Positions 1 to 64,000 of a stretch of DNA of 64,000 nucleotides are shown here, in pieces. The number at the start of each line of letters is the position of its first letter. Position 1 is the first letter of the stretch. The notes below the pieces were generated by a model. It did not search any database. It was given only the letters and a program-made list of their open reading frames with translations, and was not told where the DNA came from. The position numbers were made by a program, and so were the translations under genes. Origin of the DNA: Pseudonocardia sp. T1-2H (GTDB lineage: Bacteria > Actinomycetota > Actinomycetes > Mycobacteriales > Pseudonocardiaceae); contig NZ_JBBPCL010000001.1 of the NCBI RefSeq assembly GCF_038039215.1, forward strand, positions 2,790,001-2,854,000, written 5' to 3'.

Positions 1-1
1 G

Positions 2-331
2 GCGGACCTCGTCGATGCGCTGCGGGCGGGGCGCCCGGCGCTGTCGGACGAGGACCGGGCCGCGGCGGAGAAGCTGCTGGGCATGGCCGGTGACCTGCCG
101 GCCGCGCGGCTCGGCCTGCCGGACGGCGCGGGTGCGGACGACGTGCGGCTGGCGGCGGCCGCGCAGCTCTCGCGGTGGCGGCTGCGGGCGTCGCAGCCGC
201 TGGCGACGAAGGACTTCCGGGACGCGGCCGCGGTGCTGGTCCGGACGTGCGAGCACCTGGTCTCCGCGGCACCGGCGACCGAGCCGGCCCCGCCCGGGGA
301 CCCCGTCCGCCGCGCCGGCGCCCAGGCCTGA
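2..331 (+). CDS. C-terminal end of a dynamin-like GTPase (partial, 5' end outside window)
   Basis: The first 110 codons of the window form the tail of a protein whose start lies upstream. The frame is open from base 2 to TGA at 329-331. The visible part is alanine- and arginine-rich, with a block reading LSRWRLRASQPL and then VLVRTCEHLV. From memory this resembles the C-terminal helices of actinobacterial dynamin-like or 50S-binding GTPases, where an RWxxRAxxPL segment is followed by a conserved RTCE motif. No G-domain motif is visible because that part would be off the left edge, so the family call rests on this similarity only. About 100 bases separate it from the next gene, which has its own ribosome site. 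Confidence 0.4.
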   Translation, partial: ADLVDALRAGRPALSDEDRAAAEKLLGMAGDLPAARLGLPDGAGADDVRLAAAAQLSRWRLRASQPLATKDFRDAAAVLVRTCEHLVSAAPATEPAPPGDPVRRAGAQA

Positions 332-437
332 CGTCCTGCGCCGTTCGGCCCATCCCCGATCGTCCGGGTGGAACCGTCGGGCCCCGGTGATTGACTGTCC
401 GCGGCGTCGGGGGACGGCACGGTGGCAAGGGGTGACG

Positions 438-1781
438 GTGATCCCTGATGTTTCGGGCGGCTCGGGCGTGACCGGTGTTCTCGGGCTGGCGCTGCAGGTG
501 GGGCGCACGCCCGCCGCAGACCTCGATCTCGGCGCGATGCTCTCGGGCGTCTGCGCGAGCCTGCCGGCGGCGCTGGGCGTCTCGGGTGCGGTGATCGTGC
601 TGGCGGAGCCGCCGGACCCGGTGAGCGGCGCCGTCTTCGGGTCGGACGAGGCGTCCGCCCGGCTGGGGTTGCTGCAGCACCGCGCCGGTTCCGGGCCGGT
701 CCTCGGCGCCCTACGGTCCGGCCGCGCGATGGTCACGCCGGATCTCACCCGGATCGGCCCGCCCGAGCTCGCGGCCGCCGCCGCGGACGCCGGCCTCGTC
801 GTCTCGGTGGCCGTGCCGCTGGCGCTCGACGGTCACGTGATCGGCGGTCTGCAGCTGCTCGGTCACCCCGGCGTGCGGATGGACTCGCACCTGGCGGACG
901 AGCTGTCCCCGCTGGTCGAGGCGCTGTCTGCGCGTCTCGCGGACGTCCGGGAGCTGAGCCGGTGCAGGGCCGCGGCCGCCCGGTCGACGGCCGGGCGGGA
1001 GCGCTCCGCGCCCGTCGAGCAGGCCATGGGGATGCTGGCCGAGCGGTATCGGACGGACATCGAGGAGGCCGGCCGGTATCTGCGCAGCCAGGCCGGGAAC
1101 ACCGGTCGTGAGCTCGCCGAGATGGCGGCTGCGGTGATCGAGCGCCGGGACGGCGACGGCGCCGTCGCACCGACCGTGCCGGGGCCGCGGGAGGGCGGGC
1201 CGGGGGAGCGGGTGGAGCCCGCCCCACCCGCGGGGACGGGCGGACACCGGCGGGCGGTCCGTCCCGCGGACGAGGCACCGCCGGAGGACCTGCGGGCCCG
1301 CGAGGACCGGTTCCGGGAGGCGCGTTCCCGGGGCGCGGAGCCGCGCCGCCCGCGAGACACCCGGGCTGAGGGTCGACCCGGCCCGCATTCGACTCTGCCC
1401 GCGCAGCCCGGCCCCGCGCAGCCCGGCACCGTTCGGCCCCTCCCGGCCGAGGCGCGGGCGGCCGGAGCGCCGCCGCAGCCGCGGTCCGGCGAGGCGTCCG
1501 CCACCGCGCAGACGCAGGCGATCACCGTACGGCGGCCCGGCGGCGGTCCGGAGGTACCGCCCGGGCCGCGACTCCCGCAGGGGAGCCTGGTCCCGCCCGC
1601 ATCGGACTTCCCGGAACTGCTCCCACGGGCGCTCGGGGAGCCGCACCCCGCGGAACCGTGGCCGGACCTCGCGCGCGGCCGCCCGGCGCCCCGGCCCCAC
1701 GAGGGCCTCGCGGAGCCGGGACCGGGGACGGCCGCGCCGGGCGCGCGCCCCCGCGCCCGGCACCGCCGTGACGACGACTGA
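438..1781 (+). CDS. GAF and ANTAR domain-containing transcription antitermination regulator with a long disordered tail
   Basis: Residues about 10-170 form a GAF sensory domain (ends VAVPLALDGHVIGGLQLLG). Residues about 190-235 carry an ANTAR RNA-binding helix set, with EQAMGMLAERY and an A-rich last helix ending AEMAAAVIE. ANTAR proteins bind dual hexaloop RNA hairpins and prevent termination; the GAF domain would sense a small ligand or redox state. GTG at 438 is preferred because AAGGGG lies five bases upstream; GTG 432 is the alternative and is too close to it. The last 210 or so residues are Pro/Arg/Glu/Ala-rich with no predicted fold, which is unusual for the family (normally about 230-250 residues). 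It stands alone, just upstream of the TPP-controlled operon, with no obvious partner. The ligand is unknown. Confidence 0.8.
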   Translation: MIPDVSGGSGVTGVLGLALQVGRTPAADLDLGAMLSGVCASLPAALGVSGAVIVLAEPPDPVSGAVFGSDEASARLGLLQHRAGSGPVLGALRSGRAMVTPDLTRIGPPELAAAAADAGLVVSVAVPLALDGHVIGGLQLLGHPGVRMDSHLADELSPLVEALSARLADVRELSRCRAAAARSTAGRERSAPVEQAMGMLAERYRTDIEEAGRYLRSQAGNTGRELAEMAAAVIERRDGDGAVAPTVPGPREGGPGERVEPAPPAGTGGHRRAVRPADEAPPEDLRAREDRFREARSRGAEPRRPRDTRAEGRPGPHSTLPAQPGPAQPGTVRPLPAEARAAGAPPQPRSGEASATAQTQAITVRRPGGGPEVPPGPRLPQGSLVPPASDFPELLPRALGEPHPAEPWPDLARGRPAPRPHEGLAEPGPGTAAPGARPRARHRRDDD

Positions 1782-1865
1782 CAGCCGAGCCCGTCCGTGA
1801 TCGTCCGCACGCCTCCCGCCCGGCGCTGGCGGGGGCCGGGTACGGCACGTAGGGTTCGGATCCGT

Positions 1866-1958
1866 CACCGCGGGAGCACTCACGATCCGAGGCTGAGAGG
1901 ACGGCAGGACCGGCCGTCGACCGTTCGTACCTGACCCGGTTAGCACCGGCGTAGGGAG
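1866..1958 (+). promoter_or_regulatory. TPP riboswitch (THI element)
   Basis: The conserved blocks of the thiamine pyrophosphate aptamer are present in order. They are GCGGGAGC near 1869, CTGAGA at 1893-1898, ACCTGA at 1929-1934, then CCGGTTAGCACCGGCG and AGGGA at 1953-1957. The variable P3 arm lies between CTGAGA and ACCTGA. The last block runs directly into AGGGAGGA, the ribosome site of the next gene, whose TTG start is at 1966. TPP binding would close P1 and hide that site, so translational repression is the likely mechanism (inference). It controls the three-gene importer that follows. Confidence 0.93.
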
Positions 1959-1965
1959 GAACGCG

Positions 1966-3012
1966 TTGCGCGTCTCTGCACGTCGTCGTCTGAGGGCGAT
2001 CGCCCTCGTCCTCGGCACGGTCCTGGTCCTCGCCGGTTGCGGCAGCGGCACCACGGCCTCCGGGGGCAGCGCCGCCACCCCGGCCCCGAACACGGTCCGC
2101 ATCGCGCTGGACTGGACCCCCAACACCAACCACACCGGGCTCTACGTCGCCCAGCAGCGGGGCTGGTTCCGCGACGCAGGCCTGGACGTGCAGTTCCTGC
2201 CGTACAACAGCACCTCCCCGGACACCCTCGTCGGTTCCGGGGCGGCCGAGTTCGGGATCAGCTTCCAGGACTCCTTCACCTTCTCCAAGGGCTCCGGCGC
2301 GGACATCACCTCAGTGATGGCGATCCTGCAGCACTGGGCCACCGAGGTCGCGGTGAAGGCGGGCCGGGCGGACATCGCCTCGCCCAAGGACCTCGACGGC
2401 AAGGTCTACGGCGGGTTCGGCGGTCCGGGCGAGGTACCCAAGATGCGCAAGGTGATCCAGGACGCCGGCGGGCAGGGGAACTTCTCCACCGTCACGCTCG
2501 GGACGTCGGCGTACGAGGCGCTCTACGCGGGCCAGGTCGACTTCACCGAGCCGTTCGTCGCCTGGGAGGGCATCGAGGCGGAGCTGCGCGGCGAGCCGCT
2601 CAAGACCTTCTCCTACACCGACTACGGCTTCCCGGACGCCTACAACGTCCTGCTCATCGGCAACTCGCCCTGGCTGCAGGCGCACCCCGACCAGGCGAAG
2701 GCCTTCGTCCAGGCGGCCCAGCGCGGCTACCAGCTCGCCGCGGACGACCCGGCCGCCGCCGCGAAGGACCTCGAGGACGCCAACCCGGGCGCCTTCAACG
2801 AGCCCGAGCTCGTCCGCCGCAGCCAGGAGATGCTGGCGAAGGACTACCTGAAGGACGAGCAGGGGAAGGTCGGCACCCAGACGCTGGACCGCTGGTCCGG
2901 GTTCTCCGGCTTCCTGATCGACACCGGCGCGGTCGTCGACGCCGACGGCAAGCCCCTCGCCACCCGACCGGACTTCTCGACATGGTTCACCAACTCCTAC
3001 CTCGCTTCCTGA
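1966..3012 (+). CDS. thiY: Thiamine-precursor ABC transporter, substrate-binding lipoprotein (NMT1/THI5-like, ThiY family)
   Basis: This is a 348-residue extracytoplasmic receptor for a pyrimidine precursor of thiamine. The N-terminus has Arg residues, a hydrophobic stretch and lipobox LAGC, with Cys25 as the lipidated residue. The mature part opens with the family signature IALDWTPNTNHTG, typical of NMT1/THI5-like periplasmic proteins. The length fits the family. It follows a TPP riboswitch directly, and the TTG start sits five bases after AGGGAGGA. Permease and ATPase genes follow with overlaps, so the three make one operon repressed when TPP is plentiful. Whether the ligand is HMP or formylaminopyrimidine cannot be told from sequence. 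Confidence 0.9.
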   Translation: MRVSARRRLRAIALVLGTVLVLAGCGSGTTASGGSAATPAPNTVRIALDWTPNTNHTGLYVAQQRGWFRDAGLDVQFLPYNSTSPDTLVGSGAAEFGISFQDSFTFSKGSGADITSVMAILQHWATEVAVKAGRADIASPKDLDGKVYGGFGGPGEVPKMRKVIQDAGGQGNFSTVTLGTSAYEALYAGQVDFTEPFVAWEGIEAELRGEPLKTFSYTDYGFPDAYNVLLIGNSPWLQAHPDQAKAFVQAAQRGYQLAADDPAAAAKDLEDANPGAFNEPELVRRSQEMLAKDYLKDEQGKVGTQTLDRWSGFSGFLIDTGAVVDADGKPLATRPDFSTWFTNSYLAS

Positions 3013-3767
3013 GCCCGCGCCGGCTCCTCCCGCCGCTGGTGATCGTCGCGGCCCTGCTGGTCGTCTGGCAGGTCGCGGTGACGGTCCTCGACGTCCGGCC
3101 CCAGGTGCTGCCGTCGCCGCTGCGGGTCGTCGAACAGGGCTGGGCGTTCCGCGACGCCCTGTGGGCCAACACGGTGCCGACGTTGCAGGTCACGGCGGTC
3201 GGCTTCGCGGTGTCGCTGGCCGTGGGCTGGGTGCTGGCGATCGTCGTCGACTTCTCGCCGTGGCTGCGCCGGGCGCTGGTGCCGCTGCTCGTCGCGTCCC
3301 AGACCCTGCCGATCGTCGCGATCGCCCCGCTGCTGATCATCTGGTTCGGCTTCGGGCTGCTGCCCAAGGTCGTGGTGATCGCGCTCGTGACGTTCTTCCC
3401 GATCGCCGTCGGGCTGATCGAGGGGTTCGCCGCGACGGACCGCGAGGCGTCGAACCTGCTGCGCAGCATGGGCGGCGGCCGCTGGCAGGAGTTCCGCTAC
3501 GTGCGGCTGCCGGGGGCCATGCCGTCGTTCTTCACGGCCCTGCGGATCGGGATCACCTACGCGGTGACGGGCGCGATCTTCGCCGAGTACGTCGGCGCCC
3601 GGGCCGGCCTGGGAATCTTCATGAACCAGCAGAAGAACTCGTTCCGGACGGATCTGGTGCTGGCTGCGGTGGTCGTGACGGCGGTGCTCAGCGTGGCGCT
3701 CTTCGGCCTCACGTTCCTGGTGCAGCGGCTGCTCGTCCCCTGGTACCGGAGGGACACCCGTGCCTGA
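2982..3767 (+). CDS. thiX: Thiamine-precursor ABC transporter, permease (ThiX-like)
   Basis: This is a 261-residue inner-membrane permease of the BPD_transp_1 superfamily. Several hydrophobic helices are visible, beginning with LVIVAALLVVWQVAV. The cytoplasmic EAA loop, where the ATPase docks, is seen around residues 150-180 (EASNLLRSMGGGRWQEFRYV). ATG at 2982 overlaps the end of the binding-protein gene by 31 bases, suggesting translational coupling; GTG 3039 is a shorter alternative that would cut into the first helix. It ends eight bases inside the ATPase gene. Together with its neighbours it would form the membrane channel of a pyrimidine importer. Confidence 0.88.
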   Translation: MVHQLLPRFLSPRRLLPPLVIVAALLVVWQVAVTVLDVRPQVLPSPLRVVEQGWAFRDALWANTVPTLQVTAVGFAVSLAVGWVLAIVVDFSPWLRRALVPLLVASQTLPIVAIAPLLIIWFGFGLLPKVVVIALVTFFPIAVGLIEGFAATDREASNLLRSMGGGRWQEFRYVRLPGAMPSFFTALRIGITYAVTGAIFAEYVGARAGLGIFMNQQKNSFRTDLVLAAVVVTAVLSVALFGLTFLVQRLLVPWYRRDTRA

Positions 3768-4503
3768 GCAGAAGATCGTCGTCGACGGGCTGTCCGTCTC
3801 CTTCGGCGAGCTCCGGGTCCTGGACGACCTCTCCTTCGACGTCGCCCCCGGCGAGTTCGTGTCGGTCATCGGCCCCAGTGGCTGCGGTAAGAGCACCCTG
3901 TTCAACGTCCTGGCCGGCCTGCTGGAACCCGACCGCGGCGAGGTGCTCGTCGACGGCGCCCCCGCCGGCCGGGAGACCTTCGGCTACATGCCGCAGAAGG
4001 ACCTGCTCTTCCCGTGGCGCACCGTCCTGGACAACACCACGCTCGGCCTCGAGGTCGCCGGTATGCGCCGCCGGGACGCCCGGGAGAAGGCCCGTGCGCT
4101 GTTCGCGCCCTTCGGCCTGGCGGGGTTCGAGAGGTCCCGCCCGGAGGAGCTGTCCGGGGGGATGCGGCAGCGGGCCGCGCTGTTGCGGACGGTGGTCCAG
4201 GACCGCGAGGTGCTGCTGCTCGACGAGCCGTTCGGCGCCCTGGACTCGCTGACCCGCACCGCCATGCAGGAGTGGCTGGAGGGCGTGCGCGACCGCTACG
4301 GCTGGACCGTCCTGCTGATCACCCACGACATCCGGGAGGCGGTGTTCCTCTCCGACCGGGTCCTCGTGCTGTCCCCGCGCCCGGCGCACGTCCGGGGGGA
4401 GGTCGCCGTCGACCTGGCCCGGCCCCGGGCCGTCGAGGTCGTGACGGACCCGACGTTCGCCGCGGCCGAGGCGGGGCTGCTCGCGGCCCTGCGCGCGTCG
4501 TGA
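3760..4503 (+). CDS. thiZ: Thiamine-precursor ABC transporter, ATP-binding protein (ThiZ-like)
   Basis: This is the 247-residue nucleotide-binding subunit. Walker A is GPSGCGKST (near residue 44), the Q-loop is MPQKDLLFPWR, the signature is LSGGMRQR, Walker B is VLLLDEPFGALD, and the switch is ITHD. The order and spacing are those of the nitrate/sulfonate/thiamine-precursor class of importers. GTG 3760 overlaps the permease stop by eight bases. It is the last gene of the riboswitch-controlled operon. The class alone cannot separate thiamine precursors from taurine or nitrate; the riboswitch and the ThiY-like receptor decide it. Confidence 0.9.
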   Translation: MPEQKIVVDGLSVSFGELRVLDDLSFDVAPGEFVSVIGPSGCGKSTLFNVLAGLLEPDRGEVLVDGAPAGRETFGYMPQKDLLFPWRTVLDNTTLGLEVAGMRRRDAREKARALFAPFGLAGFERSRPEELSGGMRQRAALLRTVVQDREVLLLDEPFGALDSLTRTAMQEWLEGVRDRYGWTVLLITHDIREAVFLSDRVLVLSPRPAHVRGEVAVDLARPRAVEVVTDPTFAAAEAGLLAALRAS

Positions 4504-4527
4504 CCCCGCCCTCGTAACCTGGGACAC

Positions 4528-4764
4528 GTGGCTCCAGAGATCACGTCCGGCGCGCTCAAGCACGGGATCACCGCCGATGCCATCCGCGCCGTGCTCGCGG
4601 AGCCGATCCGGCTCGTCCCGCAGGGTGACCGGCTGCTCTACATCGGGATCGGCCCGGACCGGAACCTCCTCGAGGTGGTCCTGGAGAAGGCGCCGGCGGG
4701 GGAGCGGGTGGTCCACGCGATGCGCTTGCGCCCGAAGAACTACTCCTACCTCAGCCGGATGTGA
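4528..4764 (+). CDS. Small BrnT-like/toxin-fold hypothetical protein
   Basis: A 78-residue protein starting at GTG 4528, 24 bases after the ATPase gene. It contains KHGIT, a central LLYIGIGPDRNLLEVVLE strand pair and a basic end (RLRPKNYSYL). This arrangement (KHG start, G-x-D-x-x-LLEVV strands, then A-x-R-x-R) resembles the BrnT/RelE-like small toxin fold common in actinobacteria. There is no recognisable antitoxin next to it: the next gene is convergent and encodes a secreted enzyme. Solitary members of this family are frequent and need not be toxins. Its stop overlaps the tail of the convergent gene by 14 bases. Confidence 0.55.
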   Translation: MAPEITSGALKHGITADAIRAVLAEPIRLVPQGDRLLYIGIGPDRNLLEVVLEKAPAGERVVHAMRLRPKNYSYLSRM

Positions 4765-6184
4765 CCGCGGTGCCGGGCGCCGGGAGGTTCCGCGCCGCGT
4801 CGTCCGCCACGAACACCCAGTCCCCGTCGTCCGGCGGGCTCACCGTGCGCTCACCGGCCGGGCCGTCCGCGGCCTCCCGGACGGCCTCACCGGTGCGCGG
4901 GTCGAACCACCAGGTGCGGGCCGTGGGGCCGGCCAGCCCGGACATGTCGATCGTGAACTCGCGGGCCTGCGGCACGTAGGCCACGAGGTAGCTGCCGTCC
5001 GAGGCCTGGCTGGCCTGGATGCGGCCCGCGCCGTCGCCCGGGTCGGCCACGAGGTCCGCGGGCGCGCCGAGGGTGTACGGCCGGGACTCCATCAGCGCCC
5101 GGAGGTGCCCCATCTGGACGCCGGCCTCGGCCTTCAGCCCTTCCTCCCAGTTCCCGCGGGCGCCGAGCTCGGCGCGGCGCCCCCCGGTGCCGAGGAACTG
5201 CCAGACGGAGTGGTGGCCGTAGGTGTGGCCGAACGCGCCGCCGAGCACGGACCAGTAGGCGTCGCTGCGCACGTCGACCGCCTTCGAGTAGCCGTCCTGC
5301 GGCTTCCAGCACCACGGGTGGTCCTCGTAGAGCGGCTCGCCGTCGAGGAACGGCTTGTCCGATGACGCCCCGAAGGTCGAGTTCACCAGTTTCCGCCGGA
5401 CGTCGTAGCGGCGGCAGTGCCCGCCCTGGATCATGTTGACGTCCAGCCAGTCGTCGCCGTCGAACCATTCGGCCGACGTCTGGTCGCCCTGCGGGTGGTA
5501 GGTCATCAGGACGTCGCCGCCCGCGCCCTGTTCGATGCCGCGGGCCAGGGTCCGCCAGATGTCCTCCACCCCGTCCGCCGGGGCGTCCCCGCCGAGGACG
5601 TAGATCACCCGGTCCCCGTAGCGCTCGCCGACGAACTCACCGTAGGCCTGCGCGTTCCGCTCGGTGAGCAGCGAGCCGACCTGGTCGTCCGCCCAGACCG
5701 GGAGGAGCGCGATGCGCAGGCCCCGCTGCGCGGCCTGCTCGACGACGTAGTCGACGTGGTCCCAGTAGTCGTACTGCTCCTCGTCCGCCGGGTCTGCGCC
5801 CTCGGTGGTCACCAGGTTGTCCAGCGAACCCTTGTACGGGTCGTCGCCGTGGCGGTTCGGGCCCGGCCCCCCGGCCTGCGGGAAGATCGCGACGGCCTGG
5901 ATCACGGTGTAGCCCTGGGCCGCGCGGGTGTCGAGGTAGGTGAGGACCTCGTCGCGGTCGAGGTTCAACGGCAGGGACCACGCGGTGTCACCCAGCCAGA
6001 AGAACGGCGCGCCGGACGCGTCGGCGAGGAACCGGCCCTGCACGTGCAGCGGGCCGACGTTCCCGGGCGCCGTCGCGGCGGGCGGGCCGGTCGGGGGCTC
6101 CTGCGCGGGCACGGCCGCGCCGCAGGCGGCCGCCGTCGCGAGCACGCTGCCGAGGAGGACGAGCGTACGGGCGGCCCTGTTCAC
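4751..6184 (-). CDS. Secreted DUF4038 (apiosidase-like, GH140-type) glycoside hydrolase lipoprotein
   Basis: A 477-residue lipoprotein with hydrophobic leader LVLLGSVLATAAAC (Cys21). The DUF4038/apiosidase-like TIM barrel starts with FLADASGAPFFWLGDTAW and continues through YDYWDHVDYVV, VIYVLGGD and PFLDGEPLYEDHP. The C-terminal 90 residues form a beta domain of the putative collagen-binding type seen after DUF4038. GTG 6184 was chosen because GGAAG lies four bases upstream and the leader begins right after it; a longer frame exists without a signal peptide. Its role would be to cleave a plant or cell-wall side-chain sugar outside the cell; the substrate is unknown. The 299 bases upstream hold its leader and promoter region; I see no gene there. 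Confidence 0.75.
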   Translation of the reverse strand: MNRAARTLVLLGSVLATAAACGAAVPAQEPPTGPPAATAPGNVGPLHVQGRFLADASGAPFFWLGDTAWSLPLNLDRDEVLTYLDTRAAQGYTVIQAVAIFPQAGGPGPNRHGDDPYKGSLDNLVTTEGADPADEEQYDYWDHVDYVVEQAAQRGLRIALLPVWADDQVGSLLTERNAQAYGEFVGERYGDRVIYVLGGDAPADGVEDIWRTLARGIEQGAGGDVLMTYHPQGDQTSAEWFDGDDWLDVNMIQGGHCRRYDVRRKLVNSTFGASSDKPFLDGEPLYEDHPWCWKPQDGYSKAVDVRSDAYWSVLGGAFGHTYGHHSVWQFLGTGGRRAELGARGNWEEGLKAEAGVQMGHLRALMESRPYTLGAPADLVADPGDGAGRIQASQASDGSYLVAYVPQAREFTIDMSGLAGPTARTWWFDPRTGEAVREAADGPAGERTVSPPDDGDWVFVADDAARNLPAPGTAVTSG

Positions 6185-6483
6185 GCGTCTTCCGATCTCT
6201 CGTCCGATTCGTCCTGTCCGGGTCGAGCGTGCGTGCCGGAAGATCACCGCACAAGGAGCGACACGGCGGTGCCCCCGGACCGGGTGACACACGAACGGGG
6301 AGCGGGGCGGGGGTGTCATGGTGTGCGGAGCGTGGCACGCGGCGCCCCGGGAGGCACATCCTTCACAGCGTCCACTCAGGCAACCACCCGGTCACCGGAC
6401 CGGGCGACGGGCGCGGCGCCGGCGCCGGCTGTGGGGGTGACCGCCGCCGCCCACGCGCCGTGCGCTCACGGTGGGTGACGCGC

Positions 6484-7149
6484 TCAGCCCAGCCGCGCGG
6501 CCAGGTCCACCAGGGACCGCACGGTGTGGTCCGGCGCACGGACGTGCCCCGGGTACGGCAGCCCTTCCCGGTCGACCCAGGCGGTGGCCAGGCCCGCCCG
6601 CGCAGCGCCGTGCAGGTCCCAGGGGTGCACGGCGACCATCAGCAGGTCGCCCGGCTCGGCCTCGCAGACCCGCGCCGCGTAGGCGTAGGCGCCGGGGGCG
6701 GGCTTCCAGATTCCCGCGTCGTCGACGGACAGGACGTGGTCGAAGTGCCCGCGCAGCCCGGCGTCGCCCAGCAGCTTCTCCGCGACGGGCACCCCCCCGT
6801 TGCTCAACGTCACCAGCCGCAACCCGGCGGTCCTGAGCTGCCGGACCCCGTCGGCGACGTCCGGGTGCAGGGGCAGCGCGAGGAAGCCGTCGAGGACGTG
6901 CCGGACCGCGGCGTCGAGGTCCCGGTCGATCTCCACCCCGGTCAGGAGGGTCCGGGCGACCTCGGCAGCGACCGTCGCGAACGGCTGCGAGTCCCCGCTC
7001 GCGGCGAGGCCGATGCCCTCCCGGAGGGTCGAGGCGAACCAGAGCGGGGCGAGGTGGGCGGGGGCGCCGAGGTCGGTGAAGCGGCCGGCCATCGGGCGCA
7101 TGTCGGAGAGCGTCTCGTTGACGTCGAACACGACGGTGTGCACTGCCAT
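6484..7149 (-). CDS. Haloacid dehalogenase type II-like HAD hydrolase
   Basis: 221 residues. Motif I is FDVNETL near residue 8, whose Asp would be the nucleophile. The helical cap follows. Motif II is TLSNGG (residues 116-121), and the IWKPAPGAYAYAA segment carries the conserved Lys and Pro of the L-2-haloacid dehalogenase subfamily. The last part has VAVHPWDLHGAARAG where many relatives have V-A-x-H-x-x-D. The family hydrolyses C-halogen or phosphate bonds; the true substrate cannot be given. It is transcribed leftward, with the glycoside hydrolase gene 299 bases further on. It lies back-to-back with cobL. Confidence 0.82.
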   Translation of the reverse strand: MAVHTVVFDVNETLSDMRPMAGRFTDLGAPAHLAPLWFASTLREGIGLAASGDSQPFATVAAEVARTLLTGVEIDRDLDAAVRHVLDGFLALPLHPDVADGVRQLRTAGLRLVTLSNGGVPVAEKLLGDAGLRGHFDHVLSVDDAGIWKPAPGAYAYAARVCEAEPGDLLMVAVHPWDLHGAARAGLATAWVDREGLPYPGHVRAPDHTVRSLVDLAARLG

Positions 7150-7247
7150 GGGGTGATCGTCGCAGCGGGGCGACGGTGACGCACGACGCCCGACCCGGGC
7201 GCCGCGGTCACGTAGGGTTTCCGGGGTTTCGTCGAGAGGTGGAGCAC

Positions 7248-8504
7248 GTGGGCGAGAGTCCGGTCAGGGACACGTTCGTGCAGCGGCAGGGCGCGCGACC
7301 GGCGGTCACGGTCGTCGGGATCGGGGCCGACGGGTGGAACGGCCTCGGCGGGTCCGCGCAGGACGCGCTCGCGTCCGCCGAGGTGATCCTCGGCGGGCCG
7401 CGGCAGCTGGAGCTGGTCTCCGGGCAGGTCGAGGCGGAGCTGGTGCCGTGGCCGTCGCCGCTGGTCCCGGCCCTGCCCGGGCTGCTGGAGCGCTACTCGG
7501 GGCAGCGGCTGTGCGCGCTCGCCTCCGGGGACCCCATGTTCTTCGGCCTCGGCGCCACCCTCGCCCGCACCATCGGGTCCTCGCGGATGCACGTGATCGC
7601 GCACCCGTCGTCGGTCACGCTGGCCTGCGCCCGGCTGGGCTGGCCCGCCGAGGACGTCGAGGTGGTCAGCGTCGTCGGCCGGCCGCTGGAGCGGGTGCGC
7701 CGTGCGGTTGCCCCCGGTCGCCGGCTGCTCGTGCTCAGCGCGGGCGCGCAGTCCCCGCGGGCGCTCGCCCGCCAGCTCACCGCCGACGGCTACGGCCCCA
7801 GCGCCCTGACCGTGCTGGAGCAGCTCGGCGGGCGCAGCGAGCGGATCGAGACCGGTACCGCCGCGACCTGGGCGCACGTGCCGGGGGACGCGCTGAACGT
7901 CGTCGCGGTCGAGTGCGAGGCGACCCCGGACGCGACCGTGCTCGGCGAGGTCCCGGGCCTGCCGGACGACGCCTACCTGCACGACGGCCAGCTCACCAAG
8001 CGGGAGGTCCGAGCCGTGACGCTCGCGCATCTCGCCCCGCGCCCGGACGAGCTGCTCTGGGACGTCGGCGGGGGCGCCGGGAGCATCGCGATCGAGTGGA
8101 TGCGCGCGCACCGCACGTGCCGGGCGATCGCGATCGAGTCCAACCCCGGGCGGGCCGCCGGGATCGCCGCGAACGCGGACGCGCTGGGCGTGCCCGCGCT
8201 GGAGGTCGTCACCGGCCGGGCACCGGATGCGCTGGCCGGGCTGCCCACCCCGGACGTCGTGTTCATCGGCGGCGGCGTGACCCGCGACGGCGTGTTCGAC
8301 GCCTGCTGGGCCGCGCTGCCCTCCGGCGGCCGGCTCGTCGCCAACGCGGTGACCGTGGAGGCCGAGACGGTGCTCACCTCGGGCCAGGCGCGGTTCGGCG
8401 GTGCGCTGGTGCGGGTGCAGGTGTCCCGCGCCGAGCCGGTCGGCGGGTTCCTGGGTTGGCGACCGAGCATGCCCGTCACGATCTGGAGCGCAGTCAAGCC
8501 ATGA
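7248..8504 (+). CDS. cobL: Precorrin-6B C5,C15-methyltransferase / decarboxylase (CobL, CbiE-CbiT fusion)
   Basis: A 418-residue fusion. The N-terminal half is a CbiE-type methylase (VTVVGIGADGW, EVILGGPRQLE, LASGDPMFFGLG). The C-terminal half is a CbiT-type class I methyltransferase with SAM motif DVGGGAGSIAIEW near residue 270. CobL methylates C5 and C15 of precorrin-6B and decarboxylates the acetate arm at C12, giving precorrin-8 in the aerobic cobalamin route. GTG 7248 is preceded by GAGAGGTGGAG. The gene ends in an ATGA overlap with cobM, so the two are translationally coupled. It opens the rightward half of the cobalamin cluster. Confidence 0.95.
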   Translation: MGESPVRDTFVQRQGARPAVTVVGIGADGWNGLGGSAQDALASAEVILGGPRQLELVSGQVEAELVPWPSPLVPALPGLLERYSGQRLCALASGDPMFFGLGATLARTIGSSRMHVIAHPSSVTLACARLGWPAEDVEVVSVVGRPLERVRRAVAPGRRLLVLSAGAQSPRALARQLTADGYGPSALTVLEQLGGRSERIETGTAATWAHVPGDALNVVAVECEATPDATVLGEVPGLPDDAYLHDGQLTKREVRAVTLAHLAPRPDELLWDVGGGAGSIAIEWMRAHRTCRAIAIESNPGRAAGIAANADALGVPALEVVTGRAPDALAGLPTPDVVFIGGGVTRDGVFDACWAALPSGGRLVANAVTVEAETVLTSGQARFGGALVRVQVSRAEPVGGFLGWRPSMPVTIWSAVKP

Positions 8505-9241
8505 CCGTCCACTTCATCGGCGCAGGTCCGGGCGCCGTCGACCTCCTGACGATCCGCGCCCGGGACCTCATCGCCGCCTCGCCCGTCTGCCTCTACGCGG
8601 GCTCGCTCGTGCCGCCGGAGATGCTGGAGATCTGCCCGCCGGACGCCCGGACGGTCGACACCGCGCTCATGACGCTCGGCGAGATCGTCGAGGAGATGGA
8701 GCGGGCGCACGCCCACGGGCTCGACGTCGCGCGGCTCGCCTCCGGCGACCCGTCCGTCTTCTCGGCGATGGCCGAGCAGATGCGCCGTCTCGACGCCGCG
8801 GGCGTGCCCTACGACGTCTGTCCCGGGGTCCCGGCCTACGCCGCCGCGGCCGCCGCGCTGCGCCGCGAGCTGACCGTCCCGACCGTCGCGCAGACCGTCA
8901 CCCTCACCCGGATCGCCGCCCGGGCGACCCCGATGCCGGAGGGCGAGTCCCTGGCGGCGCTGGGCACGGCCGGGGGCACGCTCGTGCTGCACCTGGCGGT
9001 CCACCGGATCGACGAGCTGGTCAAGGAGCTCGTCCCGACCTACGGGACGGACTGCCCCGCGGCCGTCGTCGCGTACGCGTCGCGCGAGCACGAGATCGTC
9101 CTGCGCGGGCGGCTCGACGACATCGCGCACGCGGTGCACGACGCCGGCATCGAGCGGACCGCCGTCGTGATCGTCGGGCCCGCGCTGGCGGCGGAGCAGT
9201 TCCCGGACAGCCACCTCTACTCCGACACCCGATGCCGCTGA
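8501..9241 (+). CDS. cobM: Precorrin-4 C11-methyltransferase (CobM/CbiF)
   Basis: 246 residues in the uroporphyrin-III C-methyltransferase fold. The opening glycine-rich loop is FIGAGPGAVDLLTIR, and LASGDPSVFSAM and CPGVPAYAAAAA are typical of CobM. It transfers a methyl group from SAM to C11 of precorrin-4, giving precorrin-5. ATG 8501 overlaps the cobL stop (ATGA). Downstream, a 61-base gap with a hairpin-like repeat half separates it from cobK. Length and motifs fit the family without any gap. Confidence 0.95.
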   Translation: MTVHFIGAGPGAVDLLTIRARDLIAASPVCLYAGSLVPPEMLEICPPDARTVDTALMTLGEIVEEMERAHAHGLDVARLASGDPSVFSAMAEQMRRLDAAGVPYDVCPGVPAYAAAAAALRRELTVPTVAQTVTLTRIAARATPMPEGESLAALGTAGGTLVLHLAVHRIDELVKELVPTYGTDCPAAVVAYASREHEIVLRGRLDDIAHAVHDAGIERTAVVIVGPALAAEQFPDSHLYSDTRCR

Positions 9242-9244
9242 CCT

Positions 9245-9283
9245 GTGCGCGCGCAGCCTCGCCGGAACCGGTCTGCGTCCGCA
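9245..9283. repeat. Degenerate palindromic repeat between cobM and cobK
   Basis: The 17 bases at 9245-9261 differ by one base from the left arm of the perfect hairpin at 58360-58399 (GTGCGNGCGCAGCCTCG). The right arm has decayed to fragments of TGCG and CGCAC. It lies in a 61-base gap inside an operon, so it is more likely a remnant of a dispersed palindrome than a working terminator. Confidence 0.4.
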
Positions 9284-9302
9284 CGAACCCGGCTGACCTG
9301 CG

Positions 9303-10064
9303 ATGACGGGCCCACGGGTCCTCGTCCTGGGCGGGACCTCCGACGCCCGTGGGCTCGCGACGCTGCTGGACGGGCGGGCACGGGTCACGTCGTCGCTGGC
9401 CGGGCGCGTGCGCGAGCCGGTGCTGCCGCCGGGGGAGGTGCGGATCGGCGGGTTCGGCGGCGTGCCGGGCCTGATCGAGTACCTGCGGGAGTCCGGGACC
9501 GACGTGATCGTCGACGCGACCCACCCCTTCGCGGCGCAGATGACCGCACACGCGGCGGCGGCGTCCCGCGCGACGGGGATCCCACTGGTCCTGCTGCGCC
9601 GCCCCGGGTGGGCGGTGGATCCGGGCTGGACGTGCGTGCCCTCCCTGGCTGCGGCGGCGGCGGTCCTCCCGGGGCTCGGGCGCCGGATCTTCCTCACCAC
9701 CGGTCGTCAGGACCTGGCGACCTTCGCGGGCCTCGACGACCTCTGGTTCCTCGTCCGCTCCGTCGACCCGCCGTCCGGCCCGACACCGCGGCGCATGTAC
9801 GCCGTCCTCGACCGCGGCCCGTTCACCGTCGAGGGCGAGCTGGCCCTGATGCGGGAGCACGCGATCGACGTCCTGGTGACGAAGGACAGCGGCGGCGCCA
9901 TGACCGCCGCGAAACTCGAGGCGGCCCGCGCCCTGGATCTCCCGGTCGTGATCGTCAGCCGGCCGCCGCTCCCACCCGGCTTCGTGCACGTCCGAACCCC
10001 CGGTGAGTGCGTAGCCCTTCTAGAACGGGGCTACGCGCTCACGACCCCGCCCGAGCTGGGATAA
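9303..10064 (+). CDS. cobK: Precorrin-6A reductase (CobK/CbiJ)
   Basis: 253 residues. The nucleotide-binding start is VLVLGGTSDARGLA, followed by the family motif DATHPFAAQMT (residues about 78-88) and FLTTGRQDLATF. The enzyme uses NADPH to reduce precorrin-6A to precorrin-6B, the substrate for the CobL step, so it fits directly with cobL and cobM upstream. ATG 9303 follows shortly after a GCTGACCTGCG stretch with only a weak ribosome site, so it may depend on upstream translation. Its end overlaps the convergent cobIJ gene by 34 bases. Confidence 0.94.
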   Translation: MTGPRVLVLGGTSDARGLATLLDGRARVTSSLAGRVREPVLPPGEVRIGGFGGVPGLIEYLRESGTDVIVDATHPFAAQMTAHAAAASRATGIPLVLLRRPGWAVDPGWTCVPSLAAAAAVLPGLGRRIFLTTGRQDLATFAGLDDLWFLVRSVDPPSGPTPRRMYAVLDRGPFTVEGELALMREHAIDVLVTKDSGGAMTAAKLEAARALDLPVVIVSRPPLPPGFVHVRTPGECVALLERGYALTTPPELG

Positions 10065-11596
10065 CTGCGCGGGGTGAAGACGGTCGTGCGGCCGTTGCGG
10101 ATGACCACCCGGGTCGTGGACGAGCCGATGATCAGCAGGGTGCGCATGTCGACCTGCTCCGGGTCCAGGTCCGCCAGTGTGGTGACGGTGATCCGCTCGC
10201 CGGCCCCCCCGACGTCCCGGCCGAGGACCACCGGGGTCTGCGGGGCGCGGTGCTCCAGCAGGACGTCGCGGGCCGCGCCGACCTGCCACGGGCGGGCCTT
10301 CGAGCGCGGGTTGTAGATCGCGATCGCGAGGTCCGCCTTCGCTGCCGCGGCCAGCCGGGCCGCCACGACGTCCCAGGGCTTGAGCCGGTCGGACAGCGAG
10401 ATCATCGCGTAGTCGTGCCCCAGCGGGGCCCCGACGGCCGCGGCGACGGCCTGGGCCGCGGTCAGCCCGGGCAGCACCCGCACCGGGACGCCCAGGTACT
10501 TCTCCCCCGACGCCACCTCGAGCACCGCGGTCGCCATCGCGAAGACGCCCGGGTCGCCGGCGCTCACGACGGCCACCGACCGGCCCGACGCGGCCAGGTC
10601 CAGCGCGTGCGCGGCCCGCTCGGCCTCGACGCGGTTGTCGCTGGCGTGCCGGGTCTGCCGGGGGTTCGGCGGGACGCGATCGAGGTAGGGCCCGTACCCG
10701 ACGAGATCGTCCGCGGCGGCGAGGGCGGCCGCCACCTGCGGGGTCAGCCAGTCCCGGCCCGCGGGACCGGTGCCGACCACGACGACCTCGCCGGTCCCCG
10801 CGCGCGGCTGCTGCACCACCTGCTCACCGACGCGCGGCTGCTCGGACACCTCGTCCGGGACCGAGGAGGCGACCTCGCCCGGCAGCACCGCGAGCGAGAA
10901 GTAGGGAACCGACCCGGGGTCGACGTCGGCCAGCCGCCCGGTGCGCTGCCCGTCCATCGTGGCGCGCTCGACGAACCAGGCGTCGTCGAGCTTCCCGGCG
11001 TCGGCGAAGGCGCCGCGGACGTTGCCGAAGGTGCGGCCGAGCTTCATGACGGCCGCGGAGTCCGTCTGCGCCAGGCGCCGCGCCAGCTCCTCGCGCGGCA
11101 GCGTCCCCGGCAGGATCGTGAGCACCTCGTCCCGCTCCACCAGCGGCTGGCCGAGCGCGGCCGCGGCGGCGCTCACCGAGGTGACCCCCGGGACCACCTC
11201 GGCGTGGAAGCGCCCGGCGAGCCGCTTGTGCATGTGCATGTAGGAGCCGTAGAAGAGCGGGTCCCCCTCGGCGAGGAGCACGACGTCCCGGCCCGCCTGC
11301 AGGTGTGCCGCGAGGCGTTCGGCGGCCTCGGCGTAGAACTCGTCGATCGCGCCCTGGTAGCCGCCGGGGTGGTCAGTGGTCTCCGTGGTGACCGGGTAGA
11401 CCAGCGCCTCCTCGATCTGGCCCCCCCGCAGATGCGGCTCGGCGATCCGACGCGCGATCGAGCGGCCGTGCCGCGCGGAGTGGTAGGCGACGACGTCGGC
11501 GGCGCCGATCAGCCGGGCAGCCTTGATCGTGACGAGTTCGGGATCGCCGGGGCCGAGGCCCACCCCGTACAGGGTTCCGGGGCGCGGTACTGACAT
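10031..11596 (-). CDS. cobIJ: Fused precorrin-2 C20-methyltransferase / precorrin-3B C17-methyltransferase (CobIJ)
   Basis: 521 residues with two tetrapyrrole methylase domains. The CobI half (about 1-240) opens GTLYGVGLGPGDPELVTIKA and includes LLAEGDPLFYGSYMHM. The CobJ half (about 270-515) has VVVVGTGPAGRDWLTPQ, VVSAGDPGVFAMA and IYNPRSKARPWQ. The linker between is Gln/Val/Pro-rich. CobI makes precorrin-3A; CobJ contracts the ring to precorrin-4 after CobG has acted. The fusion is common in actinobacteria. It is the last gene of the leftward cobG-cobH-cobIJ operon, six bases after cobH, and converges on cobK with a 34-base overlap. Confidence 0.95.
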   Translation of the reverse strand: MSVPRPGTLYGVGLGPGDPELVTIKAARLIGAADVVAYHSARHGRSIARRIAEPHLRGGQIEEALVYPVTTETTDHPGGYQGAIDEFYAEAAERLAAHLQAGRDVVLLAEGDPLFYGSYMHMHKRLAGRFHAEVVPGVTSVSAAAAALGQPLVERDEVLTILPGTLPREELARRLAQTDSAAVMKLGRTFGNVRGAFADAGKLDDAWFVERATMDGQRTGRLADVDPGSVPYFSLAVLPGEVASSVPDEVSEQPRVGEQVVQQPRAGTGEVVVVGTGPAGRDWLTPQVAAALAAADDLVGYGPYLDRVPPNPRQTRHASDNRVEAERAAHALDLAASGRSVAVVSAGDPGVFAMATAVLEVASGEKYLGVPVRVLPGLTAAQAVAAAVGAPLGHDYAMISLSDRLKPWDVVAARLAAAAKADLAIAIYNPRSKARPWQVGAARDVLLEHRAPQTPVVLGRDVGGAGERITVTTLADLDPEQVDMRTLLIIGSSTTRVVIRNGRTTVFTPRSYPSSGGVVSA

Positions 11597-11602
11597 CTCT
11601 GG

Positions 11603-12229
11603 CTACTCCTGCTCGCTGGCCAGCGCGTTCAGCGCGGCGGCGGTGATCGCGGAACCGCCGCGACGGCCGTGCACGACGAGGAACTCCAGGTCGGTGCGCT
11701 CGGACAGGGCCTGCTTGGACTCCGCGGCGCCGATGAAGCCGACCGGGATGCCGAGGACCGCGGCGGGCCGGGGCGCGCCGGCGTCGATCATGTCGAGCAG
11801 GTGGAACAGGGCCGTCGGCGCGTTCCCGACGGCGACGACGGCGCCGTCGAGCTTGTCCCGCCACAGCTCCAGCGCGGCGGCCGAACGGGTGGTCCCGAGG
11901 TCGCGCGCGAGGTCCGGGACCCGGGGATCGCGCAGCGTGCAGAGCACCTCGTTGTCGCACGGCAGCCGGGCCCGGGTGACGCCGGAGGCGACCATCATCG
12001 CGTCGCAGAGGATCGGGGCACCGTTGCGCAGTGCCTCGCGCGCCTGCCCGACGACGTCCGCCGAGTAGCCGATGTCCGCGGGGAGATCGACCTGCCCGCA
12101 CGCGTGGATCATGCGGACGGCCAGGTACGCGACGTCCGGGGGCAGGCCCGTCAGGTCCGCCTCCGCCCGGATCGTGGCGAAGGAACGGCGATAGATCTCG
12201 GCGCCGTCGCGGAGGTAGTCGGTGCTCAT
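11603..12229 (-). CDS. cobH: Precorrin-8X methylmutase (CobH/CbiC)
   Basis: 208 residues. His42 in the RMIHACGQ motif corresponds to the known catalytic His of this family. [15 protein letters not shown] and the end motif [19 protein letters not shown] are diagnostic. It moves the C11 methyl group to C12, turning precorrin-8X into hydrogenobyrinate. The start was set at ATG 12229 because it overlaps the cobG stop (ATGA) and because the extra codons upstream are Arg/Pro-rich, read out of the cobG frame. Six bases separate its stop from cobIJ. Family length is normal. Confidence 0.95.
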
Positions 12230-13412
12230 GGCTGAGTCCTTGCGAGTGCGGTGAGGAGGTCCGGCACGGGTGTGCCGTCGATCGCGTAGCGGCCGTCGGG
12301 CCGGGCGACGACGTCGGTGTGCGGTCCGTGCGGCGCGCCGCAGCGTCGCTCGCAGCCGACCACGTGGGCGGTCGTCGTGACCCCCAGCTCGAGGAGCGCT
12401 CGGGCGTCCGCCCGGACGTCGGCGTGGGCCTTCGCGCAGCCCGGACGCCCGGCGCAGGCGCTGACGCCGAGGGCGGGGTGGTCGGGGTCGACGACGAGAC
12501 CGCCGGCGCGCAGGGCGTCGCGGGCGCCCGGCGCGGGGGAGGGGAGGACGATCGTGCGCCACGGGGTGACGATCGCGGGGTCGCTCGTGTCCGCGAGCGC
12601 GCGGAGCTGCCCGGCGGACAGCTCCCCGAGCACGGGTGCGACGCCCAGCGCGCGCTCGCCGATCGGCCCGACAGGCGCAGCGTGATCACGATCCGGGGAG
12701 CCGGCCCGCCCCGGGACGTCGCTGCCGCTCCCGGCATCGTGATCTTCGTCAAGCGCGGCGGCGATCCGTCCCGGGGCATCGGCAAGCTCCCGGACGCGCC
12801 AGGCCTGAACCTCGTCCGCGGCGCGCAGCGTGAGAAACACCTCAGCGGCGGTGAGCAGCAGCCCGGGCGCGTCCTGCCGGCTGGCCCTCACGTCCGTCGT
12901 CACCCCCGCGACCTGCAGGAACCCTTCCGACGGATCCGTGGCGACCCAGCACAGGTCCGGCTCCTCCGCCGCCACGTCCCCCGCCCGTCGTCGAAGGCGA
13001 AGAGGATCCGGCCCGGCAGCGAGGCGAGGCCCGGACGTGTGCACAGGCCCTCGTCGAAGGCGGAGGCGAGCCCCCGAACGTCCGCCAGACCGCCGTGCAG
13101 ACCGCTCAGCGGAGAGGCCAGGACGTTCCGCACGCGCTCGTGCGAGGGGGCGGGGACGAGACCGGCGTCGACCAACCGGGAGACCAGCCGCGGATCGTCC
13201 CGGTCGAGGCCCCTGAGCTGCAGGTTCCCCCGCGACGTCAGGTGCGCCGCGCCGTCGCCGAGATCCTCCGCGCAGGAGGCCAGCACCCGGAGCTGGGCCG
13301 CCGTCACGACCCCGCCCGGCAGCCGGACGCGGGCGAGCGCGCCGTCGGCCGCGTCGTGCGGCGCGAGGACGCCGGGACAGGCGTCGGCGCGGGTCCGGAC
13401 CGGGAGGGGCAC
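12226..13412 (-). pseudogene. cobG: Precorrin-3B synthase (CobG), split by a one-base frame change
   Basis: CobG is a sulfite/nitrite-reductase-like Fe-S enzyme that uses oxygen to make precorrin-3B, the step that defines the aerobic route. The N-terminal part reads from GTG 13412 with LTSRGNLQLRG. The C-terminal part reads to 12226 with the 4Fe-4S motif CAGRPGC and then [10 protein letters not shown]. The two parts are in different frames. They join cleanly if one G is added to the G-run (C at 12978-12982 on the plus strand), giving FAFDDGRGDVAAEE. Either the assembly lost a base in a homopolymer or the gene is broken. The C-terminal half also carries an in-frame palindromic insertion at 12684-12744. 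It is the first gene of the leftward operon. Confidence 0.85.
12684..12744. repeat. Palindromic repeat inserted inside cobG
   Basis: Arms GATCACGATCCGGGGAGC (12684-12701) and GCTCCCGGCATCGTGATC (12727-12744) are inverted copies with two mismatches around a 25-base loop. The same arms occur at 43821-43881. In cobG the element encodes an Asp/Gly/Ser-rich stretch of about 20 residues (EDHDAGSGSDVPGRAG), placed just before [12 protein letters not shown], where other CobG proteins (from memory) have only a short linker. Confidence 0.65.
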
Positions 13413-13484
13413 GGGGTCACTGTAAACACGCCCCGTCGGCTTGACGCGCGGTCAGCTCGTTGCGGACAGTGGTCTGCGACAACC

Positions 13485-13634
13485 ACATAGGGCGCGTGGG
13501 TCCAGGAAGCCGGTGCGAGTCCGGCGCGGTCCCGCCACTGTCACCGGGGAGCGAACCCCGCCACACGCCACTGGTCCGCGAGGGTCGGGAAGGCCGGGGC
13601 GAGCACCGATCCGGGAGCCAGGACACTGCCCCAC
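13485..13634 (+). promoter_or_regulatory. Cobalamin riboswitch upstream of cobN
   Basis: The B12 box is clear: GGAAGCCGGTGCGAGTCC followed by GGCGCGGTCCCGCCACTGT (13505-13541). Further on come GGGTCGGGAAGGCCGG and the closing block GAGCCAGGACACTGCC near 13615-13630. These are the conserved parts of the adenosylcobalamin aptamer. It lies in the gap between the divergent cobG and cobN genes and reads in the direction of cobN. Cobalamin binding would be expected to reduce cobN expression. Exact ends are estimated. Confidence 0.92.
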
Positions 13635-13640
13635 GCACCT

Positions 13641-13658
13641 GTGCGCGCCCGCGCGCAC
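13641..13658 (+). terminator. GC hairpin after the cobalamin aptamer (possible expression platform)
   Basis: GTGCGCGC and GCGCGCAC form a perfect 8-bp stem around CC just after the aptamer and about 80 bases before cobN. No U-run follows, as is usual in high-GC actinobacteria. It could be the terminator half of the riboswitch or simply a stable leader hairpin. Confidence 0.4.
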
Positions 13659-13737
13659 GACCGTTCTGACCTGGGACGAGGATCCCGAGGAAGGCTGTAG
13701 CTGTGACGTGCTGTGCCGCGCGCCGGGAGTGCTCCCG

Positions 13738-16700
13738 GTGATCCTGCTCCTCTCGACGTCCGACACGGACCTGCTCTCGGCCCGCGCCTCGGACGCGGAC
13801 TACCGGCTCGCCAACCCCAACCGCGTGCTGCTCGACGAGCTCCCGGCCATGGCGGCCGAGGCGGACGTCGTGGTCGTCCGGGTGCTCGGCGGCTACCGGT
13901 ACTGGGAGGAGGGGCTGGACGTCCTGCGCCGCTCCGACACCCCGCTCGTCGCGCTCGGCGGCGAGATGGCGCCGGACGCCGAGATGATGGCGCTGTCGTC
14001 GGTCCCCGCGGGCGTCGCGGCGGAAGCGCACACCTACCTCGCGCAGGGCGGCACGGACAACCTCGCACAGCTGCACGCGTTCCTCAGCGACACCGTCCTG
14101 CTCACCGGTGAGGGCTTCGCGCCGCCGGTCGCGCTGCCGGAGTGGGGGGTCCTCGAGCGGCCCGCCGCCGAGATCGACGGGCCGACCGTCGCGGTGCTCT
14201 TCTACCGTGCCCAGCAGATCGCCGGGAACACCGCCTACATCGAGGCGCTCTGCCGGGCGATCGAAGCCAAGGGAGCGCGGCCGCTCCCGATCTTCTGCGC
14301 GTCGCTGCGGCAGGCCCCGGCCGCGCTGCTGGACACGCTCCGGGACGCCGACGCCATGATCGTCACGGTGCTCGCGGCGGGCGGCACCAAGCCCGCCTCG
14401 GCGCAGGCCGGCGGCGAGGACGAGGAGTGGGACGTCGCCGAGCTCGCCGCGCTCGACGTCCCGATCCTGCAGGGTCTGTGCCTCACCTCCAGCCGCGCCA
14501 CCTGGGAGGACAACGACGACGGGCTGTCTCCGCTGGACGTCGCCACGCAGGTCGCGGTCCCGGAGTTCGACGGCCGGCTGATCACCGTCCCGTTCTCGTT
14601 CAAGGAGATCGACGCGGACGGGCTCAGCGTCTACGTGCCCGATCACGAGCGCGCGCTCCGGGTCGCCGGGATCGCCGTGCGGCACGCGCTGCTGCGGCGC
14701 ATCCCGAACGCGGACAAGAAGATCGTGCTGATGCTGAGCGCGTACCCGACCAAGCATGCGCGCATCGGCAACGCCGTCGGGCTGGACACGCCGGCCAGCA
14801 CCGTCGCCCTGCTGAAGGCCATGGACGAGGCGGGCTACGACGTCGGCGAGTTCCCGGGCGTCACGGCGCAGGACGGCGACGCGCTGATCCACGCGCTCAT
14901 CGAGGCGGGCGGGCAGGACCCGGACTGGCTCACCGAGGAGAAGCTCGCGGGCAACCCGATCCGCATCTCCGCGGTGCAGTACCGGCGCTGGTTCGACACC
15001 CTGCCCGAGGATTTGCGCGCGGGCGTCGAGGAGCACTGGGGACCCGCGCCCGGCGAGCTCTACGTGCAGGACGGGGACATCGTCGTGGCGGCGCTCCGTT
15101 CGGGGAACGTCACGCTGATCGTGCAGCCGCCGCGCGGGTTCGGCGAGAACCCGGTCGCGATCTACCACGACCCGGACCTGCCGCCGTCGCACCACTACCT
15201 GGCGGCCTACCGCTGGCTCGCCGCGCCGGTGAGCGACGGGGGGTTCGGCGCCGACGCCGTCGTGCACATCGGCAAGCACGGCAACCTCGAGTGGCTGCCC
15301 GGCAAGACGCTCGGGATGAGCGCCTCCTGCGGCACCGACGCCGCGCTCGGCGACCTGCCCCTGATCTACCCCTTCCTGGTCAACGACCCGGGCGAGGGCA
15401 CGCAGGCCAAGCGCCGGGCGCACGCCACGCTCGTCGACCACCTGATCCCGCCGATGGCCCGCGCCGAGACCTACGGGGACATCTCCCGCCTCGAGCAGCT
15501 CCTCGACGAGCACGCGAACATCTCCGCGCTGGACCCGGGCAAGCTGCCGGCGATCCGCCAGCAGATCTGGACGCTGATGCAGGCGGCCAAGCTGGACCAC
15601 GACCTCGGGCTGTCCGAGCGCCCGCACGAGGCCGAGTTCGACGACTTCCTGTTACACGTCGACGGCTGGCTGTGCGAGATCAAGGACGTCCAGATCCGCG
15701 ACGGTCTGCACGTCCTCGGGCTCGCGCCGACCGGGGACACCCGGGTGGACCTCGTCCTCGCGATGCTGCGGGCCCGGCAGATGTGGGGCGGCGAGCAGAA
15801 CGTGCCCGGCCTGCGCGAGGCGCTCGGGCTCGTCGAGGACGGGAGCGAGCAGAAGGCCAGGGTCGACGAGGTGGAGGCCCTCGCACACGCCCTCGTCGCG
15901 GACATGGAGGCTGCCGCCTGGGATGCCGGCGCCGCGCCGGGGATCGTCGCGTCCCGACTCGCGCGGGCCCAGACCGCGACTCGCGCGGGCCGTGACCCCG
16001 ACTCGCGCGGTCTCACACCCCGACTCGCGGGGTCGCAGATCGCGACTCGCGGGGATGGCGCCGAGACCCCCGCGAGTCGGGGTCTCGCGCCGCCCGAGTC
16101 GGGGTCTGTGGCCGGGTCCGGCGTCGCCGAAACGGTGGAGACGATCCTGCGGTTCGCCGCCGACGAGGTGATCCCGCGGCTCGCGGAGACCTCGCAGGAG
16201 ATCGCGCGGGTGCTGCACGCGCTGAACGGCGGGTTCATCCCGGCCGGTCCCTCCGGCTCACCGCTGCGCGGGCTGATCAACGTGCTCCCGACCGGCCGGA
16301 ACTTCTACTCCGTCGACCCGAAGGCCGTCCCGTCGAAGCTCGCCTGGGAGACCGGGCTGGCGATGGCGGAGTCGCTGGTCGAGCGGTACCGCAGCGACCA
16401 CGACGGGGAGTACCCGCGCTCCGTCGGCCTGTCCGTCTGGGGCACCAGCGCGATGCGGACGAGCGGCGACGACGTCGCGGAGGTCTTCGCGCTGCTCGGC
16501 GTCCGGCCGGTCTGGGACGAGGCCAGCCGCCGGGTCACCCGGCTCGAGGTGATCGACCTCGACGAGCTGGGCCGCCCGCGCATCGACGTCACGGTCCGCA
16601 TCTCCGGTTTCTTCCGGGACGCGTTCCCGCACGTCCTGGCCCTGCTCGACGACGCGGTGCAGCTCGTCGCGAACCTCGACGAGACCGCCGAGCAGAACTT

Positions 16701-17478
16701 CGTGAAGGCCCACGTCACGCTCGACGAGCAGCGCACCGGCGACCGGCGGCGCGCCACCACGCGGATCTTCGGCTCCAAGCCGGGGACCTACGGGGCGGGC
16801 CTGCTCCAGCTCGTCGACTCCCGGAGCTGGCGCGACGATGCCGACCTCGCCGAGGTCTACACGACCTGGGGCGGCTACGCCTACGGCCGTGGGCTCGACG
16901 GCGCGCCCGCCCGCGACGACATGGAGACCGCCTACCGGCGGATCACGGTGGCGGCGAAGAACACCGACACCCGCGAGCACGACATCGCGGACTCCGACGA
17001 CTACTACCAGTACCACGGCGGCATGATCGCCACGGTCCGCGCGCTCACCGGCTCTGCGCCCGAGGCGTACGTCGGGGACTCGACCCGGCCCGAGGCGGTC
17101 CGGACCCGGACGCTGCACGAGGAGACCGCGCGCGTCTTCCGGGCGCGGGTGGTGAACCCGCGCTGGATCGAGGCGATGCGCCGCCACGGGTACAAGGGCG
17201 CCTTCGAGATGGCCGCGACGGTGGACTACCTGTTCGGCTGGGACGCGACCACCGGCGTCGTCGCCGACTGGCAGTACGAGAAGCTCAGCGAGACCTACGT
17301 CCTGGACCCGGACAACCGCAAGTTCCTCTCCGAGTCCAACCCGTGGGCGCTGCACGGCATGGCCGAACGCCTGCTCGAGGCCGCGGAGCGCGGGCTGTGG
17401 GAGGCGCCGGAGCAGGCCACTCTGGACGCGCTGCGGCAGGCCTACCTGGAGACCGAGGGCGACCTCGAGGAGGAGTAG
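13738..17478 (+). CDS. cobN: Cobaltochelatase subunit CobN
   Basis: A protein of about 1246 residues, the large subunit of the ATP-dependent aerobic cobaltochelatase that inserts cobalt into hydrogenobyrinate a,c-diamide. Family blocks are visible: VILLLSTSDTDLLSARAS at the start, HIGKHGNLEWLPGK (near residue 510), PTGRNFYSVDPKAVPS (near 853) and NPWALHGMAERLLEA near the end. GTG 13738 was chosen because it begins this conserved block and CGGGAG lies eight bases upstream; GTG 13729 and 13708 are alternatives. Residues about 737-791 are translated from a 22-bp repeat array and have no place in the family. They fall in a linker before FAADEVIPRL, so the enzyme may still work. A cobalamin riboswitch precedes it. 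Confidence 0.95.
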   Translation: MILLLSTSDTDLLSARASDADYRLANPNRVLLDELPAMAAEADVVVVRVLGGYRYWEEGLDVLRRSDTPLVALGGEMAPDAEMMALSSVPAGVAAEAHTYLAQGGTDNLAQLHAFLSDTVLLTGEGFAPPVALPEWGVLERPAAEIDGPTVAVLFYRAQQIAGNTAYIEALCRAIEAKGARPLPIFCASLRQAPAALLDTLRDADAMIVTVLAAGGTKPASAQAGGEDEEWDVAELAALDVPILQGLCLTSSRATWEDNDDGLSPLDVATQVAVPEFDGRLITVPFSFKEIDADGLSVYVPDHERALRVAGIAVRHALLRRIPNADKKIVLMLSAYPTKHARIGNAVGLDTPASTVALLKAMDEAGYDVGEFPGVTAQDGDALIHALIEAGGQDPDWLTEEKLAGNPIRISAVQYRRWFDTLPEDLRAGVEEHWGPAPGELYVQDGDIVVAALRSGNVTLIVQPPRGFGENPVAIYHDPDLPPSHHYLAAYRWLAAPVSDGGFGADAVVHIGKHGNLEWLPGKTLGMSASCGTDAALGDLPLIYPFLVNDPGEGTQAKRRAHATLVDHLIPPMARAETYGDISRLEQLLDEHANISALDPGKLPAIRQQIWTLMQAAKLDHDLGLSERPHEAEFDDFLLHVDGWLCEIKDVQIRDGLHVLGLAPTGDTRVDLVLAMLRARQMWGGEQNVPGLREALGLVEDGSEQKARVDEVEALAHALVADMEAAAWDAGAAPGIVASRLARAQTATRAGRDPDSRGLTPRLAGSQIATRGDGAETPASRGLAPPESGSVAGSGVAETVETILRFAADEVIPRLAETSQEIARVLHALNGGFIPAGPSGSPLRGLINVLPTGRNFYSVDPKAVPSKLAWETGLAMAESLVERYRSDHDGEYPRSVGLSVWGTSAMRTSGDDVAEVFALLGVRPVWDEASRRVTRLEVIDLDELGRPRIDVTVRISGFFRDAFPHVLALLDDAVQLVANLDETAEQNFVKAHVTLDEQRTGDRRRATTRIFGSKPGTYGAGLLQLVDSRSWRDDADLAEVYTTWGGYAYGRGLDGAPARDDMETAYRRITVAAKNTDTREHDIADSDDYYQYHGGMIATVRALTGSAPEAYVGDSTRPEAVRTRTLHEETARVFRARVVNPRWIEAMRRHGYKGAFEMAATVDYLFGWDATTGVVADWQYEKLSETYVLDPDNRKFLSESNPWALHGMAERLLEAAERGLWEAPEQATLDALRQAYLETEGDLEEE
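15948..16110. repeat. Array of 22-bp repeats inside cobN
   Basis: Five direct 22-bp units start at 15948, 15970, 15992, 16014 and 16036, each with core CGACTCGCG. A nine-base gap follows, then two inverted units at 16067-16088 and 16089-16110 (core CGAGTCGG). Because 22 is not a multiple of three, successive units are read in different frames (SRLARA, TATRAG, DPDSRG, TPRLAG, IATRG). Unit four and the first inverted unit can pair over at least 16 bases. Confidence 0.85.
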
Positions 17479-17584
17479 CCCGCAGGGGCGGCCGAGGCGG
17501 GGGAGCGGCCCTCGGTGCTTGACGGATTCGGTGTCGATCGAAATAGTTCAGATCGACAGTAAGACTCTCGACGAGGGAGCCGCC

Positions 17585-17869
17585 GTGCCGACCTACGCCT
17601 TCCGCTGTCCGCGTTGCGGCGAGTTCGACCTGGTCCGGCCCATGGCCGACGCCGGTGCGCCCGCGTCCTGCCCGGAGTGCGCGGCCCCGGCCCGCCGGGT
17701 GTTCGGCGCGCCGGCCCTGCGCTCCCTCGACCCCGGGATGCGCCGGGCGCTGGACACGAGCGCCGCGAGCGCGGACGCGCCGGCCGTCGTCGGCGGGGTC
17801 CCCGGGCGCAGCCGGCAGGCGATCCCGACGAGCACCGACCCCCGCCACGCCCGTCTTCCCCGTCCCTGA
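17585..17869 (+). CDS. fmdB: FmdB-family zinc-ribbon protein
   Basis: 94 residues. The N-terminal 45 form a zinc ribbon with CPRCG and CPECA, the two CxxC pairs that would bind one zinc ion. The rest is low-complexity and basic, typical of FmdB proteins. In methylotrophs FmdB was described as a putative regulator of the formamidase gene fmdA, and here fmdA follows 21 bases later, which supports the name. GTG 17585 comes after GAGGGAGCC and begins the conserved PTYAFRCPRCG block; an upstream ATG exists but adds residues outside the family. The mechanism of regulation is not established. Confidence 0.85.
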   Translation: MPTYAFRCPRCGEFDLVRPMADAGAPASCPECAAPARRVFGAPALRSLDPGMRRALDTSAASADAPAVVGGVPGRSRQAIPTSTDPRHARLPRP

Positions 17870-17890
17870 TCACACCGCCCGGAGGTCTCA

Positions 17891-19138
17891 GTGCCCGACG
17901 TCGTCTTCTCCGTCGACCAGGCTCGTTCCATGCGGGACCAGGCTGTCCCCGGCCACAACCGCTGGCATCCGGACGTCCCGCCCGCCGTCACCGTCCGCCC
18001 GGACTCCACGATCCGTGTCGAGTGCCGGGAGTGGACGGACGGGCAGATCGGCAACAACGACTCCGCGAACGACGTGCGCGACGTGGACCTCACGCACGCG
18101 CACATGCTCTCCGGGCCCATCGCCATCGAGGGCGCGGAGCCGGGGGACCTGCTCGTCGTCGACATCCTGGACCTCGGCCCCGTCCCGCAGGAGACCGGTG
18201 ACTCACCCGGCCAGGGCTGGGGCTACACCGGGATCTTCTCGAAGCAGAACGGCGGCGGGTTCCTCACCGACCGCTTCCCCGACGCGTACAAGGCGATCTG
18301 GGACTTCGCCGGGCAGAAGTGCACGTCCCGGCACATCCCGGGGGTCAGCTACACGGGTATCACGCACCCCGGCCTGTTCGGGACGGCGCCGTCGCCCGAG
18401 CTCCTCGGCCGGTGGAACGCCCGCGAGCGGGCGCTGATCGCCACGGACCCGGACCGCGTGCCGGCGCTCGCCCTGCCCCCGCTCGAGGAGAACACGCTGG
18501 GCGGCACCGCGAGCGGGGACGTGCTGGCCGCGATCGCCCGGGACGGCGCGCGGACCGTCCCCGCGCGGGAGAACGGCGGCAACCACGACATCAAGAACTT
18601 CACCCGCGGCTCGCGCGTCTTCTACCCGGTGCACGTCCCCGGTGCCCTGTTCTCCGGCGGCGACCTGCACTTCTCCCAGGGCGACGGCGAGATCACCTTC
18701 TGCGGCGCGATCGAGATGGGCGGGTTCATCGACTTCCACGTCGACCTCATCAAGGGCGGCATGGAGACCTACGGCGTCACGACCAACCCCATCCTCATCC
18801 CGGGCAACGTCGAGCCGCGGTACTCGGAGTTCCTGACCTTCATCGGCATCGGCGTGGACCACGAGTCGGACACCCAGCTCTACAACGACGCGACGGTCGC
18901 CTACCGCAACGCGTGCCTCAACGCCGTCACCTACCTGGAGAAGTTCGGGTACTCGGGGCCGCAGGCGTACCTGCTCCTCGGGTCCGCGCCGATCGAGGGC
19001 CGGGTCTCCGGCGTCGTCGACATCCCGAACGCCTGCTGCTCGCTCTACCTGCCCACGGCGATCTTCGACGACGACATCCGGCCGTCGGCGAGCGGTCCGA
19101 CCCGCAGGGACCGGGGCAGCTGCGCGGTGTCGTCATGA
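17891..19138 (+). CDS. fmdA: Formamidase (FmdA/AmdA family)
   Basis: 415 residues of the acetamidase/formamidase family, which hydrolyses formamide to formate and ammonia. Typical blocks are GHNRWHPDVPPA near the start, GDLLVVDILDLGPVPQ (about residues 80-95), GGNHDIKNFTRGSRVFYPV (about 230-248) and HFSQGDGEITFCGAIE. Length is normal for the family. A good GGAGG ribosome site precedes the GTG/ATG region (CCGGAGGTCTCAGTG, start at 17891). The stop overlaps the start of the next gene (ATGA). With the zinc-ribbon gene upstream and a hydrolase downstream it forms a small nitrogen-scavenging operon. Confidence 0.93.
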   Translation: MPDVVFSVDQARSMRDQAVPGHNRWHPDVPPAVTVRPDSTIRVECREWTDGQIGNNDSANDVRDVDLTHAHMLSGPIAIEGAEPGDLLVVDILDLGPVPQETGDSPGQGWGYTGIFSKQNGGGFLTDRFPDAYKAIWDFAGQKCTSRHIPGVSYTGITHPGLFGTAPSPELLGRWNARERALIATDPDRVPALALPPLEENTLGGTASGDVLAAIARDGARTVPARENGGNHDIKNFTRGSRVFYPVHVPGALFSGGDLHFSQGDGEITFCGAIEMGGFIDFHVDLIKGGMETYGVTTNPILIPGNVEPRYSEFLTFIGIGVDHESDTQLYNDATVAYRNACLNAVTYLEKFGYSGPQAYLLLGSAPIEGRVSGVVDIPNACCSLYLPTAIFDDDIRPSASGPTRRDRGSCAVSS

Positions 19139-20163
19139 CCGGACCCGAGGCGCCGTACGAGGTCCACGAGATCCAGAACTTCACGCTGGAGTGCGGCGCC
19201 ACGCTGCGCCCGGCGACGATCGCCTACCAGACGTACGGGGAGCTGAACGCCGACAAGAGCAACGCGATCGTCTACCCGACCTGGTACTCCGGGCGGCATT
19301 GGGACAACGAGTGGCTCATCGGCGACGGCATGGCGCTCGACCCGGCGCGGTGGTTCATCATCGTGCCGAACATGCTGGGCAACGGGCTCTCGTCGTCGCC
19401 GTCGAACACCCCACCGCCGTGGGACCGGGCCCGGTTCCCACGGATCTCGGTGCGGGACAACGTCGAGTCGCAGTACCGGCTCGTCACCGAGGCGTTCGGC
19501 ATCGAGACCCTGCCGCTCGTGCTCGGCTGGTCCATGGGCGCGGGGCAGACCTACCAGTGGGCGGTCAGCCACCCGGAGATGGTGCAGCGGATGCTGCCGT
19601 TCTGCGGGTCCCCGCGGACCGCCCCGCACAACAAGGTCTTCCTCGACTCGCTGCGGGCGGCACTCACCGCGTCCGTCGGGTTCGACGGCGGCTGGTACCC
19701 CCCGGACGACTGGCCGGTGACCGGGCTGCGCGCATTCGCCCGGATCTACGCCGGCTGGGGCTTCTCCCAGGCCTTCTACTGGGACGAGGTCTGGCGCGAG
19801 CTCGGCTACACCTCGCTGGAGGACTTCTGCGTCGGCTTCTGGGAGGGTTTCTTCCTCGACGGCCGGGACCCGAACAACCTGCTGACCATGCTCGACACCT
19901 GGTGGCAGGGCGACGTCGGGACCACGCCCGGCTTCTCCTCCACGGAGGAGGCCCTGGGCTCGATCCGGGCGAAGGCGATCGTGATGCCGGCGGAGAAGGA
20001 CCTGTACTTCCCGCCGGAGGACGAGCGGTGGGCCGTCTCGCACATGCGGGACGCCGAGCTGCGGGTGATCCCCGGGGTGTGGGGGCACTTCGCGGGCGGC
20101 GGGGCGAACCCGGTGGACACGGCGTTCATCGACGCCGCGGTCGCCGAGCTGCTGGCCCGGTGA
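19135..20163 (+). CDS. Alpha/beta-fold hydrolase related to homoserine O-acetyltransferase
   Basis: 342 residues of the MetX-like alpha/beta fold. The nucleophile elbow is GWSMGAGQ with Ser133. A C-terminal His is seen in VWGHFAGGG, and the acid would come from the segment before it (MPAEKDLYFPPEDE). TIAYQTYGELNADKSNAIVYPTW at the start is characteristic of homoserine acetyltransferase relatives. It is translationally coupled to formamidase (ATGA), which suggests a role in the same amide or acyl metabolism, not methionine synthesis. The substrate is unknown. The convergent recQ gene ends 210 bases further on. Confidence 0.8.
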   Translation: MTGPEAPYEVHEIQNFTLECGATLRPATIAYQTYGELNADKSNAIVYPTWYSGRHWDNEWLIGDGMALDPARWFIIVPNMLGNGLSSSPSNTPPPWDRARFPRISVRDNVESQYRLVTEAFGIETLPLVLGWSMGAGQTYQWAVSHPEMVQRMLPFCGSPRTAPHNKVFLDSLRAALTASVGFDGGWYPPDDWPVTGLRAFARIYAGWGFSQAFYWDEVWRELGYTSLEDFCVGFWEGFFLDGRDPNNLLTMLDTWWQGDVGTTPGFSSTEEALGSIRAKAIVMPAEKDLYFPPEDERWAVSHMRDAELRVIPGVWGHFAGGGANPVDTAFIDAAVAELLAR

Positions 20164-20179
20164 CGTGCCTGCCAGGTGC

Positions 20180-20341
20180 GCCGGCGAGCCTGCGCGGGCG
20201 GCGTGGCCGTCCGCGCCGCAGCCGCCGCCGGGCTCCCCTCCGGAGGTGAAGGCGATCGTGCCCTCCGGGGTGCTCCTTCGGCGTCATGGTGACGGCCTCG
20301 CCGAAGTCCTCGCGGATGTCCTCGGTGTCGGTGTCGGCCAT
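20180..20341 (-). other. Possible remnant of a small DUF3140-like gene
   Basis: The 210-base convergent gap contains a leftward frame from ATG 20341 reading MADTDTEDIREDFGEAVTMT followed by PKEHP. The DFGEAVxMTPKE part resembles the start of DUF3140 proteins. After that the frame becomes Arg/Gly-rich. A one-base change at about 20260 would give a smoother GTIAFTSGGE reading. There is no good ribosome site, and it would run into the opposite gene. I regard it as a fragment at best. Confidence 0.22.
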
Positions 20342-20373
20342 GAGCGGGGGTACTGCCGCCGATCGGCCGAACC

Positions 20374-22003
20374 TCACCCGTTCTCGCGGACCTCCAGCAG
20401 GTCGTGCTCGCGCACCGCGTCCCGGGAGAGCGTCGTGTAGCCGTGGTCGTCGAACAGGACGGTGAACCGGTCGTCCTCGGTCGAGAGCACCACGCCGTCG
20501 CCCCACTTCGGATGCCGGACCGGGGTGCTCGACGTGAGGCCGTCGTCGTCGGTGGGAACGCGCTCCTGCGCGGTGCCGCGCTCGCAGGTGTCGCAGTGGC
20601 CGCAGGCCTCGTCCCGCTGCTCGCCGAAGTAGCCGAGCAGATGACGGCGGCGGCAGCCGGTCGCCTCGGCGTACTCGCGGACCACGTCGATCCGCGAGCG
20701 GACGAGCCGGCGGTGCCGCTCCGCCGCCGCGACGGCGGCGTCCACCGCCTGCTCCGCGGGCGCCTGCCCGGCCAGGGCGACCCGGCCCTCGCCGGACGTG
20801 TGCACGGCACCCACCTGTTCGAGCAGGTTGACGGCGTTGGTCCGCCGGGCCGGTGACAGCCCCGCCGCCTCGCCGAGGTCGCGCGCCGCCCTCGGCCCGT
20901 CCGCCAGGGCGTCCAGCACGGCGCGCAGCGCGGCCGGTTTCGGCCGGTGGGCGGTGAGGAACCGCTGCAGCCGCAGGTCGTCGTGATGGTGGTGCAGCTC
21001 CGCGACGGCGGGCCGGCCGTCCCGGCCCGCCCGGCCGATCTGCTGGTAGTACGCGTCGAGCGACCCGGGCGAGGCCGCGTGCAGGACGAACCGCACGTCT
21101 GGCTTGTCGATGCCCATGCCGAACGCCGACGTGGCGGCGACGACGTCGAACGAGCCCCCGAGGAACCCCTCGTGCACCTCGTCGCGCACGGCCCGGCGCA
21201 ACCCCGCGTGATAGGCCGCCGCACGGACCCCGCGGGCCGCCAGCTCCCCGGCGTACGCCTCGGCCTCCTTGCGTGTCGCGGCGTAGACGAGCCCGGGGAG
21301 GTCCAGCTCGCCGACCCGTTCCAGGAGCTTCCCGGCGGCGGAGGTCCTTGTCCGCGTAGACGCGCGCGGTGAGGTGGATCTCCGGCCGGTCGAAGCCCGC
21401 GACGATCTCGCGCGGGTCCCGCAGGCCGAGCCGCTCCACGATGTCCGCGCGCACCGGCAGCGCGGCGGTGGCGGTCAGGGCGGCCACCGGCGGGTGCCCC
21501 AGCCGGTCGATCACCGAGCCGAGCCGGAGGTAGTCCGGCCGGAAGTCGTGGCCCCACTCGGAGACGCAGTGGGCCTCGTCGACCACGAACAGGCCGACGC
21601 CGGCCTCCCGCAGCCGGTCGAGGACGTCGTCCTTCACGAGCTGCTCGGGGGCGAGGAAGAGATAGCGCGCCTTCCCGCTCGCGAACGCCTCCCACGCGTT
21701 CCTCGTCTCGGCGGCGCGCTGGGCGGAGTTGACCTCGACCGCGTCCGGCACGGCGTGCAGGGCCAGCCCCTCCCGCTGGTCCCGCTGCAGGGCGAGCAAC
21801 GGGGACACGACGACGGCGGGGCCGTCCCGCAGCAGCGCCGGCACCTGGTAGATCGCGGACTTGCCCGCGCCGGTGGGCAGCACGGCGAGCACGTCACGCC
21901 CACCGACCAGCTCCTCCATCGCGGCGGACTGGTCGGCGGTCAGCCGGTCGAAGTCGAACCGGTCCGCCGCGGCCCGCCGCAGCCGCTCCCGTACGTCGCT
22001 CAT
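20374..22003 (-). pseudogene. recQ: RecQ-family DNA helicase with a one-base frame change
   Basis: The first about 220 codons carry Walker A (LPTGAGKS), SPLLALQRDQ, DEAH box VVDEAHCVSEWGHDFRP and ALTATA. The second part, in another frame, carries FGMGIDKPDVRFVLH, QQIGRAGRDG, the zinc-binding RRHLLGYFGE with CGHCDTC, and a C-terminal KOW-like segment (VRHPKWGDGVV) common in actinobacterial RecQ. Removing one C at about 21340 joins the parts (YADKDLAAGKLLERVGEL). RecQ unwinds recombination intermediates 3' to 5'. All helicase motifs are otherwise intact, so an assembly indel is as likely as real inactivation. HRDC is absent, as in many relatives. Confidence 0.85.
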
Positions 22004-22033
22004 GGTGGAGGCCGATACCCGGCCCGGCGTCGC

Positions 22034-23410
22034 TCACTCCTCGGCTGCGGATCTCGTGCGGGGCGCCACGGTTCTCGACGCCACGACGGCGCCGGTGAGG
22101 GCGAGGACGGTCAGCACGGCCAGCAGGATCGGCAGCGCGGTCGCCGGGGAGGCGAGGAGGGCGAGCAGCGCGCCGCCCGCCCCGACGAGTGCGGCCTGGG
22201 AGAGGGAGTCCGCGAGCTGGCCCGCGGAGGAGTGGAAGCCGACCTCGTCGCCGGTGGAGTGCGCCAGCAGCAGGTAGGACAGGGACGAGAAGCCCAGGCC
22301 CATGCCGACCCCGCCGATCGCGCCGAACGGCAGCGCCAGCCACGCCACACCCCAGGCCGGGGCGACGAGGAGCAACCCGGCCGTCGACACCGCGATCGCG
22401 AGGAAGCCGATCCGCAGCAGCCGGGGCCGGGGGAGGTCGGGGTGGCGGCCCTGCCATGCCGCGGCCGAGGACCAGCCCAGCGACGCGACGATCAGCGGCA
22501 CGCCCGCGAGCGAGAGCGACCACCTGTGCGTCGCGGTGAGGATCAACGGCAGGAACGCGTTCACGGTGAAGAACGCCCCGCCGATCAGCGCCCTACCCGC
22601 CACGACGGCCGCGATGCCCGGCCGGGACCCGAACGTCCCCACCGGGACGAGCCGGCGCAACGACGGGACCAGCAGCCCGACCGCCGCGGCCGCCACGACC
22701 GCACCCGTGACCGTCGAGTGCTGGGCGGCCCAGCTCAGCCCGGCGACCCCCGCCGCGGCGGCGAACGCGGCGGCCACCGTGCTTCGTCGCGCCGGGCCCC
22801 GCTCGCCCGGCGCGGGTGCGAACAGGCCGCGGACCGCCGGGAACACCAGCCCCACGGCCAGCAGGACCAGCGGCAGCAACCCGAGGAAGACCCAGTGCCA
22901 GGACAGGTGCTCGGTCACCAGCCCCGAGACCGGCGGCCCGATCAGCGACGGCAGCACCCACGCGGACGAGACCAGGCCGAACACCGCCGGCCGCGCCCGT
23001 TCGGAGTAGACGAGCGCGATCAGCACGTAGACCGCGACGCCCTGGGCGCCCGCGCCGAAGCCCTGCAGCACCCGCCCGACGAGGAGCTGGGCCAGGGTCG
23101 CGGCGGTGCCGCCGACGAGGAGCCCCACGCCGAACAGGGCCGGGGCGAGGAGCAGCACGGCGCGCGGGCCCCGGGCGTCGCACCAGCGGCCACCCAGGAC
23201 CGTCCCGACCACCATCGGCGCGATGAACGCCACGAACGGCCACGAGTAGGAGGCCACGGACCCGAGTTCCGCGACGATCGCGGGCATCGCGGTGCCGACC
23301 CCCATGGCCTCGAACGCGATCAGGCTGATGAGCAGCAGGATCCCGACGGTGACGGCGCGCCGGGACGGTCCGAAGAGCTCGTCGCGGACCGGCGGAGCGC
23401 TCGTCGTCAT
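22034..23410 (-). CDS. MFS transporter (multidrug/DHA2-like)
   Basis: 458 residues with about 12-14 hydrophobic segments. The start is typical of the superfamily (TVGILLLISLIAFEAMGVGT). The loop 2-3 motif is present as LGGRWCDARGPRAVLL, and VGRVLQGFGAGAQG is the motif of helix 4-5 in drug-efflux branches. These proteins export small molecules in exchange for protons; no substrate can be named. It is leftward, 30 bases upstream of recQ, and 38 bases downstream of the dehydrogenase gene. ATG 23410 starts directly before the charged N-terminus. Confidence 0.85.
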   Translation of the reverse strand: MTTSAPPVRDELFGPSRRAVTVGILLLISLIAFEAMGVGTAMPAIVAELGSVASYSWPFVAFIAPMVVGTVLGGRWCDARGPRAVLLLAPALFGVGLLVGGTAATLAQLLVGRVLQGFGAGAQGVAVYVLIALVYSERARPAVFGLVSSAWVLPSLIGPPVSGLVTEHLSWHWVFLGLLPLVLLAVGLVFPAVRGLFAPAPGERGPARRSTVAAAFAAAAGVAGLSWAAQHSTVTGAVVAAAAVGLLVPSLRRLVPVGTFGSRPGIAAVVAGRALIGGAFFTVNAFLPLILTATHRWSLSLAGVPLIVASLGWSSAAAWQGRHPDLPRPRLLRIGFLAIAVSTAGLLLVAPAWGVAWLALPFGAIGGVGMGLGFSSLSYLLLAHSTGDEVGFHSSAGQLADSLSQAALVGAGGALLALLASPATALPILLAVLTVLALTGAVVASRTVAPRTRSAAEE

Positions 23411-23448
23411 GGGGCAAGCCTGCGCCCTCGACCGGACTTCAGGTCAAG

Positions 23449-24516
23449 TCAGTTCTTCCCGACCCGGTCCAGCAGTGCCCGGGTGAACTCGGCGGTCCCG
23501 GCCGTCCCGCCCATGTCCCGGGTCCGGACGCCGCCCTCGGCGAGCGCACCGCGCACCGCGGCGAGGACCTCGGCGGCGGCGTCGGCGTGACCCAGGTGGT
23601 CGAGCATCATCGAGGCCGACCAGATGGCGCCCAGCGGGTTCGCCAGGTCCTTCCCGGCGATGTCCGGCGCGGACCCGTGCACCGGCTCGAACATCGACGG
23701 GTGGTCCCGCTCCGGGTTGAGGTTGCCGGACGGCGCGATGCCGATGCTCCCGGCGACCGCGGCGGCGAGGTCGGACAGGATGTCCCCGAACAGGTTCGAC
23801 GCGACGATCACGTCGAAGCGCGACGGGTGCAGCACGAGCTTCGCGGCGAGCGCGTCGATGTGCTCGGACACCAGCTCGATCCCCGGGTGCCTCGCCGCGC
23901 GCTCGGCCACGACCTCGTCCCAGAACGGCATCGTGTGCACGATGCCGTTGGACTTCGTCGCCGACGTGACGTGCTTGCGCCGGGTCTCGGCCAGCTCGAA
24001 TGCGTAGTCCGCGATGCGGGTGACGCCGGCGCGGGTGAAGACCGCCTCCTGGACGGCGAGCTCGCCCGGCAGGCCGCGGTTCATCCGGCCGCCGATTTCG
24101 GAGTACTCGCCCTCCGAGTTCTCCCGGACGACGACGAAGTCCACCTCGCCGGGCCTCGCCCCGGACAGCGGCGACGGCACGCCGTCGAGGACGGCGATCG
24201 GGCGCAGGTTGACGTACTGGGCGAACGCTCGGCGGATCGGGATCAGCAGGCCCCACAGCGACACGTGGTCCGGGACGCCCGGCCAGCCGACGGCGCCGAG
24301 CAGGATCGCGTCGTGCCCGGCGATCTGCTCGAGGCCGTCCGCGGGCATCATCGCGCCCTCGTGGGCGTAGCGCTCGCAGGACCAGTCGAAGGAGTCGTAG
24401 CGGAACTCGATCCCGTGGCGTCTCCCGACGGCGTCGAGCACCGCGGTGGCCGGCGGCAGGACCTCCTGGCCGATGCCGTCTCCGGGGATCAGGGCGATGC
24501 GGTGGACCGTGGTCAT
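23449..24516 (-). CDS. Tartrate dehydrogenase / decarboxylating isopropylmalate-type dehydrogenase
   Basis: 355 residues of the isocitrate/isopropylmalate dehydrogenase family. IALIPGDGIGQEVLP opens the protein. LRPIAVLDGVPSPL and VVRENSEGEYSEIGGR fit the tartrate/D-malate branch. The metal and NAD region has ASNLFGDILSDLAA, and EPVHGSAPDIAGKDLANP follows. Enzymes of this branch oxidise tartrate or D-malate with NAD and a divalent metal, with decarboxylation. The leuB of the organism would usually lie with other leucine genes, which are absent here. ATG 24516 overlaps the stop of the upstream MFS gene (ATGA), so the two form an operon. Confidence 0.85.
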   Translation of the reverse strand: MTTVHRIALIPGDGIGQEVLPPATAVLDAVGRRHGIEFRYDSFDWSCERYAHEGAMMPADGLEQIAGHDAILLGAVGWPGVPDHVSLWGLLIPIRRAFAQYVNLRPIAVLDGVPSPLSGARPGEVDFVVVRENSEGEYSEIGGRMNRGLPGELAVQEAVFTRAGVTRIADYAFELAETRRKHVTSATKSNGIVHTMPFWDEVVAERAARHPGIELVSEHIDALAAKLVLHPSRFDVIVASNLFGDILSDLAAAVAGSIGIAPSGNLNPERDHPSMFEPVHGSAPDIAGKDLANPLGAIWSASMMLDHLGHADAAAEVLAAVRGALAEGGVRTRDMGGTAGTAEFTRALLDRVGKN

Positions 24517-25754
24517 GGCCTCAGGGTCGCAGCTGCGTCGGCGGCGCTGCCGCGCGGGAGCACGGCCACCCCCACGACGATGACCACCGCGGCGAGCGGG
24601 ACGACGACCAGGCCGAGGCGCAGGGACGTGGCGTCCGCGACGAGGCCGACGATCGGCGGCGAGAGCAGGAAGCCGAGGCGCAGCAGCCAGCTGACGATCG
24701 TCAGACCTGTGCCGCGGGGGAGGCCCGGCAGCTCGTCCGCGGCATGCATGGCGGCCGGGATCAGTGTCGCGACGCCCAGCCCGGAGAGCCCGAAGCCGAC
24801 GATGGTGCCGGGAACGGTCGGGAAAGCCAGCGCCAGGCCCATGCCCACCAGCACGATGATCCCGCCGGACCGCGCGACGGCGCGCTGGCCGAACCGGTCC
24901 ACGAGCCGGTCCCCGAGCAGCCGCCCGACGAACTCCAGCCCCTGCAGCGCCACGAACCCGAGCCCGGCGACGGCCGCGGCGGCGCCCAGCCCGTTCAGGT
25001 AGATCGCGCCCCAGGAGGCGCCCGCGTCCTCCACCAGCGCCCCGCACGAGGCGATGACGCCGAGCGCCCCGAGGACGAGCAGCGTGCGACGGGCGTCCCG
25101 GGAGCGAAGCGCGAGAACCGGCCGCACCGCCTCGTCCGCGGGCTCGCGCTCGGCGTCCTCCGGCCCGGGCAGCAGGAACCGGAACGCCACGAGCGCGACG
25201 ATCCCGAAGAGCACCGCGGACCCCCCGAGATGCCACGGCAGCGGCAGCCCGAGTCCGGCCGCGGCCGAACCCATCGCGCCGCCGAGCACCGCCCCGATCG
25301 ACCAGACGGCGTGGAACGAGTTCAGGATCGAGCGGCCGTAGCGCCGCTGCACCCGCAGGGCGTGCGCGTTCTGTCCCACGTCGACGACCGCGTCCGCCGC
25401 CCCGGCCACGAACATGGCCGACGCCAGCAGGATCCAGCTCGGCGCGAGCCCCGCGAGGAAGATCCCGAGCGCGACGACGACCATCCCGAAGGACGCCACC
25501 CGGGCCGAGCCGTACCGCCGGACCAGCGTCGAGGCCGTGAGCCCGGCGAGCAGCGCGCCGAGCGGGAACGCCGCGACCGCCGTGCCGAGCTCGGCGTTGG
25601 AGAGCCGGAGCGCATCTTTGATCTGCGGGTACCGGGGGAGCAGGTTGGCGAAGACGGCCCCGTTGGTGCCGAACACCAGGGCGACGGCGACGCGGGCGCG
25701 CCGGTCGACCGCGCGGTCCGAGTGGGCTGCCGCCACCGGGTTCTGCGACGTCAC
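24513..25754 (-). CDS. MFS transporter
   Basis: 413 residues with about 12 transmembrane segments. The first helix region reads VALVFGTNGAVFANLLPRYP, then LSNAELGTAVAAFPLGALLAG, a pattern seen in the sugar/drug-type MFS proteins of actinobacteria. Gly-rich segments recur in both halves. GTG 25754 was chosen with GCAGGG eight bases upstream; GTG 25763 and a longer ATG exist. It is coupled by ATGA overlap to the tartrate-type dehydrogenase gene, which raises the possibility that it moves a hydroxy-acid, but that is inference only. Confidence 0.78.
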   Translation of the reverse strand: MTSQNPVAAAHSDRAVDRRARVAVALVFGTNGAVFANLLPRYPQIKDALRLSNAELGTAVAAFPLGALLAGLTASTLVRRYGSARVASFGMVVVALGIFLAGLAPSWILLASAMFVAGAADAVVDVGQNAHALRVQRRYGRSILNSFHAVWSIGAVLGGAMGSAAAGLGLPLPWHLGGSAVLFGIVALVAFRFLLPGPEDAEREPADEAVRPVLALRSRDARRTLLVLGALGVIASCGALVEDAGASWGAIYLNGLGAAAAVAGLGFVALQGLEFVGRLLGDRLVDRFGQRAVARSGGIIVLVGMGLALAFPTVPGTIVGFGLSGLGVATLIPAAMHAADELPGLPRGTGLTIVSWLLRLGFLLSPPIVGLVADATSLRLGLVVVPLAAVVIVVGVAVLPRGSAADAAATLRP

Positions 25755-25937
25755 TGATGCCACCCTGCCACACGTGCGCCGGTCGGACACGCCGTCACCG
25801 CGGACCGGCGGTTCGCCGTCATCGTGATCCGCTGGTGGACGGCGAACCGGGCACGCACATCGGTACGGGTGTCGTCACGCGGGTCAGCCCGGCAGTTCCG
25901 GGGAGCCGTGGCGGGCACCGGAGGGCAGGATGGGGCG

Positions 25938-26696
25938 GTGACTCCGAACCCCGCAGCCGTGGTCCGCGTCGAACGCGACGGCGGCGTCGCCACCGTGACC
26001 CTCGACCGTCCGGACGCCCTCAACGCGATCACCCGCGACATGCTCCTGCAGCTCGGCGCCGCCCTCGAGGAGCTCGCCGCGGACGAGTCGGTACAGGTCG
26101 TGGTGCTGACGGGCGAGGGGCGGGCGTTCAGCGCGGGCGTCGACCTGAAGGCGCTCGGGGACCGGAACCTGACCGACGGCGCCGTCGGCGACCACCTGGA
26201 CGTCCCCGGCCGGGCCGTGATCACCGCACTGACCACGATGCCGAAGGTCGTCATCGCGAAGGTCAACGGCTTCTGCTTCACCGGCGCGCTGGAGCTCGCG
26301 CTCGCCTGCGACCTGATCGTGGTCGCGGACGAGGCGAAGCTCGGGGACACCCACGCGAAGTTCGGCCTGCGCCCGAGCTGGGGGATGAGCCAGCGGCTGA
26401 TCCGCCTGGCCGGGGTGGCCCGGGCGCGGCTGCTGTCGTACACGGCCGCGACGTTCACCGGGGCGCAGGCCGCCGAGTGGGGTATCGCGGCGCAGGCCGT
26501 CCCGCGGGCCGAGCTCGACGAGACGGTCCGCGCCCTCGCGGACACGATCTGCTCGCACAGCGCCGGGGCGCTCGCGGCCTACAAGGACCTCTACCGCGAG
26601 GCCCTCGACGGCGGGCTCGCCGACGGCCTCGCGTACGAGAAGGCCACCCGGTACCCGATCGAGGACACGGAGAAGCGGGTCGCGGGCTTCAGGTGA
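25938..26696 (+). CDS. Enoyl-CoA hydratase/isomerase family protein
   Basis: 252 residues of the crotonase fold. TLDRPDALNAITRDML is the N-terminal signature. The oxyanion-hole strands are FSAGVDLKAL (about residue 70) and NGFCFTGALELALACDLIV (about 112-130). AKFGLRPSWGMSQRL follows. Glu at the end of the ELALACD helix is in place, while the second catalytic Glu position is less clear. The family hydrates or isomerises acyl-CoA double bonds. GTG 25938 starts the conserved part and follows a GGCAGGATGGGG stretch; longer starts lack homology. It stands alone between divergent and convergent neighbours. Confidence 0.85.
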   Translation: MTPNPAAVVRVERDGGVATVTLDRPDALNAITRDMLLQLGAALEELAADESVQVVVLTGEGRAFSAGVDLKALGDRNLTDGAVGDHLDVPGRAVITALTTMPKVVIAKVNGFCFTGALELALACDLIVVADEAKLGDTHAKFGLRPSWGMSQRLIRLAGVARARLLSYTAATFTGAQAAEWGIAAQAVPRAELDETVRALADTICSHSAGALAAYKDLYREALDGGLADGLAYEKATRYPIEDTEKRVAGFR

Positions 26697-26793
26697 GCCC
26701 CTCTCGGCGACGCCCACGCGCGCCGGCCGGCCGGACGCGCGCGATCGAGCGCGCGCCGCACCGGACGGCGCGCGTCGGCGCCGGAACGACGAC

Positions 26794-26819
26794 GGCCCCC
26801 GAGCCGGAAGCTGGGGGCC
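26794..26819. terminator. Hairpin between the enoyl-CoA hydratase gene and sigA
   Basis: GGCCCCC (26794-26800) pairs with GGGGGCC (26813-26819), with extra pairing inside the 12-base spacer. It sits in the convergent gap, 19 bases after the sigA stop, so it can end both transcripts. No U-run follows. Confidence 0.6.
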
Positions 26820-26837
26820 GGGTCTTCAGAACCGTGA

Positions 26838-28250
<1,413 letters not shown>

Positions 28251-28576
28251 CTAGGCCCTCTCGCTGCGTACGCTTGCGGTTCGCCGGAGTGCGGGGAACC
28301 CCGGCTCGGTCCGGCTGGCTTCGAGAATTGTCTCCTGACCCCGCCGCGCCGTTCGCCGTCGTGACAACGCGTCGACGTGCGTCCCGGGGGTGGGGTACGG
28401 GACCATTGTAACTGCGTGTGGGGCGGGCGTTCGCACCTCGCTTCCCCTACTCGCCCGAAGGGGCCCGTCCCCGGCCTTCCGGAGGGGCCCGCGGAGATCG
28501 GGAAGCGACCGCCTACACCCCCCTCACGCTGGGGCCGAATCGATTCCGGGGCCGTCCGGTGTGGTCGGATGGACCC
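28251..28576. promoter_or_regulatory. Divergent promoter region between sigA and suhB
   Basis: No gene is visible in these 326 bases. On the sigA strand, TACAAT (28410-28405) is a good -10 hexamer, about 155 bases before the start codon, without a clear -35 partner. A leader of that length would suit a regulated sigma gene. Near suhB I see no hexamer I would defend. Confidence 0.35.
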
Positions 28577-29428
28577 ATGCCCGAGCAGATTTCCGACACG
28601 CCCGCCGAGCTCGCCGAACTTCGGCGTGTCGCCGAACTCGTCGCCTGCGAGGCCGCGGCCCGCCTGCGCACCCTCCCGGCGCCGCGGTCGACCGGCGCGG
28701 ACCCGGGCGCGGTGTCCACGAAGAGCTCGCCCACGGACGTCGTGACCGCCGCGGACAAGGCCCTCGAGGAGCTGGTGCGCGGCCGGCTCGGCGAGCTGCG
28801 CCCGGGGGAGCCGGTGTTCGGCGAGGAGGAGGCGGGCGACGCCGCCGCGGCCCGCTGGGTGGTCGACCCGATCGACGGCACGGTGAACTACCTCTACGGC
28901 CTGCCCTGGTTCGCGGTGTCCGTCGCGGCCGTCCGGGACGGGGTGTCGCTGGCCGGCGCGGTCGTCGAACCCGCGTCCGGTCGCGTGTGGACGGCGGCGC
29001 GGGGCGCCGGTGCCACGCTCGACGGCCGGGCGCTGCGGGTGAACGAGGAGACGGAGCTGTCCCAGTCCCTCGTCGGCACGGGGTTCGGCTACGCCGCCGA
29101 GCGGCGGGCCCGGCAGGCCCGGCTCGTCGCGGGGATGCTGCCGCGGGTCCGGGACGTCCGGCGCAACGGCGCGGCGTCCCTGGACCTCTGCGGGGTGGCC
29201 GCGGGATGGCTCGACGGCTACCTCGAGCACGGGCTGGGCTGGTGGGACTGGGCCGCGGCGGCGCTGATCGCCGAGGAGGCGGGCGCCGTGGTGCGGCACC
29301 CCGCCCCGCCCACGTTCGCGGAGGGGCCGGACGACGGGCTCGGCGCGGACGCCACGCTCGTCGCCGTCCCGGGGATCGCCCGCGACCTCGGCGCACTCGC
29401 CCGCGAGCTCGGTGCCGCGCAGATCTGA
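28577..29428 (+). CDS. suhB: Inositol monophosphatase family protein (SuhB)
   Basis: 283 residues. The metal and phosphate motifs are in order: Glu-Glu in FGEEEAGD, WVVDPIDGTVNYLYG (two metal-binding Asp), and WWDWAAAALIAEEAG. The family removes phosphate from myo-inositol-1-phosphate or related substrates, feeding phosphatidylinositol and mycothiol-type pathways in actinobacteria. In mycobacteria the orthologue also sits next to sigA. ATG 28577 follows a GGATGGACCC stretch and starts a 40-residue lead-in before the fold; longer frames run into the promoter region. Length is normal. Confidence 0.9.
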   Translation: MPEQISDTPAELAELRRVAELVACEAAARLRTLPAPRSTGADPGAVSTKSSPTDVVTAADKALEELVRGRLGELRPGEPVFGEEEAGDAAAARWVVDPIDGTVNYLYGLPWFAVSVAAVRDGVSLAGAVVEPASGRVWTAARGAGATLDGRALRVNEETELSQSLVGTGFGYAAERRARQARLVAGMLPRVRDVRRNGAASLDLCGVAAGWLDGYLEHGLGWWDWAAAALIAEEAGAVVRHPAPPTFAEGPDDGLGADATLVAVPGIARDLGALARELGAAQI

Positions 29429-29452
29429 CCCCCGGATCTCAGCGGCCGGATC

Positions 29453-30085
29453 TCAGCAGGAGGCCTCGCGGGCGGTCGCCAGGTCGTCCGGGTCCACCGC
29501 GGGTCCGGCCGGCCGGCCGTCCGCGGTCGCGCCACCGGGGTTCGCCAGCTGGTCCAGGACGTTCTTGGTGGCGCGTCCCGGGTTGACGTCGGTGAACCCG
29601 GTGCCGACGGCGAGGTCCACGCTGTCGTCCGCCCGGTCGTCCCGGACGAGCTCGGTGCACGGCATGAGCAGCGACAGCGTCGCCGCGGCGCCCTGGCCCG
29701 CCTGACCGAAGCGCAGCTGGCCGCGGCACTCGAGGTCGCCGTTCGGGAAGAACGGGTCGTTGTCCGGCGGTGCGGCCTCGGTGACGCCGAGGTCCCCGAG
29801 CTGCGCGGCGACCAGGTTCGCCTGGCCGCGCTGGCCGCCCGCGTTGAGCACGGTGGCCCGCACCGCACCGGCCGCGACGGGCTGGACGTCCGCGAGCGCG
29901 TCCGCATCCAGCACGGTGCCGACGCGGCGGCCGTCCGCGGGGGAGTTGCAGGCGGCGAGCCCGGTGGAGGTCGCCGAGTTGACCAGCACGACCGTCCAGG
30001 TGGCGACCGTGAGCACGGCGAGCACGGACACGGTGGCGATGACGGGGCGCGTGCGGCGCCGCCGGTAGGGACGCAGACCGCCCAT
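29453..30085 (-). CDS. cei: Envelope integrity protein Cei (LytR C-terminal-like domain)
   Basis: 210 residues. After a short basic start there is one transmembrane helix (VIATVSVLAVLTVATWTVVLV, 21 residues at about 15-35). The extracytoplasmic part has ATVLNAGGQRGQANLVAAQL, the hallmark start of the LytR_C domain. A Cys pair and C-terminal Cys may form disulfides. The mycobacterial orthologue (Rv2700) lies at the same position and supports cell-envelope integrity. Its ATG shares one base with the stop of the upstream phosphotransferase gene (TGATG). It converges on suhB with a 24-base gap. Confidence 0.88.
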   Translation of the reverse strand: MGGLRPYRRRRTRPVIATVSVLAVLTVATWTVVLVNSATSTGLAACNSPADGRRVGTVLDADALADVQPVAAGAVRATVLNAGGQRGQANLVAAQLGDLGVTEAAPPDNDPFFPNGDLECRGQLRFGQAGQGAAATLSLLMPCTELVRDDRADDSVDLAVGTGFTDVNPGRATKNVLDQLANPGGATADGRPAGPAVDPDDLATAREASC

Positions 30086-31239
30086 CAGCCGATCCCGCCG
30101 GACACCGCGAGCCCGTCCACCCCGTGGTCCAGCACGTGGTGTCCGAGCGTGACCAGTGGCCGCACCGCGTCCTCGATGCCCTCAGCCATCTCCGCCGGCA
30201 CGGCCCCGGCGCGCACCCGCGCGAGGATCCCGGCCAGCACGACGGCCAGCTTGAACGCCCCGAACGCGACGTACCAGCCGAGCGGGGCCAGATCCAGGCC
30301 GGACTGCCGCCCGTACGCCGCCGCGATCTCGGCCCGGGTGGGGAAGCCGGGGAGCCGCGTGGGGCTCGGCAGGTGCTGCGCCTCCCGCCACACCGGGTCC
30401 TCGTCGGCCTGGTACCAGTAGACGAGCATCAGCCCCAGGTCCGCCAGCGGATCCCCGAGCGTGGACATCTCCCAGTCCAGGACGGCGGTGATCCGTCCGG
30501 GGTCCGACCGGTCGAACAGGCAGTTGTCGATCCGGTAGTCCCCGTGGACGATCGTGTGCCGCTGCGCCTCGGGGACCGCGCCGCCGAGCCGCTCCGCCAG
30601 CCTGGTCAGCTCCTTCTCGGTGGCCTCGTCGGTGCCGGAGACCCCGTCCGCTCGGGCGGCCTCCCACTGCTTGCCCCAGCGGCGCACCTGGCGGGCCATG
30701 AAGCCCTCGGGGCGTCCGAAGTCCGCCAGGCCCACCCGGGCCGGGTCCACGGCGTGCAGGGCCACCAGGACGTCCACCAGGGCCTGTCCGGCGCGGGCCC
30801 GGTCCGCCTCGGTGTCCGCCCAGCCGGCCGGGAGCTCGCCGAGCGGGACGACGCCGTCGACCATCTCCATCACGAAACAGGGGGCGTCCACCGGCGGGCC
30901 GCCCTCGGACGCCGCCAGGACGGCGGGCACCGGGACGTCGGTGTCGCCGAGGGCGGCGATGACGCGCTGCTCGCGGCCCATGTCGTGCGCCGTGGCGGCG
31001 ACCGAGCCGACGGGCGGGCGGCGCAGCACCACGTCCCCGGCCGGGCTCGAGACGCGGTAGGTGAGGTTGGACCGGCCGGCGCCGATGGAGCGCAGCGTCG
31101 AGCCGCGCCACCGCTCGTCGCCCAACCGCTCGGCGAGCCACGCGCCCACGGCGGCGGGGTCCGCGCCGGGTGTGGCGGAGGGAGCCCCTGCCGCGTCGTC
31201 AGGGAGGTCGGGCGTGGAACCGGTCGTCACGTCGGGCAC
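30085..31239 (-). CDS. Aminoglycoside-phosphotransferase-fold kinase (ACAD10/11-like)
   Basis: 384 residues with a kinase-like fold. The nucleotide-binding strands are NLTYRVSSPAGDVVLRRPP. The catalytic loop is IVHGDYRIDNCLF (H-x-D-x-x-x-x-N), and the metal motif is VLDWEMSTLGDPLADLG. This branch is the one linked to acyl-CoA dehydrogenases (ACAD10/11), where a hydroxy-acyl-CoA is phosphorylated; it is not a drug-resistance enzyme by that class. GTG 31239 starts a 40-residue Ala/Pro-rich lead. It is translationally coupled to cei, which has no such neighbour in M. tuberculosis, so this gene looks like an addition to the conserved block. Confidence 0.82.
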   Translation of the reverse strand: MPDVTTGSTPDLPDDAAGAPSATPGADPAAVGAWLAERLGDERWRGSTLRSIGAGRSNLTYRVSSPAGDVVLRRPPVGSVAATAHDMGREQRVIAALGDTDVPVPAVLAASEGGPPVDAPCFVMEMVDGVVPLGELPAGWADTEADRARAGQALVDVLVALHAVDPARVGLADFGRPEGFMARQVRRWGKQWEAARADGVSGTDEATEKELTRLAERLGGAVPEAQRHTIVHGDYRIDNCLFDRSDPGRITAVLDWEMSTLGDPLADLGLMLVYWYQADEDPVWREAQHLPSPTRLPGFPTRAEIAAAYGRQSGLDLAPLGWYVAFGAFKLAVVLAGILARVRAGAVPAEMAEGIEDAVRPLVTLGHHVLDHGVDGLAVSGGIG

Positions 31240-31544
31240 CTTAACGGCCCGGCGCGACCACGACCGGGAAGATCCTGGCCGACCGGGGTGTTAAGGCCGT
31301 GGGACGGGTCACCCGACACGGTCTTGACTGCTGGGTTATCCTCTCGCCCCCGGGGGAAGTCCGAACGTCCTCAGGGGCACGCGCCGGCAGTACCGCGGAG
31401 CGGGCCCCGGGTGGGCCCTGCCCGGCGGTGTGAAGGGTGAGACCGGCGTCACCACGGCGTCGGGCACAAAGCCCGTAGCTGCGACGTTGTGCAGCCGCAC
31501 GACCGCATCAACTAGCGAGTGTTCGAGTACTTGGGGTGGGAAAG
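31240..31544. promoter_or_regulatory. Divergent gap upstream of the DUF4193 gene
   Basis: 305 bases without a gene, between divergent transcripts. TTGACT at 31324-31329 is a fair -35 hexamer for the rightward gene. The best -10 candidate (TTATCC just after it) is too close, so no promoter is claimed. I see no riboswitch or repeat here. Confidence 0.25.
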
Positions 31545-31847
31545 ATGGCGACCGACTACGACGCACCGCGGCGGAACGACAGCGACGACATGGCCGAGGA
31601 CTCGCTCGACGAGCTCAAGGCCCGTCGGAACGAGTCGCAGTCGTCCGCGGTCGACGTCGACGAGACCGACACGGCGGAGAGCTTCGGCTTCCCCGGCGCG
31701 GACCTGTCCGGCGAGGAGCTGACGGTCAAGGTGCTCCCGAAGCAGGCGGACGAGTTCACCTGCGGCAGCTGCTTCCTGGTGCACCACCGGAGCCGGCTGG
31801 CGGAGACCCGCGGCAACATGTTCATCTGCCGGGACTGCGCGGCCTGA
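31545..31847 (+). CDS. DUF4193 family protein (Rv2699c-like zinc-ribbon)
   Basis: 100 residues, the usual size. The first half is acidic and repetitive (SDDMAEDSLDELKARR). The second half has FTCGSCFLVHHRSRLA and ends ICRDCAA, two CxxC pairs that would bind one zinc. The protein is conserved at this locus across actinobacteria, including M. tuberculosis, and its function is unknown; a role in RNA-polymerase or ribosome contacts would be a guess. ATG 31545 follows GGGGTGGGAAAG. It is strongly conserved and short, so probably abundant. Confidence 0.9.
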   Translation: MATDYDAPRRNDSDDMAEDSLDELKARRNESQSSAVDVDETDTAESFGFPGADLSGEELTVKVLPKQADEFTCGSCFLVHHRSRLAETRGNMFICRDCAA

Positions 31848-31961
31848 TCCGGGCTGCCTGATCCGCGTACGACCCGGGCCCGGTGGTCCGGGGAACACGA
31901 ACGACGTCCCGCTCGGCCTCCGGCCGGCGGGACGCCTGCGTGTCCGGGGCCGCCCGGACCG

Positions 31962-32453
31962 TCAGCGACCGGGGTCGCGGTCCAGGGCGGCGACCAGCTC
32001 CTCCGGACGACGGCTGCTCACGATCCAGTACGGCACCGGGCTCGCCGGGTCCGTGACCTCGATCCGCACGACCGGGCCGACCCAGGACCGGTGGACCACG
32101 TGGGCCGTCGGGTCCAGCTCCGGGCCCAGGGCCTGCTGCTTGCGGTCCTTGGGCACGATCTGCACGCGGCCGACGTCCGCCCGGGCGAGGTGCTCGTCCC
32201 CGGCGGTCAGCTCCGTCCCGGTGATCTGCACCCGGGCGGCGCCGAGCCGCCACACGACGAGCAGCGACAGCGGGATCAGGACGACGTAGCCGATCCAGGA
32301 CCGCACCCCGGGATAGCCCATGTGGATCTCGGCTCCGAGCAGGACGGCGATGCCGGCGCCGAACAGGTACCACCAGAACGGCACGGACAACCGTTCGTCG
32401 AACCGGGAACGGCCGGACGTCGCAGGACCGGCGGACGACGGGTGTTCACTCAC
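31962..32453 (-). CDS. DUF3093 family membrane protein (Rv2698-like)
   Basis: 163 residues. Two transmembrane helices near residues 25-45 and 52-72 ([17 protein letters not shown] and [15 protein letters not shown]). They are followed by a small cytoplasmic domain of beta strands ([36 protein letters not shown]). The conserved [11 protein letters not shown] end is characteristic of DUF3093. The function is unknown. It is divergent from dut with only 25 bases between starts, which forces overlapping promoters. The same pair is found in mycobacteria. Confidence 0.88.
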
Positions 32454-32478
32454 GCAGTCGAGGGTAGCGTCGCTCGTT

Positions 32479-33000
32479 GTGCCCGGCCCCGTCGATGCTC
32501 CCCCGCACGAGCCGTTGGTCGCACCGGTTGTCGATGTGCTGCTGACCAGGCTCGATCAGGACGTGCCCGTGCCCGCCTACGCCCGCGAGGGCGACGCCGG
32601 TGCGGACCTCGTCACCACCTCCGACGTCCTGCTCGCCCCCGGTGAGCGTGTGGTCGTCGGCACAGGCGTCGCGATCGCGCTGCCGCTCGGTTACGCGGGG
32701 TTCGTCCACCCACGTTCGGGGCTGGCCGCCCGCGCCGGGCTGTCGGTGGTGAACACCCCCGGCACGATCGACGCCGGCTACCGCGGTGAGATCCGCGTCT
32801 GCCTGATCAACCACGACCCGCGCGCCGAGCTGCGGCTCCGCCGGGGCGACCGGATCGCCCAGCTGGTGATCCAGAAGGTGGAGCGGGCCCGGTTCGTCGA
32901 GGTCGGCGAGCTGCCGGGCTCCGAGCGCGGCGCCGGCGGCTACGGCTCCACCGGAGGGCACGACCAGCTCGTGCCCGGCGAGGGGAGCGGCCCGCGGTGA
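32479..33000 (+). CDS. dut: dUTP diphosphatase (Dut)
   Basis: 173 residues. Trimeric dUTPase motifs are in order: [12 protein letters not shown] (I), [13 protein letters not shown] with [15 protein letters not shown] (II-III), [13 protein letters not shown] (IV) and [10 protein letters not shown] (V, the flexible P-loop-like end). It hydrolyses dUTP to dUMP and pyrophosphate, which keeps uracil out of DNA and supplies dTMP synthesis. GTG 32479 adds about 20 residues before the usual start, so the true start may be slightly downstream. Its stop overlaps the next gene (GTGA). Confidence 0.95.
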
Positions 33001-35663
33001 GCGTCCGCTACGGGGACGACGTGGTGGCTCCGGGGCTCCCGGAGGACACCGAGGACGGCGTCGACGGGTACGGGGCCGAGGAGTTCGAGTACGAGGGCCC
33101 GCCGTTCGGACCCTACGACGCCGAGTACCTCGACCCCGAGATGACCGAGGCCGTGGCCCGGATGGACTTCGGCGCCGTGCAGGTGCCGGTCCCGATGACC
33201 GGCACGGTCAACCTGGAACAGGCCGCCAAGGGCAAGCCGCAGGCCGTCCACGTGACGATGCCCGGCGGCCGGCTGTCGGTGAGTGCGCTCGCCGCGCCCC
33301 GCTCGTCGGGGCTGTGGAGCCAGCTGGCCTCGGAGATCGAGCAGTCGCTGCGCGACGGCGGCGCCCAGGTGCGCTCGTTCCAGGGTGAGTGGGGCCGGGA
33401 GCTGCACGCCCGCACGGACGGCGCCCGCTCGGTGTTCGTCGGTGTCGACGGCGAGCGCTGGATGCTCTACGGCGTGGCCACCGGCCCCGCGGAGCACGCC
33501 GTCGCGCTCGACGACGAGCTGCGCCGGATGCTGCGCGCCACCGTCGTCGTGCGGGGGCGGCAGCCGTACCCCCCGCGCACGGTGCTGCCCCTGACCACGC
33601 CCGAGTCCCTGGACCCCGCCTCGCAGCGGCCGGCGGACGCCCGGCCTGAGCGGGCGACGATGACCCTGCGGACCAGGCCGGCCGAGCCGGACGCCCCGGC
33701 CGCGAACGAGACGACCGCCGTGTCGCCCGTCGAGGGCACCGGCGGCCGGGCCGCGGTGAACGGACGCCCGCAGCGACGTCCCGCCCCCGCCCTCCCCCCG
33801 GCGGCCCAGCAGTCCCAGCCCGTCCCGCAGTCCCGGCCCGTCCCGCAGTCCCAGGGCGCTCAGGAGTCCCGGAGCGTGCAGCAGCCCCGGGGTCCTCAGC
33901 AGTCCCGCCCGGTCCGTCCGGGCGCCGGTGCGCCCCAGCCGGGCCCCGCCCAGCCGGGTCGTGGCCAGCGCCCCGCCGAGCCGCGCCCGGGCCCCTCCCG
34001 GCCCGCCGCGGCTCAGGCGCCCGGCCAGGGCCAGCAACGGTCCGGCGGCTTCCCCGCGCCCGCGCGCGAGGAGAGCGGCGTCGGCGCGAACCGAAGCGGC
34101 TGGTCGTCGCGCGGAGCCGAGCCCCGCGCCGACGGCCCCGACGCCGGCCGTCCGGTCACGCCGGAGCGGCCGGTGGAGCGGTCCGAGGCCACCCGCCGCG
34201 CCGAGCAGGCGAACATCGACACCGGCCTCATGCCGCCCGTCGCCGGTGGACGGCGGCGGGCCCGGCAGGCCGACGACACCGGGTCCCGGCCGCGCGGTTC
34301 CGCGACGGGCCAGCACCGCGCCGCGGGACGGTCCGCGGCCCGGTCGCAACCCGCCCAGGACGGGGACACGACCCGGCAGATCGGCTACGACGACTGGTAC
34401 GGCGGCGGCGACCTCGCCGCCCCCGTCCGCCGAACCGAGCCGCCGGCCCCGGACGAGACCACCCGGATCTCGTCGGAGCCCGTCGCGGCCGAGCCCGCCC
34501 CCGGGCGCCGGGTCCGCACCGAGGACGCCCGCGGCTCCCGGACGGCCCCCGAGCAGCCGGAAGGCCGGCGGAGTCGGAACGCGCAGGCGCCCGCCGCGCG
34601 CAACGGCGCCGCCGTCGAGAGTCCGGCGACGACCCGGCAGCGGGGCGGGGACACCGTCCCGGCGTCCCCGCAGGCCCCTGCCACGGACGGGCAGACCGCC
34701 CCGGGCCAGGGCACGCACCCCCCGGTACCGCACCGCACGCACGACCGGGACGACACGGGGCGGGACACCTACCGCTCCGACCGGCGCGAGGTGCGTCCTG
34801 CGGCGGCTCCGCCGAACGGCCGCCGGCCCTCGCGGACCGACGGTCCGCCGTCGCCGCAGATCCGCCCGGTGGCGGCGGAGCAGCCGGAGCCGGCCCGTCC
34901 GGCCCCGGAGCCCACGCCTCGGGAGCAGCCTCGTCCCCGGCAGGACGGCGGGTGGCCCGCGGAGTCCGGGATGCCGCGCACCGACGGCGGCACCCGGCCC
35001 GCCCGGCAACCCGAGCGGGACCTCATCGCCGCCTTCGACGCGGACCCGCTCGGCGCCGCTGCCATCCCGGCGGAGCGCCTCGCCGCCATGGAGCGGGCGG
35101 CCGCGGAGCGGGCCGCCGCATGGCGGTCCTCGCCGCCCCGGGAGGACGCGCGGAACGGGTACGCGCACCGGGACGAGGCCGGCGGCCGCAGCGCCGGGTA
35201 CCGCCCGGCCGAAGCGGCCGAGGACGCCGTGCCGTCGAACGGATATCCCGCAGGCCCGACGTCGTCCGGCGCGTACGCGGCGTACGGCGAGTCCCTGTCG
35301 GGCTCCTACGCGTCCTACGGCGAGTCCTACTCCGCCCGGTACGGCAACCCCTACGGTTCCCTGCCCGGCACGGACCCGGCCGATCCGTGGGCGGCCGATC
35401 CGTGGGCGGACGCCCCCGGCGGCGAGGTGTCCGCGCGGAACGGACGGGCCTCGAACGGCGCCGGTCCGAACGGCGCCGGCCAGGCCGGGACCGGCCGCCG
35501 GGCCCGTGCCGGCGCGGACCACGCCGAGCCCGGCCGGCGCGCCCGCAACGGGGTCGCCCCGGAAGAGGCGCTCGACCCCATGGCCCTGATCGCGCGGATC
35601 CGCGAGCAGAACGGTGGCGGCACCACCCGCAGCCGGGGTCGGCACCGCGCGCCGGGGGAGTGA
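32997..35663 (+). CDS. DUF3710 domain protein with a 690-residue disordered extension
   Basis: 888 residues, about four times the usual length of the family (Rv2696c is about 250). The DUF3710 domain is in residues 40-200: [12 protein letters not shown], then [20 protein letters not shown] and the [11 protein letters not shown] block. After residue about 215 the protein is Pro/Arg/Gln/Gly-rich with tandem [13 protein letters not shown] units, then acidic-basic low complexity, and a Tyr/Ser-rich part ([20 protein letters not shown]). The last 15 residues are [19 protein letters not shown] 32997 is coupled to dut. Function is unknown. The frame has no stop and normal codon bias, so the extension is probably translated. 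Confidence 0.85.
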
Positions 35664-35708
35664 CGGGCCCTCGCCGTCGAGCTCCCGTGGCGCGTGGCCG
35701 GCGTGTGC

Positions 35709-36485
35709 TCAGCCGCGGGCGCGGAGCCAGCCGAGCACCGCGGCCCTGCCCAGCACGCCCGGGTCCGTGCCGAACACGTCCAGTCGTGACGTGACGAGCG
35801 CGGCCCGGGGGAGCAGCTGTGCCCAGCCGCGGGCGACGGCGAGCGGGTGCACCGGGTCGTCCCGCAGCGCCGCGACGCCCACCGGGACGTGCAGCCCGGC
35901 GAGCGAACAGGGCGTCGGCCCCGGGGTGGACGCGGCGGCGTCGAGGACATCGGCGAGCGCCGGACCGTAGCCGCCCCACGCCCGTTCCAGCTCGTCGGCC
36001 AGCCACGGCGGCGACCCGGCGCGGGCCGCCGCAACGGCGGCGTCGAGCCCCTGCGCCCGCACGGTCGCGGCCGTCGCCCGGGCGGCCGCCGCGGCCGGCG
36101 CGTCCTCCGGGGTGCCGGACCAGGCCGGAAGCGCCAGCAGCAGTCCGGCGACGGGCAGGTCCGGGTCCGCGTCGAGCCGCTCCGCCGCCCACCTCGCCGC
36201 GACCTGCGCACCGAGGGAGATCCCACCCGCCAGCAGCCGGGCCCCGGGAGTCGCGGTGACGACGGAGAGTGCCTGGTCGAGCGCGGTGCGGTACCGCCGG
36301 ACGACCGCTGCGGAGCGGTCCGGCTCGGGGGCGACGAGCATCACGCCCACCGATCGCAGCACGTCCTCGAACGCCCGGCGGACGAAGCACCCGTCCGATC
36401 CGGAACCGGGCAGGATCGCCGCACTCAGCGGACCGCGGAACGACCTGTCATCGTGGGCCAGGACCCGCTCGTCGACACCGCGCAC
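35709..36485 (-). CDS. Alpha/beta hydrolase (Rv2695-like)
   Basis: 258 residues. The fold starts with LSAAILPGSGSDGCFVRRAF. The nucleophile elbow is LAGGISLGAQVAARWA, with Ser at about residue 92. The last region has DVFGTDPGVLGRAAVLGWL. The mycobacterial orthologue lies at the same position. No clear catalytic His near the C-terminus can be assigned from sequence, so it may be a degenerate or non-hydrolytic member. GTG 36485 is the first start; the divergent OB-fold gene begins 128 bases away. Substrate unknown. Confidence 0.78.
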   Translation of the reverse strand: MRGVDERVLAHDDRSFRGPLSAAILPGSGSDGCFVRRAFEDVLRSVGVMLVAPEPDRSAAVVRRYRTALDQALSVVTATPGARLLAGGISLGAQVAARWAAERLDADPDLPVAGLLLALPAWSGTPEDAPAAAAARATAATVRAQGLDAAVAAARAGSPPWLADELERAWGGYGPALADVLDAAASTPGPTPCSLAGLHVPVGVAALRDDPVHPLAVARGWAQLLPRAALVTSRLDVFGTDPGVLGRAAVLGWLRARG

Positions 36486-36613
36486 GGCCCGAGCTTTTCA
36501 TGCGGGTTCATCTGGTTGCCGGGACACATTCCGGGTTTCCCGAGCGTTACGCTGGTACGGGCAAGCGGCCGGATCAATGGAGACGGCCCGCGCCCGAGCA
36601 GCCGAGGAGAGTT

Positions 36614-36991
36614 ATGGCCAGCACGGACGGTGGGCCCTTCCGCCGTATGCTTCGAAAGCTCACCAGCGACGTCGACGTCCTGGACGCGGACGACCTGTCC
36701 GAGGACGCGGAGCGCTCCGGTGCCCAGCGCGCGAGTGAGTGCGCCTGTGGCCAGGAGGTCACCGTGTTCGGCCGGATCCGCAGCGTCGAGTTCTGCCCGC
36801 AGAGCGCGGATGCGACGCTGCAGGCCGAGCTCTACGACGGAACCGAGGGAGTGACGCTGGTCTGGATGGGTCGACGCCGGATCCCGGGCATCGAGCCGGG
36901 GCGGACGATGCGGGTTCGCGGCCGGATCTCGGTCCGGGACGGGCACAAGGTGCTCTACAACCCGTACTACGAGATCTGTCAGGCCCAGTGA
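36614..36991 (+). CDS. OB-fold nucleic-acid-binding protein (Rv2694c-like)
   Basis: 125 residues. The second half is an OB fold (EVTVFGRIRSVEFCPQ, LQAELYDGTEGVTLVWMG, RVRGRISVRDGHKVLYNPYYE), similar to RecG or aspartyl-tRNA-synthetase type OB domains. A short charged N-terminus (RRMLRKLTSDVD) precedes it. It is likely to bind single-stranded nucleic acid. ATG 36614 follows GAGGAG. It is coupled to the DUF3159 gene (GTGA), and the pair is kept in mycobacteria as Rv2694c-Rv2693c. A role with dut-region DNA maintenance is plausible but unproven. Confidence 0.85.
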   Translation: MASTDGGPFRRMLRKLTSDVDVLDADDLSEDAERSGAQRASECACGQEVTVFGRIRSVEFCPQSADATLQAELYDGTEGVTLVWMGRRRIPGIEPGRTMRVRGRISVRDGHKVLYNPYYEICQAQ

Positions 36992-37869
36992 CGGATGGTC
37001 CGGTGACGGATTCCCCAGGGGCCGAGGGCCCGGGGACCGCTCGGTCGGTGACGGGTGGTGCGGCCGGGAACGCCGGCCGCGACAGCGAGGCGGACACGGA
37101 ACGGACGATGCGGATCCCGCGGGTCACCGCTCCGCTCGCCGAGGACCCGCCGACGGCGCCGATCGGCTCGCCGGTCACGGGCCGGGCGCGCCACGGGCGG
37201 CCCGCGTCCACCCCCGAGCCCGCCGGCGACGAGCCGCGGAGCGCGCCCACCCTGATGGACCAGATGGGCGGCATCTCCGGCATCGTCGCGTCGACGATCC
37301 CGGTCGCCGTCTTCGTCGTCGCGAACATCCTGTCCGGGCTCAAGCCCGCACTGATCGCCGCGATCGTGGCCGGCGTGCTCGTGGCCGGCTGGCGGATCGT
37401 CCGCAAGCAGCCGCTGCAGCCCGCCGTCTCAGGCCTGGTCGGCGTCGGCGTCTGCGCGTTCATCGCCTACCGCACCGGGGAGGCGCGGGGCTTCTACCTG
37501 CCCGGACTCCTCTACAGCGCCGCGCTCGCGCTGGCCTTCCTGGTCTCGATCATCGTGCGCTGGCCGCTCGCCGGGGTCGTCTGGCACGGCATCAACGGGC
37601 ACGGCCAGGGCTGGCGCAAGGATCCTCGGATGCTGCGCGCCTACATGTGGGCCAGCGGCCTCTGGACACTCGTCTTCGCGGCCCGCCTCGTGGTGCAGGG
37701 CTGGCTGTACAACGCGAACGAGGACACCTGGCTGGGCATCGCGCGGCTCGCCATGGGCTACCCGCTGATCGGCGTCGCCCTGCTCGGGACGGTCTGGGCG
37801 GTGCGCCGGGCCGGCCGCGACGCCCCGTCCGCCGGCGGGTCGACCGGAACCGGCGCCGACCCGTCCTGA
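36988..37869 (+). CDS. DUF3159 family integral membrane protein (Rv2693c-like)
   Basis: 293 residues. The first 95 are hydrophilic and low-complexity. The rest carries five or six hydrophobic helices, starting IVASTIPVAVFVVANILS and including LIAAIVAGVLVAGWRIV. QPAVSGLVGVGVCAFIAYRTG and the GFYLPGLLYSAALALAFL block are typical of DUF3159. Function unknown; the family is present in most actinobacteria at this locus. GTG 36988 overlaps the OB-fold stop, so the two are made together. It converges on ceoC with a four-base gap. Confidence 0.88.
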   Translation: MTDGPVTDSPGAEGPGTARSVTGGAAGNAGRDSEADTERTMRIPRVTAPLAEDPPTAPIGSPVTGRARHGRPASTPEPAGDEPRSAPTLMDQMGGISGIVASTIPVAVFVVANILSGLKPALIAAIVAGVLVAGWRIVRKQPLQPAVSGLVGVGVCAFIAYRTGEARGFYLPGLLYSAALALAFLVSIIVRWPLAGVVWHGINGHGQGWRKDPRMLRAYMWASGLWTLVFAARLVVQGWLYNANEDTWLGIARLAMGYPLIGVALLGTVWAVRRAGRDAPSAGGSTGTGADPS

Positions 37870-37873
37870 CGGG

Positions 37874-38536
37874 TCAGGGCCCGTCGACCACGGCCGAGCG
37901 GATCTCCTCCTCGACGGCCGCGGTGGCCACGAACAGCAGCTCGTCGCCCGGTTCCAGCGCGTCGTCGGCCTGCGGGACGATCACCCGTCCGCCCCGCAGG
38001 ATCGTGACCAGTGCCGAGTCCGGCGGCAGCTTGAGGTCCTTCACCGGGCGCCCGGCCAGGCGGGTCTCCGACGGCAGGGTCACCTCGACCAGGTTCGCCT
38101 GACCCTGGCGGAACGTCATCAGCCGCACGAGGTCACCGACGGCCACGGCCTCCTCCACGAGCGCGGCCAGCATCCTGGGCGTCGAGACCGAGACGTCGAC
38201 GCCCCAGTTCTCGCCGAACAGCCACTCGTTGCGCGGGTCGTTGACCCGGGCCACCACGCGCCGCACGCCGAACTCGGTCTTCGCCAGGAGCGAGACGACC
38301 AGGTTCACCTTGTCGTCCCCGGTGGCGGCGATGACGACGTCACAGCTCTCGACGCCGGCCTCCTCCAGCGAGGAGAGCTCGCAGGCGTCCGCGTGGACCC
38401 ACTCCGCCTCCTCCACGGACGACGGGTCGATCTGGGTCAGCTCCCGCTCGATCAGCATCACCTGGTGCTGGTTCTCGACCAGCTCCCGGGCGATGGACCG
38501 GCCGACCGCGCCGGCCCCGGCGATCGCCACTCTCAT
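37874..38536 (-). CDS. ceoC: TrkA-family potassium uptake regulatory protein (CeoC)
   Basis: 220 residues with a TrkA_N Rossmann domain (MRVAIAGAGAVGRSIARELV, GAGAVG loop, then an acidic residue ending strand 2) and a TrkA_C domain (about 140-215; LAGRPVKDLKLPPDS). Proteins of this class bind NAD(H) or nucleotides and gate Trk/Ktr potassium channels from the cytoplasm. The start is ATG 38536, five bases after the ceoB stop, so the two form an operon as in mycobacteria. No channel gene is adjacent, which is also the mycobacterial situation. Confidence 0.88.
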   Translation of the reverse strand: MRVAIAGAGAVGRSIARELVENQHQVMLIERELTQIDPSSVEEAEWVHADACELSSLEEAGVESCDVVIAATGDDKVNLVVSLLAKTEFGVRRVVARVNDPRNEWLFGENWGVDVSVSTPRMLAALVEEAVAVGDLVRLMTFRQGQANLVEVTLPSETRLAGRPVKDLKLPPDSALVTILRGGRVIVPQADDALEPGDELLFVATAAVEEEIRSAVVDGP

Positions 38537-38541
38537 CCCGC

Positions 38542-39204
38542 TCAACCTTCCTGCGGCGGGGCCGCCGCAGCCGTGGTGACGTCGCTGACCGTGCCGGAGA
38601 CCGCGGCCACGTAGACCGTGTCCTCGGCCTGCACGGCGGTGTCCCCGCGGGGGAGCACGCCGGTGCCGAACCGGACGATGAAGGCGACCCGGCAGCCCGT
38701 CGCCTCCTCCAGCTCCCGGATCGGGCGGCCGACCCAGTCCTCGTGCAACGGCAGCGGCAGGACCGCGACCGTCCCGGCGGGCTCCCGCCACGCCGTCGCG
38801 ACGCCGTCCGGGAGCACCATCCGCATGAACCGGTCCGTGGTCCACGGCACCGTCGCGACGGTCGGGATGCCGAGCCGCTCGTAGACGGCGGCGCGCTTGG
38901 CGTCGTAGATGCGGGCGACGACGCGCTCGACGCCGAAGGTCTCCCGGGCCACCCGGGCGGAGAGGATGTTCGAGTTGTCCCCGCTGGAGACGGCGGCGAA
39001 CGCGTCCGCCTTCTCGATGCCGGCCTCGACGAGGACCTCGCGGTGGAAGCCGAACCCGACGACCTGGCGGCCGTGGAAGTCCGGGCCGAGCCTGCGGAAC
39101 GCCTGCGGGTCCTTGTCGATCACGGCCACCTCGTGGCCGAGCCGCTCCAGACCCGCGGACAGCGAGGCGCCGACGCGCCCGCATCCCATGATCACGACAT
39201 ACAT
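38542..39204 (-). CDS. ceoB: TrkA-family potassium uptake regulatory protein (CeoB)
   Basis: 220 residues, paralogous to the gene that follows it. The nucleotide loop is MYVVIMGCGRVGASLSAGL. Further on come VAVIDKDPQAF and VSSGDNSNILSARVARE, then a TrkA_C domain with WVGRPIRELEEATGC. Like CeoC it would bind NAD(H) and control K+ uptake. The name follows locus order, which matches Rv2691 (ceoB) upstream of Rv2692 (ceoC). ATG 39204 lies 126 bases from the divergent permease gene, so the shared promoters are in that gap. Confidence 0.88.
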   Translation of the reverse strand: MYVVIMGCGRVGASLSAGLERLGHEVAVIDKDPQAFRRLGPDFHGRQVVGFGFHREVLVEAGIEKADAFAAVSSGDNSNILSARVARETFGVERVVARIYDAKRAAVYERLGIPTVATVPWTTDRFMRMVLPDGVATAWREPAGTVAVLPLPLHEDWVGRPIRELEEATGCRVAFIVRFGTGVLPRGDTAVQAEDTVYVAAVSGTVSDVTTAAAAPPQEG

Positions 39205-39330
39205 CGCGTGAGGGCCCCTCCCGGGCTCGCGTGCCTTCTCCCGCCCCGTCACCCCGGTCGAACGGGATGATCCGTGCGGTCGGCGCACGCTATCGCGTCC
39301 GTCGACCGCCGAGAGCATAGGCTTCCGCCC

Positions 39331-41409
39331 GTGTCCAAGCTCGGCGTCGCCGTGAAGCGCATCCTGGTCGGTCGCCCGCAGCGGAGCGACCGGCTGCAGA
39401 GCACGCTGCTGTCCAAGCGCATCGCGCTGCCCGTGTTCGCCTCCGACGCGATGTCCTCCGTGGCGTACGCGCCCGAGGAGATCTTCCTGACCCTGTCCGT
39501 CGCGGGCGTGGCCGCGTACTCGCTGTCCCCGTGGATCGGCCTCGCGGTCGTGGTCGTGCTGCTCACGGTGGTCACGAGCTACCGGCAGAACGTGCACGCC
39601 TACCCGTCGGGCGGCGGGGACTACGAGGTCGCGACGGTCAACCTGGGCCGACGTGCGGGGCTCACGGTCGCGAGCGCCCTGCTGGTCGACTACACGCTGA
39701 CCGTCGCGGTGTCGATCTCGGCGGCCGCGGCCAACATCGGCGCGCTCGTCCCGTTCGTCGCCACGCACAAGGTGGGGTTCGCGGTGGTCGCGATCGCCCT
39801 GCTCACCACGGTGAACCTGCGCGGGATCCGGGAGTCCGGGACGGCGTTCGCGATCCCCGTCTACGCGTTCATGATCGGTATCGGCACGATGATCCTCTGG
39901 GGGCTCACCCGGATCCTGCTGCTCGGCCAGGACGTGCACACCGCCAGCACGGACCTGCACCTCGTCGCGGAAGGGGACGCGTTCACCGGCATGGCGCTGG
40001 TGCTGCTCGTCCTGCGGGCGTTCACCCAGGGCGCGGCGGCGCTGACGGGCGTCGAGGCGATCAGCAACGGCGTCCCGGCCTTCCGCAAGCCCAAGTCCAA
40101 GAACGCGGCGACGACGTTGCTGCTGCTCGGCACGATCTCGGTCGCCATGTTCATGGGCCTGATCGCCCTGGCCCAGCTCACCGGCGTCAAGATCGCGGAG
40201 GACCCGGCGCGGCAGTTCCCCGACGCGCCCCCGGGCTACGTGCAGCAGACGATGGTCGCGCAGCTGGCCGACGCCGTGTTCCAAGGTTTCCGGCCAGGGT
40301 TCTTCTTCGTCGTGATCATGACGGCGCTGATCCTGGTGCTCGCGGCCAACACGGCGTTCAACGGCTTCCCGGTGCTCGGCTCGATCCTCTCGCAGGACCG
40401 GTTCCTGCCCCGGCAGCTGCACACCCGCGGGGACCGCCTGGCGTTCTCCAACGGCATCCTGATCCTCGCCGCGCTGGCCATCGTGCTGGTGATCGGCTTC
40501 CAGGCGGAGGTCACCCGGCTCATCCCGCTCTACACGGTCGGGGTCTTCGTGTCGTTCACCCTGAGCCAGACGGGCATGGTGCGGCACTGGAAACGCCTGC
40601 TCGCCGACGAGACGGACCCCGCCGCGCGGCGGCGGATGCGCCGCTCGCAGACCATCAACGGGTTCGGCGCGATCATGACCGGGACCGTGCTGGTCACCGT
40701 GCTGATCACGAAGTTCCTCCTCGGCGCGTGGATCGCGATCGCCGCGATGGCCGGGTTCTACGTGCTGATGGTGGCCATCCAGAAGCACTACGACCGGGTG
40801 TCGGCGGAGCTGCAGGCGGGGGAGTCGGACGCGGTCCTGCCGTCCCGCAACCACGGCGTCGTGCTCGTCTCCACCCTGCACAAGCCCACGCTGCGGGCGC
40901 TCGCCTACGCCCGTGCGGCCCGGCCGGACGTCCTCGAGGCGGTCACGGTCAACGTCGACGACGCGGACACCAAGAGGCTCTTCCGGGACTGGGAGAAGCG
41001 GAAGATCCCGGTGGCGCTGAAGGTGATCGAGTCCCCGTACCGGGAGATCACCAAGCCGGTCCTGGACTACGTGAAGCGGATCCGCACCGACAACCCGCGC
41101 GACGTCGTCACCGTCTACATCCCGGAGTACGTCGTCGGCCACTGGTGGGAGCAGTTGCTGCACAACCAGAGCGCCCTGCGGCTGAAGAGCAGGCTGCTCT
41201 TCCAGCCCGGGGTGATGGTCACGAGCGTGCCCTGGCAGCTCGACTCCTCGCAGCGCTCCCACGTGCTGAGCCCGCACTACGCGCCCGGGGCCTCCCGGCG
41301 CGGGTACCCGTCGATGCAGCAGCTGCCGGGGGAGTCGGGCTCGCCCGCCGAGCCCGTGCCGGCCGCTGTCCGCGCGGGAAAACCCCGGAAGGACGACCGT
41401 GTCTCCTGA
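39331..41409 (+). CDS. APC-superfamily permease (Rv2690c-like)
   Basis: 692 residues. The first about 480 hold some 12 transmembrane segments of the amino acid-polyamine-organocation fold. SDAMSSVAYAPEEIFLTLSV is the helix 1 region, and PSGGGDYEVATVNLG is the family GGG motif. The last 190 residues are soluble (HGVVLVSTLHKPTLRALAYA), resembling a universal-stress-like domain. The substrate is unknown. GTG 39331 starts at the basic N-terminus; a longer frame begins in the ceoB promoter region. The stop lies ten bases into the next gene. Confidence 0.88.
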   Translation: MSKLGVAVKRILVGRPQRSDRLQSTLLSKRIALPVFASDAMSSVAYAPEEIFLTLSVAGVAAYSLSPWIGLAVVVVLLTVVTSYRQNVHAYPSGGGDYEVATVNLGRRAGLTVASALLVDYTLTVAVSISAAAANIGALVPFVATHKVGFAVVAIALLTTVNLRGIRESGTAFAIPVYAFMIGIGTMILWGLTRILLLGQDVHTASTDLHLVAEGDAFTGMALVLLVLRAFTQGAAALTGVEAISNGVPAFRKPKSKNAATTLLLLGTISVAMFMGLIALAQLTGVKIAEDPARQFPDAPPGYVQQTMVAQLADAVFQGFRPGFFFVVIMTALILVLAANTAFNGFPVLGSILSQDRFLPRQLHTRGDRLAFSNGILILAALAIVLVIGFQAEVTRLIPLYTVGVFVSFTLSQTGMVRHWKRLLADETDPAARRRMRRSQTINGFGAIMTGTVLVTVLITKFLLGAWIAIAAMAGFYVLMVAIQKHYDRVSAELQAGESDAVLPSRNHGVVLVSTLHKPTLRALAYARAARPDVLEAVTVNVDDADTKRLFRDWEKRKIPVALKVIESPYREITKPVLDYVKRIRTDNPRDVVTVYIPEYVVGHWWEQLLHNQSALRLKSRLLFQPGVMVTSVPWQLDSSQRSHVLSPHYAPGASRRGYPSMQQLPGESGSPAEPVPAAVRAGKPRKDDRVS

Positions 41410-42625
41410 AGCCGCCGTGACGAGGACCCCGGCCCCGGACTGGACCGACCGCGTCCTGGAGCTCGAGATCGGGCCGATCGCGCACGGCGGGCACTGCGTC
41501 GCGCGCACGGACCCGGACGACGAGGGCGGCCGCGGCCGGGTCGTGTTCGTCCGGCACGCGCTGCCGGGGGAGCGGGTGCGCGCCGTCGTCACCGAGGACC
41601 AGGGCGGCGGGTTCTGCCGCGCGGACGCGATCGCCGTGCTGGAGCCGTCGCCGGACCGCGTCGCCGCGCCCTGCCCGTGGGCCCGCGCGGGCGGCTGCGG
41701 AGGCTGCGACCTGCAGCACGTCGAGCCCGGCGCGCAGCGCAGGCTGAAGACGGCGGTGCTGCACGAACAGCTCCGGCGGCTCGCGGGCCTCTCCTCGGAC
41801 GTCGTCGTCGAGGAACTGCCCGGCGGCTCGCTCGGCTGGCGGCACCGGCTGCGGCTCGCGGTGGACGACGAGGGCGCGCCCGGGCTGCGGGCGCACCGCA
41901 GCCACGAGGTCGTCCCGATCTCGGACTGCCTGCTCGCCCCGGAGGGCCTGCTCGACGGCGTCCTCGGCGCCCCCTACCCGCCCGGGGACGAGGTCGACGT
42001 CGCCCTGGACGCGGACGGGGTGCGGCACGTCGGCGTCGTCTCCACGGCCGGGTACAACGGCGGTTCGGTGCAGCGGGCGGCGGGCCGGGAGTGGGAGCTC
42101 TCGCCCGGTGCGTTCTGGCAGGTCCACCCCGCGCTGGCGGACACGCTCGTCGACGTCGTGCGCGAGTGGGCCGCCGCGCCGGCCGGGGGCACCGCGTGGG
42201 ACCTCTACGGCGGGGTCGGGCTCTTCGCCGCGGTGCTCGCCGAGCAGGTCGGGCCGGACGGGCGGGTGAGCGTCGTCGAGTCGTCGCGCCGGGCCGTCGA
42301 GGACGGGCGGAGCGCGCTGCGGGATCTGCGGCAGATCACGTGGCGGGCGGGACGGGCGGAGGCGCTGGTCACCGCGCTGCCGGACCCGGACGTCGTGGTC
42401 GCGGACCCGCCGCGGAAGGGCCTGGGCAGGGCGATGGTCGACGAGATCTGCTCGCGCTCGCCGAAGCGCGTCGTGCACGTCGCGTGCGACCCGGCGGCGC
42501 TGGCCCGGGACGTCGGCCTCTTCGCGGAGCGGGGCTACGCGCTCACCGCGCTGCGCGCCTTCGACGCCTTCCCGATGACGCACCACTTCGAGTGCGTTGC
42601 GCTCCTCGAGCCTGTGCGCGAATAA
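41399..42625 (+). CDS. Class I SAM-dependent RNA methyltransferase (RlmD/TrmA family, Rv2689c-like)
   Basis: 408 residues. An N-terminal TRAM-like domain (GHCVARTDPDDE, GERVRAVV) is followed by a four-Cys Fe-S motif (CPWARAGGCGGCDLQH). The SAM motif is DLYGGVGLFAAVLAEQ (about residue 266). VVADPPRKGLG and HVACDPAALARDV carry the catalytic Cys of m5U methyltransferases. The enzyme would methylate a uridine in 23S rRNA or tRNA; the site cannot be given. GTG 41399 overlaps the permease stop. The next gene starts 49 bases further with its own ribosome site. Confidence 0.92.
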   Translation: MSPEAAVTRTPAPDWTDRVLELEIGPIAHGGHCVARTDPDDEGGRGRVVFVRHALPGERVRAVVTEDQGGGFCRADAIAVLEPSPDRVAAPCPWARAGGCGGCDLQHVEPGAQRRLKTAVLHEQLRRLAGLSSDVVVEELPGGSLGWRHRLRLAVDDEGAPGLRAHRSHEVVPISDCLLAPEGLLDGVLGAPYPPGDEVDVALDADGVRHVGVVSTAGYNGGSVQRAAGREWELSPGAFWQVHPALADTLVDVVREWAAAPAGGTAWDLYGGVGLFAAVLAEQVGPDGRVSVVESSRRAVEDGRSALRDLRQITWRAGRAEALVTALPDPDVVVADPPRKGLGRAMVDEICSRSPKRVVHVACDPAALARDVGLFAERGYALTALRAFDAFPMTHHFECVALLEPVRE

Positions 42626-42674
42626 CGTTGTTCCCGCGAAGTCTTCCGCGCACGACCTCGACGGAGGAGGACAC

Positions 42675-43535
42675 ATGACCGGACTCGCCGACCACGTGGC
42701 CGACTGGAAGCCCGAGCCGCTCGAGGAGACGGACATCGTCGGGGCCTGGCCCTCCGGTGCGTTCGCGGCGCTGCTCGACCAGCCCACCCCGATCGACGAG
42801 CGGGACGCGCCGTTGCCGCTCGGCTGGCACCGCTTCCACTTCCTGGAGGCGCCGGCGACGGCGGAGCTGGGCGAGGACGGGCACGTGCGCGAGGGCCGAT
42901 TCCTCCCGCCGATCCCGAACCGCCGCCGGATGTTCGCGGGCGGCCGGCTCATGGTGCACTCGCCGATCCGCGTCGGTGACGAGATCGTGCGGCGCAGCGA
43001 GGTCACATCCGTCGAGCCGAAGTCCGGGCGCAGCGGCGAGATGCTGTTCGTGACACTGCGCCAGGAGTTCCGGCGGGACGGGCTGCTGCTCCTCGTCGAG
43101 GAGGAGGACGCGGTCTACCGGCAGCAGGAGCCCGGCACGCCGCGCGCCACCCCGCAGGCCCCGGCGCCCTCCGAGCTGCCGGACGCGGCGCCGTGGCGGG
43201 CGATGCTACATCCCGACGAGGCGATGCTGCTGCGGTTCAGCGCGCTCACCTACAACGCGCACCGCATCCACTACGACCTGCCGTACGCCCGCGAGGTCGA
43301 GGGCTTCCCGGGCCTGCTCGTGCACGGTCCGCTGCTCGCGCTGCTGCTCCTGGAGCTGCCGCGGAGGTTCGCGCCGGACCGCCAGGTGACCGAGTTCTCC
43401 TACCGCCTGCGGTCCCCGTCGTTCGCGGGTGCCCCGATCGTCGCCGACGGCACCCCGACGGACACCGGCGTCGATCTCGCCGCCGGGGTCCCGGGAGCCG
43501 CCCCGGCCATCACCGGCACGGCCACCTTCGCCTGA
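42675..43535 (+). CDS. FAS1-like / mesaconyl-CoA hydratase-type dehydratase (MaoC fold)
   Basis: 286 residues with two hot-dog domains. The first has PLPLGWHRFHFLE and RRRMFAGGRLMVHSPIRVGDE. The second has ALTYNAHRIHYDLPYAREVE, the MaoC-type catalytic His/Asp region (YNAHRIHYD), then LLVHGPLLALLLLELPRR. These enzymes hydrate mesaconyl-C4-CoA or similar acyl-CoAs. ATG 42675 follows GGAGGAGG. The stop is three bases before a 22-bp repeat array. It stands alone; the physiological substrate cannot be named. Confidence 0.85.
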   Translation: MTGLADHVADWKPEPLEETDIVGAWPSGAFAALLDQPTPIDERDAPLPLGWHRFHFLEAPATAELGEDGHVREGRFLPPIPNRRRMFAGGRLMVHSPIRVGDEIVRRSEVTSVEPKSGRSGEMLFVTLRQEFRRDGLLLLVEEEDAVYRQQEPGTPRATPQAPAPSELPDAAPWRAMLHPDEAMLLRFSALTYNAHRIHYDLPYAREVEGFPGLLVHGPLLALLLLELPRRFAPDRQVTEFSYRLRSPSFAGAPIVADGTPTDTGVDLAAGVPGAAPAITGTATFA

Positions 43536-43538
43536 CCC

Positions 43539-43690
43539 CCCCGCGAGTCGCGCTCCAGGACCGCGCGAGTCGCGCTCTGAACGCCCGCGAGTCGCGCTCT
43601 GAACCCCCGCGAGTCGGGGTTCGGGGCCGGGCGAGTCGCGGTCTGCGACCGGCGAGTCGGGCCTGGGGCCCACGAGCCGCGATCGGGTGG
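43539..43690. repeat. Array of seven 22-bp repeats, GAGTCG orientation
   Basis: Units start at 43539, 43561, 43583, 43605, 43627 (22 bp each) and 43649 and 43670 (21 bp). Core is GCGAGTCGCG or GCGAGTCGGG; units two and three differ only in their first base. The last unit has decayed to CGAGCCG. The array begins three bases after a stop codon, inside the 627-base gap before tex. The unit is the reverse of that in 43927-44080. Confidence 0.85.
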
Positions 43691-43820
43691 ATCGTGCGAT
43701 TCGGGGCCCGGGTCGAGCTCAGGACAGCCGGTTCCACTGCGGAGAGTTCGGGTGCGGGCGAACCGCATCCCTCGAGCAGGGCGTCCGGCCGGCGCCGATT
43801 TCGTGTCGCCGACCATCCGC

Positions 43821-43881
43821 GGTCACGATCCCGGGAGCGAGAGTGGCACCTGGCGTCTGTCCTGGTCCCGAGATCGTGATC
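43821..43881. repeat. Palindromic repeat between the two 22-bp arrays
   Basis: Left arm GGTCACGATCCCGGGAGC (43821-43838) and right arm GGTCCCGAGATCGTGATC (43864-43881) are inverted with three mismatches. The left arm matches the cobG-internal element at 16 of 18 bases. The rest of 43691-43926 holds no gene. Confidence 0.65.
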
Positions 43882-43926
43882 ACGAGGCGCTTCGCTGATC
43901 GCGTGCGGGTGCGAGCACTCCCGGAC

Positions 43927-44080
43927 TTGGATCCCGACTCGCCCGGCCTTGGATCGCGACTCGCCCGGGCTCAGATCGCGACTCGCTCGGCCTTGGATCC
44001 CGACTCGCCCGGGCTCCGATCCCGACTCGCGGGGTTCTGGGGCGCGACTCGTGGGGTGTCATGCCGCGACCCGCGGGATG
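43927..44080. repeat. Array of seven 22-bp repeats, CGACTC orientation
   Basis: Seven units of exactly 22 bases start at 43927, 43949, 43971, 43993, 44015, 44037 and 44059, with core CGACTCGCCCGG at the left and CGACTCGCGGGG or CGACCCGCGGGA at the right. The array ends about 80 bases before tex. It faces the array at 43539-43690 as an inverted copy. Confidence 0.88.
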
Positions 44081-44162
44081 ATCATGGCTAGCCGACGGGG
44101 CGCGGGGTCGCGCTACCGGCCCCGGGCTCGGGCTCGCCGGGGTGGTTCGCCACCATGGAGGG

Positions 44163-46664
44163 GTGACAGGTTCGGTTCCCCCAGCGCAGTCGCCCGCCGC
44201 CCCCGCCCCGGCCTCGCCCGCCGCCCCCGAGGCCCCGGCGAAGTCCTACGCGGGATGGTCCATCCCGCAGCGGATCGCCGACGAGATCGGGGTGCGCACC
44301 AACCAGGTCGTCGCCGCCGTCGACCTGCTCGACGGCGGTTCCACCGTCCCCTTCATCGCCCGTTACCGGAAGGAGGCGACCGAGGAGCTCGACGACGCGC
44401 AGCTGCGTACCCTCGAGGAGCGCCTCCGCTACCTCCGCGAGCTGGAGGAGCGCCGTACCGCCGTCCTCGACGAGATCCGCAAGCAGGGCAAGCTCGACGA
44501 GGTCCTGGAGGCGCGGATCCTCGCCGCCGAGTCCAAGGCCCGCCTCGAGGACATCTACCTGCCGTTCAAGCCGAAGCGCCGCACCAAGGCGATGGTGGCC
44601 CGCGAGAACGGCCTCGAGCCGCTCGCGGACGCGCTGTTCGGGGACCCGACGCTGGACCCGCAGACCACCGCGGCGGACTACCTGAACGACAACGTGGCGG
44701 ACGCCGCCGCAGCCCTCGAGGGTGCCCGGTCGATCCTGGTCGAGCGGTTCTCCGAGGAGGCCGATCTCATCGGCGGCCTGCGCGAGCGCATGTGGTCCAA
44801 GGGCGTGCTCGTCTCCAAGGTCCGCGAGGGCAAGGAGACCGAGGGCGCCAAGTTCTCGGACTACTTCGACTTCTCCGAGCCCTTCACCAAGCTGCCCAGC
44901 CACCGGATCCTCGCGGTGTTCCGCGGGGAGAAGGAGGAGATCCTCGACGTCGCGCTGGAGCCGGACTCCCAGCCGGTCGAGCCCGGCCGGCGCTCGGACT
45001 ACGAGACCCTGATCGCCGCGCACGTCGGGATCTCGGACCAGGGCCGCGCGGCGGACAAGTGGCTGAACGACGTCGTCCGCTGGACCTGGCGCACCCGCAT
45101 CCTGCTGCACCTGGGCATCGACATCCGGGTCCGGCTGCGCACCGCCGCGGAGGAGGGCGCCATCGGCGTCTTCGCCTCCAACCTCCGGGACCTGCTGCTC
45201 GCCGCGCCGGCCGGCACCCGCACGACCATGGGCTTGGACCCGGGCCTGCGGACCGGCGTCAAGGTCGCGGTCGTCGACGGCACCGGCAAGGTGCTGGCCA
45301 AGGAGACGGTCTACCCGCACGAGCCCCGCAAGGACTGGAAGGGTGCCCTCGCGACGCTGTCGAAGCTCGCCGCGGCCCACCAGGTCGAGCTGATCGCGAT
45401 CGGCAACGGCACGGCGTCCCGTGAGACGGACGCGCTGGCCGGTGAGCTCGTCGCGCAGAACCCCGCGCTGAAGATGACCAAGGTGATGGTCAGCGAGGCC
45501 GGGGCGTCGGTCTACTCGGCGTCCGCGTACGCGTCGGCCAGCTTCCCGGACCTGGACGTCTCCATCCGCGGCGCCGTCTCCATCGCGCGCCGGCTGCAGG
45601 ACCCGCTGGCCGAGCTGGTCAAGATCGATCCGAAGTCCATCGGCGTCGGGCAGTACCAGCACGACCTTCCCGAGTCGTCGCTCTCGCGCTCGCTCGACGC
45701 CGTCGTCGAGGACTGTGTGAACGCCGTCGGCGTGGACCTGAACAGTGCGTCCGCCCCGCTGCTGCGCCGGGTGTCCGGGATCAGCGAGTCGCTGGCCGCC
45801 GGGATCGTGGCGCACCGCGACGCGAACGGCCCGTTCCGCACCCGCACCGCCCTGGCCGACGTGCCCCGGCTCGGCCCGAAGGCGTTCGAGCAGTGCGCGG
45901 GCTTCCTGCGGATCCGGGGCGGCGACGAGCCGCTGGACGTCTCGGGCGTGCACCCGGAGTCCTACCCGGTGGTCCGGAAGATGGTCGCCGCCGCGAAGGT
46001 CCAGGGGATCGGCGAGCTGATCGGCAACGCGCCGAAGCTCAAGACCCTGCAGCCGAAGCGGTTCGTCGACGACCAGATCGGTCTGATCACCGTCACGGAC
46101 ATCCTCGCCGAGCTGGAGAAGCCCGGCCGGGACCCCCGTCCCGCGTTCCGCACCGCGACCTTCGCCGAGGGCGTGCACAAGATCGCGGACCTGCGGCCGG
46201 GGATGCTGCTGGAGGGCGTGGTCACCAATGTCGCCGCCTTCGGCGCGTTCGTCGACGTCGGGGTGCACCAGGACGGGCTCGTGCACGTCTCGGCGATGTC
46301 GAAGGACTTCGTCTCGGACCCGCGCGAGGTCGTGAAGTCGGGCGACGTGGTCCGGGTCAAGGTCATGGAGGTCGACGAGGCCCGCAAGCGGATCTCGCTG
46401 ACCCTGCGCCTCGACGACGAGCCGGGCGCAGGCAAGGGCAAGCGGCCTGCCAGAGGAGACGGCGCGCAGGGACAGGGTCAGGCCGGCCGCCGGGACGAGC
46501 GCGGCGGAGACCGCCGGGGCGGGCCCCGCGGCGGCAAGCCGAGCGGCGGCGGCAAGCCCGGCGGGAAGCAGGATGACCGGCGCGGGAGCGGGCAGCGTCA
46601 GGACAAGCCGGCCCCGCTGAGCAACGCGATGGCGGACGCACTGAAGCGGGCCGGCTTCAAGTAA
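44163..46664 (+). CDS. tex: Tex family RNA-binding transcription accessory protein
   Basis: 833 residues. The order is Tex_N helix-turn-helix (WSIPQRIADEIGV), a YqgF-like RNase H fold (TTMGLDPGLRTGVKVAVVDG, about residue 350), helix-hairpin-helix repeats (RTALADVPRLGPKAFEQC), and an S1 domain (RPGMLLEGVVTNVAAFGAFV). The last 85 residues are Gly/Lys/Arg-rich. Tex proteins bind RNA and act with RNA polymerase; YqgF catalytic residues are usually lost. GTG 44163 is adopted, though GGAGGG is only two bases upstream; GTG 44142 is the alternative. A repeat array lies just upstream and a duplicated hairpin just downstream. Confidence 0.92.
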   Translation: MTGSVPPAQSPAAPAPASPAAPEAPAKSYAGWSIPQRIADEIGVRTNQVVAAVDLLDGGSTVPFIARYRKEATEELDDAQLRTLEERLRYLRELEERRTAVLDEIRKQGKLDEVLEARILAAESKARLEDIYLPFKPKRRTKAMVARENGLEPLADALFGDPTLDPQTTAADYLNDNVADAAAALEGARSILVERFSEEADLIGGLRERMWSKGVLVSKVREGKETEGAKFSDYFDFSEPFTKLPSHRILAVFRGEKEEILDVALEPDSQPVEPGRRSDYETLIAAHVGISDQGRAADKWLNDVVRWTWRTRILLHLGIDIRVRLRTAAEEGAIGVFASNLRDLLLAAPAGTRTTMGLDPGLRTGVKVAVVDGTGKVLAKETVYPHEPRKDWKGALATLSKLAAAHQVELIAIGNGTASRETDALAGELVAQNPALKMTKVMVSEAGASVYSASAYASASFPDLDVSIRGAVSIARRLQDPLAELVKIDPKSIGVGQYQHDLPESSLSRSLDAVVEDCVNAVGVDLNSASAPLLRRVSGISESLAAGIVAHRDANGPFRTRTALADVPRLGPKAFEQCAGFLRIRGGDEPLDVSGVHPESYPVVRKMVAAAKVQGIGELIGNAPKLKTLQPKRFVDDQIGLITVTDILAELEKPGRDPRPAFRTATFAEGVHKIADLRPGMLLEGVVTNVAAFGAFVDVGVHQDGLVHVSAMSKDFVSDPREVVKSGDVVRVKVMEVDEARKRISLTLRLDDEPGAGKGKRPARGDGAQGQGQAGRRDERGGDRRGGPRGGKPSGGGKPGGKQDDRRGSGQRQDKPAPLSNAMADALKRAGFK

Positions 46665-46681
46665 GGCGCCTCCGGCCGCTC

Positions 46682-46774
46682 GTGCGCGGAGATCGTCGCC
46701 AGGGCGACGATCTCCGCGCACAGGCGCGGCGGTGCACACGGTCAGGCGTTGCCAGGGCGACGATTTCCGCGCAC
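46682..46774. terminator. Perfect hairpin with a partial tandem copy, between tex and a phosphatase gene
   Basis: GTGCGCGGAGATCGTCGC (46682-46699) and its exact reverse complement (46704-46721) flank CAGG. A second copy of the right arm lies at 46757-46774 with one mismatch, within a direct repeat of about 30 bases. The hairpin lies in the convergent gap and can end both transcripts. The duplicated half suggests a repeat element more than a plain terminator. Confidence 0.6.
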
Positions 46775-46781
46775 AGGTGCG

Positions 46782-47495
46782 TCAGCGCACGAGGCGGGCG
46801 GCGAGCGTGTCGAGGTCGGCCGGTGCGGTGCCGTGCGCCAGCAAGTGGCCGCGGATCCCGCCCTCGTGGCGCTCGAACTCGTCGAGGGCCGCCGCCAGCA
46901 CCCGGGCGTCGACGCCGAACAGGGCGTCGCTGTTCGAGGGCAGGTGCGCACCCGCGGCGGTGAGCCGGGCCCAGAGGCGCTCGAGGTTGTCGTTGGTGCG
47001 CAGGTAGTCCGCCATGACGTCGTCGCGGCGAACCCCCGCCGCCCGCAGCAGCACGGCCACGACGATCCCGGTGCGGTCCTTGCCCGCGGCGCAGTGGACG
47101 AGCACGGGGCCACTCGCCGAGGCGACGATCCGCACGATCCGGGCCAGCTCGGCCGTCGCCTCCAGGACGATGAGCCGGTAGGCCCACGCGAGGTCCCGCT
47201 CGGCGGCCGGCGTTGCGGCGACCCGCTCCGGGTGCAGGGACTCGCCGAGCGCGACGTGGTGCACGTCCGCCACCGCGGCGAGCGGGTGCACGGCCACGTC
47301 GATCTCCTTGGCGGAGCGCAGGTCGATCACGGTCGACGGGTGCGGCGCTGGGAACTCCGCGTCCCCGATCTGCGGGGCGTCGCTCCGGAGCAGGACCCCG
47401 GACCGGACGACACGACCGTCGTCGGTGCGCAGCCCTCCGACGTCGCGCAGGTTGGCGAGGGTCCGCAGAGTGGCGGGCAGCAGCGAGGCGGTCAC
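46782..47495 (-). CDS. Tyrosine-protein phosphatase (PtpB-like)
   Basis: 237 residues. The P-loop is LVHCAAGKDRTGIVVA, with Cys, Arg and the C-x5-R spacing of tyrosine/lipid phosphatases. The start, LRDVGGLRTDDGRVV, with RSGVLLRSDAPQ is the family N-terminus. The DRTG variant places it in the Tyr_phosphatase3 branch, which includes mycobacterial PtpB and can act on phosphotyrosine or phosphoinositides. GTG 47495 starts the conserved block (GGAGAG is very close); a longer frame from GTG 47549 adds a His/Cys-rich lead without homology. The gene converges on tex. Confidence 0.82.
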   Translation of the reverse strand: MTASLLPATLRTLANLRDVGGLRTDDGRVVRSGVLLRSDAPQIGDAEFPAPHPSTVIDLRSAKEIDVAVHPLAAVADVHHVALGESLHPERVAATPAAERDLAWAYRLIVLEATAELARIVRIVASASGPVLVHCAAGKDRTGIVVAVLLRAAGVRRDDVMADYLRTNDNLERLWARLTAAGAHLPSNSDALFGVDARVLAAALDEFERHEGGIRGHLLAHGTAPADLDTLAARLVR

Positions 47496-47718
47496 CTCTC
47501 CGAGGTTGCAAGACGGAGCGGAACACGGAGCGAAATGGTGAGCGGACACACGACGGGAACACTCGTGGGTAACCTCGCGTTGAAACCAACGTGACGAGCG
47601 GTACCACCGCCCGGCGCGATCTCCCGTGGCCCTTCATGTGACAATGGGCGGGTCGGCTGTCAGCGATGACGTCAGCCGAGAGCCCCCATGGTCCATTCAC
47701 GGCACCTTGCCGCCAGGG

Positions 47719-47738
47719 CCCGCGGGCTTCCCCGCGGG
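47719..47738 (+). promoter_or_regulatory. Leader hairpin upstream of the DEAD-box helicase gene
   Basis: CCCGCGGG, four bases, CCCGCGGG forms a strong hairpin about 50 bases before the helicase start, within a 294-base gap that holds no gene. Cold-shock helicase genes often have long structured leaders; a thermoregulated role here is only inference. Confidence 0.35.
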
Positions 47739-47789
47739 TGCGTCGTTCCGACATGGGCGAACGGCCACCCCGCTGCGACAAGGACTTGA

Positions 47790-49625
47790 GTGAGCACTCT
47801 GCTTGACCTGCCAGAAATCGACGACACCGTGATCGACGACGTCGACCTCGATGCCGAGATGACCGACGACGCGGCCGACGAGGCCGACACGAACGACGAG
47901 GCCGCCGAAGCCTCCGGTCCCACCTTCGGGGACCTCAACCTCGAGCCGAAGCTGCTGCGCGTGCTCGACGAACTGGGCTACGAGCGGCCCAGCCCCATCC
48001 AGGCCGAGGCCATCCCCTCGCTGCTGGACGGGCGTGACCTGATCGGTCAGGCCGCCACGGGCACCGGCAAGACGGCGGCCTTCGCGCTGCCCATGCTGCA
48101 GCGCCTGCACGACCGCCCCGGCACGGGGGAACGCATTCCCTTCGGCCTGATCCTGGCGCCGACCCGTGAGCTGGCCATGCAGGTCAGCGAGGCTGTGCGC
48201 AGCTACGGCGCCGGCATCGGCGCTCGCGTGCTCGCCGTCTACGGCGGCGCCCCGATCGGCCCGCAGCTGGGCTCGCTCAAGCGTGGCGTCGACGTCGTCG
48301 TCGCCACCCCGGGGCGCGCGATCGACCTGATCAACCGCGGTGCCCTGACGCTCGACGGCATCGAGGTCGTCGTCCTCGACGAGGCCGACGAGATGCTGGA
48401 CATGGGCTTCGTCGAGGACATCGAGACGATCCTGCAGGCCACGCCGGACACCCGGCAGGCGGTGCTGTTCTCGGCCACCATGCCGCGGCGCATCGAGCTG
48501 CTGGCCCGTGAGCACCTGACCAACCCGGTCATGGTGCGGATCGCCCGCGAGGTGGTGCCGGAGGGCGAGGCGCCGCGTGTGCGGCAGACCGCCTACATGG
48601 TCCCGCGCTCGCACACCACCGCCGCACTCGGCCGGATCCTGGAGCTCGAGCGGCCCACCGCCGCCATCGTGTTCTGCCGGACCCGCGCGGACGTCGACGC
48701 CGTCACCGAGACCCTCACCGGTCGCGGGCTGCGCGCCGAGGCCCTGCACGGCGGCATGGACCAGGAGCACCGGACACGGGTCGTCGAACGGCTGCGCAAC
48801 GGCCGTACGGACCTGCTGGTCGCGACGGACGTCGCGGCCCGCGGCCTGGACATCGAGCAGCTCAGCCACGTCGTCAACCACGACGTGCCGAAGTCGCCCG
48901 AGGCCTACGTGCACCGCATCGGCCGGGTAGGCCGCGCGGGGCGCGAGGGTGTCGCCGTCACGCTGGTCCCGCCGGCGTCGGTCCGCCACCTGCGCAACAT
49001 CGAGCGCCTGATCGGCAAGTCGGTCCCGGTCGCCCCGGTGCCGACGGTGAAGGACCTCAACGCCGCTCGCCTCGAGCGCACCCGCACCGAGCTGCGCGAG
49101 CAGCTCGTCGCGGACCTGCGTTCGGACGACGACGACGCGGACGGCGTGCTCGCGATGGTGCAGTCGCTGGGCAATGAGTTCGACGCCACGGCGGTCGCCG
49201 CCGCGGCCGTCCGGCTCGCCCGGGCCGGCAGCGCCGCACCCGAGGACGAGATCGACATCCCCGTCGTCTCCGCGCCTCGCGAGGGTGGCCGCGGCAGCCG
49301 GGACCCGCGTGGTCCCCGTGGCGGTGACGGTGTCCGCGGCCAGGGCACCCGCCCGCCGAAGGCCGGCACCACGCGGCTGTTCGTCTCCGCGGGCCGCGCC
49401 GCCGGCGTCCGCCCGCAGGACATCGTCGGCGCGCTGGCGAACGAGTCCCGGCTCTCCGGCCGGGACATCGGCGCCATCACGATCCACGAGCGGCACGCGC
49501 TGGTCGAGGTTCCGGAGCACGCCGCGGACGACGTGCTGCGCTCGCTGCGCGGCGCGACGACGCTGAAGGGCCGCAAGGCCAATGTGCGCCGTGACCGGGG
49601 CTTCGCCCCGGCCCGCGAGCACTGA
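47790..49625 (+). CDS. deaD: DEAD/DEAH-box ATP-dependent RNA helicase (DeaD/CsdA-like)
   Basis: 611 residues. An acidic 40-residue lead (DDTVIDDVDLDAEMTDD) comes first. The helicase core has the Q motif (GYERPSPIQAEAI), Walker A AATGTGKT, PTRELAMQV, DEAD box VVLDEADEMLDMGF, SAT, and HRIGRVGRAG. After residue about 430 there is a charged linker, a Gly/Arg-rich segment (GGRGSRDPRGPRGG) and a DbpA-type RNA-binding domain (TRLFVSAGRAAGVRPQDIVG). This is the layout of DeaD/CsdA, which unwinds structured RNA during ribosome assembly and in the cold. GTG 47790 follows AAGGA. A perfect terminator follows the stop by ten bases. Confidence 0.93.
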   Translation: MSTLLDLPEIDDTVIDDVDLDAEMTDDAADEADTNDEAAEASGPTFGDLNLEPKLLRVLDELGYERPSPIQAEAIPSLLDGRDLIGQAATGTGKTAAFALPMLQRLHDRPGTGERIPFGLILAPTRELAMQVSEAVRSYGAGIGARVLAVYGGAPIGPQLGSLKRGVDVVVATPGRAIDLINRGALTLDGIEVVVLDEADEMLDMGFVEDIETILQATPDTRQAVLFSATMPRRIELLAREHLTNPVMVRIAREVVPEGEAPRVRQTAYMVPRSHTTAALGRILELERPTAAIVFCRTRADVDAVTETLTGRGLRAEALHGGMDQEHRTRVVERLRNGRTDLLVATDVAARGLDIEQLSHVVNHDVPKSPEAYVHRIGRVGRAGREGVAVTLVPPASVRHLRNIERLIGKSVPVAPVPTVKDLNAARLERTRTELREQLVADLRSDDDDADGVLAMVQSLGNEFDATAVAAAAVRLARAGSAAPEDEIDIPVVSAPREGGRGSRDPRGPRGGDGVRGQGTRPPKAGTTRLFVSAGRAAGVRPQDIVGALANESRLSGRDIGAITIHERHALVEVPEHAADDVLRSLRGATTLKGRKANVRRDRGFAPAREH

Positions 49626-49635
49626 GGAGTTCCAC

Positions 49636-49677
49636 GCGAAAGGCCCCGTCCCGGGATCCCGGGGCGGGGCCTTTCGC
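49636..49677 (+). terminator. Perfect 42-base dyad terminator after deaD
   Basis: GCGAAAGGCCCCG and CGGGGCCTTTCGC close a stem that continues as CCCGGGATCCCGGG in the centre, one unpaired base on each side. It starts ten bases after the helicase stop. It is the strongest terminator in the window. Confidence 0.85.
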
Positions 49678-49686
49678 CGTCGAATC

Positions 49687-49750
49687 CCGCCTTGTGGCTC
49701 CACAACGCGACGACAGGGCGCCCAGCACCGCGTTGTGGCTCCACGACGCG
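49687..49750. repeat. Two copies of a TTGTGGCTCCAC palindrome
   Basis: TTGTGGCTCCAC occurs at about 49692 and 49733, 41 bases apart, in contexts CGCC..AACGCG and CCGCG..GACGCG. Because the core is itself palindromic, the copies are both direct and inverted. They fill the convergent gap between deaD and the L,D-transpeptidase gene. Confidence 0.6.
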
Positions 49751-49763
49751 GGATGAACGCGCG

Positions 49764-50273
49764 TCAGTGGATCTCTACGGCGTCGCCCACCTGAAGGTCG
49801 TCGTACCAGGCAGCCGCGTCGTCGTGGGCCAGGTGGACGCAGCCTGCGGACGGGTTCTTCGGGTTGCCCTCGTGGAAGGCGATCCCGCCGTCGGCGAAGA
49901 ACACGGCGTACGGCATCGGCGCGTCGTCGTACTCCTTGCTCTTGTGGTTCTCGTCCTTCCACTGGACCGAGAAGTCCCCGGTCGGCGTCTCCTTGCCCTG
50001 GCCGCCGTGGCTGATCCCCACGGGACCGCGGGTGACCTGCCCGTCGTGGATCAGCCAGGCCCGGTTCGTCGCCAGGTCCACGCAGGCACGGGCGTCGGAG
50101 GTGCACGGCGTGCCCTCGGTCATGGTCGGCCCGTCGTCGTCGGCGAACGCGGTCCCCGTGAGCACCGTGCCGGTGATCGCGGCGGCGAGGACGCCCGCCG
50201 CGGCGGCCCGGCGCCGCCTCCCCACGGATCGTCCGGTGTGCTGATCCGCGTCGCGCCAGGAGTGCCGTGCCAT
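49764..50273 (-). CDS. L,D-transpeptidase (YkuD domain)
   Basis: 169 residues. An Arg-rich start is followed by a hydrophobic signal segment (AAAAGVLAAAITGTVLTGTAFA). The mature part is a YkuD domain (ACVDLATNRAWLIHDGQV, KETPTGDFSVQ). The active site is IAFHEGNPKNPSAGCVHL, with His and nucleophilic Cys. Such enzymes make 3-3 crosslinks in peptidoglycan or attach proteins to it, outside the membrane. ATG 50273 was chosen because GGAAGGAA lies about 12 bases upstream and the Arg-rich leader follows; upstream codons are low-complexity. The short size suggests a minimal catalytic unit. Confidence 0.85.
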   Translation of the reverse strand: MARHSWRDADQHTGRSVGRRRRAAAAGVLAAAITGTVLTGTAFADDDGPTMTEGTPCTSDARACVDLATNRAWLIHDGQVTRGPVGISHGGQGKETPTGDFSVQWKDENHKSKEYDDAPMPYAVFFADGGIAFHEGNPKNPSAGCVHLAHDDAAAWYDDLQVGDAVEIH

Positions 50274-50553
50274 CGAAACCGTCGGTTCCTTCCGTCGTCC
50301 CCGGGACGGCACCGCGGCTCGCGCGTGCGCGCGCGTACCCACCGTCCCCGATCCCGAAACGATCCGCCGCGAACGGGGTGACGGCTCGTGGCAAAACCGT
50401 TCCGGTAGGTGTCCGGATGCGTCCTTCAGGCCGCCCGGCACCGGTGTCCGGGTCGTCCCCGACGGGCGGTCCCGTGATGATCGCGGCCAGCGGTTGTCCC
50501 GGGGGCCTCACGCAGGTAGGCAGGACCGACGTCGAGTGCTCGAGGGGGAGCGA

Positions 50554-51909
50554 ATGGTCCAGCGTGAGTCGGCACAGCCGCCCGCGGAGGGGGCGACCGC
50601 GGTCGTCGCCGAAGCGGTGCGGAAGGCACGCTGGCGGCTGCTGCCGCTGCTGGCGTTCTGCTACCTCCTGAACTACGTCGACCGGGTCAACGTCGGGTTC
50701 GCCGCGGTGACCATGCGCCCGGACCTGGGCATGTCCGCCACCGCCTACGGCCTGGGAGCCGGCCTGTTCTTCATCGGCTACTTCCTCTTCGAGGTGCCGA
50801 GCAACGTGATCATGCACCGGGTCGGCGCCCGCGTCTGGATCGCCCGGATCATGATCAGTTGGGGGATCATCGCGTCGGCGACGGCCTTCATCCAGGGCGA
50901 GATCAGCTTCTACGTCGTGCGGTTCCTGCTCGGGTTCGCGGAGGCGGGGTTCTTCCCCGGCATCCTGCTGTACCTGACGTACTGGTTCCCGCGCGTGCAG
51001 CGGGCCCGGGTCGTCGCGCTGACGTTCCTGGCCGTACCGCTGGCCTCGGTGTTCGGCGGCCCGCTCTCCGGCCTGCTGATCGACCACGGGGCGGGCCTGC
51101 TGGGCTTCGACGCCGGCTGGCGGTTCATGTTCTTCGTCGAGGGGCTGCCCGCGGTGATCCTCGGCATCGTGGTGCTGTTCGTGCTGCCCAGCCGGCCCCG
51201 CGACGCCCGGTGGCTCTCCCGTGAGGAGCGGGAGGCGCTGGAGAACGCGATCGAGGCGGAGGACGAGGAGCAGATCCCGCACGGGCTCGGCGTGCGCGGC
51301 GCGCTCAAGGACGGCCGGGTGATCGCGCTGTCCGTCGTCTACTTCGGCATCGTCTTCGGCCTCTACGTGCTGGCCTTCTTCCTGCCCCAGGTGATCGCCG
51401 ACCTGAAGGGCACCCTGTCGACCACGCAGATCGGCCTGGTGACGGCGATCCCGTACGCGGTCGCGGCGGTGGTGATGGTGCTCGTCGCGCGGCACTCGGA
51501 CCGCACCGGCGAGCGGACGTTCCACGTGGCCGTCCCCGCCCTGATCGGCGCGGTCGGCGTCGCCGTCGCGCTCTACCTGGACTCGCCGTACCTCGTGATC
51601 GCCGCCGTCACGGTCTGCGCGTGCGGGGTGTTCGCCGCGATCCCGGTGATCTGGCAGATCCCGAACGCGTTCCTGGCCGGCGCCGGGGCGGCCGCGGGGA
51701 TCGCGATGATCAACTCGTTCGGCAACCTGAGCGGCTTCGTCGGCCCCTACCTGACGGGCTGGCTGTCCGACGTGACCGGCAGCTTCCGGCCGGGGATGTG
51801 GGTGGTCGCAGGGTTCATGACGCTTTCCGCGGTGATCGTGATCGGCCTCGCGCGCAGCGGCCGGGCGAGGGCGGACGGGCTGCCGGAGGTGTCCCGGCAG
51901 ATCCGCTGA
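50554..51909 (+). CDS. MFS transporter of the anion:cation symporter type
   Basis: 451 residues with about 12 hydrophobic segments. LLAFCYLLNYVDRVNVGFAA and FFIGYFLFEVPSNVIMHRVG are diagnostic of the ACS branch (tartrate, phthalate, hexuronate carriers). FLLGFAEAGFFPGILLYLTYWF follows, then a central charged loop (REEREALENAIEAEDEEQ). These carriers take up organic anions with protons. ATG 50554 follows GGGGGAG. The gene stands alone; a link to the tartrate-type dehydrogenase at 23.4 kb would be speculative. Confidence 0.85.
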   Translation: MVQRESAQPPAEGATAVVAEAVRKARWRLLPLLAFCYLLNYVDRVNVGFAAVTMRPDLGMSATAYGLGAGLFFIGYFLFEVPSNVIMHRVGARVWIARIMISWGIIASATAFIQGEISFYVVRFLLGFAEAGFFPGILLYLTYWFPRVQRARVVALTFLAVPLASVFGGPLSGLLIDHGAGLLGFDAGWRFMFFVEGLPAVILGIVVLFVLPSRPRDARWLSREEREALENAIEAEDEEQIPHGLGVRGALKDGRVIALSVVYFGIVFGLYVLAFFLPQVIADLKGTLSTTQIGLVTAIPYAVAAVVMVLVARHSDRTGERTFHVAVPALIGAVGVAVALYLDSPYLVIAAVTVCACGVFAAIPVIWQIPNAFLAGAGAAAGIAMINSFGNLSGFVGPYLTGWLSDVTGSFRPGMWVVAGFMTLSAVIVIGLARSGRARADGLPEVSRQIR

Positions 51910-51934
51910 GGCCGCCGTCGGGCAGACTCCGGGG

Positions 51935-52674
51935 GTGGGCACCAAGCGTCGGCCGTCGGGTCAGAAGCGGGCGGCGAAGGTCGCCGCCCGCAAGCGGAAG
52001 CTGGCCGACCGGGCCCCCGAAGCGGCCCCCCGCGGCATCGAGACCTATCCGGGGCCCGACACCTACGACGACGGCACCGCCGGTCTCGCGGAGATGCGGC
52101 TGACGCTGGCGCAGGTCCGGGCGGCCCGGGAAGCGGCCCGGCGGAGGGCTCCGAGGAGTGGGCGACCGCCGTCGAACGGCACCTCGACGAGATCGAGGCG
52201 GCCGACCTCGACGAGTCCGACTGCATGTACGGGATCGTGGAGGACCGCCTGTTCCGGACGGTCGGGGACACCCTCGCGGCGGCGTCGCCCACGCCGGCGC
52301 GGGAGGAGATCAGGATCTTCGAGGCGTCGGACGGGGACGTCGCCGTGTCCGGTCAGACGCCGCCGGCGCAGGCGATGGCGTTCGCGGTGCTGCTCGGCTG
52401 GCTGTCCAACCGCGGCCCGCGCCCCATCCCGACGACGGCGCGGGAGCGCGTCCCGCAGTGGGTGCGGCAGCACCTGGGGCAAGGCCCGGCGGACGCGGTC
52501 GACCGGGTCGTGGGGATCCTCGGGACGGCCGACGAGCGGCAGGCTGCCCTCGCCGAGCCCGCCGACGAGCTCGGCGGGGACTTCCTGCCGGCGATGGTGT
52601 GGATGGCCGCCGCCCTGGTCGCGATCTACGGCGGGGGCGACGCCGCCTCGTGGCTCGGTCCACCCGAGCAGTAG
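51935..52674 (+). pseudogene. Hypothetical protein, apparently frameshifted
   Basis: A basic start (GTKRRPSGQKRAAKVAARKRK) and a first helix set (LAEMRLTLAQVRAAREAA) run in one frame to about 52140. From there a second frame gives EGSEEWATAVERHLDEIEAA and continues to a stop at 52674, with SNRGPRPIPTTARERVPQWV and a hydrophobic end (FLPAMVWMAAALVAIYGG). One missing base (or two extra) near 52140-52148 would join them into about 246 residues. I recognise no family. Both frames have normal codon bias, so the protein is probably real and the break is either an assembly error or recent. Confidence 0.6.
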
Positions 52675-52720
52675 CCGGGGCGGAGTGGCGACGAGGGAGT
52701 CCCGGGGCCACAGTGGAGGC

Positions 52721-53026
52721 ATGAGTACGCAGCCCGAGGAGACCCTGGCCGTGCTGGCCGACCGGCTCGGCCGGGAGCAGGTGTTCGGCGAACCCGTCGA
52801 GCGGGAGAGCGCGACCCTCGTCCCGGTGCTCCGGATCCGCTCCGGCAGGGGCCGCGGGGGCGTGACCGCACGGGCCGCGGGCGCGTTCGCGATCGGCCGG
52901 GACGGCAAGGTGGCCTGGCACCCCGCCGTCGACGTCAACCGGATCGTGTGGGGTGGGCAGCTCGCCCTCGTCGCGATCGCCGTGGCCGTGGCGACCGCGA
53001 CGGGCAAGCGTCGCAAGACCCGCTAG
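52721..53026 (+). CDS. Short GerW/YtfJ-like protein
   Basis: 101 residues starting at ATG 52721 with GGAGGC just upstream. QVFGEPVERESATLVPVLRI is the core of the GerW/YtfJ fold, and RGGVTARAAGAFAIGRDGKV follows. The C-terminus has one hydrophobic helix (LALVAIAVAVATATG). The usual Gly-rich middle of the family is shortened. In Bacillus the family is linked to spore germination, but it is widespread in non-sporulating actinobacteria with unknown function. It overlaps the convergent DsbA-like gene by four bases (shared CTAG). Confidence 0.65.
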   Translation: MSTQPEETLAVLADRLGREQVFGEPVERESATLVPVLRIRSGRGRGGVTARAAGAFAIGRDGKVAWHPAVDVNRIVWGGQLALVAIAVAVATATGKRRKTR

Positions 53027-53742
53027 ATCGAGCAGCTCCCGTCGGCGCAGGCCTCCCCGTCGGCCCCGCCGGCCGGGGTGAGCACCTGCAACGGGTGGGA
53101 CTCGGCCCACGCCTTGTCCAGCACCTCGCGCAGGGCCTGCGCGGGCTGGGCGCCCGAGACGCCGTACTTCTCGTCGATGACGAAGAACGGGACGCCGGAG
53201 ATGCCGTAGCGGCGGGCCTGCGCCTGGTCCTCCCGGACGTCGGCCGCGAAGCGGTCCCCGGCGAGCACCGCGCGGGCCTCGTCGGCGTCCACCCCGGCCT
53301 CGGCGACCAGCCGGACCAGCGTCTCGGGGTCCCCGATCCGCTCGCCCTCGGTGAACGTGGCGCGGAACAGCCGCTCCTTGACCGTGTCCTGCAGCGCCGG
53401 GCCGCCCGACTCGAAGGCCAGGTGCAGCAGCCGGTGGGCGTCGAAGGTGTTGCCGTCGCGGACGGTGTCGAAGTGGAAGTCCAGCCCGTCGGCGGCGGCC
53501 GTCTCGGTCATCCGGGCATGCATCTCCCGGGCGCGCTCGACGCCGAAGCCGTACTTGTCCGCGAGCCGCTGGTTGCGGTCGCCGGCCGGCTGCTCGCGCG
53601 GCGCCGTCGGGTCCAGCTCGAAGCTGCGCCAGCGCACCTCGACGTCCTCACGGTGGGGGAACCCGGCCAGCGCCGCACGGAACCGTTGCCGTCCGATCGC
53701 GCACCAGGGGCAGACGACGTCGGACCAGATCTCGACCTTCAC
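53023..53742 (-). CDS. DsbA-family oxidoreductase (FrnE-like)
   Basis: 239 residues of the thioredoxin fold with a helical insertion. VEIWSDVVCPWCAIG places CPWC at about residues 11-14, the redox active site of the DsbA/FrnE branch. GISGVPFFVIDEKYGVSGAQ carries the cis-Pro loop. The end (GEACADGSCSI) is cysteine-containing and might bind metal. There is no signal peptide, so it acts in the cytoplasm. GTG 53742 begins the conserved block. Related proteins are protein disulfide isomerases or polyketide-tailoring enzymes; the exact role is not set. Confidence 0.88.
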   Translation of the reverse strand: MKVEIWSDVVCPWCAIGRQRFRAALAGFPHREDVEVRWRSFELDPTAPREQPAGDRNQRLADKYGFGVERAREMHARMTETAAADGLDFHFDTVRDGNTFDAHRLLHLAFESGGPALQDTVKERLFRATFTEGERIGDPETLVRLVAEAGVDADEARAVLAGDRFAADVREDQAQARRYGISGVPFFVIDEKYGVSGAQPAQALREVLDKAWAESHPLQVLTPAGGADGEACADGSCSI

Positions 53743-53931
53743 GAACCGGGCAACGCCCGGGAGGCCCGGGGGATTCCGCACAACGGACCCGGACGTTCCG
53801 GATGATCGGCGCGCGGCCGGTCGCCGCCCGACCGACGGACGTGCGCGGAATCTCCGGGCGGCGCCCGGTCCCTTACCTCCCGGCAACACGCCGGATCCTG
53901 ACCGGACACATGGCCCTTCCACTGTAGCTTC

Positions 53932-54690
53932 ATGCAGGACGGCGTCGGGAGTGCGGCAGGGAGTGTCGACGACGGGGAGCTCCCGGCCCGCGGTCCGTCG
54001 CCGACCGCGGGGGTCGGCGTCATCGTCCCCTTCGACTTCGCGCTGGACCGTGAGCTGTGGCGCTGGGTCCCCGAGTCCGCGGCGCTGCACGTCACCCGCA
54101 CGCCGTTCGTCCCGTCGCCGGTGACCGCGGAGATGGCGCGTGCGATCAGCGACCCGGAGCCCGTCCGCCGGGCGACCCGCGACGTGCTGGAGCCGGAGCC
54201 GCAGGTCGTCGCCTACGCGTGCACGTCCGGCAGCTTCGTCGACGGCGCGGCGGGCGAGATCGCGCTGACCGGAGTCATGATCGACGCCGGGGCGCCGGTC
54301 GCGCTCACCACCGCCGGGGCGCTGGTCACGGCGCTGGACGAGCTCGGCGCGCGGCGCATCTCGGTCGTCACCCCGTATGTGGACGACCTGACCGAACGCC
54401 TCGAGTCCTTTCTCGCCTCGCACGGGGTGAGCACCGCGGCCAGCGTCGGGCTGGGCCTGCTCGGACAGATCTGGCGGGTCAGCTACGACGAGGTCGTCCG
54501 GGCCGTGCGGGCCGCGGACCGGCCGGACGCCGAGGCCGTCTTCATCAGCTGCACCAACCTCGCGACCTACGACGTGATCGCGCCGCTCGAGCGGCTGCTC
54601 GGCAAGCCGGTGCTCACCGCCAACCAGGTCACCGTCTGGGCGGCGCTGCGGGAAGCTCGGTCAGCCCGCCGTCGGTCCCGGCCAGTCGCT
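53932..54690 (+). pseudogene. Maleate isomerase / Asp-Glu racemase family protein, frame change near its end
   Basis: The protein has both catalytic Cys motifs of the family: YACTSGSFVDG (about residue 90) and FISCTNLAT (about residue 205). The opening block is VGVIVPFDFALDRELWRWVP. TANQVTVWAALRE at about residue 240 is the usual C-terminal region. In the original frame the sequence then becomes Arg-rich. Removing one base at 54652-54656 gives LRELGQPAVGPGQSL, a normal ending. In that frame no stop follows, so the end point given is arbitrary. These enzymes isomerise maleate or decarboxylate malonates. ATG 53932 has only a weak ribosome site. Confidence 0.65.
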
Positions 54691-54691
54691 G

Positions 54692-55732
54692 ATCACCGGC
54701 AGCCGGGCGTTCGCGCACGTCGGCCCGCGGGGGCCGCACCTGCGGATCGTCCCCGAGCAGGCGGCGATCCCCGCGGACGTCGCGGAGCTCGGGGGTGGCC
54801 CGGGCGGGCCGGGGGAGCAGACGCTGCACAAGGTCCGCGTCCGGCTACCGGACGAGGCCGGCGCGCTGGCCCGGCTCACCGGCGCGGTCGCCGAGGCGGA
54901 CGGCAACATCCTCGGGCTCGCCGTGCACGGGCAGGACTCCCGCTCGGTCGTCGACGAGATGTTCGTCGGGTCGCCGGCGACGGCCGGTGAGCTCGCGGCG
55001 ACGATCCGGGAGGGCCTCGGCACCTCGGACCCCGGTGCGGTGCTGGTCACGCCCGCGGACCCGCACGACCTCGTGGATGCCCCGACCCGGGCGCTGGACC
55101 TCGCCATCCAGGCCATCGCGGGCGAGACCGCCGGTGACGACACCGCGATCACCCGGGGGCTCGGCGCCCTCGTCCACGCGGACGACGTCCGGCTGCAGCC
55201 GGAGGAACCCGCCGCGGACCCGCACGTGCTCGCCGTGCCGGCCCCGCGCGGCGGCTGGCTCGTCGCGGTGCGGGACTGGGCGCCGTTCACGGTCACGGAG
55301 GAGGCGCGCGCCCAGTCGTTCCTGCGGGCCGTGACCACCGAGCCGCACCGCCCGCGCTGGGACATCCTGCTGCCGTCCGGGGACGAGCTCACCGCCACGC
55401 CGGCCCTGGGGGACGAGATCGACGACGTCGAGGGGCTGCTCTGCGCCTGCCTCGACGCCGCCGCGCGCTCGGAGGGCGCCGAGAGCTACACCGCGAGCTG
55501 GACGGACGCCGAGCTGCAGGCCCTGCTGGTGACGCCCCGCGGGCCGAGCATCCTGGTGCGCGACGAGCACGGTGGGCTCGTCGCGCTCGGTGCCGTACTG
55601 GAGGGGTCGGCACCGGGTGATCTCGAGCCGGGTGATCCCGAGCTGGTCCTGCTCGTCCACCCGTACCACCGCGGCATGCGGCTCGGCACGTGGTTGCGCA
55701 AGCGCCTGCTCGGGGCGGCCGCGCGCGCGTGA
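54692..55732 (+). CDS. ACT-domain protein with C-terminal GNAT-like domain (start unresolved)
   Basis: The frame is open from the frame change in the racemase to a stop at 55732. An ACT domain begins near 54822 (LHKVRVRLPDEAGALARLTG, then AEADGNILGLAV). The C-terminal part ends LVLLVHPYHRGMRLGTWLRK, which looks like the acetyl-CoA loop of a GNAT fold. The first in-frame GTG (54923) is inside the ACT domain and too late. So either the protein is fused to the racemase upstream, or its true start has been hidden by a second sequence error. ACT domains bind amino acids. It may be a sensor-acetyltransferase, but the partner is unknown. Confidence 0.55.
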   Translation: MTGSRAFAHVGPRGPHLRIVPEQAAIPADVAELGGGPGGPGEQTLHKVRVRLPDEAGALARLTGAVAEADGNILGLAVHGQDSRSVVDEMFVGSPATAGELAATIREGLGTSDPGAVLVTPADPHDLVDAPTRALDLAIQAIAGETAGDDTAITRGLGALVHADDVRLQPEEPAADPHVLAVPAPRGGWLVAVRDWAPFTVTEEARAQSFLRAVTTEPHRPRWDILLPSGDELTATPALGDEIDDVEGLLCACLDAAARSEGAESYTASWTDAELQALLVTPRGPSILVRDEHGGLVALGAVLEGSAPGDLEPGDPELVLLVHPYHRGMRLGTWLRKRLLGAAARA

Positions 55733-56298
55733 GACCGTGGGCGCATGCCCACCGATCTCCCGTCCGACTGGTCCCGCTGGCGCGGGGAGGTCGACCTCGA
55801 CAGCTACGACGAGCGCTGGCGCCGCATGGCCGAGGCGGGCCAGGACCCGCACGGCGAGGCCGCACTCGTCATGGCCTACGCGCCGGCGTCCGTGCTGGAC
55901 GGCGGCTGCGGTACCGGCCGGGTCGGCATCGAGCTGGCCCGGCGCGGGGTGCACGTCGTCGGGGTGGACCCGGACCCGGACATGATCGCCGCCGCGCGCG
56001 CCAAGGCGCCCGGCCTGCGATGGGAGCAGACCGGGCTCGAGTCCCTGGCGCTCGACGAGCGGTTCGACGTCGTCGTCCTCGCCGGGAACGTCGTCCCGTA
56101 CGCGGCCCCCTCCGTGAGGGCCGAGCTGGTCGCCGCCTGCGCCCGCCACCTGACGCCCGGCGGCCGGCTGGTCGCCGGCTTCCAGCTCCAGGACGGGTGG
56201 CCGACCCTCGACGAGTACGACGCCTGGTGCGCCGCCGCCGGCCTCGCGCTCGAGGACCGGTGGTCGACCTGGTCCCGCGAGCCCTACGCCGGTGGGCC

Positions 56299-58347
<2,049 letters not shown>

Positions 58348-58359
58348 TCAGGCCGTCCT

Positions 58360-58399
58360 GTGCGTGCGCAGCCTCGTTCTGGCGAGGCTGCGCACGCAC
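58360..58399. terminator. Perfect 17-bp hairpin between convergent genes
   Basis: GTGCGTGCGCAGCCTCG (58360-58376), TTCTGG, then the exact reverse complement (58383-58399). It ends eight bases before the convergent methyltransferase stop. The left arm recurs with one change at 9245-9261, so it is also a member of a dispersed palindrome family. Confidence 0.75.
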
Positions 58400-58406
58400 G
58401 ACCCCC

Positions 58407-59192
58407 TCAGGCCTGCGCGAGGAGCTCGCCGTGCGGGACGGTGAACCAGCCGTCCGGGCTCGCCGCCCACCGCCGCCACGCCGCGGACATCGCCTCCAGG
58501 TCGTCGCGGGTCGCGAGGCCGCGGTCCAGCGCCTGGTCCGCGATCGACGAGGATCCGATCCGCTCCGCCCAGGAGCCGCCCCACCAGGCGCGTGTCTCCG
58601 GCGTCGCGTAGCACCAGATCGACGCCGACGGCGTGACCTCGGTGAATCCGGCATCGTGCGCCCAGCCGAGCAGCCGTCGTCCGGCATCCGGTTCTGCGTT
58701 GTTGCCGCGGGCAACGGCGCGGTAGAGCGCGAGCCAGGCGTCGAGCCGCTCGTCGTGCGGGTACCAGGTGAAGCCGGCGTAGTCCGCGTCCCGCACCGCG
58801 ACGACCCCGCCGGGCCTGGTCACGCGCCGCATCTCCCGCAGCGCCGCCACCGGGTCGGACAGGTGCTGCAGGACCTGGTGGGCGTGCACGACGTCGTAGG
58901 TGTCGTCCGGGTCGTCGAGGGCGTAGACGTCGCCGATCGCGAACTCCGGTCCGGTTCCGGCCGCGCGGGCCTCGGCGAGCGGCGCCTCGACCACGTCGAT
59001 CCCGCGGACCCGGCCGGGAGCGACGCGTGCCGCGAGATCGTGGGTGATCGTGCCCGGCCCACAGCCGACGTCGAGGAGGTCGAGGCCGGGCCGCAGCAGC
59101 GGGAGCAGGTACGCCGCGGAGTTCTCGGCGGTCCGGTTCCGGTGCGAGCGCAGGACGCTGTCGTGATGGCCGTGGGTGTAGACGTCGTTCAC
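58407..59192 (-). CDS. UbiE/MenG-like SAM-dependent methyltransferase
   Basis: 261 residues. LLDVGCGPGTITHDLA is motif I (about residues 38-54), and RGIDVVEAPLAEAR is motif II. VVHAHQVLQHLSDPVAALRE with VTRPGGVVAVRD gives the later motifs. The C-terminal half (YRAVARGNNAEPDAGRRLL) is typical of the UbiE-like class. The start begins NDVYTHGHHDSVLRSHRNRT, which is the family N-terminus, at GTG 59192. The substrate is unknown. It is divergent from the broken pepE gene with 33 bases between starts. Confidence 0.87.
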   Translation of the reverse strand: MNDVYTHGHHDSVLRSHRNRTAENSAAYLLPLLRPGLDLLDVGCGPGTITHDLAARVAPGRVRGIDVVEAPLAEARAAGTGPEFAIGDVYALDDPDDTYDVVHAHQVLQHLSDPVAALREMRRVTRPGGVVAVRDADYAGFTWYPHDERLDAWLALYRAVARGNNAEPDAGRRLLGWAHDAGFTEVTPSASIWCYATPETRAWWGGSWAERIGSSSIADQALDRGLATRDDLEAMSAAWRRWAASPDGWFTVPHGELLAQA

Positions 59193-59225
59193 GGACCCGA
59201 TTCTGGATCAGGAGAGGATGGGCGG

Positions 59226-59750
59226 GTGCTCCTGCTGCTTTCCAACTCGACGAACCACGGCTCCGCGATGTTCGCGCACGCCCGTGAGGCGCTCGCCCGG
59301 TCCTTCGACGGCCGCGAGGTCCTGTTCGTGCCCTACGCCGCGGCGGACCACGACGCCTACTCCGCCAAGGCCGTCGACGCGTTCGCCGGGATCGGTGTCC
59401 GCGCACGGCAGGTGCCGGCGCGCGACCCCGCGGCGGCGATCCGCGGGGCGGACGCGGTGTTCGTCGGCGGCGGGAACTCCTTCCGGCTCCTCCGGGACCT
59501 GCAGCGGACCGGGCTGATCGCCGCGATCCGGGAGGCCGTCGCGCACGGCGCCCGCTACGGCGGCGCCAGCGCGGGCACCAACATGGCCTGCCCGACGCTG
59601 TGCACCACGAACGACATGCCGATCGTCGAGCCGGCCGGGTTCGGGGCGCTCGGCCTGCTGCCCTTCCAGATCAACCCGCACTATCTGGAACGGTTAAGCG
59701 ATGGGACTAGCACTCTCACCTGCGGCGATACATACACGCGGAGGCTGTAG
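59226..59750 (+). pseudogene. pepE: Dipeptidase E (PepE, alpha-aspartyl dipeptidase), cut by the integrative element
   Basis: GTG 59226 follows GGAGAGG. The first about 155 residues match Asp-specific dipeptidase PepE: LLLLSNSTNHGSAMFAHA, FVGGGNSFRLLRDLQ, and nucleophile segment YGGASAGTNMACPT (Ser in GASAG). After LLPFQINPHYLE the normal sequence (with its catalytic His region) is replaced by RLSDGTSTLTCGDTYTRRL and a stop. The base composition falls at the same point, and an integrase gene starts 50 bases after the stop. The 3' half should lie beyond the right end of the element. Confidence 0.85.
59665..59705. other. Approximate left attachment site (attL)
   Basis: PepE similarity ends at about 59695, in TTCCAGATCAACCCGCACTA followed by TCTGGAACGG. 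GC content drops immediately after. The crossover core should be in this interval, with a repeat of it beyond the window. It is a coding-gene target, not a tRNA; no tRNA is visible here. Confidence 0.5.
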
Positions 59751-59803
59751 TACACGCACACCGCTACGCGATCCAGATAGACGACCCGGTTTAGGATCCA
59801 CCG

Positions 59804-60706
59804 GTGAACACCGATCAGCTCCGCAGGTTGTCCGAGTCGTGGACCACGTACCTGCGGAGTCAGAACAAGTCAAAGTCAACCGTGAAGAGCTACCTCACGG
59901 GGGTCACGCAGTTCCTGAGCTGGTGTGATGCCGGTTCGCGAGAGCCGACGTTGACGAAGGCGACCGTCAACGCGTGGGTGGCTGACATGCTCGGTCAGGG
60001 TGCACAAGCGAAGACGGCTGCCGCGCGACAGTTCGGGGTTAGACGCTTCTCGATGTGGCTCGCTGAGGAGGAGGAGATCCCGCGTGACGAGCTGGTGGGG
60101 GTCAAGCCGGTCAAGTTTGACCAGAAGATCACCCCGACGCTCAGCCACGAGGAGACCCGCGCGCTGCTGGACGCGTGCAAGGGGAAGCTCTTCCACGACT
60201 TCCGTGACCGCGCGGTGGTGTCCGTGCTTCTGGACACGGGGATCCGTGCGGGGGAGTGCGTGAACCTCGCGACGAGCGACGTGAACCTCAAGACGGGGGA
60301 GGTCGTGGTTCGTCGGGGGAAGGGTGGGAAGGGGCGCATGGTGCTCCTGACCCCGGACCCGCTGTACCAGCTTGACCGGTATCTCCGGAAGCGGAGGGAC
60401 CACCGTCTCAGCTCCTCACCTGCGCTGTGGTTGGGCGGCAACGGTCAGGGGTTCTCATATGCCGCGCTGCACAAAGCGCTCAAACGTCGCGCGGATGCTG
60501 CGGGGTTGAAGGACTTCCATCCGCACGTGCTCCGTCACACCTTCGCAACCCGGTGGCTGGATGACGGTGGGGATGTGGAGAACCTTCGCGCGCTTGCCGG
60601 TTGGGAGGATCTTGAGATGGTCGCTCGGTACACCCGCACCAACGCGAACATGCGCGCTCTAGACGCCGCTCGTGAGATGGGGGAGCGGAGGTCGAGTCGC
60701 CGGTAG
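59804..60706 (+). CDS. int: Tyrosine-type site-specific integrase
   Basis: 300 residues. The N-terminal SAM-like domain (YLRSQNKSKSTVKSYLTGVT) binds arm or core DNA. The catalytic domain has the Arg in LLDTGIRAGECVNL, the Lys in RRGKGGKGR, H-x-x-R in HVLRHTFATRWL, then a Trp in LAGWEDLEMVARYTR, whose Tyr is the nucleophile. All active-site residues are in place, so the enzyme should be active. GTG 59804 follows TTTAGGA. It is at the extreme left of the element and points inward, next to attL. It would insert the element into pepE and, with a directionality factor, excise it. Confidence 0.93.
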   Translation: MNTDQLRRLSESWTTYLRSQNKSKSTVKSYLTGVTQFLSWCDAGSREPTLTKATVNAWVADMLGQGAQAKTAAARQFGVRRFSMWLAEEEEIPRDELVGVKPVKFDQKITPTLSHEETRALLDACKGKLFHDFRDRAVVSVLLDTGIRAGECVNLATSDVNLKTGEVVVRRGKGGKGRMVLLTPDPLYQLDRYLRKRRDHRLSSSPALWLGGNGQGFSYAALHKALKRRADAAGLKDFHPHVLRHTFATRWLDDGGDVENLRALAGWEDLEMVARYTRTNANMRALDAAREMGERRSSRR

Positions 60707-60804
60707 CGGTGGCGTCACAGCGCTTCGCGAGCGCATACCGTTCGTTCCCCTCCATCGAAGACTTCCGGAGTGAGAGATCACGCCGACGATGGAGGTAAGA
60801 GATC

Positions 60805-61047
60805 ATGGATTCGCTCGCTGCTCGCGCTGCCGCTCACCGGTCGTGGGCATTCACTCGCGACCGCACTGCTCGTACCGCGCCGGCTCGTCGTGCGGCTGCT
60901 GCACGGTTCGAGCGTCAAGCACGGGAGATCCTGGGTCCCGACGCCACGCAGCGGGAGGTTGACCAGTCCGCGGACTCGCTGCGGTCCGCCTACTATGTGG
61001 ATCTCGCGAGGAAGTCCGCGGAATCGCGCAAGAGAAATGCTGCGTGA
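60805..61047 (+). CDS. Small mobile-element hypothetical protein
   Basis: 80 residues, basic and alanine-rich (ARAAAHRSWAFTRDRTARTA, then PARRAAAARFERQAREILGP and YYVDLARKSAESRKR). From memory this H-R-S-W-A/T-x-D-R-T-A layout is common in actinobacterial phages and integrative elements, where its function is unknown. ATG 60805 has an excellent site, GGAGGTAA, seven bases upstream. There is no predicted DNA-binding helix set I would defend. It lies between the integrase and the RHH gene, 98 bases after the integrase stop. Confidence 0.7.
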   Translation: MDSLAARAAAHRSWAFTRDRTARTAPARRAAAARFERQAREILGPDATQREVDQSADSLRSAYYVDLARKSAESRKRNAA

Positions 61048-61221
61048 CCGGAAGCGGAGAACCCGCAGCTCCCCGGGGAACCGCTGCTTGAGTACCTGGA
61101 ACGGGTACCTCAATGAGTACCGTTCTGTACGCTCTATCAGAGACTTCAAGTACGTGAGTGGTTGAACTCTGTCCGAAACACGAGACAAAAAACTTTCAAG
61201 ATTCTTGCGGAATCGGGAACA

Positions 61222-61291
61222 TTCAGCATCACTCAAGCGTTGAATATAGTAGCGGGGTAAGTTATGTCTGAAAGTAACACAGAATGTTACT
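61222..61291 (+). promoter_or_regulatory. Candidate promoter and palindromic operator upstream of the RHH gene
   Basis: TATAGT (61245-61250) is a good -10; TTCAGC (61222-61227) is a weak -35 at 17-base spacing. Downstream, AGTAACA and TGTTACT (61273-61279, 61285-61291) form a palindrome with a five-base centre. It would lie about 15-35 bases after the start of transcription, where an RHH protein could block its own promoter. The rest of 61048-61371 is AT-rich without a convincing gene. Confidence 0.45.
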
Positions 61292-61371
61292 CGGAACCCC
61301 CGTTAACATCCGCGACCCGAATACGGCGCTCCGGGAGCGAGAATCGAGAAAGAGAGCGCCGCGAGGTAATT

Positions 61372-61539
61372 ATGTCCAACTTTCGAAGCAGCATCTACTT
61401 TCCAACCCTTGCATACCTGGATGCGGTGGACGCACACTGCGCGAAGCAACGTGTGAGCCGGTCGGATTACATTCGTTCACTGATTGAGCGGGACCTAGGG
61501 ATTGCACCTGAGTATGTCCCGTTCCGGCGGAACGACTGA
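61372..61539 (+). CDS. Ribbon-helix-helix DNA-binding protein
   Basis: 55 residues. SNFRSSIYFPTLAYLDAVDA gives the beta strand and helix A. KQRVSRSDYIRSLIERDLG gives the turn and helix B, the classic RHH layout (Arc/CopG/MetJ class) with a Ser-Arg-Ser start to helix B. A short tail (APEYVPFRRND) follows. It would bind DNA as a dimer at palindromes. ATG 61372 has GAGGTAATT just upstream. A longer frame from ATG 61264 is possible, but its first 36 residues are low-complexity and cover a palindrome that looks like its operator. It is a likely copy-control or excision regulator. Confidence 0.7.
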   Translation: MSNFRSSIYFPTLAYLDAVDAHCAKQRVSRSDYIRSLIERDLGIAPEYVPFRRND

Positions 61540-61686
61540 CTGAATCTCCGCGAGAACCCTCGTGGTGAAGCTTCAAGTGGCGGACGACTCCTCCCCGCCA
61601 CCCATAACTTCCCGCTGCCTAACTCCTTCCGGGCGGCGGGTGGAAAGCGGCGCTCCTGTAGCTTGACAGTTGAGCGCCGAACCCCG

Positions 61687-61739
61687 CACGAGTGGCGGGT
61701 ATCTGGGTTGTCATCGTGACCAGATACCCGCCATTCGTG
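61687..61739. terminator. 20-bp hairpin between the RHH gene and the next gene
   Basis: Arms at 61687-61706 and 61720-61739 pair at 19 of 20 positions, the exception being a G-U pair in one RNA strand; the loop is 13 bases. It is a strong bidirectional terminator in the 223-base gap 61540-61762. A shorter 7-bp pair, GGCGCTC and GAGCGCC, lies just before it (about 61648-61677). Confidence 0.7.
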
Positions 61740-61762
61740 TATCCATTTAAGGAATGCCACCA

Positions 61763-62008
61763 GTGAAAATCGACCCGCGTCAACCGATCACCTTCGACGG
61801 TGACTGCCCCGTGCTGCCCGCGTACCGCTCTGGGCACCAACTTCACGTGTGGTGTGTAGCGGAGCGCCGGTGGCACGTACACGCGCGGTCTGCGGGTCAC
61901 GTGATCGCGCACTGTCCGCGTCAGATCCGTGAGTACCCGAGTTACGTGCTGCGGGTGGTTGGTGACCTCACGGACGACGTGCGCAAAGTCGCGCGGAGTC
62001 GCGCGTAA
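61763..62008 (+). CDS. Small Cys/His-rich element protein
   Basis: 81 residues. CPVLPAYRSGHQLHVWC, then WHVHARSAGHVIAHC, gives a spaced set of Cys and His residues that could bind a metal. The end is charged (DLTDDVRKVARSRA). GTG 61763 has TAAGGA nine bases upstream; ATG 61754 overlaps that site, so the GTG is preferred by a small margin. No family is recognised. Such small metal-binding proteins are frequent in actinophage and AICE replication modules, but no function is claimed. Confidence 0.6.
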   Translation: MKIDPRQPITFDGDCPVLPAYRSGHQLHVWCVAERRWHVHARSAGHVIAHCPRQIREYPSYVLRVVGDLTDDVRKVARSRA

Positions 62009-62080
62009 CTAAAACTTCTGCTCGGGTTGCTCCGTGCAGTTATGCCGGTTGTACCACTCGTCATCTACCGCGGGTGGTCA

Positions 62081-62117
62081 GAATCCGGTGACGGCTTAAG
62101 CCACCGTCACCGGATTC
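62081..62117. terminator. 14-bp perfect hairpin upstream of the replication gene
   Basis: GAATCCGGTGACGG and its exact reverse complement (62081-62094, 62104-62117) enclose CTTAAGCCA. It lies 72 bases after the previous stop. It can end that transcript or form part of an origin with the direct repeats just after it. Confidence 0.65.
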
Positions 62118-62129
62118 CCGGTTGTATTG

Positions 62130-62174
62130 GTTAGGTAGATACTGCAATTATAACTGAATAGAGTTAGGTAGATA
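62130..62174. repeat. Direct repeats before the primase-helicase gene (iteron-like)
   Basis: GTTAGGTAGATA occurs at 62130-62141 and 62163-62174, 33 bases (about three helical turns) apart. A second pair, ACTGCAATT (62141-62149) and ACTGCGATT (62182-62190), follows each copy. The interval is AT-rich. Operator or origin iterons are both possible. Confidence 0.55.
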
Positions 62175-62175
62175 A

Positions 62176-63933
62176 TTGGATACTGCGATTGAAGCTCCCC
62201 GAACTACGTACTCTCAAGTCGTGGACATGTACGTGTCCGCGGGGTGGAAGGTGTTCCCCACCAACTCGCGCCGCTACAGCGGAGGGGGTCTCCCATCAGG
62301 TCATCAGGAGGCATCCAACTACGCGCCCGCAGCTCCGCAGAGCTGGTCGATCGACCCTGCGGGAAACCCACGCAACGATTGCGCGGTGTGGGCGGCTCCC
62401 GGGCTGATCGGGATTGACGTTGACCATTACGGGGACAAGCGCGGTCAGGACACGATTGACGAACTGGAACGCAAGTACGGTCAACTTCCAGCAACCGTCT
62501 CGTCAACCTCGCGCGGTGCAAGACAGCCGGCGCGGATCTATTGGTTCCGGGTTCCTGAAGGTGACTCGCACGAGCGCAACCAGTTCGTCACGAAGCTGCG
62601 CGACGTGGAGATCATTCAATCACACCACCGTTTCGGAGCGGTCTACCCCTCTGTGTCGCACAAGACCGGAGAGACGTACCGGTGGTTCTCGAAGACTGAC
62701 GAGATGCTTCCTGAGACGGTGATTCCGTCGGTGGAGGATTGCGCGGAACTCACTGCTGCATGGGTTGAGTTCCTGCGAGAAGGAAGTAACTCGGTAGCGA
62801 AGCGGCAATCTGATCTGACGTGGCAACAAAAGATTGACGTCACGCTTGACTATGCGACCGGTGGGGATCCCTGCAACGTCGTGCTGGATGCACTTGAGAG
62901 GTACAGCAAGGAAGACGGCAGCCACTATGACCGGATGGTCAAGACGACCCTGGATCTCCTCCGTCGGGGAGAGCAGGGGCACGCTGGTGTCCGTACCGCG
63001 CTGAGCAAGCTCCAAGAGATGTACGTGCCGTACGCGGATGAGCAGGGGCGTGAAGGTCTCGGGGAGTTCGAGCGGCAGCTAGCCGGCGCCGGGGATGTCA
63101 TTTTCAACGGTGAACCGTCCGCTGACCGGAACGGGTGTCGCGGGATGCTCGGATGCGGCGTGTCAGATGCGCTCGTTATCACGGGTTCTGACTTCTCCGT
63201 GGAGGAGGAGCGTCGGTGCTGGAACCGGGATAAGCTTCTCCCCTCAACGGCTGCCGCTGTCATCACTGACCGGCTGCCGGTGCGGGTTTCACCGAGTGGT
63301 GAACTCACCGCGTGGGTTAATGGATATTGGAACGAGGAGCGTTCCAAGAACACAATTCACCGTCACGTGGTTGCGCTTCTCGGGGACCGGTACACGCAGA
63401 CTGCGGATGGGAACATTTGCGCTGTGCTGCAAGCATCCGATGACAGCCCGGAGGAACGTGACACCGAGTGGCTGAACGTCGCTAACGGACTCTTGAATTG
63501 GAAGACAGGAGTGCTGTGGGAGCACACCCCCGACCACGATAGCGACTACCAGTTTCCTGTTGAGTTTGACCCCGCAGCTACAGCACCCCGATTCGAACGG
63601 TTCCTAGCGGAGGTGCTGCACAAGGACGACGTTGAAACCGTACTCCGGATGTTTGGGTACTGCTTGTTCCGCGGGTACCCGATCCACAAGGCATTTATGC
63701 TGACCGGCTCCGGGTCGAACGGTAAGAGTCTCCTGCTCAAGACCCTCGTTCAGATGCTCGGTAAAAGGAACACTTCCGGTAACTCGCCGCAGTCTTTCGG
63801 TGCTGAGCGCTTCTCTGTTGGTGACCTTCACGGGAAGTTCGCGAACATTGCGTTCGATGTATCGTCGGAGCGGTTCGTTGACACCGCAGCGTGGAAGCAA
63901 CTGACGTCAGGTGACGAAGTCCGCTTTGAGTAG
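62176..63933 (+). CDS. Primase-polymerase / D5-like SF3 helicase, interrupted by an in-frame amber codon
   Basis: 585 codons are read before TAG at 63931. The N-terminal prim-pol domain has YVSAGWKVFPTNSRRYSGG and the metal-binding pair in LIGIDVDHYGDKRG (about residue 80). The middle is D5_N-like (WLNVANGLLNWKTGVLWEH). The SF3 helicase has Walker A GSGSNGKSLLLKTL (about residue 511) and a Walker B-like FANIAFDVSSE. After GDEVRFE the TAG interrupts a part that would normally continue, and the same frame stays open to the window edge. Such proteins start and drive replication of satellites and integrated plasmids. TTG 62176 is the adopted start; ATG 62227 is an alternative. Confidence 0.85.
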   Translation: MDTAIEAPRTTYSQVVDMYVSAGWKVFPTNSRRYSGGGLPSGHQEASNYAPAAPQSWSIDPAGNPRNDCAVWAAPGLIGIDVDHYGDKRGQDTIDELERKYGQLPATVSSTSRGARQPARIYWFRVPEGDSHERNQFVTKLRDVEIIQSHHRFGAVYPSVSHKTGETYRWFSKTDEMLPETVIPSVEDCAELTAAWVEFLREGSNSVAKRQSDLTWQQKIDVTLDYATGGDPCNVVLDALERYSKEDGSHYDRMVKTTLDLLRRGEQGHAGVRTALSKLQEMYVPYADEQGREGLGEFERQLAGAGDVIFNGEPSADRNGCRGMLGCGVSDALVITGSDFSVEEERRCWNRDKLLPSTAAAVITDRLPVRVSPSGELTAWVNGYWNEERSKNTIHRHVVALLGDRYTQTADGNICAVLQASDDSPEERDTEWLNVANGLLNWKTGVLWEHTPDHDSDYQFPVEFDPAATAPRFERFLAEVLHKDDVETVLRMFGYCLFRGYPIHKAFMLTGSGSNGKSLLLKTLVQMLGKRNTSGNSPQSFGAERFSVGDLHGKFANIAFDVSSERFVDTAAWKQLTSGDEVRFE

Positions 63934-64000
63934 AAGTTCCGGGATTCGTTCTACGGGGTGAGCTACGCGACGCAGATTGCTTCGTTCAACGAGATCCCTG
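63931..64000 (+). other. Amber codon and continued open frame of the helicase
   Basis: TAG at 63931-63933 is followed in the same frame by KFRDSFYGVSYATQIASFNE, which reads like helicase motif C (F-x-S-x-N-E type end of SF3 proteins). So the gene goes on past the stop. It is a nonsense mutation, a read-through site or a base-call error; the window ends before more can be seen. Confidence 0.7.

What the first reader, a model, noticed from the sequence alone, without database searches (positions are those of the whole stretch)
15948..16110. A 22-bp repeat array has invaded the cobN reading frame
Seven units of a 22-bp repeat (five direct, two inverted, core CGACTCGCG) lie within the cobaltochelatase gene. 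They add about 54 residues of frame-rotating peptide to a linker without a stop. 22 is not a multiple of three, so the total inserted length must have been tuned to keep the frame. The same unit occurs 28 kb away outside genes. I know of no named element with this unit.
Basis: partly seen in the sequence, partly recalled or inferred. Interest (0 to 1): 0.82.

Follow-up and report, generated by a model that had tools for sequence, protein, structure and literature searches.

The report
Repeat landing pad inside CobN gene
A short DNA repeat that normally sits right behind the ends of genes in this soil bacterium has also lodged inside a vitamin B12 enzyme gene, in a region where relatives carry repeats of other kinds, so this region looks like a recurrent landing pad.

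Summary
In detail: window 15951-16105 holds seven 22-bp units (five direct, two inverted) in frame inside cobN. They belong to a dispersed family: 118 exact unit pairs in the genome, 0 for the reversed control. The reading needs correcting. In the 940 kb of own DNA read, 57 of 59 arrays lie outside genes or over a gene end; 46 of 68 runs lie within 40 nt of a stop codon; none lies between divergent genes. The cobN array is inherited: the nearest relative has one + and one - unit there. Array positions are mostly shared (22 of 26) while unit numbers vary. The cobN linker is a recurrent landing pad: in at least 16 of 39 Pseudonocardia genomes it carries a repeat found elsewhere in that genome, from five sequence families. 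In 25 genomes of other genera it is short, without a strong inverted repeat. A solved CobN has 4 residues where this one has 62. Most likely: passive, frame-constrained tolerance of REP/RPE-like repeats, with no need of a Y1 transposase. How they spread, and what 3'-end arrays do, is unproven.

The parts
13441..17478 (+). cobN (cobaltochelatase subunit CobN) open frame; my codon-usage caller starts it at 13729
   Evidence: Pfam PF02514 over residues 101-1230 of the 1249 from 13729
15951..16105 (+). 22-bp repeat array in frame inside cobN, five + units then two - units, junction gap 1 nt
15952..16137 (+). stretch coding residues 742-803, facing 4 residues in solved CobN 7c6o; 35 of its 62 residues modelled below pLDDT 50, between two helices
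16068..16111 (-). the two inverted units, forming long inverted repeats with the direct units
   Evidence: D3, I1-I4; fold z -4.9 for the array
43533..43642 (-). second array, five units, overlapping by 3 nt the end of the + gene that ends at 43535
43931..44062 (+). third array, six units, 100 nt before the + gene starting at 44163

Best explanation
The array is one copy of a dispersed 22-bp tandem and inverted repeat of Pseudonocardiaceae. SHOWN: most arrays sit beside stop codons; positions are mostly shared between near relatives while the number, and in one case the orientation, of units differs, as in a minisatellite; the cobN copy lies in a linker that is short in the 25 genomes of other genera looked at and nearly absent from a solved CobN, is a multiple of three long, and is modelled in its middle part as disordered. 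SHOWN: the same region in other members of the genus carries copies of other repeat families found elsewhere in those genomes. INFERRED: a founder inverted pair inserted in the linker before own and G172 split; unit gain and loss then expanded it to five plus two units; purifying selection removed insertions that shifted the frame, made a stop or hit a folded part. INFERRED: the region is recurrently occupied because the polypeptide tolerates frame-keeping inserts there. The way new sites are seeded is unknown; it does not need a Y1 (RAYT) transposase.
For: 118 exact unit pairs, control 0. Of 59 arrays in the own DNA read, 2 inside a gene, 1 over a gene's 3' end by 113 nt, 56 with at most 6 nt overlap; 242 of 249 same-strand spacings exactly 22. 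46 of 68 runs of two or more units within 40 nt of a stop codon, against 18.9% of random intergenic positions. 0 of 57 between divergent genes, which hold 32% of the intergenic bases read. 22 of 26 G172 arrays at or beside the matching place of an own array, with differing unit numbers. Adjacent units 80% alike, units of different arrays 70%. Other genera: linker 117-144 nt, best inverted-repeat score 12, 25 genomes; genus: 135-375 nt, score 14 or more in 15 of 39. 4 residues in 7c6o. Residues 130-164 of the model below pLDDT 50, block means 35-41, between helices 103-124 and 165-202. No Y1_Tnp match in own genome; in 5 of 40 genus genomes, not following repeat number.
Against: Passive tolerance does not by itself explain why cobN is hit again and again while intragenic copies are otherwise rare (2 of 59, cobN included; 4 of 112 and 2 of 30; 1 of 10; 1 of 53). 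The first 13 or so residues of the insert are modelled as a helix at high confidence (block mean 95), and low confidence is not unique to the insert: residues 1-33 and 209-231 are low too. No insertion event with a clean empty site and target duplication was seen, so mobility is inferred from dispersal only. Two of 25 genomes of other genera slightly exceed their 20 shuffles (G051 12 against 9, G024 11 against 10).
Confidence: 0.6

Rival explanations
1. The 22-bp arrays are clustered binding sites for a DNA-binding protein (nucleoid, supercoiling or recombination factor). Units about two helical turns apart put the sites on one face of the DNA; the cobN copy is a stray site.
For: Spacing exactly 22 bp in 242 of 249. 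Position -2, which no search seed fixed, is C in 95% of units while spacer positions 12-14 vary. No base-pair covariation within the unit. 43 single-orientation arrays fold little, mean z -0.6 and -1.5 for the two strands. Own and G172 can have opposite orientation beside the same stop.
Against: Spacing is also kept by plain tandem duplication. The core and the GG at positions 10-11 were fixed by the patterns that located the sites, so their conservation counts for little. The 10-nt spacer differs between genomes. No candidate protein was looked for.
Confidence: 0.3
2. The 3'-end repeats act as transcription terminators or mRNA 3'-end protectors; cobN carries a weak internal one.
For: Position beside stop codons in the four families tested for it. 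The 55-bp double palindromes of other genomes fold strongly: mean z -8.6, 51 of 52 below -2. 13 mixed-orientation arrays have z -2.1 to -11.3. Clusters of hairpins near stop codons have been proposed as terminators (PMC8355165, abstract and section list seen).
Against: 43 of the 56 22-bp arrays folded (those of three or more units) have one orientation and fold little; 6 and 12 of 43 reach z below -2 on the two strands. For family ii the number of pairs changed on both sides does not exceed shuffles, and families iii and v show no excess pairing over shuffles. A strong terminator inside cobN would cut off the second half of the gene, yet the frame is maintained.
Confidence: 0.3
3. The cobN insert is functional: a selected hairpin or disordered peptide that tunes CobN, so different families replaced each other in a conserved role.
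For: Repeats of five sequence families in the same region, in at least 16 of 39 genomes.
Against: Several genus members have a short linker without a strong inverted repeat (135-153 nt: G163, G169, G161, G176, G139, G174). The encoded peptides differ, and each 22-bp unit is read in a rotated frame. Two different loops are used in the two CobN clades.
Confidence: 0.1
4. The region is a directed insertion hotspot: the machinery that seeds new repeats prefers an older palindrome or a sequence there, so families land on one another.
For: Recurrent use. One array place holds units of opposite orientation beside the same stop in own and G172, and in another place a whole sub-array lies next to a shared one in own only.
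Against: Two loops, not one exact site. No target sequence or target duplication was seen; neither was searched for systematically.
Confidence: 0.2

Closest known systems
Rickettsia palindromic elements (RPE) and Wolbachia palindromic elements
   Same: Dispersed palindromic repeats found in frame inside protein genes, in solvent-exposed parts; [quoted passage not shown] PMC10969869, passages read).
   Different: RPEs are about 100-150 bp and frequent in ORFs; here the unit is 22 bp in tandem, most copies lie beside stop codons and few in ORFs, and unit number is volatile. No sequence relation was tested.
REP / BIME / REPIN elements with RAYT (Y1) transposases
   Same: Short, high-copy repeats in direct and inverted arrangement, mostly outside genes (PMC2817692 and PMC3116915, only the starts of the abstracts seen in the listing; the rest recalled).
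   Different: No Y1_Tnp match in own genome. Among 40 genus genomes 5 have one (G104, G154, G161, G166, G168); the repeat-rich G000, G172, G162, G164, G151, G157, G176 and G180 have none. The 22-bp unit shows no stem covariation.
Bacterial minisatellites / VNTR, MIRU-type repeats
   Same: Tandem units with differing copy number at shared places.
   Different: Units also occur inverted, and one consensus is dispersed over at least 59 arrays. MIRU is recalled from memory, not tested.
DNA uptake sequences in inverted pairs
   Same: Short dispersed repeats, often as inverted pairs behind genes (recalled, no call).
   Different: Not tested; nothing here points to uptake.

Membership tests
REPIN/RAYT system | A Y1 (RAYT-type) transposase in the genome | tested here: not met
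   PF01797: 0 matches in own genome while 5 of 14 control genomes ring; 5 of 40 genus genomes
REPIN/RAYT system | Short palindromic unit forming a stem | tested here: inconclusive
   22-bp unit: no Watson-Crick covariation; of 43 single-orientation arrays 6 and 12 reach z below -2 on the two strands; mixed-orientation arrays and the 55-bp elements of other genomes do fold
REPIN/RAYT system | Mostly extragenic | tested here: met
   56 of 59 arrays with at most 6 nt overlap with a called gene, 1 over a gene end, 2 inside
Rickettsia palindromic element-like in-frame repeat | Repeat captured in frame inside a gene, absent from orthologs | tested here: met
   cobN linker against 25 genomes of other genera and PDB 7c6o
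Rickettsia palindromic element-like in-frame repeat | A large share of copies lies inside ORFs | tested here: not met
   2 of 59 in own DNA read, 4 of 112 in other records
Rickettsia palindromic element | Sequence of a known RPE family | not tested
   No RPE sequence was compared
Minisatellite / VNTR | Unit number varies at orthologous places | tested here: met
   Own against G172, two species; variation within a species was not tested
MITE | A shared body between terminal inverted repeats | tested here: not met
   Segments between - and + runs share only short partial matches, the longest 57 nt at 75%
MITE | Target site duplication | not tested
   No systematic search was made

The most novel reading that the evidence does not exclude
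The CobN linker region is not just tolerant but a directed or selected site. In one genus, five sequence families of dispersed repeats have entered the same short region of the same enzyme, in frame, replacing one another over time. Either the seeding machinery homes to this place, or a hairpin or disordered insert in the middle of cobN is useful to the cell.
Probability: 0.2. Interest if true: 0.85.

Novelty: new variant of a known kind. Interest (0 to 1): 0.6.

Why it matters
It gives a natural series, across one genus, of a core metabolic enzyme that repeatedly accepts repeat-coded peptide in the same region, with repeat-free relatives and a solved structure as controls. That makes the question of how selfish or structural DNA becomes protein sequence directly testable. 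It also shows several high-copy repeat families beside gene stops in Pseudonocardia, not tied to RAYT, whose spread and function are open.

Tried and rejected
Chance: rejected by the reversed-pattern control. RAYT-driven REPs: no Y1_Tnp in own genome, and presence in the genus does not follow repeat number; G104 and G168 have both. MITE body between - and + runs: no shared body, only short partial matches. RNA structure of the 22-bp unit: no covariation, weak folding of single-orientation arrays. Known RNA family: four matches up to E = 1, all far below gathering scores. Exact pattern in viral contigs: none; array by blastn at E 1e-5 in plasmid and phage collections: none. An IS110-type transposase beside one array (L142) had one other weak match among the loci held, L296, and was not pursued. 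A single-sequence structure model was poor (pLDDT 38) and was discarded. A first script on orthologous sites had a wrong overlap filter and was replaced.

Limits: gene calls come from my own codon-usage caller, trained on own DNA and reused for other genomes. The own DNA read (940 kb) is enriched for array sites, and the random control comes from the same DNA. Dropped before counting: 15 of 83 runs with one unit; arrays nearer than 700 nt to a locus end; elements nearer than 300 nt to a locus end; 8 of 60 elements with fewer than 15 arm pairs. The elements were chosen by best arm pairing, which inflates pairing. In one search the inverted-repeat score used 20 shuffles per linker. Of 40 genus genomes, G165 had no CobN match and G153 and G167 only pieces; they are not among the 39, which include G004 and G082. 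The family searches did not cover all 39: 22-bp and families ii and iii covered 37 (G004 and G082 only the 22-bp pattern), family iv 12 genomes, family v 7, so 16 is a lower bound.

Full report
WHAT IS THERE. Window 15951-16105 holds seven 22-bp units inside the open frame of cobN (13441..17478, +). Five direct units with exact core CGACTCGCG lie exactly 22 bp apart. After a 1-nt junction come two inverted units, the second with one mismatch in its core. The gene is CobN: Pfam PF02514 covers residues 101-1230 of the 1249 counted from 13729. The window lies in a 6,998,239-base genome, G000.

A DISPERSED FAMILY. The pattern of two cores one unit apart occurs 59+59 times in the own genome; the reversed control occurs 0+0 times. 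In 150 genomes of the family, 5 match, own included (own 118, G143 89, G029 8, G031 2, G081 2). In 40 genus genomes, 14 match. The 10-nt spacer looks different from genome to genome, so expansion seems lineage-specific. The exact pattern was not found in viral contigs, nor the array by blastn in plasmid or phage collections.

WHERE THE ARRAYS LIVE. I read 940 kb of own DNA: the sites of the 100 pairs listed, the window, and a contiguous 510 kb, with a simple codon-usage gene caller (863 genes, coding fraction 0.84). Of 59 arrays with two or more units (322 units), 2 lie inside a gene, 1 overlaps a gene's 3' end by 113 nt, and 56 overlap a gene by at most 6 nt. Same-strand spacing is 22 in 242 of 249 cases. 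Of 68 same-orientation runs of two or more units, 56 are nearest to a stop codon and 12 to a start; 46 lie within 40 nt of a stop, against 18.9% of random intergenic positions; of those 46, 32 have one orientation relative to the gene and 14 the other. By gene pair, 24 arrays are convergent, 33 tandem, 0 divergent, 2 inside a gene; divergent pairs hold 46,832 of 144,576 intergenic bases. In other records, of 112 arrays 84 are nearest to a stop (68 within 40 nt), 24 to a start and 4 lie inside a called gene. The other intragenic own array lies in the last part of a ligase-like frame (317295-317382), so cobN holds the only array in the middle of a gene in the own DNA read.

INHERITANCE AND TURNOVER. 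In G172, 22 of 26 arrays lie in or within 400 nt of stretches that align to own DNA holding an array within 700 nt; 4 have no match in the own DNA read. Unit numbers differ: 7 against 2 in one clean case, a whole sub-array present in own only in another, and three + units facing three - units beside the same stop in a third. Adjacent units are 80% identical, non-adjacent units of one run 77%, opposite-strand units of one array 71%, units of different arrays 70%. So most positions are shared, while unit number and sometimes orientation change.

THE COBN SITE. Cut between conserved anchors, the linker is 300 nt in own and 213 nt in G172, which has one + and one - unit. G171 and G177 have inverted sets; G159, G166 and G179 have direct units 22 bp apart; G156 has two - units. 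All 37 genus linkers are multiples of three; its list has 38 rows, as G172 appears twice. The own-G172 difference is 87 nt, a multiple of 3 but not of 22. Of 13 orthologous array intervals with clean anchors, 3 differ by a multiple of three. In 25 genomes of other genera the linker is 117-144 nt and the best inverted repeat scores at most 12, though two of them slightly exceed their shuffles (G051, G024). In 39 genus genomes it is 135-375 nt, with a score of 14 or more, above all 20 shuffles, in 15. Solved CobN 7c6o has 4 residues where own has residues 742-803. A model built on 64 sequences puts helices at residues 103-124 and 165-202 of the piece, with residues 130-164 below pLDDT 50 (block means 35-41). 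The insert is residues 112-173, so 35 of 62 are low; its first 13 or so are modelled as helix at high confidence, and the piece has other low stretches outside the insert.

OTHER FAMILIES IN THE SAME LINKER. Many other members with long linkers carry other repeats there. For at least 16 of 39 genomes the linker's family has copies elsewhere in the same genome (counts include the linker copy where the pattern meets it). 22-bp family: G000 118, G172 35, G156 18, G177 14, G171 4, G179 4. Family ii (AAAGCCACTTT): G162 86, G164 76, G157 28, G184 15, G151 12. Family iii (GACGAACG...CGTTCGTC): G180 146 and G168 122 strand-hits, most palindromes counted twice. Family iv: G170 22 and G155 3, one of the 3 being the linker copy. 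Family v: G104 41. G159 and G166 have 22-bp units in the linker but no exact pair elsewhere. G151 is richest in family iii (364 strand-hits) yet its linker holds family ii, so it is not always the commonest family that lands. Most elements of families ii to v that I extracted (52 of 60; only 2 for iv) fit a 55-bp double palindrome of 25-5-25 layout. For family ii (32 elements), 89% of stem cells are paired against at most 81.5% in shuffles, but pairs changed on both sides are no more than in shuffles (9 against 9.5), and families v and iii show no excess pairing; elements were selected for arm pairing, which inflates the figures. They too sit beside stop codons: family iii 27 of 30 elements in G180 and 22 of 23 in G151, one divergent place in each, family v 8 of 10, family ii 19 of 30. 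Family iv was not tested for this. Whether the families share an ancestor is not settled. In the CobN clade of own the repeats lie just before the conserved ILRFAADEV segment; in the other clade they lie earlier, after DEQ-LL--PG. The region is shared; the exact site is not.

MECHANISM. Shown: dispersed family, placement beside stops, mostly shared positions with volatile unit number, frame-keeping linker, occupation by several families in this genus and not in the 25 other genomes looked at. Inferred: founder insertion, later unit gain and loss, and selection for frame and for harmless places. A Y1 transposase is not needed: none in own, 5 of 40 in the genus, and the repeat-rich G000, G172, G162, G164, G151 and G180 have none. 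Function at 3' ends stays open. The double palindromes fold strongly (mean z -8.6), 13 mixed 22-bp arrays have z -2.1 to -11.3, but 43 single-orientation arrays fold little (mean z -0.6 and -1.5 on the two strands). The unit shows no internal base-pair covariation; its strongest links are between neighbouring columns and columns 22 apart, with some others among the spacer columns. This fits a linear DNA site, or a passive minisatellite, better than an RNA hairpin.

COMPARISON. The nearest published kind I found is the Rickettsia palindromic element, found in frame in genes, in exposed parts, with different groups at or near the same loci of orthologs; its authors weighed hotspots against divergence from one insertion and did not exclude hotspots (PMC3767692, passages read; PMC10969869, passages read). 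Ours differs in unit length, tandem structure, home beside stop codons and rarity in ORFs. The RepRanger paper on REP sequences does not mention Pseudonocardia in its main text (PMC12306157, word search). I saw no paper naming this unit or a repeat in cobN in the searches, which cover open-licence papers only and whose longer lists were seen in part; one search searched two 8-letter cores, found 497 papers and listed 15, none of which looked relevant by title.

Noticed in passing
own genome 317295-317382 (L189 4956-5043): A 22-bp array lies in the last part of the called frame of a ligase-like gene and would encode part of a long C-terminal tail.
   Followed up: partly
L114 5364-7691; L136 1351-4293; L277 955-3018: Other likely in-frame captures: 22-bp units in an FMN oxidoreductase-like and a (weakly) sacsin-like gene, and a family ii palindrome in a DMFA2_C gene. 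Not compared with orthologs.
   Followed up: partly
G151, G157, G162, G164, G168, G180, G104 and others: High-copy palindromic repeats beside stop codons, with different sequence families in different Pseudonocardia genomes; many extracted elements fit a 25-5-25 double palindrome.
   Followed up: partly
L046 5704-5792: 22-bp units in a contig labelled Deltaproteobacteria MAG; binning error or transfer not resolved.
   Followed up: no
window 43643-43930: The stretch between the two arrays holds other short palindromes (such as ATCGTGATCACGA), and several such inter-array stretches share matches of 14-18 nt, with partial ones up to 57 nt.
   Followed up: no
L142 888-1952: An IS110-type transposase gene (family name recalled) lies beside a 22-bp array; one further weak match near an array, L296.
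   Followed up: partly
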